Shown here piece after piece: positions 1 to 39,756 of a stretch of DNA of 39,756 nt. The position numbers and the translations under genes were made by a program. The notes under the pieces were generated by a model. It was not told where the DNA came from, did no database searches, and saw only the letters and a list, made by a program, of their open reading frames with translations. This DNA comes from Methylothermaceae bacterium (lineage in GTDB: Bacteria; Pseudomonadota; Gammaproteobacteria; Methylococcales; Methylothermaceae). Every line of letters begins with the position of its first letter. The first letter of the stretch is position 1. The stretch is taken from contig JALSSF010000172.1 of the NCBI GenBank assembly GCA_026984375.1, positions 1-39,756 of the forward strand, given 5' to 3'.

Positions 1-449
1 TACAGCTGACCTTTCTCGAGCGCCGCGCGTGTTGGTTCGATGCCCGGGCGGGGGATGCGCGGATCGTGGAGGGTCACGGCGACCTGCGCCCGGATCACAT
101 TTGTTTCGAGCGCCCCTGGCCTTTCATCATCGATTGTCTCGAGTTCAACCGGGCGTTCCGCGTTCTCGACAGCGCGGATGAAACCGCCTATCTGGCGATG
201 GAATGTGCCTTTCTCGGTTACCCGGAGGTGGGGGGCGAGTTTCTGTCACTTTATGACCGTTACAGCGGCGACGAATTACCGCCGCCGCTGCGCTGGTTCT
301 ACATGACGTACCGCGCCACCCTGCGGGGCCGGTTGGCTCTGGCCCGTCTCCGGGAACTGCCGCCGGACCGCATGTTTCATTGGTACCAGCGGGGCCGGCG
401 TTATCTGACCTTGGCCGCCGGCTACGCCCGGCGTCTGGGCGTCAGCTAG
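1..449 (+). CDS. Aminoglycoside phosphotransferase-like kinase domain protein, 5' truncated by window edge
   Basis: The frame is open from base 3 and stops at 447-449, so only the C-terminal part is visible. It shows a kinase-like catalytic loop, HGDLRPDHI, followed by DCLEFN where the metal-binding DFG-type aspartate sits. This is the arrangement of the phosphotransferase half of COG2187 proteins, which often carry an AAA-type ATP-binding half on the other side. The downstream helices, with PPPLRWFYMTYRA and RGRLALARL, also fit that family. The true substrate of these proteins is unknown, so no resistance role should be assumed. The gene converges on bcp, overlapping its stop by 8 bases. The family call is fairly secure; whether an AAA domain exists upstream cannot be seen. 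Confidence 0.72.
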   Translation, partial: QLTFLERRACWFDARAGDARIVEGHGDLRPDHICFERPWPFIIDCLEFNRAFRVLDSADETAYLAMECAFLGYPEVGGEFLSLYDRYSGDELPPPLRWFYMTYRATLRGRLALARLRELPPDRMFHWYQRGRRYLTLAAGYARRLGVS

Positions 450-915
450 CCATGGCTTTGATCTTCTCCAGCATGGCCTGGGCGTGGCCTTCCGGCTTGA
501 CGCCGTATTCGGCGTAGACGATGTTGCCGTCCTTGTCGATGATGAAGGTGGAACGGACGATGCCCATCTTCTTGACCCCGGCCTTTTCCTTTTCCTGCCA
601 GACGCCGTACTTCTCGCACAGGCTGCCGTCGGTGTCGGCCAGCAGGTCCACCTTGAGGCCGTACTTGGTGATGAAGGCCCGATGCATGTCGCAGGGGTCC
701 TTGCTGACACCCAGAACGACGGTGTCGTAGCGGGCGAATTCGTCCGCCAGTCGGGTGAACTCGTTGGCTTCGATGGTGCATCCGGGGGTGTCGTCTTTGG
801 GGTAGAAGTACAGTACCACGTTTTTCTTGCCCCGGAAGTCGGTCAGGTTGACCGGTTCGCCGTCCTGATTGGGAACGGTGAAGTCGGGTGCCGGTTGGTT
901 GGCTTGTAACAGCAT
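442..915 (-). CDS. bcp: Thioredoxin-dependent thiol peroxidase, Bcp/PrxQ family
   Basis: A peroxiredoxin of about 157 residues that reduces hydrogen peroxide and alkyl hydroperoxides using thioredoxin as donor. The active-site loop YPKDDTPGCTIEANEF carries the peroxidatic cysteine at residue 46. E. coli Bcp has a resolving cysteine five residues later; here that position is Asn. Other cysteines lie at residue 75 (SKDPC) and further on (GSLCEKYG), so resolution may use one of those or a 1-Cys mechanism. The start at 915 was chosen over an in-frame ATG at 930 because a GGAGA ribosome-binding site lies between them and the resulting length matches the family. It lies 19 bases after rpiA and is probably cotranscribed with it. 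Confidence 0.93.
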   Translation of the reverse strand: MLLQANQPAPDFTVPNQDGEPVNLTDFRGKKNVVLYFYPKDDTPGCTIEANEFTRLADEFARYDTVVLGVSKDPCDMHRAFITKYGLKVDLLADTDGSLCEKYGVWQEKEKAGVKKMGIVRSTFIIDKDGNIVYAEYGVKPEGHAQAMLEKIKAMAS

Positions 916-934
916 GACGGTTCTCCTCATGTGG

Positions 935-1615
935 TTAGTGGGAAGGGGGATGAAGCGCCGAGATCCGCCCCTGCTCGGCCAGCCACACGGTATCGGTCAG
1001 ATCGAGGAAGATACCGTGTTCCAGTACGCCCGGCAGGTCGTTGATGCGCCGGTTCAGGGCGGCGGCGTCCAGACTGGGGTCGAAGCGGCAGTCGAGCACC
1101 ATGCCGCCGGCGGAAGTGACGGCCACGCCGGCCGGTCCCTGGCGCAACGCCACCTGGGCGCCCAGTTCCTCCAGCCGGGCTTTGACCGCCATCCAGGCGA
1201 ACGGCCACACTTCCACGGGGATGGGAAAACGTTCGCCCAGACGGGAGACCCGCTTGGAGGCGTCGACCAGGACCCAGAAACGCCCGCTGGCCCTGGCCAG
1301 CAGCTTTTCCCGGACCAGATCCTGGCCCCTGCCCTTGAGCAGGGTCAGATCCGGCGTGACCTCGTCTGCTCCGTCCACGTACAGGTCCAGCCGGTCGATT
1401 TGCTCCAGGGCCACCTGGGGCAGTCCCGCCCGGCGGGCCTTGATGGTGCTGATGGGGGAACTGGCGACGGTAGTGATTTTCAGGCCCTCGTCACGGTGGC
1501 GCCGCGCCAGGGCCTCGATGAAACAATCGGCGGTGGAGCCGGTGCCGAGACCGACGATCATCCCGTCCTCGACCTGTCGGGCCGCGTGTTCGGCGACCAG
1601 CGCTTTGTCGTTCAT
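935..1615 (-). CDS. rpiA: Ribose-5-phosphate isomerase A
   Basis: Interconverts ribose 5-phosphate and ribulose 5-phosphate in the pentose phosphate pathway. The 226-residue length is typical. Recognisable motifs are the phosphate-binding GLGTGSTA near residue 22, the VDGADEV active-site aspartates near residue 80, and KGRGQDLVREK with the catalytic lysine and glutamate. The usual glycine run KGGG reads KGRG here, a small departure in a normally invariant loop, while the catalytic residues remain. An AGGTGA ribosome-binding site precedes the ATG. A sigma70-like promoter lies upstream, and bcp follows closely. A PRPP-synthetase-like gene further upstream uses the product ribose 5-phosphate, so the local theme may be ribose phosphate supply. 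Confidence 0.95.
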   Translation of the reverse strand: MNDKALVAEHAARQVEDGMIVGLGTGSTADCFIEALARRHRDEGLKITTVASSPISTIKARRAGLPQVALEQIDRLDLYVDGADEVTPDLTLLKGRGQDLVREKLLARASGRFWVLVDASKRVSRLGERFPIPVEVWPFAWMAVKARLEELGAQVALRQGPAGVAVTSAGGMVLDCRFDPSLDAAALNRRINDLPGVLEHGIFLDLTDTVWLAEQGRISALHPPSH

Positions 1616-1650
1616 GGGGGGTCACCTGTGCTGCCGATGGGGTATTGTTG

Positions 1651-1679
1651 AGTATGATACTGGGAAATAGCGACGTCAA
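1651..1679 (-). promoter_or_regulatory. Probable sigma70-type promoter for rpiA-bcp
   Basis: Read on the minus strand, TTGACG (1679-1674) and CATACT (1656-1651) are separated by 17 bases. They match the -35 consensus at 5 of 6 and the -10 consensus at 4 of 6. The elements lie about 35-60 bases upstream of the rpiA ATG in an 81-base gap. No start-site data are available. Confidence 0.5.
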
Positions 1680-1696
1680 CCCATCAGGCTCAATAT

Positions 1697-2836
1697 CTAT
1701 CCGCTTGTTCTCTCGGGGTCCGGCACCAAACGCAACGCCCAGACGGTGAGCGGCCGGCGCCAGTCCCCGGTGATCAGCAGGAAGACCCGGCGCACCGGGT
1801 CGTAGGTCATCATGTAGTTCATGGTGTCGGCGATGGGAAGATCGGCGCTGGGAAGACGTCGATAGCGGTTGGTGGCCACGTCGTACAGACAAGCGACCCG
1901 TCCTTGTCTTCGGGGGTCCCGGGGCAGGAGGAGGAACTGACCCAGGTGGGGGGAGAAAGCGACCGGGAACGCCTCGTCGGCGGGGCAGGGATCCCCTGTG
2001 GGATCACGCCGCTCCCAGCGGCCCGGCCTGCCGGGCAGGAGATCGGGTCGATACAGCCAGACCGAATCGGTCTTGCCGCCGAAGACCGCGAAAACATGGT
2101 GAATGCGGTCGTATTCCAAGTTGTAGTGGATGGTGTGATGGGATTCCCGGGTGGCCAGGCGCCAGCGCTTGCGCTCCGGCCCCAGTTCGTAGATGCCGTG
2201 TTTGTAGAGAACGATCGTGTCCCGTAACGAATCGTAAGCCGTGGCGCCGGCGAAGTTGGACGGATAAGGCTCACCGTCGTTGGGCAGGATCGACCAGGTT
2301 CGGCTGGCCAAGTGATAGATCCAGGTCGGATGAATCCTGGCCTGGGGAGCGATCCGATGAGCTTCGTAGTTGTGGTCGGGACGGGCGGTGAGGATCAGAG
2401 CGTCCAGGCGGGGATCGTAGACCAGGTTGTCGAACACGTGCATGGCCCAGGGGAGGAGTGCGCCCTCGCCGGCAATGGCCCGTCCCAGCCCGTCGGCCCG
2501 GTAGCTCGATTTGGCGGCGGGGGGATAATGGGTGGTCCAGCGCAGGGTGGCCAGGTCGAATTCATGAACGCTGTTGTCCCAGTCGTGGTTGTGGGTGTCG
2601 GAACCGAAGACGTACAGCTTGTCGCGTCCGGGATCGATCACCGCACTTCCGTGTCCCTGGCGGGTCCAGCGGAGAAAGCGGGCGGTATGGATTTTCTTCC
2701 AGCGGTTGTTCGGCAGGTCCGCGAAAATCCGCTCCGGATCGGTCCACAGGTCGAATTCGGTGGCGGCTTGCCAGGCCCCGAACCCTAGGGCGGTGGCGAA
2801 GGCGAGAATGAGGACCCGTTTGACCGTTCTCTTCAT
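1697..2836 (-). CDS. Membrane-anchored Kelch/beta-propeller-like protein of unknown function
   Basis: A 379-residue protein that starts with basic residues and one hydrophobic segment at about residues 8-26, consistent with an uncleaved signal anchor or signal peptide. The rest would then be periplasmic. The body contains repeated Kelch-like blades: short strands with phrases such as KLYVFGSDTHNHDWD, VFAVFGGKTDSVWLY and WDNSVHEFDLATLRWT, and recurring Gly pairs and aromatic residues. This pattern predicts a galactose-oxidase/Kelch-type propeller, but no copper-ligand or catalytic set can be assigned. It ends 81 bases before rpiA and starts 4 bases after the PRPP-synthetase-like gene, implying translation from the same message. 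The propeller fold is inferred from repeat spacing only, and the function is unknown. Confidence 0.6.
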   Translation of the reverse strand: MKRTVKRVLILAFATALGFGAWQAATEFDLWTDPERIFADLPNNRWKKIHTARFLRWTRQGHGSAVIDPGRDKLYVFGSDTHNHDWDNSVHEFDLATLRWTTHYPPAAKSSYRADGLGRAIAGEGALLPWAMHVFDNLVYDPRLDALILTARPDHNYEAHRIAPQARIHPTWIYHLASRTWSILPNDGEPYPSNFAGATAYDSLRDTIVLYKHGIYELGPERKRWRLATRESHHTIHYNLEYDRIHHVFAVFGGKTDSVWLYRPDLLPGRPGRWERRDPTGDPCPADEAFPVAFSPHLGQFLLLPRDPRRQGRVACLYDVATNRYRRLPSADLPIADTMNYMMTYDPVRRVFLLITGDWRRPLTVWALRLVPDPERTSG

Positions 2837-2840
2837 GGCC

Positions 2841-3824
2841 CTATCCGCTCAACCGTTCGGTCAACGATTCACCCCGGTCGATCGCGGCGATGACCGCGGC
2901 GAGAAAAGGAGCGATGTCGAGAATCTCCAGTTTGGCTTTGACTGCCGGGTTGTCGATGCGCCAGGGAGTGACGCCGTTGCAGATCACGATCCGGTCCAGG
3001 GCCGGGTCGGCCAGGTGTTCGTTGGCGGCGGAATGAAACACCCCGTGGGCGGCGACGGCCATGACGGTTCTGGCCCCGGCGGCACGGCAGACGCGGGCGG
3101 CGTGAATCAGAGTCCTCCCGGTGACGATCAGATCGTCGACGATCAGCACCGTGGCATCGGTGACCCGGCCGACCAGCCGCCCGTGAAACAGCTCGCCGCC
3201 GCTGCGCAGTTTCTCCACGAAAGCGGTGTCGATCGCCCGGCCCAGTCGCCTTTCCAGCCGTCGGCGAAAGTCCTGGGCCCGTTTGTAGCCGCCGGTGTCG
3301 GGGGAGACGACCGCGATTGCTCCCGCCCCATCCAGCCGGGACGCCAGCGCGGGAACCTGGACGGCCGCCGCTTCCAGGTGTTCGGTGACGCAGCGGAAGG
3401 CGTTCTGGTAGGCCGCCGGGTTGTGCACTTCCAGGGTCACGACGCGGTCGGTGCCCACCGATTCGAGCATGGTGGCCAGGTAACGCAGACTCACCGGATC
3501 CCGCGGTTTGGTGCGGCGGTCCTTGCGGGCGTAGGCAAGGTAGGGCAGCACCAGGTTGATCTCATGCGCCGAGGCGTCGCGCAAGGCGCCGGCGAACATG
3601 AGCAGACGCATCAATTTGTCGTTGACCCCCAACTGGGGATCGCCGTACAGGGAGGCGAGCACGAACACTCGACGGTTCCGCACGCTCTGCAGAGGGCGGA
3701 TCTTGAATTCCCCGTCCTCGAAGGGGCGTTCTTCATGGTCGGCGAGGCCGGTTCCCAGCCGGGCGGCGACGGCGGTCCCCAGATCCCGGGTGCCGGCAAG
3801 GGCGAACAGCAGCGGTGCGGTCAT
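2841..3824 (-). CDS. Ribose-phosphate pyrophosphokinase-like protein (divergent Prs)
   Basis: A 327-residue protein of the PRPP synthetase family, which makes phosphoribosyl pyrophosphate from ribose 5-phosphate and ATP. It has YARKDRRTKPRDPVS (ATP/metal loop, residues 98-112), VVSPDTGGYKRA (172-183), the lysine and arginine of the flexible loop (K205, R207) and the PRPP-binding loop VLIVDDLIVTGRTL (226-239). It differs from housekeeping Prs in several places: LEVHNPAAYQNAF replaces the usual HxxQIQGFF stretch, and VTGRT replaces DTGGT. It is therefore probably a second, specialised paralog. The start at 3824 was preferred over an upstream in-frame ATG at 3893 because GAGGT lies about 8 bases before it and the protein then begins with the family beta strand. 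It is coupled to the Kelch-like gene by a 4-base gap. Confidence 0.8.
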   Translation of the reverse strand: MTAPLLFALAGTRDLGTAVAARLGTGLADHEERPFEDGEFKIRPLQSVRNRRVFVLASLYGDPQLGVNDKLMRLLMFAGALRDASAHEINLVLPYLAYARKDRRTKPRDPVSLRYLATMLESVGTDRVVTLEVHNPAAYQNAFRCVTEHLEAAAVQVPALASRLDGAGAIAVVSPDTGGYKRAQDFRRRLERRLGRAIDTAFVEKLRSGGELFHGRLVGRVTDATVLIVDDLIVTGRTLIHAARVCRAAGARTVMAVAAHGVFHSAANEHLADPALDRIVICNGVTPWRIDNPAVKAKLEILDIAPFLAAVIAAIDRGESLTERLSG

Positions 3825-4015
3825 GGTCGCTACCTCGAAGCGGAAGTTCGAATCATTGTGGGACATCCGGGCGCCGGCGGCAACGGTGGTCACCGATCGG
3901 CTTTTCCGGATCCCTCAAGAAGCGGGACAGTAAGTTTCGCCGCCTGCGGCTACCGCGAGAAGGGCGGCGAGGTGCTATGCTTTAGGAAAAGCGCGTCCGC
4001 TCGCCGGAGTCCGCC

Positions 4016-4894
4016 ATGCAATACACCTGCACCGGTTTTTCCCAGCTCCACATCGACGTGGCCCGCTTCGCCACCGATGATTTCAATCCTTTCCACGACC
4101 CCCACAAATGGCGGCGGCTGCGGGACAATCCGTTTCAGGGTCCCATCGTGCTGGGTTTCCAGACCGTGACCTGGCTGGCCGAGCGGATGGCGGAATTCCG
4201 CCGCCGGCAGGACGATCCGGAACGGCTGGAGGAGTTGCCTTTCCTCAACTACCAGTTACAGTTCGCCGCCGCCCTGAAACCCGGGCAGGCCTTCCGGCTC
4301 CTCGTCAAACCGTCGCGCTACGATGCGGAAAAGGGCGTACTCGCCAACCGGGTGCTGCTCAAAGGCCCGGACGGTCTGTTGTCCATGGGCCAGTGGAGCC
4401 GCTCCCGGACGGCGCTCCTGGAAGCGGATCCCAGTGTGCCGGGGGGTCTTCGCTGCCATCCGGACCGCAGCGATCTTCCCGGTGGCTGGTTCCTGAAGCG
4501 CAAGTTCATGATGACCGCCAATGGGAAAAACTTTCTGCTCGGCTGTCGCGTGGAACCGTCGTGCTATTTCGACGAACTGGAAGACCGGGTCCGGTTCCCG
4601 CTCCTGTTTCCGGTCAGTTACGTCTCCTGCGCTCTGCTGGAACGGGCCTGGAAACGCCGTCACGACTTCGAGGCCGAGCCCATGGTGTACACCCGCCACG
4701 AGGTGAGCCTCGACCTCCGCGTGGCGGAGGGCATCCGCAGCAACGACCGGCTCCATCTCCTGGTCCGGCCCGAGCGGGAATCGGCGGACGAGCACCGTTT
4801 CCTGTGTCTGGGGCGGATCGAGGACAGCCCGTTGTTCACGGCGCGGATCTCCCTGGTGCCGCTGGCCCGGATCGTCGCGGCGTTGCGCCGCTGA
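4016..4894 (+). CDS. MaoC-like hotdog-fold protein of unknown function
   Basis: A 292-residue protein. The N-terminal part has a hydratase-like signature, [12 protein letters not shown] followed by [13 protein letters not shown], resembling the D-x-N-x-x-H...G motif of MaoC/R-specific enoyl-CoA hydratases. The C-terminal half has a second hotdog-like helix and sheet region ([15 protein letters not shown]), so a double-hotdog architecture is plausible. Where classical hydratases have a glycine or serine after the histidine motif it has GFQ, so activity on acyl-CoA is not assured. DUF3581-type gammaproteobacterial proteins look similar in layout, but I cannot confirm membership. A GGAG ribosome-binding site sits about 9 bases before the ATG. 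A TGCTATGCT extended -10-like sequence occurs near 3972-3980. The gene stands alone between divergent prs-like and downstream gltX. Confidence 0.6.
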
Positions 4895-4905
4895 AGTCGC
4901 CGTTC

Positions 4906-4914
4906 TGGTAAAAT
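4906..4914 (+). promoter_or_regulatory. Extended -10 promoter candidate for gltX
   Basis: TGGTAAAAT gives a TGn extension directly before TAAAAT (5 of 6 to the -10 consensus), about 32 bases upstream of the gltX ATG. No good -35 is present at 16-18 bases, which is tolerated by extended -10 promoters. The call is pattern based only. Confidence 0.4.
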
Positions 4915-4946
4915 TCAGGGATTTTTACACTGACGGATGGACATTC

Positions 4947-6359
4947 ATGAGCGTACGTACCCGTTTCGCGCCGAGCCCGACCGGCTATCTTCACATCGGC
5001 GGGGCTCGTACCGCCCTGTTCAACTGGCTGTATGCGCGCAAACACGGCGGCAGCTTCATTTTGCGCATCGAGGACACCGACCGGGAACGTTCCACCCGGG
5101 AATCGGTGAACGCCATTCTGGAGGGTATGGCGTGGCTGGGCCTGGATTACGACGAAGGTCCGCATTTTCAGAGTGAACGCTTCGAGCGTTACCGGGAGGT
5201 GATCCACCGTCTGCTGGAGGAAGGGAAGGCCTATTACTGTTACTGCACCCGGGAAGAGCTGGAGGCGATGCGGGCCGAACAGATGGCGCGCAAACAGAAG
5301 CCGCGTTACGACGGCCGCTGCCGCGACCGCCGCGAGCCCCGCCCCGGCGTCGAACCGGTGGTCCGTTTCAAGAACCCCCTCGAGGGCGAGGTGGTCGTCG
5401 ATGACCTGGTACGGGGGCGGGTGGTGTTTCGCAACGAGGAGCTGGACGATTTGATCATCGCCCGTTCCGACGGCACTCCGACTTACAACCTGACCGTGGT
5501 GGTGGACGATCTGGACATGGGGGTCACCCACGTGATCCGGGGTGACGATCATCTCAACAACACTCCGAGGCAGATCAACATCCTGCGCGCCCTGGGGGCC
5601 GAGCCGCCCCGTTACGCCCATGTGCCGATGATCCTGGGAGAGGACGGCTCCCGGCTTTCCAAACGGCACGGAGCCGTGAGCGTGCTGGAATACCGCGATC
5701 AGGGCTATCTGCCGGAGGCGCTGCTCAATTACCTGGTCCGCCTGGGCTGGGCCTATGGGGACAAGGAGATCTTTTCCATCGACGAGATGATCGAGCTGTT
5801 CGACATCCGGGATGTCAACAAATCCGCCTCCACCTTCAATCCCGCCAAACTGCTGTGGCTCAACCACCATTACATCATGCACTCGGACCCGTTGCACGTG
5901 GCCCATCACTTGCGCTGGCACCTGGGACGCCTGGGTATCGATCCCGCCGAAGGCGGCCCCGATCCGGTGGACGTGGTCCTGGCCCAGCGGGAACGCTGCA
6001 AGACCTTGCGGGAAATGGCGCAGGGCAGCGCCTTTTTCTACCGGGATTTCGAGCACTACGACGAAAAGGCCGTCAAGCATCTGAAACCCCAGGCCCTGGA
6101 GGCCCTGAAGCGACTGTACCAACGTCTCCGGGACCTGGAGGACTGGGAACCGGAACCCCTGCACCGGGTGGTGGTGGAAACCGCCGAGGAACTGGGGTTG
6201 AAACTGGGCAAGGTGGCCCAACCGCTGCGGGTCGCCCTGGCCGGTTGCGCCGTTTCCCCGCCGATCGACGTCACCCTCCACCTCCTGGGGAAGGAGAAAT
6301 CGCTGGCGCGCGTTCGCCGGGCGATCGCCTACATCGAAAAAAAAGCGGATCAGGACTAG
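4947..6359 (+). CDS. gltX: Glutamyl-tRNA synthetase
   Basis: Class I aminoacyl-tRNA synthetase that charges tRNA-Glu, 470 residues. It has the HIGH-type motif HIGG at residues 16-19 and the KMSKS-type loop RLSKRHG at about 236-242. A zinc-binding cluster with C98, C100, Y121 and C125 is spaced as in proteobacterial zinc-containing GluRS. GatCAB is encoded later in the window, so this enzyme, or a second GluRS elsewhere, may also mischarge tRNA-Gln; the sequence alone does not decide that. The stop codon TAG (6357-6359) lies inside the -35 element of the promoter for the tRNA pair downstream, one of which is its own substrate tRNA-Glu. Confidence 0.97.
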
Positions 6360-6385
6360 ACAAGTGAATTCGGTGCCAATATAAT
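6357..6385 (+). promoter_or_regulatory. Strong sigma70-type promoter of the tRNA-Ala/tRNA-Glu unit
   Basis: TAGACA at 6357-6362 (5 of 6 to TTGACA) and a perfect TATAAT at 6380-6385 are spaced by 17 bases. The -10 ends 15 bases before the mature tRNA-Ala. The first three bases of the -35 are the gltX stop codon. The element quality is the best in the window and fits the demand for stable RNA transcription. Confidence 0.8.
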
Positions 6386-6400
6386 GATCGTCTCTTTCGC

Positions 6401-6476
<76 letters not shown>

Positions 6477-6489
6477 AAGGTCAGAATTC

Positions 6490-6566
6490 GTCCCCATCGT
6501 CTAGCTGGCCTAGGACACAGCCCTTTCAAGGCTGCGACACGGGTTCGAATCCCGTTGGGGACGCCA
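6490..6566 (+). tRNA. tRNA-Glu, anticodon TTC
   Basis: A 77-base cloverleaf with encoded CCA. The acceptor stem pairs GTCCCCA with TGGGGAC. The anticodon stem CAGCC/GGCTG encloses loop CTTTCAA, giving TTC. The T arm has GGGTTCGAATCCC. It lies 13 bases after tRNA-Ala and immediately before a rho-independent terminator. It is the substrate of the GltX encoded just upstream. Confidence 0.97.
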
Positions 6567-6570
6567 ATAC

Positions 6571-6597
6571 AGCCCGCTTCGAGCGGGCTTTCTTTTT
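6571..6597 (+). terminator. Rho-independent terminator of the tRNA pair
   Basis: An eight-base GC-rich stem, AGCCCGCT/AGCGGGCT, with loop TCG is followed by TTCTTTTT. It ends the tRNA transcript. The opposite strand lacks a T tract after the hairpin, so it should not terminate lipA efficiently. Confidence 0.9.
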
Positions 6598-6605
6598 GCC
6601 CGGCG

Positions 6606-7583
6606 CTATCGTCCGAGCAGGGCGCGCGCCTGTTGGTCGGCGTGGTAGGAGGAACGCACCAGCGGGCCGGCCGCCACTTGGCGGAAGCCGAGGTCGCGGG
6701 CGATCCGTGCCAACTGGGCGAACTCCGCCGGCGGCACGTATCGTCGGACCGGCAGATGGTCCCGGCTGGGTTGGAGGTACTGTCCCAGGGTCACCATGTC
6801 GACCTGGTGGCGACGCAGATCCTCCAGCACCTGGACGATTTCGTCCCGGCTTTCCCCCAGCCCCAGCATCAATCCCGACTTGGTGGCCACCCGGGGAAGG
6901 ATCTCCTTGACGCGCCGCAGCAGTTCGAGGGAACCGCGATAGTCGGCACCCGGCCGGGCCTGGCGATAGAGCCGGGGCACGGTTTCCAGGTTGTGGTTGA
7001 ACACTTCCGGTGGCTGTTGGGCCAGGATTTCCAGGGCTTTTTCTTCCCGGCGGCGGAAATCCGGGGTCAGAATTTCGATGAGGGTGTCCGGGGAGGTGGT
7101 GCGAATGGCGGCGATACAGCGGGCGAACTGAGCGGCGCCACCGTCGCGGAGATCGTCGCGGTTGACCGAGGTGATGACCACGTAGCGCAGACCCAGTTCG
7201 GCGACCGCCTGGGCCAGCCGCTCCGGTTCCTCCGGGTCGGGGGGCAGGGGGCGTCCGTGGGCGACGTCACAGAAGGGGCAGCGCCGGGTGCACAGGTCGC
7301 CCAGGATCATGAACGTGGCGGTACCGTGACTGAAGCATTCCCCCAGATTGGGACAGGCCGCTTCCTCGCAGACGCTGGCCAGGCGGTGCTGTCTCAGCAG
7401 GCGCTTGACCCGCACCACGTTGGCGTCGCTGTGCAGGCGGACCCGCAGCCACTCCGGTTTGCGCAGGGGACGTTCCGTGGGTTCGACCTTGACGGGAATG
7501 CGGGCCAGTTTGGCGGCACCCCGTTGGTGGGTGGTCGGCGAGGTGCGCGACGGCGCCCGCAGATCTTCAGGCTGATTGCTCAC
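6606..7583 (-). CDS. lipA: Lipoyl synthase, radical SAM
   Basis: Inserts two sulfurs into protein-bound octanoyl groups to make lipoyl cofactors. The 325-residue protein has the auxiliary iron-sulfur motif [12 protein letters not shown] and the radical-SAM cluster motif CTRRCPFCD. It is the last gene of the long minus-strand envelope block and overlaps lipB by 17 bases, so both steps of endogenous lipoylation are translated together. The ATG at 7583 starts MSNQPEDL and lies within the lipB end. The stop sits 9 bases beyond the tRNA terminator hairpin on the other strand, so convergent transcription between lipA and the tRNA unit is likely. Confidence 0.97.
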
Positions 7584-8238
7584 GGTCGATGCTCTGTTCC
7601 GGTAATTGACGATGACAGGCGGCGATACGGTCGTAACCCAGCTGGGCCATCAGGCAGCCGAGCAGGGGAACGGCCGCTTCATGGGGGCGGACGTCGGCTC
7701 CCAGATCCGCCAGCCGGGTCATGGGCATGCCGGAAAAGCCGCAGGGGTCGATGGCGGCGAAGGGGGACAGATCCCCGTCGACGTTGAGGCTGAGGCCGTG
7801 ATAGCTGCACAGCCGGCGCACCCGAATTCCCACGGAGGCGATTTTAGCACGTTCCACGTAGACCCCTGGGGCGTCGGGACGTGCTTCGGCCCGGATGCCG
7901 TACTGGCGCAGCAACTCGATGACCGATCGCTCGAGGGCGGTGACCAGGCCGCGGACACTCAGCGGGCGGCGCGCCAGATCGAGCAGGGGATAGACGACCA
8001 GCTGTCCCGGGCCGTGATAGGTGGTCAGTCCGCCGCGGTCGCACCGGATCAGGGGGATGCCGTCGATGGAATCCCGGTCGGGGCGGCCGCGGACCCCGGT
8101 GGTGTAGACGGGTTCGTGCTCCAGCAGCCAGATCTCGTCGGCGGATTCGGCGGTGCGGTTGGCGGTGAAACGCTGCATGGCGTGCCAGACCGGCAGATAG
8201 GGGCGGCGTCCCAGCCAGCGGACGATCACCGCGGTCAC
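7567..8238 (-). CDS. lipB: Octanoyl-[acyl-carrier-protein]:protein N-octanoyltransferase
   Basis: Transfers octanoate from ACP to lipoyl domains, the step before LipA. About 223 residues. Visible features are the [20 protein letters not shown] core, the catalytic lysine in [10 protein letters not shown] and the catalytic cysteine in [14 protein letters not shown]. The open frame continues far upstream, but the start is placed at the GTG of 8238-8236. That GTG overlaps the ybeD stop in a GTGA junction, and the protein then begins just before the family's first conserved strand. A second GTG nine bases further in is possible. It overlaps lipA by 17 bases. Confidence 0.93.
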
Positions 8239-8495
8239 AGCACCATGACCAGTTCGGGGAGCGCGCGAAGGTCGGCGTACAAGGCTTCCAGTTGGGCCCG
8301 GTCGCGCGCCCGGATGGTGACGGTGACCGCCTGATATTTGCCCCCGTGACTGCGGCGGCAGCGCACGGCGTTTTCCCGCAGGTCGCCCGCGTGGCGGCGG
8401 ACGACGGTGACCACCGCCAGTTCGAAGTCTTCGGTGGCCGGCCCGAAGGCCTTGACCGGCCAGTCGCAGGGGAATTCCACGATTTCCCGGTTCAT
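8235..8495 (-). CDS. ybeD: DUF493/YbeD family protein
   Basis: An 86-residue protein of the YbeD (DUF493) family, an ACT-like alpha/beta fold proposed to be regulatory. Conserved pieces are EFPCDWPVKAFG near the N-terminus, VSV-type strand VTVTIRARD and the C-terminal [17 protein letters not shown]. The start at 8495 overlaps the dat stop by ATGA, and its end overlaps the lipB GTG. The position next to lipB matches the E. coli ybeD-lipB neighbourhood. The molecular role remains undetermined in the family. Confidence 0.92.
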   Translation of the reverse strand: MNREIVEFPCDWPVKAFGPATEDFELAVVTVVRRHAGDLRENAVRCRRSHGGKYQAVTVTIRARDRAQLEALYADLRALPELVMVL

Positions 8496-9346
8496 CGTTC
8501 CCGGCGGAAAGCCTGTTTGTAGTCCTGAAAACGCCGGTAGAGGCGCTGCCACAGCGGCCCCGGCCGGCCGTCGCCCACCGGCTTTCCATCCAGTTCGATC
8601 ACCGGCACCAGTTCCCGGGTCGAGCTGGTGAGCCAGATTTCCCCGGCGTGCGCCAGTTCTCCGGCGTACAGGTCGCGCTCCTGAAAGGGAAGATTTTCCG
8701 CCCGGGCCAGTTCGAGAACAAAATCCCGGGTGATCCCCGGGAGCAGATGGCGGCTTTTGGGCGGCGTCACCAGGACTCCGTCGATGACCGCGAAGACGTT
8801 GCTGGCCGCCCCTTCGGTCACCTTGCCGTCGCGGATCAGGATCACTTCGTGACAGTCCCGCTCGAGGGCTTCCTGGCGCAGCAGGACGTTGGCCAGCAGG
8901 GTGATCGCCTTGATGTGGCACCATTGCCAGCGGATGTCCTCGTGGGTGAGGACCCGGGCCGGTCGGGGAGGGCCGGCGTCCATGGGCGTGGCCCAGGCGA
9001 CCACGGTCGGCCGTGGCCGGCTCGGAAAGGTGTGATCCCGTCTGGGGGCCACCCCCCGGGTGACCTGCAGATAGACCGACTGGTCGCCGTCGCCCTGAAG
9101 CAATTCCCGGAGGACGGTGCGCCACTGGGAGTGGGTCAGGGGCGGATCCAGGCGGATGGCGCGCAGACTGTGGTCCAGGCGCTGCAGATGTTGGTCGAGA
9201 CGGAAAAGCCGTCCCCCGTAAGCCGGAATGACTTCGTAGACCCCGTCGCCGAACAGAAAGCCGCGGTCGAGCACCGAGATCTTGGCCCGGCCGAGGGGCA
9301 TGAATTCGCCGTTGAGGTAGGCGATCGCTTCACTCACCTTTGCCAC
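8492..9346 (-). CDS. dat: D-alanine (D-amino acid) aminotransferase, PLP fold type IV
   Basis: A 284-residue PLP enzyme expected to interconvert D-alanine and D-glutamate with their keto acids, feeding peptidoglycan precursors. The catalytic lysine is in HIKAITLLANVL, preceded by the VLDRGFLFGDGVYEV segment typical of fold type IV. The phosphate-binding EGAASNVF and the LTSSTRELVPV region are intact. It lies between dacA (17-base overlap) and ybeD (4-base overlap), in the order dacA-dat-ybeD-lipB seen in several gammaproteobacteria. Branched-chain aminotransferase or aminodeoxychorismate lyase activity is less likely given the cell-wall context. Confidence 0.9.
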   Translation of the reverse strand: MAKVSEAIAYLNGEFMPLGRAKISVLDRGFLFGDGVYEVIPAYGGRLFRLDQHLQRLDHSLRAIRLDPPLTHSQWRTVLRELLQGDGDQSVYLQVTRGVAPRRDHTFPSRPRPTVVAWATPMDAGPPRPARVLTHEDIRWQWCHIKAITLLANVLLRQEALERDCHEVILIRDGKVTEGAASNVFAVIDGVLVTPPKSRHLLPGITRDFVLELARAENLPFQERDLYAGELAHAGEIWLTSSTRELVPVIELDGKPVGDGRPGPLWQRLYRRFQDYKQAFRRER

Positions 9347-10490
9347 TCCTCCACTGGTCGATCAGCAGCCAACCCTCGTCCAGGAGGCGCCGGATCCAAT
9401 TGCCGGTATCGATCTTTTTGAGGGCGATGAGGGGATGGCGGCCGATGACCGCGTCGTTCATCGTCACGGTGAGACTGCCCAGTTCCTGTCCCCGTTCCAC
9501 GGGGGCGACGATCTGTGGGGCGATCTGGATTTCGCTGTTCAATTGCTTCTCCTGGCCTCTGGGCACGGTCACGTACACGGGGCTGGCGAGGCCCACCGGA
9601 ACCGTTTCGGCGTTCCCCTTGTAAACGCGGACTTCCCGGAGCGGTTTGTCGGCATCGAACAGTTTTTTGGTGACGTAAAAACGGAATCCGTAATTGAGCA
9701 GGGCCTGGGAAGCGCTGGCCCGGGTGTTTTCACTGGCGGTCCCGAGGACGACGGAGATCAGGCGCATGCCGTTGCGCTCGGCGGAAGCGACCAGACAGTA
9801 GCCGGCCTCCTCGGTATGCCCGGTTTTGACCCCGTCGACGCTGGAATCGCGCCACAGCAGCAGATTGCGGTTGCGCTGGGTGATGCCGTTGTAAGTGAAT
9901 TCCTTGATCTTGAACCAGGCGTAGTACCGGGGGAATTCCGCGATCAGCGCCCGGGTCAGAAGCGCCAGATCGTGGGCCGTGGTGTAGTGTTCCGGGTCCG
10001 GCAGGCCGGTGCTATTGGTATAGTGGGTGTTCGTCAGGCCGAGCCGGCGGGCGTGCTGGTTCATCAGTTCGGCGAAGGTGCGCTCGTCGCCGGCGATGTG
10101 TTCCGCCAGGGCGATGCTGGCGTCGTTGCCGGACTGAACGATGACCCCCTTGAGCAGATCCGCCACCGACACCTGTTTGCCGACCTCGATGAACATCCGC
10201 GATCCGGGGGCCCGCCAGGCTTTCTCGCTGACGGTGACCCGGTCGTCCAAATGCAAATTCCCCTGGGCCAGTTCGTGGAACACCACGTACACCGTCATGA
10301 TCTTGGTCAGGCTGGCCGGTGGCAGGGGTACGTCCTCCTGGTGCCGGGCCAGGACCTTGCCGCTGTGAAAATCCATCAGATAGTGGCTTTTGGCCTGCAG
10401 TTCCGGCGGCGCCGGAATGATGGCAGCGGCCGGTTTCGCCAGCAGCAATAAGGGAATCAGCACGAAATGCAGAGTGTTCAAGCGTCCCAT
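9330..10490 (-). CDS. dacA: D-alanyl-D-alanine carboxypeptidase (penicillin-binding protein 5/6 type)
   Basis: A periplasmic enzyme of 386 residues that trims the terminal D-Ala from peptidoglycan pentapeptides. A hydrophobic signal peptide covers about residues 5-23, ending AKPAAA. Active-site motifs are SLTK (PPASLTKIM), SGN (VQSGNDAS) and KTG (DGVKTGHTEEAGYC). The C-terminus forms a beta domain and an amphipathic tail with Trp residues (WIRRLLDEGWLLIDQW) suited to membrane attachment. The open frame runs upstream into rlpA, but the ATG at 10490 with AAGGA 8 bases before it gives the proper signal peptide. The rlpA stop is 8 bases away. Confidence 0.96.
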   Translation of the reverse strand: MGRLNTLHFVLIPLLLLAKPAAAIIPAPPELQAKSHYLMDFHSGKVLARHQEDVPLPPASLTKIMTVYVVFHELAQGNLHLDDRVTVSEKAWRAPGSRMFIEVGKQVSVADLLKGVIVQSGNDASIALAEHIAGDERTFAELMNQHARRLGLTNTHYTNSTGLPDPEHYTTAHDLALLTRALIAEFPRYYAWFKIKEFTYNGITQRNRNLLLWRDSSVDGVKTGHTEEAGYCLVASAERNGMRLISVVLGTASENTRASASQALLNYGFRFYVTKKLFDADKPLREVRVYKGNAETVPVGLASPVYVTVPRGQEKQLNSEIQIAPQIVAPVERGQELGSLTVTMNDAVIGRHPLIALKKIDTGNWIRRLLDEGWLLIDQWRSGKGE

Positions 10491-10498
10491 GGTTTCCT

Positions 10499-11245
10499 TC
10501 AATCGTTCACGATGGCGGGAGTGATGCCGAGGGCCTTCAGTCGCCGGGTCAGATCGTCCACTTGGTCCTGGGAGGTCAGAGGGCCGAGACGGACCCGGTA
10601 CAAGGTCCGTCCCCGGTGCCGGTAGTGGTCGATCCGCGCTTTGGCGAGACGATGTCGGTCGAGGCGGGCGCGCAACCGTTCGGCATTGGTGCGATTGGAA
10701 AAAGCCCCCAGTTGCAGGTAGACGCCGTGAGCGGGGGTCGCCGGCGGTTCCAGGGCCCGGATCTCCACCGGTGCCGTGCCGGAAAGATCCAGTCCGAGCT
10801 TGACGGCCGCGGCGTAGGACAGGTCGATGATCCGGTCCGGATGGAAGGGGCCCCGGTCGTTGATTCTCACCACCACGCTTTTGCCGTTGCGCAGATTGGT
10901 GACCCGGACGTAGCTGGGAATGGGTAGGGTCCGATGGGCGGCGGTCATCCGGTACATGTCGTAGGGTTCGCCGCTGGCCGTCCTGCGGCCGTGGAACTTG
11001 CGTCCATACCAGGAGGCGATGCCCCGTTCCACATAGCCGGCGGCGCTCTTCAGCACCCGGTAGCGCCGTCCCCCCACCTCGTAACTGTCGGGATTGGCCG
11101 AACGGCTGCGGGCCTCGAAACGGGGCACCGCATCGGGGACGGCGCTGACGTCCCTGGGATGGAGCGGGGGACCGTCGGTGGTGTAGGAACTGCAGCCGGC
11201 CAGGAGTGACAGCCAACCGGCCAACAGGATCGGAAATCGTCTCAT
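10499..11245 (-). CDS. rlpA: Septal ring lytic transglycosylase / rare lipoprotein A
   Basis: A 248-residue outer-membrane lipoprotein. The signal peptide ends at lipobox LLAGC. A double-psi beta-barrel domain carries GIASWYGRKFHGRRTASGE, RVTNLRNGKSVVVRINDRGPF and DLSYAAAVKLGL. A C-terminal SPOR domain (YLQLGAFSNRTNAERLRARL) targets denuded septal glycan. In Pseudomonas RlpA cleaves glycan lacking stem peptides; activity here is inferred from the conserved barrel residues. It overlaps mltB by 4 bases and precedes dacA. Confidence 0.95.
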   Translation of the reverse strand: MRRFPILLAGWLSLLAGCSSYTTDGPPLHPRDVSAVPDAVPRFEARSRSANPDSYEVGGRRYRVLKSAAGYVERGIASWYGRKFHGRRTASGEPYDMYRMTAAHRTLPIPSYVRVTNLRNGKSVVVRINDRGPFHPDRIIDLSYAAAVKLGLDLSGTAPVEIRALEPPATPAHGVYLQLGAFSNRTNAERLRARLDRHRLAKARIDHYRHRGRTLYRVRLGPLTSQDQVDDLTRRLKALGITPAIVND

Positions 11246-12216
11246 GGGGCCCCGACCCGGGAACGGATGGCTTCGCTCAGTTGATAGACCGCCATGGCGT
11301 AAAGCCGGCTGTGGTTGTAGCGGGTGATGACGTAGAAATTGGGAAAGCCGAGCCAGGCCTCGGGTTCCCCGTCACCGTCGAACACCATTACGACCGCTTT
11401 GCGGGAATCCGGGTAGGGCAGATCCAGGCCGGAAAGGCCCTGAGCCTTGAGTTCCGCCAGGGTTCGGCGCGGCTGCAGATCGGTGTCCGCCAGCGCAACC
11501 GCCACCTTGGGCAGCGGCGCCGCTACCGGTTCGTCCTTCTGCCAGCCGTGTTCGACGAAGTAATTGGCGATGCTGGCGATCACGTCCGCCGGGTTGTTCC
11601 AGATGTCCCGTTTGCCGTCGCCGTCGAAATCCGTCGCATAACGGCGATAGCTCGACGGCATGAACTGGGGCCAGCCCATGGCGCCGGCGTACGATCCCAA
11701 AGGCCGGCGCGGATCCATCCCTTCCTCGCGGGTGAGCAGGAAGAACTGTTCCAGCTCGCGGCGGAAGAAGTCGGCGCGCCGGGGATAGGCGAAGGCCAGC
11801 GTCGCCAGGGCGTCGAGCACCCGGAACGAGCCGGTCCGCGTGCCGTAGAAGGTTTCCACGCCGAGAATGGCGACGAGTATCTGTGCCGGCACTCCATAGG
11901 TCCGTTGCACCCGTTCCAGAAGTGCCCGGTGCCGCTTCCAGAAGGCGACCCCCTGGTCGATCCGCTTCCGGGTCAGAAAGATCTTGCGATATTCGGGCCA
12001 CGGCTTGCCTTCGGCGGGACGCCGCATCGCCCTGAGGATGGTGGTTTTGATCTCGGCGTCTCGGAGTGCCGCCGTCAGCACCTGGGGATCGATGCCGTGG
12101 CGCCGGGCCAGTTGCCCGACGAACTGCCGGGCGGCGGGATAGGTGTCGAACGACAGGGTGAAACCGGGGCTGGCGACCAGGGCCAGCAGCAGACCGAGGG
12201 GCTTTACGGCGTTCAT
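11242..12216 (-). CDS. mltB: Membrane-bound lytic murein transglycosylase B family
   Basis: A 324-residue periplasmic enzyme that cleaves the MurNAc-GlcNAc bond, forming 1,6-anhydro ends. The catalytic glutamate is in ILGVETFYGTRTG. Substrate-groove motifs AMGWPQFMPSSY and ATDFDGDGKRDIW, the latter EF-hand-like and calcium binding in E. coli Slt35, are present. The N-terminus is a Sec-type signal without a lipobox cysteine, so this copy is probably soluble in the periplasm rather than lipid anchored. It starts on the base following the rodA stop and overlaps rlpA by 4 bases. Confidence 0.95.
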   Translation of the reverse strand: MNAVKPLGLLLALVASPGFTLSFDTYPAARQFVGQLARRHGIDPQVLTAALRDAEIKTTILRAMRRPAEGKPWPEYRKIFLTRKRIDQGVAFWKRHRALLERVQRTYGVPAQILVAILGVETFYGTRTGSFRVLDALATLAFAYPRRADFFRRELEQFFLLTREEGMDPRRPLGSYAGAMGWPQFMPSSYRRYATDFDGDGKRDIWNNPADVIASIANYFVEHGWQKDEPVAAPLPKVAVALADTDLQPRRTLAELKAQGLSGLDLPYPDSRKAVVMVFDGDGEPEAWLGFPNFYVITRYNHSRLYAMAVYQLSEAIRSRVGAP

Positions 12217-13338
12217 TCAGGATGGCACCAGTTTGCGATGGGTGTGCAGGGACATCATGATACCAAAGCCCGCCATGAGTGTGACCATCGAGGTGCCGCC
12301 GTAACTGATCAGAGGCAGGGGAACCCCCACGACCGGCAGCAGGCCGATCACCATGCCGACGTTGACGAAGACGTACACGAAAAAAGTCAGGGTCAGGCCG
12401 GCGCAGAGCAGGCGGCTGAAGGTGTCCTGGGCCTGGAGCGCCATGAGAAGTCCGCGGGCGATGATCGCCAAGTATAAAATCAGCAGACTCAGGGCGCCGA
12501 GCAAACCGTATTCTTCCGCCAGCACCGCGAAGATGAAGTCGGTATGGGGTTCGGGCAAGAATTCCAGATGAGCCTGGGTGCCGGCCATCCAGCCTTTGCC
12601 CCACACGCCCCCGGAACCGATGGCGATCTTGGCCTGGATGGTGTGGTAACCGCGTCCGAGGGGATCTTGCTCCGGATTCAGGAACATCAGGATGCGGTCC
12701 CGCTGATAATCGTGCAACTGAGTCCACAGCACCGGCAGTGCCGCGAGCACAGCGCCGATCAGTCCACCCAGGATGCGCCAGGAGATGCCGGAAAAGAACA
12801 CGACGGCGGAACCGGCCGCGGCCACCAGGATCGCGGTCCCCAGGTCCGGCTGCTTGGCGATCAGAAGCACTGGAAGCAGAACGAACAGGCCTGCCAGAGC
12901 CAGGGTTCTGGGCTGGGGCGGCAGCGGGTGTTGGGCGAGAAACCGGGCCACCAGCATGGGGGTGAAGATCTTGACGAATTCCGACGGCTGGAAACGGACG
13001 ATTCCGAGATCGAGCCAGCGCCGCGCCCCCTTTCCCACGTCGCCGAAGACCAGGACGGCGATCAACAGCAGGATGCCGATTCCATAGAGATAAGGACTCC
13101 AGCGATAGAAGCTACGGGGATGAATTTGTGCCACGCCCGTCATGACACCGAAAGCGATCCCCATGCGGATCATCTGGTTGTAGACCAGTTTCACGTTGCC
13201 GTCGGTGGCGCTGTAGAGGATCGCAAGACCGATCCCCGCCAGCAGGACCAGGCCGGAAAGCAGGACGGGATCCAGATGGATACGTTGCCACATGCTTTTG
13301 GGGGCGGCGGGGTAGGTATGACGGATGACGCTGTTCAT
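12217..13338 (-). CDS. mrdB: Rod-shape peptidoglycan polymerase RodA (SEDS family)
   Basis: A polytopic inner-membrane protein of 373 residues with about ten transmembrane helices. It is the glycosyltransferase of the elongasome and works with PBP2. SEDS landmarks are RRWLDLGIVRFQPSEFVK, the KQPDLGTAILV loop, FLPEPHTDFIFAVLAEEYG and a C-terminal VGVPLPLISYGGTS. The position directly after mrdA (4-base overlap) supports RodA over FtsW. Confidence 0.97.
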   Translation of the reverse strand: MNSVIRHTYPAAPKSMWQRIHLDPVLLSGLVLLAGIGLAILYSATDGNVKLVYNQMIRMGIAFGVMTGVAQIHPRSFYRWSPYLYGIGILLLIAVLVFGDVGKGARRWLDLGIVRFQPSEFVKIFTPMLVARFLAQHPLPPQPRTLALAGLFVLLPVLLIAKQPDLGTAILVAAAGSAVVFFSGISWRILGGLIGAVLAALPVLWTQLHDYQRDRILMFLNPEQDPLGRGYHTIQAKIAIGSGGVWGKGWMAGTQAHLEFLPEPHTDFIFAVLAEEYGLLGALSLLILYLAIIARGLLMALQAQDTFSRLLCAGLTLTFFVYVFVNVGMVIGLLPVVGVPLPLISYGGTSMVTLMAGFGIMMSLHTHRKLVPS

Positions 13339-15176
13339 GGCTGTTGATGGTTCAGGTAGTGCTCGATGAGCCGGCGGGCGATGGGGGCGGCGGCGGAACC
13401 GCCGTGGCCGGCGTTTTCGGCGATGACGGCCACGGTGATCCGGGGACGGTCGGCGGGGGCGAAGGCAATGAAGAGGGCGTGGTCGCGGAGCTTTTTCGCT
13501 ACTTTGCTGGCGCGGTATTCCTCGTCCTGTTTCACCGTGAACACCTGGGCGGTGCCGGTCTTGCCGGCGATCCGATAGTCGAGGCCCAGACCGATGCGCC
13601 GCGCGGTGCCTCTGGCACCGTGCACCACGTTGACCATGGCGTCGATGATGGTACGCAGATGGCGGGGATTGAGCCGGAGCCGGGTTTCCGGTTCTTCCAG
13701 ATACAGCGGTGACGATTTGCCGTCGATCACCCGGTAGGCGGCCACGTGGGGTGTCACGACGGCGCCGCGGTTAGCGAGTATGGCGGTGGCTTTGACCAAT
13801 TGCAGAGGGGTCACCTGGAGGAAGCCCTGGCCGATTCCGGTGATCAGAGTCTCGCCGGGATACCAGGGCTGATGGAAAGTTTTGCGTTTCCAGTCGCGCG
13901 AAGGCAGCAGCCCCGCCTTTTCTCCCCCCAGGTCGATGCCGGTGCGCCGGCCGAATCCGAAGTGCGACAAGAAGTCGTGCAGGCGGTCGATTCCCAGATT
14001 GTGGGCCAGGTCGTAGAAGTAGACGTCGCAGGACTGGGTGATCGCGCTCTTGAGAGCGACGCTGCCGTGGCCCCATTTTTTCCAATCCCGATAGCGGTGC
14101 GATATCCCGGGCAGACGGTAGAACCCAGGGCAGAAAATTTCCTTCCGGGCGTCGATGACGCCGTACTCGAGGCCGGCCAGACCGATGAACGGCTTGATGG
14201 TCGAACCGGGAGGATAGCGCCCGCGCAAGGTGCGGTCGAACAGGGGGCGGTCGGGCGAGTTCCGCAGTTCCTGATAAGCTTTGCGGCCGATGCCGAACAC
14301 GAAGACGTTGGGGTCGAAGCCGGGTTTGCTCACCAGGGCGAGCACTCTTCCGGTTTGCGGTTCCATGGCCACCACGGCGCCGTTGTGTTCCCCCAGGCCC
14401 CGGTAGGCGATGTCCTGAAGGTCGATGTCGATGGACAGGTGCAGGTCGCCGCCGGGCCGGGGCGGGCTTTCCTTCAGAACCCGCAGTTCGCGTCCTACGG
14501 CGTTGGTTTCGATTTCGGCGTAGCCGGTGTGGCCGTGAAGCAGGGTTTCGTAGGCGCGCTCGACTCCCACTTTGCCGATATGGGTGGTGCCCCGGTATTC
14601 GGTCGGATCGAGCCGTTTCAGTTCGCTCTCGTTGATGCTACCCACGTAGCCCACCACGTGGGAGACCAGTTCCCCGTAAGGGTAGTGGCGGACGAGACGG
14701 GCCCGGATGTCGACGCCGTGGAAGAAAGGACGTTTGACGGCGAAGCGGGCTACTTCGACCTCGGTCAGTCGCAGTTTCAGGGGGACGCTTTCGAAACGCC
14801 GGTGTCGTTTGAGGCGGCGCTGAAACCGCTGGATTTCCTCGTCGCTGATATCGACCACCTCGCGCAACTTTTCCAGGGTGCCCGCCAAATCGTCCACCTG
14901 TTCCGGAACGATTTCCAAGCTGTAGACCGAAATGTTCTCCGCCAGGATCCTACCGTTGCGGTCGTAGATGAGTCCGCGGGTCGGCGGCAGGGGAATGATT
15001 TTGACCCGGTTGTCCCGGGCCAGCATGGCATAGTGTTCGTGTCCTAGAACTTGCAGATAGATCAACCGGGCTACCAGACCCAGGGTCATCAGGGTGACGA
15101 GGACGGCCGTGGCGGTGATCCGGTTGTGGAACAAGCGGGTTTCCAGTGCGGCGTCCTTGAGCCGGAAGGCGGGCAT
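13335..15176 (-). CDS. mrdA: Penicillin-binding protein 2, elongation transpeptidase
   Basis: Class B penicillin-binding protein of 613 residues that cross-links side-wall peptidoglycan in the rod complex. It has a short cytoplasmic tail, one transmembrane segment at about residues 20-42, and a pedestal domain beginning DNRVKIIPLPPTRGLIYDRNG. The transpeptidase domain has STIK (YPPGSTIKPF), SCD (ITQSCDVYFYDLA) and KTGT (AGKTGTAQVF). The start is one base after the mreD stop. It overlaps rodA by 4 bases. Confidence 0.97.
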   Translation of the reverse strand: MPAFRLKDAALETRLFHNRITATAVLVTLMTLGLVARLIYLQVLGHEHYAMLARDNRVKIIPLPPTRGLIYDRNGRILAENISVYSLEIVPEQVDDLAGTLEKLREVVDISDEEIQRFQRRLKRHRRFESVPLKLRLTEVEVARFAVKRPFFHGVDIRARLVRHYPYGELVSHVVGYVGSINESELKRLDPTEYRGTTHIGKVGVERAYETLLHGHTGYAEIETNAVGRELRVLKESPPRPGGDLHLSIDIDLQDIAYRGLGEHNGAVVAMEPQTGRVLALVSKPGFDPNVFVFGIGRKAYQELRNSPDRPLFDRTLRGRYPPGSTIKPFIGLAGLEYGVIDARKEIFCPGFYRLPGISHRYRDWKKWGHGSVALKSAITQSCDVYFYDLAHNLGIDRLHDFLSHFGFGRRTGIDLGGEKAGLLPSRDWKRKTFHQPWYPGETLITGIGQGFLQVTPLQLVKATAILANRGAVVTPHVAAYRVIDGKSSPLYLEEPETRLRLNPRHLRTIIDAMVNVVHGARGTARRIGLGLDYRIAGKTGTAQVFTVKQDEEYRASKVAKKLRDHALFIAFAPADRPRITVAVIAENAGHGGSAAAPIARRLIEHYLNHQQP

Positions 15177-15177
15177 G

Positions 15178-15666
15178 TCAGATCGTGGGAAGATGGCGCC
15201 GTTTCAGAAAGCCGCAACCGGCCAGGACCAGCGGCCAGGCCAAAGTGCCGGTGAGGCAGGGCAGCCAGTAGCTCCACAGCAGTAGGGGCCTGCCCCGCAG
15301 GGCCTCGAGGCAGAAAAGCAACAGTTGGGCCCCGAGCAGGAAAAGCAGGATCAACGGCAATTGCTGTCCCAGGGGGAAGACCCGCAGACGGGTGTGGAAC
15401 CGGACGCAGCAATAGGCCACCAAGGCGTAGATCAGGGCGTGCTGTCCCAGCAGCGGTCCGGTCGCCGCATCGACCCACAAGCCGGTCAGCCAGGCCAGGC
15501 CGATGCCGAACCGCTCCGGAAAGGTCAAGCACCAGTAGATCAGCACCAGCAGCACCCAGTCGGGATTGAGAAGAACCAGGGGCTGGGGCAGCGCCAGCAG
15601 CCGGAGCGCCAGGGCGAACGCCAGGGTGAAGCCGATCAGCCGATAGGTTTGGACGTCAAGGGTCAT
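15178..15666 (-). CDS. mreD: Rod shape-determining protein MreD
   Basis: A 162-residue, strongly hydrophobic protein with about five transmembrane helices. The MreD hallmark of a Pro-Asp pair in an early helix is seen in LNPDWVLLVLIYWCL, followed by GIGLAWLTGLWVDAATGPLLGQ. It links MreB/MreC to PBP2-RodA. The frame is open further upstream, but the ATG at 15666 gives a normal MreD. The gene then overlaps the mreC end by 11 bases. Confidence 0.93.
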   Translation of the reverse strand: MTLDVQTYRLIGFTLAFALALRLLALPQPLVLLNPDWVLLVLIYWCLTFPERFGIGLAWLTGLWVDAATGPLLGQHALIYALVAYCCVRFHTRLRVFPLGQQLPLILLFLLGAQLLLFCLEALRGRPLLLWSYWLPCLTGTLAWPLVLAGCGFLKRRHLPTI

Positions 15667-16540
15667 GGGGGGCGGCGGGTTTTGAATCGGAATCGCCGGG
15701 CAGGAAAGGTCGGGAACTGTCATGGGTCCAGGTGACGAGCACTTCGCGGATGCGGTCCAGGGCCGCCAGCGGCCTGGCCTGGATGCGGGCGAAGTGTTTG
15801 TGTGGCTGGGGGACGACTTCCGTGACTGTCCCGACGGGGTAACCCTGGGGGAAGACACCGCCGAGTCCTGAAGTGACGAGGAGGTCGCCGGGACGCACGT
15901 CAGCGTTGTTCGGTAAGTGGGGCAATTCCAGGCGGCCGAGGTCCCCGGTGCCGATCGCGATGGCCCGTAACCCGTTGCGGTTGACCTGCACCGGAATCGC
16001 GTGACTGGGATCGGTGATCAGCAGCACCTCGGCGCTGACCGGGGTGACGCGGACTACCTGGCCGACGACGCCGTCGACGCTCAACACCGGCTGGCCCACG
16101 TGGACGCCCAGGTTGCTGCCCTTGTTGATCAGGACCCGGTGTTCGTAGGGAACCAGATCGACTGCCACTAGTTCGGCCACCAGCATTTGTTCGCCCAACT
16201 TGAAGGATTTGTCCAGGAAAGCACGCAGTCGGTCGTTTTCCTTTCTCAGGGCTTCGTATTTGAGGGTGCGTCGTTTGAGTTCGGCGACCTGCCGGCGCAG
16301 ACGGCGATTTTCCGTCGCCAGTTCCCGATGGCTGGTGAACAGCTCCTCCGCCCAGCCGCCCAGCCGAACCGGAGCGGCCGCCAGCCATTGGACCGGATAG
16401 GCGGCGACGGTCAGAAGGGTGCGTAATCCGAAAGTCTGCCCTCGATGGTCGGCCACCATCAGGAGACCGGACAGGACCAGACACAGGAGCAGCCGGGTTT
16501 CCAGGGAGGGGCCGCGGGCGAAGATGAGTTTGACGGTCAT
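15656..16540 (-). CDS. mreC: Rod shape-determining protein MreC
   Basis: A 294-residue bitopic inner-membrane protein that scaffolds the elongasome. It has a transmembrane helix near residues 15-30 and a coiled coil at about 70-110 (ENRRLRRQVAELKRR). Two beta-domains include RVLINKGSNLGVHVGQPVL and the family's PGDLLVTSGLGGVFPQGYPVG. The C-terminal tail is short and proline rich. It starts 12 bases after the mreB stop. Confidence 0.96.
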   Translation of the reverse strand: MTVKLIFARGPSLETRLLLCLVLSGLLMVADHRGQTFGLRTLLTVAAYPVQWLAAAPVRLGGWAEELFTSHRELATENRRLRRQVAELKRRTLKYEALRKENDRLRAFLDKSFKLGEQMLVAELVAVDLVPYEHRVLINKGSNLGVHVGQPVLSVDGVVGQVVRVTPVSAEVLLITDPSHAIPVQVNRNGLRAIAIGTGDLGRLELPHLPNNADVRPGDLLVTSGLGGVFPQGYPVGTVTEVVPQPHKHFARIQARPLAALDRIREVLVTWTHDSSRPFLPGDSDSKPAAPHDP

Positions 16541-16552
16541 GCCCCGCTCGGG

Positions 16553-17713
<1,161 letters not shown>

Positions 17714-18001
17714 ATGTCTTTGACCCTGGAGCAAGTGAAACAAATCGCCTATCTGGCCCGCATCGGGATCGATGACGAGGATGCCGGCCGCTATACCCAT
17801 GACCTTTCCAGTATCCTGGAATTCGTGGCCCAGATGAACACCGTCGATACCGAGACTATCGAGCCCATGGCCCATCCGCTGGATTTGCCCCAGCGCCTGC
17901 GGCCCGACGAGGTGACAGAGGAAAATCAGCGCGAAAAGTTCCTCGCCGTCGCCCCGGCGGTGGAAAACGGTCTGTACCTGGTGCCGAAAGTCATCGAATG
18001 A
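17714..18001 (+). CDS. gatC: Glutamyl/aspartyl-tRNA(Gln/Asn) amidotransferase subunit C
   Basis: A 95-residue subunit that wraps around GatA and GatB and stabilises the transamidosome. The GatC pattern is clear: IAYLARIGIDDEDAGRYTHDL, ILEFVAQMNTVDTETIEPMAHP and LRPDEVTE. The start at 17714 follows a GGGAG ribosome-binding site, and a longer in-frame extension from 17663 lacks one. It is the first gene of a long plus-strand run reaching purD. GatA follows after 15 bases. Confidence 0.95.
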   Translation: MSLTLEQVKQIAYLARIGIDDEDAGRYTHDLSSILEFVAQMNTVDTETIEPMAHPLDLPQRLRPDEVTEENQREKFLAVAPAVENGLYLVPKVIE

Positions 18002-18016
18002 TATTGCAGGATCGTC

Positions 18017-19468
18017 ATGCACAACAAGACCCTGGCTGAACTGGCCCAAGGATTGAAGCGGCGCGAATTCTCCAGCCGCGAACTGACCCAACATTTTCTG
18101 GAACGTATCCGGCGTCACGACCGGAGATTGAACGCCTTCATCACCGTCACTCCCGAACGCGCCCTGGCCGACGCCGAGGCCGCCGACGCCGCCCTGGCCA
18201 GGGGCGAGGCCGGCCCTCTGACCGGCATCCCCCTGGCGCAGAAGGACATCTTCTGCACCGACGGCATCCGCACCACCTGCGGTTCGCGCATGCTCGACAA
18301 TTTTCCGCCCCCCTACGACGCCACCGTGGTCGCCCGCTTGGCGGAGGCCGGCACCGTTTTGCTGGGAAAGCTCAACATGGATGAGTTCGCCATGGGCTCC
18401 TCCAACGAAACCAGCTACTACGGTCCGGTCCGCAATCCCTGGAACACCGACTGTGTCCCCGGCGGCTCCTCCGGCGGTTCGGCGGCGGCGGTCGCCGCGG
18501 GACTGACGCCGGCGGCGACCGGCACCGACACCGGCGGTTCGATCCGGCAGCCGGCCGCCTTCTGCGGGATCACCGGCCTGAAGCCGACCTACGGCCGGGT
18601 GTCGCGCTGGGGGATGGTCGCCTTCGCCTCCAGCCTGGACCAGGGCGGCCCCATGGCGCGAAGCGCCGAGGACTGTGCCCTCCTGCTCCAGGCCATGGCC
18701 GGATTCGATCCCAAAGATTCCACCAGCGTGGACCGCCCGGTCCCGGACTATGGTGCCGTGTTGAACCGGGAGCTGAAGGGCGTGCGCATCGGCCTTCCCA
18801 AGGAATATTTCGCCGACCTGGATCCCGCCATGGCGCAGGTGCTTGAGGCGGCCATGGCGGAATACCGCCGGCTGGGGGTGGAATTCAAAGAGGTGTCGCT
18901 TCCCAATATCGGCCTGTCGGTGCCGGCCTACTACGTCATCGCCCCGTCGGAATGTTCCTCCAACCTGGCCCGGTACGACGGCGTGCGCTACGGGTACCGC
19001 TGCCGCGATCCCCGGGATCTGGAGGACCTGTATCTTCGCACCCGGGCCGAAGGCTTCGGCGCCGAGGTCAAGCGCCGGATCCTGATCGGCACCTACGCCC
19101 TGTCGGCGGGTTATTACGATGCCTATTATCTCAAGGCCCAGAAGATCCGCCGCCTGATCGCCGACGATTTCCGGCGGGCCTTTCAGGAGGTGGACGCTCT
19201 GCTGGGGCCGACCACGCCCACCCCGGCCTTCCGCCTGGGGGAGAAGACCGGCGACCCGATCGCCATGTACCTGTCGGACATCTACACCATCGCCGTCAAC
19301 CTGGCCGGTCTGCCGGGGATGTCGGTGCCGGCGGGCTTCATCGACGGCAGGCCGGTGGGCATGCAGCTGATCGGCGACTACTTCGCCGAGGACCGGCTGC
19401 TCAACATCGCCCACCGCTACCAGCGGGAGACCGATTGGCACCGGCGTCTGCCGCCCGACTTCGCTTAA
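18017..19468 (+). CDS. gatA: Glutamyl/aspartyl-tRNA(Gln/Asn) amidotransferase subunit A
   Basis: The 483-residue amidase that releases ammonia from glutamine for GatB. The Lys-cisSer-Ser triad of the amidase signature family is visible: the lysine in PLAQKDIF, and the serines in [14 protein letters not shown] and [12 protein letters not shown]. The substrate-pocket region [11 protein letters not shown] is intact. Together with GatC and GatB it forms a complete complex, which implies the indirect route to Gln-tRNA(Gln), Asn-tRNA(Asn) or both in this organism. Confidence 0.97.
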
Positions 19469-19499
19469 CCGTGACCGTGCACATCGAGGTATCGCGTTG

Positions 19500-20939
19500 A
19501 TGGAATGGGAACCTGTCATCGGGCTGGAAATCCACGTCCAGCTACTTACCAGATCCAAGATCTTTTCCGGCGCGTCCACGGCCTACGGGGCGCCGCCCAA
19601 CACCCAGGCCTGCGCCATCGACCTGGGAATGCCGGGTACCCTGCCGGTTCTCAACGAGGCCGCCGTGCGCCTGGCGGTCAAGTTCGGCCTGGCGGTGGAG
19701 GCCGAGATCGCCCGCCGCTCGGTCTTCGCCCGCAAGAACTACTTCTATCCCGATCTCCCCAAGGGGTATCAGATCAGCCAGTATGAACTGCCGGTGGTGG
19801 GCAAGGGCCATCTGACGATTCACCTCGACGGGCGGGAGAAGCGGATCGGCATCACCCGGGCCCATCTGGAGGAGGACGCCGGCAAATCCCTGCACGAGGA
19901 TTTTCACGGCTTGACCGGAATCGATCTCAACCGGGCCGGCACCCCCCTGCTGGAAATCGTCTCCGAACCGGATCTGCGTTCTCCCGAGGAAGCGGTCGCC
20001 TACATGAAGAAACTGCACCAGCTGGTGGTGTGGCTGGGTATCAGCGACGGCAACATGCAAGAAGGCTCGTTCCGCTGTGACGCCAACGTTTCAGTGCGCC
20101 CCAAGGGGGAGACGAAATTCGGCACCCGGACCGAGATCAAGAACGTCAACTCGTTTCGTTTCGTCGAGCGGGCCATCCAGTTCGAAATCGAGCGCCAGAT
20201 CCAGGTGCTCGAATCCGGCGGCACGGTGGTGCAGGAGACCCGGCTTTACGATGCCGAGCGGGACGAGACCCGGCCGATGCGCACCAAGGAGGAGGCGTTC
20301 GACTACCGCTACTTCCCGGACCCGGACCTGCTACCTCTGGTGATCGGCGAGGACTTCATCGAACAGGTGCGTCGGGAGCTGCCCGAGTTGCCGGAAGCTC
20401 GCTACCACCGTTTCATCGAACAGTACGGCCTCAAACCGTACGACGCCGAAGTGCTGACCGCGACCCGGCCGCTGTCGGACTACTTCGAGGCCGTGGTCCG
20501 GGAAGCGGCGTGCGACCCCAAACTCTGCGCCAACTGGGTCATGGTGGAGCTGAGCGGCGCCCTGAACCGGGCCGGATTGGAAATCGACCGCAGCCCGGTC
20601 AGCGCCGAACGGCTGGCGGGACTGCTCCGGCGCATCGCCGACGGTACCATTTCCGGAAAGATCGCCAAGCAGGTGTTCGAGTTGATGTGGGACAGCGGCA
20701 AGGACGCCGACACCCTGATCGAGGAGAAGGGCCTGAAGCAGATCACCGACGCCGGCGCCATCGAAAAGATCATCGACGAGATCCTTGAGGCCAATCCCAA
20801 GCAGGTGGCGCAGTACCGGGCCGGCAAGGAGAAACTGTTCGGGTTTTTCGTCGGCCAGGTGATGAAGGCCACCCAGGGCAAGGCCAATCCACAACAGGTC
20901 AACGCGCTGCTGAAGGAAAAGCTGCAGGGTGGCGGATGA
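19500..20939 (+). CDS. gatB: Glutamyl/aspartyl-tRNA(Gln/Asn) amidotransferase subunit B
   Basis: The 479-residue kinase and tRNA-binding subunit that activates the misacylated aminoacyl-tRNA and amidates it. Motifs include [32 protein letters not shown], the HLEEDAGKS region, [19 protein letters not shown] and [13 protein letters not shown]. The C-terminal helical YqeY-like tail ends [15 protein letters not shown]. The ATG at 19500 is preferred over the TTG just before it because GAGGT then lies 9 bases upstream. The stop overlaps the ATG of the next gene (ATGA). Confidence 0.97.
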
Positions 20940-22750
20940 CGACCGAATCCCGCCGGCAAGTGCTGCTGGCCCTGGCCGGTGACGAGCGGGTGCTGGCGTC
21001 CCTGGCCCCCGAATCGCCCCTGGCCCGTCACCTGCCGGCGGCCCAGGCGGCGGTGGAAGCCTTCTGCCGAGGGGATGACGCGGCGATGGAGGCGGCCCTG
21101 GCCGGGCTGCCTTTCCGCTCCCCCTACCGGGACCTGCGCTGGCTGCTCAAGGCCCTGGCCTGCCATCCGGAAAATCCCGCCGCCGGGCGGCGCTTCCTGG
21201 CCCGGATCGCTCCGGATTCCCCCTTCCATGGACCGGCCCGGATCGCCGAGGCGGTGTTGGCGGGGGAGACGTCGGCGTTGTCGCCGCCGTTCCAGGAATT
21301 CGCGGTCGCCTTGCGTCGCGCCGGGTCGCCCGATAAACTGACCACGGTTCAGCGCCTGATCGATCGGATGGATGCCGAAACCGCGAAGGGGCTGCTGGTG
21401 CACGTCCCTTCCGCCATGTTCCTCTACCAGCACCGGATCGCCCCCCTGCCGCCGGCGGAGCGCTTGCGCATCGAGGCCCTGCACCAGGAACGTTACGGAG
21501 ATTGCCGCCGGGCCTGTGAACTTTGGGGCGAGCTGCTGGCCCTCCACCGGGAAACGGAACCGCTGCAGGCCGCCGCCATCGCCGAACACCTGGCCGAATT
21601 GACCGCCGATCTGGCCGGGCTCGAGGATCCCCAGGTGGCACGGTGGCTCGAGGCGGCTGCCGGCCTCGATCCGGACGATCGGGCCGTCTGGTTGAAGCTG
21701 GCGGACCACTATCGTCGGTGTGGGAAGAACGCCGATCTCAGGAAGACGCTGGCCCGGGCGCTGGCGCGCTTTCCCGACGACGGTGCGCTGCGGCGGCTTG
21801 CGGCCCAGGCTGCTCTGGAGCGGGGCGCCTGTCGGCAGGCCGCCGCCCATGCGAAGCATCTGTTGCGCCGGGACCCGCTTGACGAACAGGCCCGGGAGCT
21901 TTTGTTCCAGGCCCGGGTGGCCCAGGCCAGGAAGTACCTGGCCGCGGGGCGGGAGGACCTGGCCCGCCGGGTGCTGGCCGATGCGTGGGAGGCGGCGGGG
22001 GACGAAGGCCGTCGGGCGCAGGTTCTGGCGTTGGAGGGAATGGCGGCGCTGCTCGGGGGATGTCCTTCCCAGGCCGATGACTGTTTCCATCAGGCCCGCC
22101 GTCTGCTGGCCCCGCCCCTGGCCGACTGGCGGATCGCCGCCGAGGCCTTGTTGACGCGCCGGCCTCCTTCGGTCACCGACGCGCTGTTGAAATCGCTGCG
22201 GCTGATTTTGGCCCATGCCGCACTCAATCCGGACAAATCCACCATGACGGCGCTGCTCGACGACGCTGTCGAACTGGCCCGGAGCGACCCGGACGCGGCT
22301 CGTCTGCTCTTGCGGACCGGCAGTGGTTATTTCCCCAGGATGGCGCGACTGGAGTGGTCCCTGGCAGAGATCGATACCCTCGGGGAGCGCCTGTTGACGC
22401 TGGAACGCTACCAATGGCTGCGGGATCTGGTGCGGAATCACCCCGGCTGGCGTCAGAGGCCGCCTTTGCTGGTCTATCTCGACATCGCCGCCAAATGCCG
22501 GGGGGTGGCGGAAAATCTGAATCTTCACGACGTCGCCCGCCTGTCGCGGGCCCTCGAGCAGGTGGGCGAGGACCAACCCCGGCTCCGGGGGCGGATCGAG
22601 GGGCTGCTGGCCGACTTTCAGGCGGCGTTTTCCCGGCCTGCGCCGTTCGGGTCTCGGGGCGACGCCCCGGCACTTTCCCCGGAAGGCGGGATGGAAACAG
22701 CGGTGAAGGCGGTGGCCGCGTGGTTGGATCCCAGGCGGTGGGTGTCATGA
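20936..22750 (+). CDS. Large alpha-helical repeat-like protein of the chaperone island, function unknown
   Basis: A 604-residue protein rich in Ala, Leu, Arg and Glu with no signal peptide or membrane segment. Several stretches have TPR-like helix pairs: residues near 180-215 ([20 protein letters not shown]), 245-300 ([19 protein letters not shown]) and 300-345 ([20 protein letters not shown]). Repeats are loose, so a TPR or other solenoid fold is inferred rather than read. It overlaps gatB by ATGA and the J-domain gene by ATGA, which argues for translation in step with both. The setting suggests a client-binding or scaffold subunit for the Hsp70 encoded downstream. No homolog is recognised. 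Confidence 0.6.
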
Positions 22751-23046
22751 GCCCTTCTCCCTTCGAGATTCTCGGGGTGCCGGCGGATGCCGACGACGAG
22801 CGGATTCGCGCCGCCTATCTGCGCAAGGTGCGTGAGCATCCTCCCGAGCGGGATCCGGAGGCGTTCCGCCGCATTCGCCAGGCCTACGAAGCTATCCGGG
22901 ACGTCCGGGCGCGGATCGCCTATCGCCTGTTCCACGTTCCCGATTGGCGGACGATCGCCGTCTCGGTTTCCGAACGACCCACCCGGTCGCAGTTTCAGGC
23001 CATGCTGCGGGCCTGCGCCGAACGGATGACCGAAGCGGATGGATAA
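22747..23046 (+). CDS. J-domain-like protein with HPP in place of HPD
   Basis: A 99-residue protein. Residues 4-62 read as a J domain: SPFEILGVPADADDERIRAAY (helices I and II), the loop REHPPERDP, then EAFRRIRQAYEAIRD (helix III and the QAYE signature). The HPD tripeptide required to stimulate canonical Hsp70 ATPase is His-Pro-Pro at 31-33. There is no zinc or peptide-binding domain, only a short C-terminal helix. The start at 22747 overlaps the previous stop (ATGA), and its end overlaps the GrpE-like gene by 8 bases. The domain assignment is firm; whether it activates the neighbouring Hsp70 is not known. Confidence 0.85.
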   Translation: MSPSPFEILGVPADADDERIRAAYLRKVREHPPERDPEAFRRIRQAYEAIRDVRARIAYRLFHVPDWRTIAVSVSERPTRSQFQAMLRACAERMTEADG

Positions 23047-23656
23047 CGAGACCCTGTTACGAGCGTTTCAGCGCCTGCTGGCGGAAGCACCGGAACCCCC
23101 GGAGGAAGAGATCGGCCTGGCCCGGCTCTTTACCGAGCTGGCCGCCCTGAGGACCGAGGTGCATACCGAAGGGCGGCAGGCGAAGGACGCCCTGGAGCTG
23201 TTGCGCCAGAGTTTGGAAACCCTGGAGCGGCAGTGCGACCACCTCGACCAGGCGGTTGAATTGCAACGGCGCCAGATCCTGGAGCCGATCCTCCTGGAGC
23301 TGGTGGACCTGCGGGACCGGCTGGCGATGGGGATCGATGGTCTATCCCGCTGGCGTCCCAACTGGTTCCGGCGTCTGCTGCTCGGCCGGGAGCTCGATCG
23401 CCTGAAGGCCGTCGTCGAGGGACAGCGGTTGACCCTGGAGCGTTTCGACCAATGGCTCCTCGGTCTCGGGCTGCGACCCATCGACGCCCTCGGCAATCCC
23501 TTCGAGCCGGAGCGGATGCGGGCGGCGGAGATCGTGCACCGGGCCGACCTGGACGACGAAACCGTGGTGGCGGAGCTGCGCCGTGGCTACCTGTGGCAGG
23601 GGCGGGTGCTGCGACCGGCGGAAGTCGCCGTCAACCGTGTCGACGAGCCGAAGTGA
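23039..23656 (+). CDS. GrpE-like nucleotide exchange factor
   Basis: A 205-residue protein with the GrpE layout. A long coiled coil covers about residues 30-95 (LRTEVHTEGRQAKDALELLR), a middle helix bundle follows, and a C-terminal beta domain at 148-200 has LGNPFEPERMRAAEIVHRAD and TVVAELRRGYLWQGRVLRPAEV. These last two match the GrpE signature closely. The central insertion around WRPNWFRRLLLGRELDRLK is not typical of housekeeping GrpE. It should release ADP from the adjacent Hsp70. The 4-base gap to that Hsp70 and the overlap with the J gene make a dedicated pair likely; housekeeping dnaK-grpE must be elsewhere. Confidence 0.86.
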   Translation: MDNETLLRAFQRLLAEAPEPPEEEIGLARLFTELAALRTEVHTEGRQAKDALELLRQSLETLERQCDHLDQAVELQRRQILEPILLELVDLRDRLAMGIDGLSRWRPNWFRRLLLGRELDRLKAVVEGQRLTLERFDQWLLGLGLRPIDALGNPFEPERMRAAEIVHRADLDDETVVAELRRGYLWQGRVLRPAEVAVNRVDEPK

Positions 23657-23660
23657 AGCG

Positions 23661-25376
23661 ATGAAGGAACCGATCATCGGTATCGATCTCGGTACTACCT
23701 ATTCGGAGGTGGCGCTGCTGGAAGCCGGGCGCCCCAAGGTGCTGGCCGACGCCGAGGGCAGACGTTTGCTGCCTTCGGTGGTCGGCCTCGACGGCCAGGG
23801 CCGGCTTCTGGTCGGCGAGGCGGCCCTGAACCAATATCTGCTGTTTCCCGAACGCACCGTCAGATCGGTGAAGCGCAAGATGGGAACGGCGGAGATCCTG
23901 AAGCTGGGCGAACAGTCCTATTCCCCCCAGGAGATTTCCGCCATGATCCTGCGGGTACTCAGACAGCGGGCCGAAGCCTATCTCGGGCGCCCGGTGACGC
24001 GGGCGGTCATCACCGTGCCGGCTTTCTTCAGCGAGGCCCAGCGCCAGGCCACCCGGGAGGCGGGGGAGATCGCCGGTCTGGAGGTGGTGCGTCTGCTCAA
24101 CGAACCGACCGCGGCCTCCCTGGTGTACGAGAGCGATCTCGAGCGCAGCCGCACTGTGCTGGTCTACGATCTGGGCGGCGGCACCTTCGACGTCTCCCTG
24201 GTGCGGATTCAGCAGGGGGTGGTGGAGGTGATCGCCAGTCACGGCGACAATCATCTGGGCGGCGACGACTTCGACCGGGTGTTGGTCGAACTGTTCGCCG
24301 AGCACATCGAGGAACGAAGCGGCCGTGACGTGCGCGGGGATGCGGCCGTGGTCGCCCGTCTGCTCCGTGCCGCCGTGGCCGCCAAGCACGCCCTTTCCCA
24401 GCGGCCTTTCGTCCAGATCCGGGAAGAGTTTCTGTTCGGGAGCGGGGACGCACCGTTCCATTTCACCCTGGAAGTGTCCCGACAGGAATACGAGGCCCTG
24501 ATCGCTCCCTACATCGACCGCACTTTCGACGCCGTCCATACGGCCCTGCGGGATGCCGGGCTCGGTATCGCCGATATCGACGACGTGCTGTTGGTCGGCG
24601 GATCGACGCGGACTCCCCTCGTCGTCGAGCGTTTGGAAGCGCTCTTCGCCCGGCCTCCCAAGGCCGCCGTCGATCCGGATCTGTGCGTGGCCATGGGGGC
24701 GGCGATTCAGGCCGGCATGCTGGCGGGGGAACCGGTGGCCTCGGTCCTGGTGGACGTGACTCCCTACACCTTCGGCACCGCCATCGTCGGGGAGCTCGAC
24801 GGCCGCCCGCATCCCAAGGTTTTCGTGCCCGTCATCCGCAGAAACACGCCCCTGCCGGCTTCCCGGAGCGAGGTGTTCTACACCCTGGAAGACGGGCAGG
24901 AAACGGTGGAAGTGTGCGTCTATCAGGGCGAGGATCCCGACGCCGGCAACAATCTTCTCGTCGGTTCGTTCACCGTGGAAGGACTGCGCCGGGCGCCGGC
25001 TCCCGATCCCATCGTGCTGCGGTTCGATCTGGATCTCGACGGAATGCTCCGGGTGACCGCCACCGAAAAGGCCACCGGCCTGGAAAAACAGGTGCGCATC
25101 GACAAGGCGGTCGAGCCGATGGATCGGCAGGCGCTGGCGCGGTCCCACGGCAAGGTGGCCGCCCTGTTCGATGAGAAGGACGAGCCGGCGCCGCGGGTGC
25201 GCCGGCTGCTGAACCGGGCGGAAGCCGCGCTTGCCCGGGTGAACCTGGCGGAGGATCGAGCGGAGATGACGCGGTTGATCGAATCCCTGCGGGCGGCGAT
25301 GGCCCGGGGAAACGAGGGGGAGATCGAACGGGCCGCGGAAGCCCTGGAAGAATTGCTGTATTATCTGGAGCGCTGA
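23661..25376 (+). CDS. Short Hsp70 chaperone, HscC-like
   Basis: A 571-residue Hsp70. The nucleotide-binding domain is complete: phosphate 1 IGIDLGTTYSE (6-16), catalytic-type lysine in SVKRKMG (K71), RLLNEPTAASLVYE (144-157), phosphate 2 VYDLGGGTFDVSL (168-180) and adenosine loop LLVGGSTRTPLV (310-321). The linker SVLVDVTPYTFG (361-372) differs from the VLLLD of DnaK and resembles HscC-type proteins. The substrate beta domain spans about 375-480, with VIRRNTPLPASRSEVF. The lid is short, and there is no EEVD-like or glycine-rich tail. It is about 65 residues shorter than DnaK and close in length to E. coli HscC. The start at 23661 follows the GrpE-like stop by 4 bases. Confidence 0.92.
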   Translation: MKEPIIGIDLGTTYSEVALLEAGRPKVLADAEGRRLLPSVVGLDGQGRLLVGEAALNQYLLFPERTVRSVKRKMGTAEILKLGEQSYSPQEISAMILRVLRQRAEAYLGRPVTRAVITVPAFFSEAQRQATREAGEIAGLEVVRLLNEPTAASLVYESDLERSRTVLVYDLGGGTFDVSLVRIQQGVVEVIASHGDNHLGGDDFDRVLVELFAEHIEERSGRDVRGDAAVVARLLRAAVAAKHALSQRPFVQIREEFLFGSGDAPFHFTLEVSRQEYEALIAPYIDRTFDAVHTALRDAGLGIADIDDVLLVGGSTRTPLVVERLEALFARPPKAAVDPDLCVAMGAAIQAGMLAGEPVASVLVDVTPYTFGTAIVGELDGRPHPKVFVPVIRRNTPLPASRSEVFYTLEDGQETVEVCVYQGEDPDAGNNLLVGSFTVEGLRRAPAPDPIVLRFDLDLDGMLRVTATEKATGLEKQVRIDKAVEPMDRQALARSHGKVAALFDEKDEPAPRVRRLLNRAEAALARVNLAEDRAEMTRLIESLRAAMARGNEGEIERAAEALEELLYYLER

Positions 25377-26023
25377 TGGCGAACTGCCCGGTCTGCCGTG
25401 CCGAACTGGAACAGGCGGTGTGCCGGCGCTGCGGCTGTGATCTGGAACTGGCCCGTCGGGCCGGTCGGGCGGCCGAGCATTTGCTGCACCAGGCGTTGGC
25501 GGCGCTGCGGGAGGGGCGTGACGATGACGCCCTCCGGCTGGCGCGGCGGGCCCGGACCTTGGATCATTGCCGCCTGGCCGCTCTCATCGAGGAACTGGCA
25601 CGGCACGGCTGGCGCTATCGGGTCCCGGAGGACCGTCAGTTACATCAGTTCCAGGAAACGGTGCGCAAAGCGGCGGACCGGGTGTACCGGAGGCTGGGAA
25701 CGGGACTGCGCCGGGATGTCTACGCCACGGCCCTGACCCTGGAATTCGCCGGCCAGCAGGCCCAGTTCGAAACCGATGTGCCGGTGAAGGTGGCCTATCG
25801 GGGCGGCGAGTTCATGACTTCCTACCGCATCGACTGGCTTTTCGCCGGGCGGCTTGCGGTGGTCTTGGGAGAAGCCGATAATTCCGAACGGGTGCAACGG
25901 GATCTGGCCGCCATGGTCCGACTGGCGCGCCTGGAGGCGGGGATATGGCTGGTTTTCCCGGTCGGGGAGCCGCCCCGAACGGGATGGGTGTTGTCGAGAC
26001 GGAGTGGAGGGAACGAATCGTGA
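25376..26023 (+). CDS. Zinc-ribbon protein fused to a degenerate GxxExxY (PD-(D/E)XK-like) domain
   Basis: A 215-residue protein. Residues 4-21 form a four-cysteine zinc ribbon (CPVC, then CRRCGC). Residues about 32-75 are two or three helices resembling a single TPR-like hairpin. Residues 92-168 resemble the GxxExxY family: VYRRLGTGLRRDVYATAL, then FETDVPVKVAYRGGEF, then SYRIDWLFAGRLAVVLGEAD. The aspartate (D153) is kept, but the family glutamate in GLxE is Arg (R113) and the ExK-type pair is replaced by LGEAD, so nuclease activity looks lost. It overlaps the Hsp70 stop in TGATG. The fusion and its place beside an Hsp70 suggest a client adaptor. The domain call is by eye. Confidence 0.6.
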   Translation: MANCPVCRAELEQAVCRRCGCDLELARRAGRAAEHLLHQALAALREGRDDDALRLARRARTLDHCRLAALIEELARHGWRYRVPEDRQLHQFQETVRKAADRVYRRLGTGLRRDVYATALTLEFAGQQAQFETDVPVKVAYRGGEFMTSYRIDWLFAGRLAVVLGEADNSERVQRDLAAMVRLARLEAGIWLVFPVGEPPRTGWVLSRRSGGNES

Positions 26024-26445
26024 TAAAGCAGAGATTTCTGAGTTGGATCGGATTGGCGGCACTGCTGCATCTGACGGGATGTGCCACCAGCCCCTATCCC
26101 TATCAGGGGGGCAGCGTCGGTGCCGCGGTCGGTGCGGCCGCCGGGGCATTGATCGACAAGGAGAACCGCTGGCGCGGCGCCGTGATCGGCGGGGCTCTGG
26201 GCAGCGCGCTGGGAGCCCTGACCACGGAGATCGCCGCCCGGGCCGCCCGGGAGGCCGCCACGGGGGGCAGGTCGGTGACCTATCAGAGCGTCGACGGCTG
26301 GCAGCGGGTGGAAGCCCAGCCTCTGGGTTACGATGCCAAGACCCGCTGTCACAAAGTGCACGAGCGGATCTGGCAGGGCGGCAGGCTGGTGCAGGACCGT
26401 ATCCGCGAGGTTTGCCGAGGGGAAAAGATCGAACCGGGATATTAA
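26020..26445 (+). CDS. Glycine-zipper lipoprotein
   Basis: A 141-residue lipoprotein. A basic, hydrophobic signal ends at lipobox HLTGC (C22). A glycine-zipper two-helix segment follows, with alternating small residues (GGSVGAAVGAAAGALID and GAVIGGALGSALGAL) separated by KENRWR. This is the arrangement of outer-membrane Rick_17kDa/glycine-zipper lipoproteins. The C-terminal domain is compact with two cysteines (TRCHKV, REVCRG) that could form a disulfide. The GTG at 26020 was chosen because it overlaps the preceding stop (GTGA) and follows GGAGG. An upstream ATG would destroy the signal peptide. It lies between the chaperone island and purD, and a link to either is unproven. Confidence 0.82.
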   Translation: MIKQRFLSWIGLAALLHLTGCATSPYPYQGGSVGAAVGAAAGALIDKENRWRGAVIGGALGSALGALTTEIAARAAREAATGGRSVTYQSVDGWQRVEAQPLGYDAKTRCHKVHERIWQGGRLVQDRIREVCRGEKIEPGY

Positions 26446-26455
26446 AGGATCGTTC

Positions 26456-27745
26456 ATGAAAGTCTTGATCGTCGGTGGTGGCGGCCGGGAACACGCCCTG
26501 GCCTGGAAGATGGCGCAGGGGGAAGGTGTGGAACTGGTCTACGTGGCGCCCGGAAACGCCGGTACCGCCCTGGAGCCGGGAGTGGAAAACGTGCCCATCA
26601 AAGTCGGTGACATCGTGGCCCTGGCCCGGTTCGCCGAGGAGCGGCGCATCGACCTGACCGTGGTGGGGCCCGAAGCCCCCCTGGTGGCGGGGATCGTCGA
26701 TGCCTTTCGGGAACGGGGGCTGCCCTGCTTCGGCCCGACCCGGGCCGCCGCCCGGCTGGAGGGCTCCAAGGCCTTCTGCAAGGATTTCATGCGACGCCAC
26801 GGGATTCCCACCGCCGCCTACGCCGCTTTCACCGAACCGGCGGCGGCCGTCGCCTATGTCCGGAGCCGTCCCCTCCCCATCGTGATCAAAGCCGACGGGC
26901 TTGCCGCGGGCAAGGGGGTGGTGATCGCCCATTCCCTGGAGGAGGCGGAGAGCGCCATCCGAGCCATGATGACGGAGAAGACGTTCGGCGAGGCGGGAAG
27001 CCGAGTGGTGGTGGAGGAATATCTGCCCGGGGAGGAGGCCAGTTTCATGGTCATGGCCGACGGTCGGGACATCGTTTGCTTCGCCACCTCCCAGGACCAC
27101 AAGCCGCTGCTCGACGGCGACCGCGGGCCCAACACCGGCGGAATGGGAGCCTATTCCCCGGCACCCGTGATCACTCCGGCGGTTCACCAGCGTATCCTCG
27201 AGCGGATCGTCCACCCCACCATCGAGGGCATGGCGGCCGAGGGGACGCCTTACACCGGCTTTCTCTATGCCGGTCTGATGATCACGCCGGAAGGCGAGCC
27301 CAAGGTGCTGGAATTCAATTGCCGCCTCGGGGATCCGGAAACCCAGCCGTTGATGATGCGGCTCAAGAGCGATCTAGCCCGGCTGTGCCTGGCCGGTACG
27401 GAAGGAGGGCTGGCGCGCCTGGAGACCGAATGGGAGGAGCGTACCGCCCTCGGTGTGGTCATGGCGGCGGAAGGCTATCCGGGCAAGGTGCGGACCGGGG
27501 ATGTCATCGAGGGGCTGCCGACGGAGGAGACCGAGGACGTCAAGGTGTTCCATGCCGGCACCCGCCTGGCGGACGGCAGGGTGGTGACCGCCGGCGGACG
27601 GGTGCTTTGCGTCTGCGCCCTGGGCGAGACCGTGGCTGCGGCCCGGCGCAAGGCTTATGATTGGGTGGAGCGGATCCGCTGGCCCGGGGTCCATTACCGC
27701 CGTGACATCGGCTGGCGCGCCTTGCGGCGGGAGCGGCAGGGCTAA
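26456..27745 (+). CDS. purD: Phosphoribosylamine-glycine ligase (GAR synthetase)
   Basis: The second step of de novo purine synthesis, joining phosphoribosylamine and glycine with ATP. The 429-residue ATP-grasp protein begins MKVLIVGGGGREHALAWKM. It has TVVGPEAPLVAGIVDAF, the ATP-grasp lid VIKADGLAAGKGVVIA and the C-terminal metal site FNCRLGDPETQPLMM. The ATG at 26456 follows AAAGGA; an earlier in-frame ATG inside the lipoprotein gene is not credible. It ends the gatC-to-purD run, and its stop TAA shares CTAA with the stop of the convergent PHP gene. It is not next to purH, unlike E. coli. Confidence 0.97.
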   Translation: MKVLIVGGGGREHALAWKMAQGEGVELVYVAPGNAGTALEPGVENVPIKVGDIVALARFAEERRIDLTVVGPEAPLVAGIVDAFRERGLPCFGPTRAAARLEGSKAFCKDFMRRHGIPTAAYAAFTEPAAAVAYVRSRPLPIVIKADGLAAGKGVVIAHSLEEAESAIRAMMTEKTFGEAGSRVVVEEYLPGEEASFMVMADGRDIVCFATSQDHKPLLDGDRGPNTGGMGAYSPAPVITPAVHQRILERIVHPTIEGMAAEGTPYTGFLYAGLMITPEGEPKVLEFNCRLGDPETQPLMMRLKSDLARLCLAGTEGGLARLETEWEERTALGVVMAAEGYPGKVRTGDVIEGLPTEETEDVKVFHAGTRLADGRVVTAGGRVLCVCALGETVAAARRKAYDWVERIRWPGVHYRRDIGWRALRRERQG

Positions 27746-28572
27746 AGGGCCTGCCAAACCGGTTCCACGCCGGGTGGCAGGGGCGCCAGCCGACCCAGCT
27801 CGATCCAGGGAAAGGCGGGATCGTGGAAGTCGGAGCCCACCGAGCCCAACAGGCGGTAGCGGCGGGCGTAATCGGCACAGGTGGCGACCTGTTCGACGGT
27901 GCTGTTGCCGCTGACCACCTCGATGCCCCTTCCCCCGGCGGAGCGGAAGGCGGTCAGAAAACGGCGCAGCCAGCTCGCGGTGATCCGATAGCGCAGCGGG
28001 TGGGCCAGCACGGCGATGCCGCCGGCTTCCCGGATCCATTCCAGGGCCTGTTCCAGGGCCGCCCACCGGGTGGCGACGTAGCCGGGTTTGCCCCGCACCA
28101 GATAGCGTTCGAACGCATCCGCCACCGACGGGGCGTAATGGCGGGCCACCAGAAAGCGGGCGAAGTGGGTGCGGGTGATCATGCCGTCGCCGGCCATGTC
28201 CCGCACGGCTTCCAGACTGCCGTCGATCCCGTGCTTCTCCAGGTCGGCCGCCATGCGTTCGGCCCGCTGGTCACGCAGCCGTTGCAGTTCCGCCAGCCCT
28301 CGGTTCAGGACTTCGCAGGCGGGGTCGACGCCGAGGCCGATGACGTGAAAGCATTTCTTTTCCCAGGTCACCGAGATTTCCACCCCGGGGATGAGTTCTA
28401 GGTTCAGCTCCCCGGCCGCCCGTCGGGCCGCGGCGATGCCGGAGACGGTGTCGTGATCGGTGAGGGCCAGGTGACGCACGCCGTGCGACGCGGCCCGGCG
28501 CACCAGTTCTGCCGGTGACAGGGCGCCGTCGGAGGCGGTGGAATGGCTGTGGAGGTCGTAGCCGGAACTCAC
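27742..28572 (-). CDS. rnm: PHP-domain phosphoesterase, RNase AM/TrpH (YciV) family
   Basis: A 276-residue metal-dependent hydrolase. PHP motifs are DLHSHSTASDG (metal histidines), LALTDHDTVSG, IPGVEISV, THFARFLV, VLAHPLRY and GSDFHDP. E. coli YciV (RNase AM) removes 5' nucleotides from RNA, including rRNA ends, and dephosphorylates pAp. The same activity is likely from the conserved ligands. It overlaps the ABC exporter gene by 4 bases (28569-28572), so it is cotranscribed from the purEK side. The symbol is assigned by family resemblance. Confidence 0.88.
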   Translation of the reverse strand: MSSGYDLHSHSTASDGALSPAELVRRAASHGVRHLALTDHDTVSGIAAARRAAGELNLELIPGVEISVTWEKKCFHVIGLGVDPACEVLNRGLAELQRLRDQRAERMAADLEKHGIDGSLEAVRDMAGDGMITRTHFARFLVARHYAPSVADAFERYLVRGKPGYVATRWAALEQALEWIREAGGIAVLAHPLRYRITASWLRRFLTAFRSAGGRGIEVVSGNSTVEQVATCADYARRYRLLGSVGSDFHDPAFPWIELGRLAPLPPGVEPVWQAL

Positions 28573-30395
28573 GACAGGGCCTGCTGGCGTTCCCCGTAGA
28601 GCCGGGCGTACAGACCGCCCTGGGCCATGAGGTCGTCATGGCCGCCCTGTTCGCAGATTCGCCCGTCCTCGAAGACATAGACGTGATTGGCTTGGCGCAC
28701 CGCGCTGAGGCGGTGGGCGACGATCAAGGTGGTGCGGCGCTCCAGGAAATCCGCCAGCGCCCGATGGAGACGGCTCTCGGTTTCGGTGTCCAGGGCGGAG
28801 GTCGCCTCGTCGAAGATGACCACCTTGGGATCGGCCAGGATCATGCGGGCGATGGCCAGGCGTTGGCGCTGGCCCCCGGAAAGGCGCATTCCAGCGCGGC
28901 CGATGACGGTATCGAGACCGTGGGGAAGCGCCGCGACCGTGTCGCTCAACTGGGCGATCTCCAACGCCCGCCACAGACGGCGGTCGTCCATGTCCCGGCC
29001 CAAGGTGAGGTTGGCGCGGATGGTGTCGTGGAACAGCACCGGATGCTGGAGCACGGTCACTACGTGTTCCCGCACCACGTCCATGCCGATGCGGGTGATC
29101 GGCTCGCCGTCGTAATACACCATGCCCCGCTGCGGGGCGTAGAGACCGATCAGCACCTGGACCAGGGTGGACTTGCCCCCGCCGCTGGCGCCGACCAGGG
29201 CGACGGTTTCCCCGGCTGGGATATCGAGGCTGACCCCTTTCAGGATCTCCTGCCCGTGGCCGTAGCGAAAGTGGAGGTTCTCCACCCGCACGCCGACGGT
29301 CCGTTTGCCGAGGAAGGGATTGGCCAGATGGGGGTAGCGGGGTTCCTGCTCCAGTTCCAGCAGGCGGTTCAGGCGGTTCAGGGCGGCCTGGGCGCTGTAG
29401 AAAGCGTACTGGATTCCCAACAGTTCCTGGACCGGGGACATCATGAACCAGAGGTAGCCGAACACCGCCAGCATCTGGCCGATGGTCAGGTCGGAAAACA
29501 GCACCATGGCCATGGCCGTGGCCCGGAACAGATCGACACCGTGCAGGAACACCACGAAGCTGAGGCGGTTGAGGGCGTCGCTTTTCCAGGCGTAGTGGGT
29601 CGCGGTCCGCCGCACTCCGTCAGCGTGATCCGCCAGACGTTCGAAGTAATAGCGCTCCCGGTTGCTGGCGCGGATTTGGTGAATGGCCTCCAGGGTTTCC
29701 GTCAGGGCCTGCTGGAAGGCTTCCAGCGCGCCGTTCTCCTTCTTTTTCAGCCGTTTGACCTGTTTGCCCAAGGCCCGGGTGAAATAGATCACCATCGGGT
29801 TGAGACAGAGGATGAACAGGGCCAGGGGCCAGTGGATCCACAGCAGGATGGCGGCGGTACCCAGGATGGTAAGGAAGGCGATCAGCGATCGGCTGATGGT
29901 GGTGCCGAGGAAATGGTCCAGGGTATCGACGTCGGTGACCAGATGGGTCACCACGGTGCCGCTGCCCAGGGATTCGTATTCGGCCATCGACACCCGTTCC
30001 AGCCGTTGCAGCAGGTCGCGGCGTAGCCGGTAGGTGACATCCTTGGAAATTTCCGTGAACCGGCGGGTCTGCCAGACGTTGAATCCCAGAGCGAGCAGGC
30101 GCAGCAGGAAGGAGACCAGCAGGATGACCGCGATGTACCACAGGGTGTCCTGCCACCGGGGAGGAAGGGGAGGTGCCGGTAGCCAGCGGTCGATGAAAGC
30201 GGTCACCGGGCCACGGTGGCCGAGTAGGACCTCATCCACCAGGGTCGGGATCAGCAACGGAACCGGGACCGCCGCCAGCGCTGCCAGCAGGGCGACCACA
30301 TGGGCACCGACCAGCTTGCGCCGGTGTTTCAGGGCCAGGCGGATCAACAGCCGCCAGTCGTAGCGGCGCGGCGGCAGGGAGGCGATCCGGGACAT
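28569..30395 (-). CDS. ABC exporter half-transporter (transmembrane and ATPase fused)
   Basis: A 608-residue type IV ABC exporter. Six transmembrane helices occupy about residues 28-320, with the intracellular helix motif VSMAEYESLGSGTVVTHLVTDVD. The ATPase domain from about 360 has Walker A GASGGGKST, Q-loop VLQHPVLF, signature LSGGQRQR, Walker B VVIFDEATSALD and the H-loop IVAHRLS. It should work as a homodimer exporting a lipid, peptide or glycan-linked substrate. It lies between a Wzz-like regulator (7-base gap) and the PHP gene, so a polysaccharide-linked or MsbA-like role is possible but not shown. Confidence 0.9.
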   Translation of the reverse strand: MSRIASLPPRRYDWRLLIRLALKHRRKLVGAHVVALLAALAAVPVPLLIPTLVDEVLLGHRGPVTAFIDRWLPAPPLPPRWQDTLWYIAVILLVSFLLRLLALGFNVWQTRRFTEISKDVTYRLRRDLLQRLERVSMAEYESLGSGTVVTHLVTDVDTLDHFLGTTISRSLIAFLTILGTAAILLWIHWPLALFILCLNPMVIYFTRALGKQVKRLKKKENGALEAFQQALTETLEAIHQIRASNRERYYFERLADHADGVRRTATHYAWKSDALNRLSFVVFLHGVDLFRATAMAMVLFSDLTIGQMLAVFGYLWFMMSPVQELLGIQYAFYSAQAALNRLNRLLELEQEPRYPHLANPFLGKRTVGVRVENLHFRYGHGQEILKGVSLDIPAGETVALVGASGGGKSTLVQVLIGLYAPQRGMVYYDGEPITRIGMDVVREHVVTVLQHPVLFHDTIRANLTLGRDMDDRRLWRALEIAQLSDTVAALPHGLDTVIGRAGMRLSGGQRQRLAIARMILADPKVVIFDEATSALDTETESRLHRALADFLERRTTLIVAHRLSAVRQANHVYVFEDGRICEQGGHDDLMAQGGLYARLYGERQQALS

Positions 30396-30402
30396 CGGAC
30401 GG

Positions 30403-32361
30403 TCAAAAGCGCAGGCAGGGATGGATTTTGTCCACCTGGTCCGCGGCCAGTTCGGCCGTCGGGGGACTGAGACGGCGGTAGAGGGCGAGCTCCTCCAGGG
30501 ACAGGGGTCCGGCGATCCGTTCCAGTTGGGTCAGTTTCAGCCCTTGACGCACGAGAAAACGGAGGTAGGTGTGCCGCAGCGCCTCTGGTGTGACGGTTTC
30601 CGGATCCTGGATTTCCGCTTCCACCGCGGTGAGATACAGCATTTTGTTCACCTCGTCCTCCCGGTTGGGAACCAAGGGCGTGTTGCCGCTGGCCGCCAGC
30701 CAGGTCTTCAACCGGGGAGGCAGCGGCAGGGTGCGGCGGTGAGGGGAAGGGGCGAACAGGAGGTTCTGGCGGAAATCGAAATCGGTGGCGTTGATCCGGA
30801 CGACTTCATCCAGGGTCAGTCCGCTGATGAGCAGGGCGATCGTTTGTCGGCCCCGGAGGTCGGCATGAGTCAGCAGGCGGTTGAGTTCGTCGTGGGTCAA
30901 TTCCCGTGGCGGGGGGCTTTCCAGTTCCGCGGCTGGTGCCGGTTGCCGTTCCAGGGAAGCGGGTGCCGGCTGGACGGAATCGATCAGCGGTCGGCCCTCC
31001 GTCTGGGGATAGACGTGAACGCCGGCGAGGGTCAGACGGGTTTCCGGCAGGTTGCCCTCGCGCCGGGTCAGGTATTCCAGCAGCCAGACCGCCAATAGTC
31101 CGGTTCCCAGGGCCCCGAGCGCCACCAGGCCAGCGTCGCGCCAATAATGGGGACGGATCGGGTACTGGGGCCGGTAGGCCCGTTCCACCACCTCCACCTG
31201 GGGATATTTCTCCATTTGTCTGACTTCCAGCCGGGTGATGCGATCCTGGAGTTCGCGCTGGGTTTCCTCCAGTTGCGCCAGTTCCTTGACCAGCGCTTCG
31301 TGTTCGGCGAAGCGATTGCTGAACTCGGTCGCCTGGCGTTTGTGCTCCTGCAGTTGCTTCTCGAGTTCGACGACCGCCTGGCGGGCGCTGGCGTAGTCCC
31401 GTTCCGCCCGGGCCAGGACAATGCGTCGTCCCCGTTCCACCAGGAAGGCGATTTTCGCCTCCACCTCCCTGAGCTGCTCGGGAATCTTGCGGTAGGCGGG
31501 GTTGAGGCGGATGTATTCCGGGGTGAAGCGCTGCTGCAGTTCGGTCAGCCGTTCCCGCAGGGCCTGGGCCCGTTCCTCCAGCACGGCCAACACCCGCTTG
31601 TCCTCGTCGGGCACCACCGGTTTGCCGCGTTCGATCGCTTCCCGGATGGCGTCCACGCGGGCCTTGGCCTTCACCGCCGCTTCGTTGGCGTCGTTCAGGG
31701 AACGGGTCAATCCCTTGAGGCGGGCAAGCACCGCGTTCTCGCTGCGCTCGAGTGAGGCGATGTCGTACCGGCGGCGGAATTCGTCCAGGGCTTTCCGCTT
31801 GGCGACGATCTTTCCCTCCAGGGTGGCCAGTTGCCGCCGCAGGGCGTCGAGGGTGGCCCCGGTGGTCGCCTGAATCTCCCGTGCCCGGGTTTCCATGTAC
31901 ACGTCGATCCAGGTGTTGACCAGCGGCGCCAGTAGGTCCCGGTTGGTGCCTTCGGCGCGCAGCTTCACCAGGTTGGTGTCCGGGACCGGTTCCACGCTCA
32001 GCATTCCCTTGAGGTCGGTCGGGGTGATCTCTGCCGGCAACAGGCCTTGCCATTCCAGGCGATTCAGGGTTTCCACCAGCAGGGGCTGGCCCGTCAACAG
32101 CACCCGCTGGATCGCCACGTGCTGGGGATCGACGACGATTTCGCTCTGATCGGCGGCGGGCGGTGCCGTGGTCAGCAGGGAGGCGCTGGCCTGATAGATC
32201 GGCGGGCGCAGGAACACGAACAGCAGGCCTACCGCCAGTACGACGCCGGTGACCACTGCGAAGATCTGCAGTCGTCTCGAGCGGTACCAGGGAACTGTAG
32301 GTGGGGCGGGGGTTTCCGGTCGCTCCGGTCCCGACAGGTGTTCGATGTGAAGCTGGGCCAT
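30403..32361 (-). CDS. Wzz/GumC-like chain-length determinant fused to a degenerate tyrosine-recombinase domain
   Basis: A 652-residue protein in three parts. Residues 30-430 are a polysaccharide co-polymerase: transmembrane helix at 32-52, a YQASASLLTT start to the periplasmic domain, long coiled coils at 165-385, the proline-rich YRPQYPIRPHYW near 396-407 and a second helix at 410-430. A linker follows at 431-485. Residues 486-633 read as the catalytic domain of a tyrosine recombinase: ELTHDELNRLL, ALLISGLTLDEV, RTLPLPPRL, TPEALRHTYLRFLVRQG and ELALYRR. The catalytic set is eroded: the first Arg is T516, the HxxR His is E593 and the GH is GP (P619). R596 and Y628 remain. It therefore probably does not cut DNA. 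It is cotranscribed with an ABC exporter and purEK. Confidence 0.82.
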   Translation of the reverse strand: MAQLHIEHLSGPERPETPAPPTVPWYRSRRLQIFAVVTGVVLAVGLLFVFLRPPIYQASASLLTTAPPAADQSEIVVDPQHVAIQRVLLTGQPLLVETLNRLEWQGLLPAEITPTDLKGMLSVEPVPDTNLVKLRAEGTNRDLLAPLVNTWIDVYMETRAREIQATTGATLDALRRQLATLEGKIVAKRKALDEFRRRYDIASLERSENAVLARLKGLTRSLNDANEAAVKAKARVDAIREAIERGKPVVPDEDKRVLAVLEERAQALRERLTELQQRFTPEYIRLNPAYRKIPEQLREVEAKIAFLVERGRRIVLARAERDYASARQAVVELEKQLQEHKRQATEFSNRFAEHEALVKELAQLEETQRELQDRITRLEVRQMEKYPQVEVVERAYRPQYPIRPHYWRDAGLVALGALGTGLLAVWLLEYLTRREGNLPETRLTLAGVHVYPQTEGRPLIDSVQPAPASLERQPAPAAELESPPPRELTHDELNRLLTHADLRGRQTIALLISGLTLDEVVRINATDFDFRQNLLFAPSPHRRTLPLPPRLKTWLAASGNTPLVPNREDEVNKMLYLTAVEAEIQDPETVTPEALRHTYLRFLVRQGLKLTQLERIAGPLSLEELALYRRLSPPTAELAADQVDKIHPCLRF

Positions 32362-32378
32362 GGATTGCCTCGCGGTGT

Positions 32379-33458
32379 TCAGGGTAACAGAGCCAGCAGA
32401 TGGTGCAGCCTGGCCTCCAGCGCCGTCGCGCTCGACGCCCGCACGGTGGCATGGCCCACCTTGCGTCCCGGGCGTTCCACCTTGCCGTAGAAGTGGCAGT
32501 GGACCCCGGGTTGCTCCAGCACGTCCGCCAGGGTGGGGAGAACGCCGATGAAATTCACCATGGCGGCATGTCCTACCGGTTCCGTGTCCCCCAGGGGCAG
32601 ATCCAGGATGGCGCGCAGATGGTTTTCGAACTGACTGATTTCGCTCCCCTCGATGGTCCAGTGACCGGAATTGTGCACCCTCGGCGCCATTTCGTTGGCG
32701 AGCAGGCGGCCGTGGACCTCGAACAGTTCCAGGGCAAGGACACCCACATAGTCCAAATGTTCCAGCAGACGGCAGGCGTAGTCTTCCGCCCTGGCCGTCT
32801 GGGAGTCCCGGGGGCGGCAGCGGGCCACGTGGAGGATGCCGTCCCGGTGAACGTTCTCGCTCAAAGGATAGAAGGCCATGTCGCCGTTGCGGCGGCGCAC
32901 CGCGATGATGGACACCTCACGCTGGAAGGGAATGAAGCTTTCCCCGATCAGGGGATTGCCGCCGAGTTCCCGCCAGGCCCGTTCCATGTCGGCGGCGGTT
33001 CGCACCAGGAACTGGCCCTTGCCGTCGTAGCCGAAGCGGCGGGTTTTGACCAGGAACGGCCAGCCGAGGGTTTTGGGCGCCTCCCGCAGATCGCTTTCGC
33101 TGTCGATGGCGATGAATTTGGCGGTGGGGATGTCGAGACGGCGGAACAGGTTTTTTTCCCGGAGCCGGTCCCGGCTTTCCGCCAGGGCCTGCAGCGGGGG
33201 ATGGATGCGGGTGCGCTGCTGCAGTCTTTCCAGCCCTTCCAGGGAAACGTTCTCGAATTCGTAGGTGATGACGTCGCAGTCCTCGGCCATCCGTGCCAGG
33301 GCGTCACGGTCGTCGTAGGGAGCGCAGATGTGATCGGCCAGGGAAGCGGCGCAGGCGTCCCGGGCCGGATCCAGCACGGTGAAGTCGAGTCCCAGGGGAT
33401 AGCCCGCCAGGATCAGCATGCGCGCCAATTGCCCCCCACCGATGATGCCAACCCTCAT
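32379..33458 (-). CDS. purK: N5-carboxyaminoimidazole ribonucleotide synthase
   Basis: ATP- and bicarbonate-dependent carboxylation of AIR in purine synthesis. The 359-residue ATP-grasp enzyme starts [23 protein letters not shown] (first half given by position 1-20). It carries [15 protein letters not shown], the [19 protein letters not shown] site, VELF-type strand VLALELFEV and the [17 protein letters not shown] metal and substrate motif. The start at 33458 overlaps the purE stop by 4 bases. The frame is open further upstream only inside purE. It precedes the Wzz-like gene by 17 bases, an unusual partner for purK. Confidence 0.96.
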
Positions 33459-33961
33459 GGCTGCTCCCCCCGGGGATCGGGATGGGCCAGGACCGCTTCG
33501 GTCTGGCGCTGGCGAAAGGTTTCCAGGGCGGTGCCGATTTCCGGAAATTTTCCCGCCAGAATGGCCGCTGCCAGCAAGGCTGCGTTGGTGGCCCCGGCCC
33601 GGCCGATGGCGAGGGTGGCGACGGGAATGCCGGCGGGCATCTGCACGATGGACAACAGGGAGTCCAGGCCGTTGAGGGCCCTGGATGGCACCGGGACTCC
33701 CAGCACCGGCAACGTGGTCTTGGCGGCCACCATGCCGGGAAGATGGGCGGCTCCGCCGGCGCCGGCGATGATGACCTGAAGCCCACGTTGTATGGCCTTG
33801 CCGGCGTAATCGAAAAGCAGATCCGGCGTGCGGTGAGCCGAGACTACCCGAACTTCGAAGGGAATCGCCAGTTGCTCCAGCATGTCGGCGGCATGATGCA
33901 TGGTTTCCCAGTCGGACTGGGATCCCATGATCACCCCCACCAGGGGTTTGCTTTGCATCAT
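33455..33961 (-). CDS. purE: N5-carboxyaminoimidazole ribonucleotide mutase
   Basis: Converts N5-CAIR to CAIR, the partner step of PurK. About 168 residues: [25 protein letters not shown] and [23 protein letters not shown] hold the substrate and catalytic histidine sites (the last stretch spans more than the core AGGAAHLPG). Tandem ATGs occur at 33961 and 33958, and a TTG at 33994 also keeps the frame. The TTG is disfavoured because a TGTCATAAT extended -10 at 34008-34000 would place the RNA start about there. No strong ribosome-binding site precedes any of the three. It is the first gene of the purEK-wzz-ABC-PHP run. Confidence 0.93.
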
Positions 33962-34174
33962 GTTTGGTTTTCGGCTGTCGTTGGCTTGTTCCAATTGTTA
34001 TTATGACAAATCCCGTGTGCGAATGCGTGCTTGCACGGCTCAACACCTATCATCCCCCCGCCAATGGACGTGATGGGTGGTAAGCTTGCACGGACGGTCG
34101 CTTGATAATTTCGGCCATCGTCCTTACATAAGGGAACGTTTAAAAAACACTGCCGACAAAGGGAGATTCGACCG
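33962..34174. promoter_or_regulatory. Divergent regulatory region between purE and the histone-fold gene, with direct repeats
   Basis: This 213-base gap has no gene. It contains two copies of GCTTGCACGG on the plus strand, at 34029-34038 and 34084-34093, spaced 55 bases start to start. Toward purE there is TGTCATAAT (34008-34000, minus). Toward the histone-fold gene, TTGATA (34102-34107) is followed 17 bases on by the weak TACATA (34125-34130). AAGGGAG near 34158-34165 is that gene's ribosome-binding site. The repeats could bind a regulator, but nothing identifies it. Confidence 0.45.
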
Positions 34175-34624
34175 ATGACCATCATGGGCATAAACCAGTT
34201 CGAACGTTTTTTCCGTCAAGCCGCCTCTCTGGACGTGGACAAATCGGATCTGAAGCGGGTGTCCGATTTTCTCAATCAGAAGCTGTACGATCTGCTGATC
34301 GTCGGAGTGGCCAAGGCCAAGGCCAACGGCCGGGATGTCATCCAGGTCCACGATCTGCCGATCACCAAGGGTCTGCAGGAGAGCATCCACCGGTTCCGCG
34401 GTCTGGAAATCGCCCTGGAACTGGAACCGATCCTGGCTCAGCTGGCGACCCTGCCGCCGCTGGATCTGGCCTACAGCGACGAAGTGGAGGCCAAGCTTCC
34501 CGAGATCGTCGGTGGCCTGACCTATGCGTTGGCCCAAAGTTTCAAGATCATCGATCCGAGCGTCAAAAACCCGGTCACCGAACACTGGGATCGGGCGATT
34601 GCGCTCTTCGACCTGTTACTGTAG
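34175..34624 (+). CDS. DUF1931 family pseudo-dimeric histone-fold protein
   Basis: A 149-residue protein of the DUF1931 family, whose solved Aquifex and Thermus members contain two histone folds in one chain. The first fold covers about residues 6-75 (FERFFRQAASLDVDKSDLKR, KLYDLLIVGVAKAKANGRDV, LPITKGLQESIHRF). The second covers about 84-148 (ELEPILAQLATLPPLDLAYS, LPEIVGGLTYALAQSFKIID). A positive DNA-binding surface cannot be judged, and overall the protein is not strongly basic. It is monocistronic, with its own ribosome-binding site and a strong terminator. A second in-frame ATG at residue 4 is an alternative start. The cellular role of the family is not established. Confidence 0.92.
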   Translation: MTIMGINQFERFFRQAASLDVDKSDLKRVSDFLNQKLYDLLIVGVAKAKANGRDVIQVHDLPITKGLQESIHRFRGLEIALELEPILAQLATLPPLDLAYSDEVEAKLPEIVGGLTYALAQSFKIIDPSVKNPVTEHWDRAIALFDLLL

Positions 34625-34645
34625 CCGACGGCCGAACCGTATTCC

Positions 34646-34677
34646 GGCGAAAAGCCCGCATCCGCGGGCTTTTCGCC
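34646..34677 (+). terminator. Rho-independent terminator of the DUF1931 gene
   Basis: A perfect 14-base inverted repeat, GGCGAAAAGCCCGC and GCGGGCTTTTCGCC, with loop ATCC begins 22 bases after the stop. The core GC hairpin is followed by TTTTC, and AAAA precedes it on the other side, so it could also act on the minus strand. Confidence 0.9.
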
Positions 34678-34715
34678 ATATCCCGGACGATTCCTACCGC
34701 GACCGGCGTTTAAGG

Positions 34716-34721
34716 TATAAT
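34716..34721 (+). promoter_or_regulatory. -10 element candidate upstream of exbB
   Basis: A perfect TATAAT lies 28 bases before the proposed GTG start, between the previous terminator and exbB. The -35 region at the right distance (CCTACC) is poor, so an activator or a weak basal promoter would be needed. Confidence 0.4.
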
Positions 34722-34749
34722 TCCAAAGTTATCGACTCGGGGCTTGACC

Positions 34750-35373
34750 GTGCTGGAGATCATCGAGGCCGGAGGCTGGCTCATGTGGCCCATTCTGGCC
34801 TGTTCCGTGTTGGCGACCGCCATCGTCTGCGAGCGTTTCTGGAGTCTGCGGACCAGTCGTATCATTCCCCCTCATTTGGTCACCCAGGCATGGCGCCTGT
34901 ATCGCCAGGGAGAGCTCGACGCCGCCCGGCTGCGCCAATTGCAAAGCAGTTCGCCGCTGGGTGCCATTCTGGCGGCGGGCCTGGCCAATCATCAGTACGG
35001 GCGTGAAGTCATGAAGGAAGCCATCGAGGACGTCGGCCGTCAGGTGGCTCACGAACTGGAGCGCTTCCTGGATCTTTTGGGCACCATCGCCTCGGTCAGT
35101 CCGTTGCTGGGACTACTGGGAACCGTGATGGGAATGATCAAGGTGTTCAGCGCCATCACCGCCGCCGGTGTCGGTGATCCCCAGGTGCTGGCGGGAGGCA
35201 TCTCCGAGGCGCTGATCACCACGGCGGCGGGGTTGTCGGTGGCGATTCCGGCCCTGATCTTTCACCGTCATTTCCAGGCCAAGGTGGTCGACCTGGTGCT
35301 GCGGATGGAAAACGAATCGTTGCGCTTCATCGAGATCATGCATAGTCAGTCGGAGCGGGAGAGCGAGACGTGA
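34750..35373 (+). CDS. exbB: ExbB/TolQ/MotA-family proton channel protein
   Basis: A 207-residue inner-membrane protein with three transmembrane helices: near residues 9-29 (GGWLMWPILACSVLATAI), 110-135 and 155-175. Family sequence SPLLGLLGTVMGMIKVF is followed by the helix ISEALITTAAGLSVAIPAL, whose conserved Thr faces the proton path. With ExbD it would energise a TonB-type or related transport step. The GTG at 34750 has GGGG 7 bases before it; a TTG at 34744 is too close to that site. The stop overlaps exbD by GTGA. Location before kdsB matches a gammaproteobacterial lipid A/LPS cluster. Confidence 0.92.
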   Translation: MLEIIEAGGWLMWPILACSVLATAIVCERFWSLRTSRIIPPHLVTQAWRLYRQGELDAARLRQLQSSSPLGAILAAGLANHQYGREVMKEAIEDVGRQVAHELERFLDLLGTIASVSPLLGLLGTVMGMIKVFSAITAAGVGDPQVLAGGISEALITTAAGLSVAIPALIFHRHFQAKVVDLVLRMENESLRFIEIMHSQSERESET

Positions 35374-35783
35374 ATTTCCGCCGTCAACGCCGTGAGCGAG
35401 TCGAGCTCAGCCTGACGCCGATGATCGACGTGGTTTTTTTGTTGTTGATCTTTTTCATGGTCACGACCACCTTCCAGCGCGAGGCGGCCCTGAAGATAGA
35501 ACTGCCCGAGGCCCAGGGGAATCGGGAACCCAGAAGGCAGGTGCTCGAAGTGGTCATCGACGCCGAAGGCCACTACTACATCGACCACCGCGAACTGATC
35601 AACACCCGGATCGACACCCTCAAGAAGGCCATACGCCGGGCCTTGCGCCCGGACACCCGCCCCGTGGTGGTCGTCGCCGCCGACAAGCGTACTCCCCATC
35701 AGGCGGTGATCCGGGTGCTGGATGCCGCCCGGCAATTGGGTCTGAGCCATATCTCCTTCGCCACGGAAATGCCCGACGAATAG
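35370..35783 (+). CDS. exbD: ExbD/TolR-family biopolymer transport protein
   Basis: A 137-residue protein with a short basic N-terminus ([13 protein letters not shown]) and a single transmembrane helix. That helix contains the essential aspartate, [15 protein letters not shown]. The periplasmic ExbD domain follows, with [20 protein letters not shown]. It forms the proton-driven complex with the upstream ExbB-like protein. The start is a GTG overlapping the exbB stop (GTGA). Seven bases separate it from the Trm112-like gene. Confidence 0.93.
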
Positions 35784-35790
35784 GTGGGTC

Positions 35791-35979
35791 ATGGACAAGA
35801 AACTTCTGGAAATTCTGGTGTGCCCTTTGTGCAAGGGCAAGCTGATCTACGATGCCGAGGCGGAAGAATTGATCTGTAGGGCGGACCGTCTGGCGTTTCC
35901 CATCCGGGACGACATCCCGGTGATGCTCGAGGAGGAGGCCCGCAAGCTCAGCCTGGAAGAATACGACCGGCTCAAATGA
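35791..35979 (+). CDS. Trm112-family zinc-binding small protein (YcaR-like)
   Basis: A 62-residue protein with the family pattern [18 protein letters not shown], then [25 protein letters not shown] and a third Cys can bind metal, though the fourth position is not an obvious cysteine. Eukaryotic and archaeal Trm112 activates methyltransferases; the bacterial role next to kdsB is unknown. It overlaps kdsB by 4 bases (ATGA), as in many proteobacteria. Confidence 0.92.
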
Positions 35980-36737
35980 CGGCCTTCAAAATCGTCATTC
36001 CCGCCCGCCATGCCTCCTCCCGACTGCCGGGCAAACCCTTGCTGGAGCTGGCGGGGAAACCGATGATCGTCCACGTCTGTGAGCAGGCCTTGAAAGCCGG
36101 GGCCGACGAGGTGGTCCTGGCCACCGACGATCCCCGGATCGGGGAAGCAGCCCGGGTGACCGGGGTGAAGACGCTGTTGACGGCGGCCGCCCACCACAGC
36201 GGCACCGAACGGATCGAGGAAGTCGCCCGGCGGCTGCGGTGGGAGGAAGACGACATCGTGGTCAACTGGCAGGGGGACGAGCCCCTGCTGGAGCCAGCGC
36301 TGGTGCGCCATCTGGCCCGGTCACTGGCCGAGCATTCCGACGCTGTGGTGGCGACCCTGGCGGCCCCGGCCACGGAAGCGGAGGTTTTCAATCCCCACGC
36401 CGTGAAGGTAGTCATGGATCAGGCTGGTTACGCCCTCTACTTCAGCCGGGCCCCGATCCCCTGGCACCGGGATGGCTTCACCGACGCCGACCCGAAGCTG
36501 GCACTGGAGCAGTACTGGCGCCACATCGGCGTGTATGCCTATCGGGTCGGTCTGTTGCACCGTTATGTGGCCTGGCCGCCGGCGCCGCTGGAGCGGTTGG
36601 AATCCCTTGAACAATTGCGGATCCTGTGGCACGGTGAGCGTATCGTCGTGCTCACCGTGCCCCTCGCTCCGGAACCCGGGGTGGACACGCCGGAGGATCT
36701 CGACCGGGTCGACCGACTGCTGCGGGAGCGCGGATAA
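35976..36737 (+). CDS. kdsB: 3-deoxy-manno-octulosonate cytidylyltransferase (CMP-KDO synthetase)
   Basis: Activates KDO with CTP for lipid A core assembly. The 253-residue protein has the nucleotidyltransferase start [29 protein letters not shown], the [11 protein letters not shown] motif, [10 protein letters not shown] and [13 protein letters not shown]. The C-terminal [14 protein letters not shown] is typical. Its presence shows that the organism makes a KDO-containing lipopolysaccharide. In many gammaproteobacteria lpxK lies between exbD and this gene; here it is absent. Confidence 0.97.
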
Positions 36738-36753
36738 AACCGGAGGTGGAACC

Positions 36754-37239
36754 ATGATGCGGATACTGTTTGTGTGCATGGGAAACATCTGTCGTTCGCC
36801 CATGGCCCAGGGGGTCTTCGAGAAACTGCTGAGCCAGCACGGCCTGAGCGATCGGGTGCTGGTGGAGTCGGCCGGAACCCATGCCTACCACCTGGGCAAG
36901 GCGCCGGATGAGCGTGCCGTGCGTGCCGCCCGCGAACGGGGCGTCGATATCGCCCACCTGCGTGCCCGCCAGGTGGAACCGGGCGATTTCGACGAATACG
37001 ATCTGGTGTTGGTGATGGACGAGCAAAACTACGATGCCCTGCGTTTCATCAGTGCCGAACGCCATCGGCATAAACTGAAATTCCTGCTCGACTACGCCCC
37101 CCATCTGAAAACGCGCAATCTGCCCGATCCCTATTATGGGACCGACCTCGGTTTCGAGCGGGTGCTGGACATGATCGAAGACGCCTGTACCGGCCTGCTG
37201 CACCATCTGCAGGAACAGATGCGGAGGCAAATGCCGTGA
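36754..37239 (+). CDS. Low-molecular-weight protein-tyrosine phosphatase
   Basis: A 161-residue cytoplasmic phosphatase. The P-loop VCMGNICRSPMAQG gives nucleophile C8 and R14, and the general-acid aspartate is in NLPDPYYGTD. In capsule systems such enzymes (Wzb) dephosphorylate BY-kinases. No BY-kinase is encoded in this window, so the partner is unknown; other family members act on arginine phosphate or small phosphotyrosine targets. The start with ATGATG follows GGAGG. It overlaps the next gene by GTGA and is part of the kdsB transcript. Confidence 0.93.
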   Translation: MMRILFVCMGNICRSPMAQGVFEKLLSQHGLSDRVLVESAGTHAYHLGKAPDERAVRAARERGVDIAHLRARQVEPGDFDEYDLVLVMDEQNYDALRFISAERHRHKLKFLLDYAPHLKTRNLPDPYYGTDLGFERVLDMIEDACTGLLHHLQEQMRRQMP

Positions 37240-37604
37240 AATACTGGTTGCTGGCCGTCTGGCTGGCCTTCGCCGGTTTGGCGGCGGCGGGCGAGCTGGA
37301 GAAACCGGGACGGGTGAAACACATCGTTCTGGTGCGGCTGAAAAATTCCCGGGATCTGGGGCGCTTCATGGGGTTGAGCAAGCGCCTGGTCGAGTTACCG
37401 GGGGTGTTGCGCTACAGCATCGGCCCCGTATTGCCCCGGGAAGAGAGTCGGGCGGGGGAATCCTTTGATGTGGGGGTCGTCGTCACCCTGGAAAGCCGTC
37501 AGGCGCTCCACGATTATCTGCGTCATCCCCGCCACCGGGAAATCATCGAATCCATGCGTCCGCTGGTGGCGAACGTGGTGGTTCATGATTTCGTCACCCG
37601 CTGA
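37236..37604 (+). CDS. Secreted Dabb (stress-responsive A/B barrel) domain protein
   Basis: A 122-residue protein with a signal peptide (about residues 1-19, [12 protein letters not shown]) and one Dabb-type ferredoxin-like domain. Signature pieces are [49 protein letters not shown] and VVVHDF. A signal peptide on a Dabb domain is known in some proteobacteria; no activity is established. The GTG start overlaps the phosphatase stop. It lies 8 bases before zwf. Confidence 0.85.
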
Positions 37605-37612
37605 AGGCGGCC

Positions 37613-39097
37613 ATGGCCGAACCCTGCTCCTTCGCCATTTTCGGCGCCACCGGTCACCTGGCCCGGACCAAGTTGCTGCCGGCTTTGTACCGGCTGGACG
37701 CGGCGGCGGCTTTGGCCGACGCCACCCGTATCGTGGGAATCGGTCGCCGCGACTGGGACGATGCCGCTTGGCGCCGGCGGGTGGCGGAGCAATTGCACGA
37801 TCAGCTCCCCCTCGATGAAGCCGTTCTGGACCGCTTTCTGGCCCGGCTGCACTTCGTCCGCCTGGATCTGAGTCGTCCCGAGGATTATGCTCGTTTGGCC
37901 GCCGTGGTCGCCGATCCCGGCTTCGTTCCCAACTGGGTGTTCTATCTTTCGATCCCGCCCCAGGAGTACGCCCGGGTGGCGCGTCACCTGGCGCAGCACC
38001 GGCTCAACCGCGAGGATCAGGGCTGGCGCCGCCTCGTGGTGGAAAAACCGTTCGGCTACGATCTGGAAAGCGCGCGGGTTCTCGATCACAGCCTCCACCG
38101 GGATTTCCGGGAAGCGCAGATCTATCGCATCGACCATTATCTGGGCAAGGAGACGGTCCAGAACATTTTCGTGTTCCGCTTCGCCAATCTGATGCTGGAA
38201 CCGTTGTGGAACCGCAACCACATCGATCACGTCCAGATCACCCACGCGGAAACCGCGGGGATCGGGGAGCGGGCCGGTTATTACGACGGCACCGGTGCCC
38301 TGCGGGACATGATCCAGAGCCATCTGCTGCAAATGCTCGCCATGGTGGCGATGGAGCCGCCGCCGCGGATGGACGCCGAATCCCTGCGCGACGAAAAGGT
38401 CAAGGTGCTCAAATCGGTGCGTCCCATTCGTCCCGATGCCGTGCACGCCCATGCCTTCCGAGCCCAATACGTACGGGGATGGATCCGGGGAGAGGAGGTT
38501 CCCGGCTATCGGGAGGAGGCGGGTGTCGACCCCGACAGTACCACCGAGACGTTCGCGGCCCTCAAGCTCTATCTGGACAACTGGCGCTGGCGCGGGGTGC
38601 CGTTCTATCTGCGTACCGGCAAACGCCTGGCCGAGGACCGGGCGCTGATCGCCATCCGTTTCCGGCATCCCCCCCAGCAATTGTTCCGTGACACCCGGAT
38701 CGAACGCCTGGAGCCCAACTGGTTGCTGATGGGCATCCAGCCGGATCAGTGCATCCGGGCCGAGGTCTACGTCCGGGAAAGGGGCACCGCCATGCGGGTG
38801 CGCAAGATTCAGCTGGATGCCACCACCTGCGGTATCGACATCGACCGCCTCGGCGCCTACGAGACCCTGCTTCTCGACGTCATCGCCGGCGACCATTCCC
38901 TGTTTCTGCGTTCCGACGAGGTGTTGTGGGCCTGGCGGGTGGTCGATCCGGTGCTGCGGGTATGGGCGGTGGAGCGCGATTACATCCCCACCTATCCGGC
39001 GGGCAGCTGGGGGCTGGAGGAAGTGCGCGGTCTTTTCGACCGTGAGGATCATCGATGGCGTAATCAACTGGAAGCCGATTCGGAGGAACAGCCATGA
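37613..39097 (+). CDS. zwf: Glucose-6-phosphate 1-dehydrogenase
   Basis: Oxidises glucose 6-phosphate to 6-phosphogluconolactone with NADP or NAD. The 494-residue enzyme has the dinucleotide fold [19 protein letters not shown], where the usual GASGDLA reads GATGHLA. It also has [15 protein letters not shown], the active-site [13 protein letters not shown] and the substrate region [16 protein letters not shown]. The C-terminal domain is complete. 6-phosphogluconolactonase and gnd are not next to it; the window ends in an unrelated hydrolase whose start overlaps the zwf stop by ATGA. Confidence 0.97.
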
Positions 39098-39756
39098 CGA
39101 TTCAGACCCGAGAAGTGGAATACTTCGATGGCGATACCCGATTGTTGGGGTTTTTGGCCTGGGACGACGCCAGGACCATTCCCATGCCCGGAGTCCTGAT
39201 CGCCCACATGTGGGGGGGCAGGGAGGACTTCGTCTGTGACAAGGCCAGGGCGCTGGCGGAACTGGGTTACGCCGGTTTCGCCCTGGATCTGTACGGTGAC
39301 GCCAGGACCGGCTCGGGGCCGGAGGAAAACGCCAGGTTGATGCAGCCTTTCCTGGATGACCGCTCCCTGCTGCAGCGCCGCATGTCGCTGTCTTTGGCGG
39401 CCCTGCGCCAGCAGGCGATGGTGGATCCCGGGCAAACCGCGGCCATCGGCTATTGCTTCGGCGGCCTGTGCGTCCTCGATCTGGCCCGCACCGGTGCCGA
39501 CGTCACCGGGGTGGTCAGTTTCCACGGTCTACTCAAGCCACCGGGCAACACCCAGGGCAACCAGATCCGGGCCAAGGTGCTGGTGCTCCACGGCCACGAC
39601 GATCCCATGGTGCCGGTGGAGGACGTCGTCGCCCTGGAGAAGGAACTGACCGAGGCGGGGGCCGACTGGCAGATCCACGTCTATGGCCACACCATGCATG
39701 CCTTCACCAATCCGAAAGCGAGCGATCCGGATTTCGGAACCGTCTATAATCCGGTG
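39094..39756 (+). CDS. Dienelactone hydrolase-family alpha/beta hydrolase, 3' truncated by window edge
   Basis: The frame starts at the ATG of 39094 and is still open at the last base, giving 221 residues. It shows the family architecture: oxyanion strand [15 protein letters not shown], nucleophile elbow [14 protein letters not shown] with cysteine as nucleophile, acid in [12 protein letters not shown], and histidine in [11 protein letters not shown]. Only the last 20 or so residues should be missing. Substrates may be dienelactones or other small esters. The overlap with zwf shows cotranscription, but no metabolic link is evident. Confidence 0.92.

Follow-up and report, generated by a model that had tools for sequence, protein, structure and literature searches.

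An acidic DUF1931 double-histone-fold protein of a Methylothermaceae bacterium and its candidate place in the heat-shock response

The DUF1931 gene and its product

The window, which is the whole 39,756-nucleotide stretch of Methylothermaceae DNA analyzed here, contains a DUF1931 gene between purE and a gene for an ExbB/TolQ-like proton channel. Read as a single gene, it is a forward-strand open reading frame with an ATG start, encoding a protein of 149 amino acids that begins MTIMGINQFERFFRQAASLDVDKSDLKRVSDFL. The features of the locus are as follows.

33455 to 33994, reverse strand: purE, the divergent upstream neighbor (TIGR01162, E 1.2e-64; syntenic in 10/10 genomes of the genus)
34101 to 34129, forward strand: sigma32-like promoter, CTTGATA-N14-CCTTACAT, a degenerate copy matching 10/14 consensus positions
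34160 to 34165, forward strand: ribosome-binding site AGGGAG, recognized from the sequence, 9 nt 5' of the ATG
34175 to 34624, forward strand: gene for the DUF1931 double-histone-fold protein (PF09123, match to 1WWI, AlphaFold2, Foldseek)
34646 to 34677, forward strand: hairpin with a 14-bp stem and 4-nt loop (fold -35.3 kcal/mol, z -4.67 for 34622-34690)
34744 to 35373, forward strand: ExbB/TolQ-like proton channel gene, a separate downstream unit (PF01618, E 1.1e-34; synteny)

The first-pass annotation had described a monocistronic gene with a good ribosome-binding site and a strong terminator. The first two of these descriptions hold, since purE is divergent, AGGGAG precedes the ATG by 9 nt and the ExbB/TolQ-like gene starts 120 bp 3' of the DUF1931 gene, past the hairpin, so that DUF1931 forms its own transcription unit. 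The third holds in part. The hairpin is G+C-rich, with AAAA...TTTT flanking a GCCCGC/GCGGGC core, and is a probable terminator, possibly a bidirectional one; however, a strict terminator scan of the gene region gave no match, this hairpin included, because its only T run consists of four residues inside the stem and five are needed. Scans of the same region for sigma70 promoters and against Rfam were likewise without a match. The source genome (2.49 Mb, 240 contigs) carries a single DUF1931 copy.

Assignment to DUF1931 was confirmed by a match to PF09123 over the whole length of the protein (E 3.5e-58, 196.2 bits against a cut-off of 21.8, profile positions 1-138 of 138); none of the NCBIfam models names it. 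Among solved structures the nearest is that of Thermus thermophilus TTHA1479 (1WWI; E 1.2e-48, 58% identity), followed by that of Aquifex aeolicus AQ_328 (1R4V). An AlphaFold2 model built from an alignment of 25 relatives (pLDDT 94.2) shows a single chain holding two complete histone folds, as had been proposed at first pass, with helices at residues 6-17, 23-50 and 65-75 in fold 1 and at 83-90, 102-126 and 135-148 in fold 2. A Foldseek search with this model ranked 1WWI (TM 0.95) and 1R4V (TM 0.81) ahead of H2A-H2B dimers and viral doublets. Invariant or near-invariant residues include R14, D22, K23, D25, R28, N51, R53, D60, P62, T64, K131, N132, P133 and W138. The window protein is thus real and an ordinary further member of a known family. 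It resembles TTHA1479 (1WWI, 1WWS) and aq_328 in family, length and fold, and likewise in conserving the DVDKxDLKR and NGRDxIxxxDLPI segments and in having lost histone DNA-binding residues; it differs from them in its host, a methanotrophic gammaproteobacterium, in its purE-exbB locus and in its candidate sigma32-like promoter.

Distribution of the gene and its candidate promoter

Among sampled genomes DUF1931 is carried by 8/10 in the genus, 10/301 in the order and 11/369 in the class Gammaproteobacteria, a count that includes the genome of the window and bears out the earlier remark that presence in gammaproteobacteria is patchy. Further afield, carriers above the cut-off numbered 2/399 in the phylum, with 8/397 in the Thermoactinospora phylum and 7/396 in the Rhodothermus phylum. 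Carriers in the genus include Methylomarinovum tepidoasis IN45 and M. caldicuralii IT-9, both moderately thermophilic marine methanotrophs with an optimum of 45-50 C (PMC10950024). The order purK-purE, DUF1931, exbB-exbD-kdsB is conserved within the genus. The two genomes lacking DUF1931, G002 and G004, come out together (support 0.957) in a phylogeny built from the genes on either side; purE and exbB are 227 bp apart in G002, and other genes lie between them in G004. A single loss would account for this pattern, as would a single gain were the root placed on that branch. In G004 about 4.2 kb of DNA occupies the site (contig C121 24130-28378; L066 10130-14378) and carries putative periplasmic glucan synthesis genes that resemble OpgG/OpgH by eye.

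The eight DUF1931 copies of the genus are monophyletic (91/88), and their nearest neighbors are other gammaproteobacterial copies. A viral or phage origin was rejected, as no relative was present in 50,697 phage records or in IMG/VR. In another gammaproteobacterial genome, G142, a truncated DUF1931 gene is immediately followed by a transposase-like gene (L055 9498-11200), and this copy was probably broken by an insertion element.

Upstream regions were scored against the sigma32 consensus CTTGAAA-N12-16-CCCCATNT over 14 positions. The sole element common to the eight upstream regions of the genus is CTTGa...CCccA(c/g)AT; all eight orthologues score 10-12 of 14, every match lying between -71 and -93, and their summed score of 89 compares with 69.7 +/- 2.4 in shuffles. 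The match in the window itself is weak, its score of 10/14 being attained by 14% of shuffles, and the claim for this copy therefore rests on its orthologues. With the same scorer, eight E. coli heat-shock genes gave 12-14 and 44 other E. coli genes 7-11, whilst the six other genes of the purE-DUF1931-exbB locus had mean scores across the genus of 7.8-9.0. The best DUF1931 promoter in other Gammaproteobacteria scores 13 (CTTGAAA-N13-CCCCAATT, in a Thiohalobacter MAG), with scores of 12 in G595, G557, G652 and G598 and just 8-9 in four further gammaproteobacterial copies; these promoters are phylogenetically non-independent. Copies outside the Gammaproteobacteria, where a sigma32-type promoter is not expected, all score 7-9.

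E. coli was used for calibration because groES in the genus carries CIRCE and is thus unusable as a sigma32 reference. The CIRCE element (TTAGCACTC-N9-GAGTGCTAA) was observed in groES upstream regions of the genus and several relatives (L158-L180), so that heat-shock genes are probably split there between HrcA and a sigma32-like promoter. CIRCE control of the DUF1931 gene itself was rejected, no such element being seen upstream of it. Judged from the upstream sequences and the gene company described below, stress regulation of the DUF1931 gene would appear quite likely.

Gene company in other lineages

Plasmid loci gave the first lead to a chaperone context, and chromosomal copies were then drawn regardless of context. 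On Rhodococcus and Nocardia plasmids DUF1931 is the last gene, starting 13 bp past the preceding one, of an operon in the order general stress protein, dnaK, grpE, dnaJ, cbpM, clpB, trx(A), UBP-type zinc finger, FAD oxidoreductase, DUF1931. This plasmid operon is the actinobacterial counterpart of heat-resistance islands. It was observed in near-identical form on linear and circular plasmids (L089, L090, L097). On conjugative plasmids of Trichormus and Nostoc, DUF1931 adjoins groES-groEL, Hsp20, thioredoxin and dnaK genes; in Azospirillum it follows grpE, dnaK, clpB and Hsp20; in Aquicella it accompanies three Hsp20 genes, with one DUF1931 fragment adjoining a Tn3 transposase; and in Streptomyces a dnaK-grpE-dnaJ cluster lies 7 kb away. 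A ClpB gene is found 62-80 bp upstream in two Actinomycetota chromosomes, and five Rhodothermus-phylum loci have a divergent Hsp20 gene roughly 0.7 kb away. The locus tags of T. thermophilus fit this picture, with TTHA1479 for DUF1931, 1487 for ClpB, 1488 for DafA, 1489 for DnaJ and TTHA1491 for DnaK. Several other gammaproteobacterial copies have an HdeD-like DUF308 gene at 30-113 bp and YfdX close by.

Across 29 loci from outside the genus of the window, genes for DnaK, GrpE, DnaJ, ClpB, GroE or Hsp20 were present within about 10 kb of DUF1931 at 13/29 as against 2/43 controls (P 5.6e-5), and adding tLST-type genes (HdeD, YfdX) raised this to 19/29 against 3/43 control regions (Fisher P 1.4e-7), P values that overstate the strength of the association since the loci are not phylogenetically independent. 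With the genome of each query left out, as in the count of 19, in which one positive locus has its match 16 kb off, there was no chaperone or stress neighbor at 10/29. The association recurs in Actinomycetota, Cyanobacteriota, Alphaproteobacteria, Gammaproteobacteria and the Rhodothermus phylum, and it takes in heat-shock islands borne on plasmids of several phyla. In literature excluding most subscription journals, no paper was found that ties bacterial DUF1931 to chaperone operons. The grouping recalls tLST, in that relatives of the window protein share mobile islands with tLST-type genes, namely Hsp20, Trx, YfdX, HdeD and ClpB/DnaK (PMC8290217); it differs in that the window locus is not an island and the main text of the tLST review (PMC8290217) does not include DUF1931.

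Unlike the loci of relatives elsewhere, purK-purE-DUF1931-exbB-exbD-kdsB has no mobile hsp20-clp cluster, and no chaperone neighbor was found within 8 kb of DUF1931 in the window. At 23039-25376 on the forward strand the window holds a second GrpE-like gene (PF01025) alongside a divergent gene of DnaK type (PF00012), at about 42-46% against the plasmid DnaK; a weak DnaJ-like match lies nearby. The pair stands apart from any standard dnaK operon seen here and is shared with a near-identical genome, G006; in other genomes of the genus it does not occur within 10 kb of DUF1931. This cluster was rejected as a functional neighbor, being 9 kb away, and tblastn gave a match to DnaK within 10 kb of DUF1931 in just 1/7 other carriers.

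Stress islands also bear regulator and envelope genes, and association with chaperone genes is therefore not biochemistry. The DUF1931 protein might instead be a stress-induced scaffold or regulator, in transcription, ribosome hibernation or the envelope, that is carried along with stress islands and has no direct role in proteostasis. The neighbors in some lineages would suit such a part, among them the HdeD-like DUF308 and YfdX genes, a KefB-like gene and an S30AE-sigma70 fusion, and histone folds of TAF and SOS proteins are known to mediate protein-protein contacts (PMC13088155). The closest and most recurrent partners are, however, ClpB, DnaK and Hsp20, and we consider this alternative unlikely, if still credible. 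The fusion just mentioned, of S30AE (PF02482) with sigma-70 region 4 (PF08281), was seen 47 bp from DUF1931 in G364 (L062 4708-5823), and homologous sigma-like genes occur in the DUF1931 regions of Azospirillum (L094 17421-18092) and G1094 (L126 15000-15623).

DNA-contact residues and proposed function

The window protein has a pI of 5.15 and a net charge of -5, with medians of 5.14 and -5 for 37 homologues and a pI of 9.6 for HMfB (sequence checked against 1A7W). The equivalents of the DNA-facing loops sum to -6, by a count of charges per loop rather than a surface calculation, the family median being -6 and the range -10 to -3. At the place of the RKT...D motif of loop L2 the protein reads R53-D54-V55...D60 and the motif is absent. 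Among the 37 homologues the equivalents of HMfB R52, K53, T54 and D59 are R in 36/37, D in 35/37, V/I/L/M in 37/37 and D in 36/37. The structural Arg-Asp pair formed by the R52 and D59 equivalents is thus retained, whereas Asp takes the place of the DNA-contacting Lys and Thr occurs in 0/37. A profile comparison against HMfB alone was not significant, though its register agrees with the RKT/D alignment. Both hallmarks of DNA-wrapping histones of the HMf/HTk type, the RKT...D motif and a basic, positive contact surface, are therefore missing. Compared with HMfB and the bacterial dimer histones (HBb), the window protein shares the histone fold and keeps the R52/D59-type pair in fold 1, and differs in having two folds per chain, in being acidic, in the change of RKT to RD(V/I) and in lacking a basic DNA track.

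The first-pass annotation had entertained either DNA packaging or a non-DNA role, and took an absence of DNA binding together with an acidic dimer surface as an argument for a different function. The acidity of the protein and the negative charge of its contact loops agree with such a surface, as far as can be judged from sequence. DNA packaging by the window protein would on this evidence not be supported, being disfavored because the protein is acidic, the contact loops are net negative and the DNA-contacting Lys has given way to Asp. The non-DNA role is favored and can be specified, from the gene context in other phyla and the sigma32-like promoter, as one in heat shock and proteostasis.

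A bacterial histone in the narrow sense, a component of the nucleoid with DNA-binding, bending or bridging activity that may come into play solely under heat stress to shield the chromosome, is improbable on the same grounds. The double histone fold is present, the DUF1931 gene of T. thermophilus is highly expressed (PMC10627809), and a chromatin role in archaea was kept possible by the authors of PMC8775648; against this, three papers report that histone DNA-binding residues are missing from DUF1931 (PMC12701072, PMC11390915, PMC13088155). The gene context, moreover, is one of chaperones and not of replication or nucleoid genes.

Plasmid carriers occur in Rhodococcus, Nocardia, Streptomyces, Nostoc and Azospirillum, which are largely mesophilic genera, and one isolate came from Antarctic sea ice; the carriers G142 and G198 have a 16S G+C of 53-54%, similar to that of the non-carrier G016, and with carrier 16S G+C so mixed, and plasmid carriers in such genera, thermophily is rejected as the sole explanation. 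A thermophile-specific protein- or DNA-stability factor that merely tracks growth temperature is thus very improbable, even though the family is known from Thermus, Aquifex and the two Methylomarinovum species and its archaeal carriers are (hyper)thermophiles (PMC8775648).

Our preferred reading, held with moderate confidence, is that the gene encodes a heat-inducible, acidic, non-DNA-binding double-histone-fold protein that acts in proteostasis and is served in this lineage by an RpoH-type promoter. Heat or protein-damage stress would lead to transcription from the RpoH (sigma32)-type promoter, and the product would fold alone as a histone pseudodimer without a DNA track. The conserved surfaces of the pseudodimer would then bind protein partners instead of DNA, and from gene company alone we infer that the protein most likely serves as an accessory or holding factor beside ClpB-DnaK-small-Hsp, holding or reclaiming damaged proteins. 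The promoter and the gene company of relatives on chromosomes and plasmids together suggest that the task of the protein is not DNA packaging but the protection of cells against heat or protein damage.

Published data on relatives bear on the same point. The bacteria-type doublets of Pyrococcus furiosus and Thermococcus kodakarensis (TK0750 in the latter) are archaeal DUF1931 proteins controlled by Phr, with levels raised on Phr deletion (PMC8775648), and heat shock raises RNA and protein levels of Phr targets (PMC10746257). These Thermococcales doublets belong to the same family and have published heat-shock control; they differ in being archaeal, in answering to the Phr repressor and not a sigma32-type promoter, and in sharing the cell with canonical histones. 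The Thermus DUF1931 gene has also served in Tn-seq as an example of a gene of unknown function with a low insertion rate (PMC13140390).

More tentatively, DUF1931 may form a heat-shock class that spans domains, whose acidic pseudodimers could have been recruited to ClpB-DnaK-small-Hsp disaggregation and have crossed phyla on plasmid heat-shock islands. Papers of 2024-2026 have only noted that DUF1931 'histones' are without DNA-binding residues, leaving their function open. Bacterial chaperone operons, stress islands and sigma32-like promoters, taken with archaeal Phr control, give a coherent and testable functional assignment. If it is true, tallies of 'bacterial histones' in which DUF1931 is counted ought to set this family apart from chromatin proteins.
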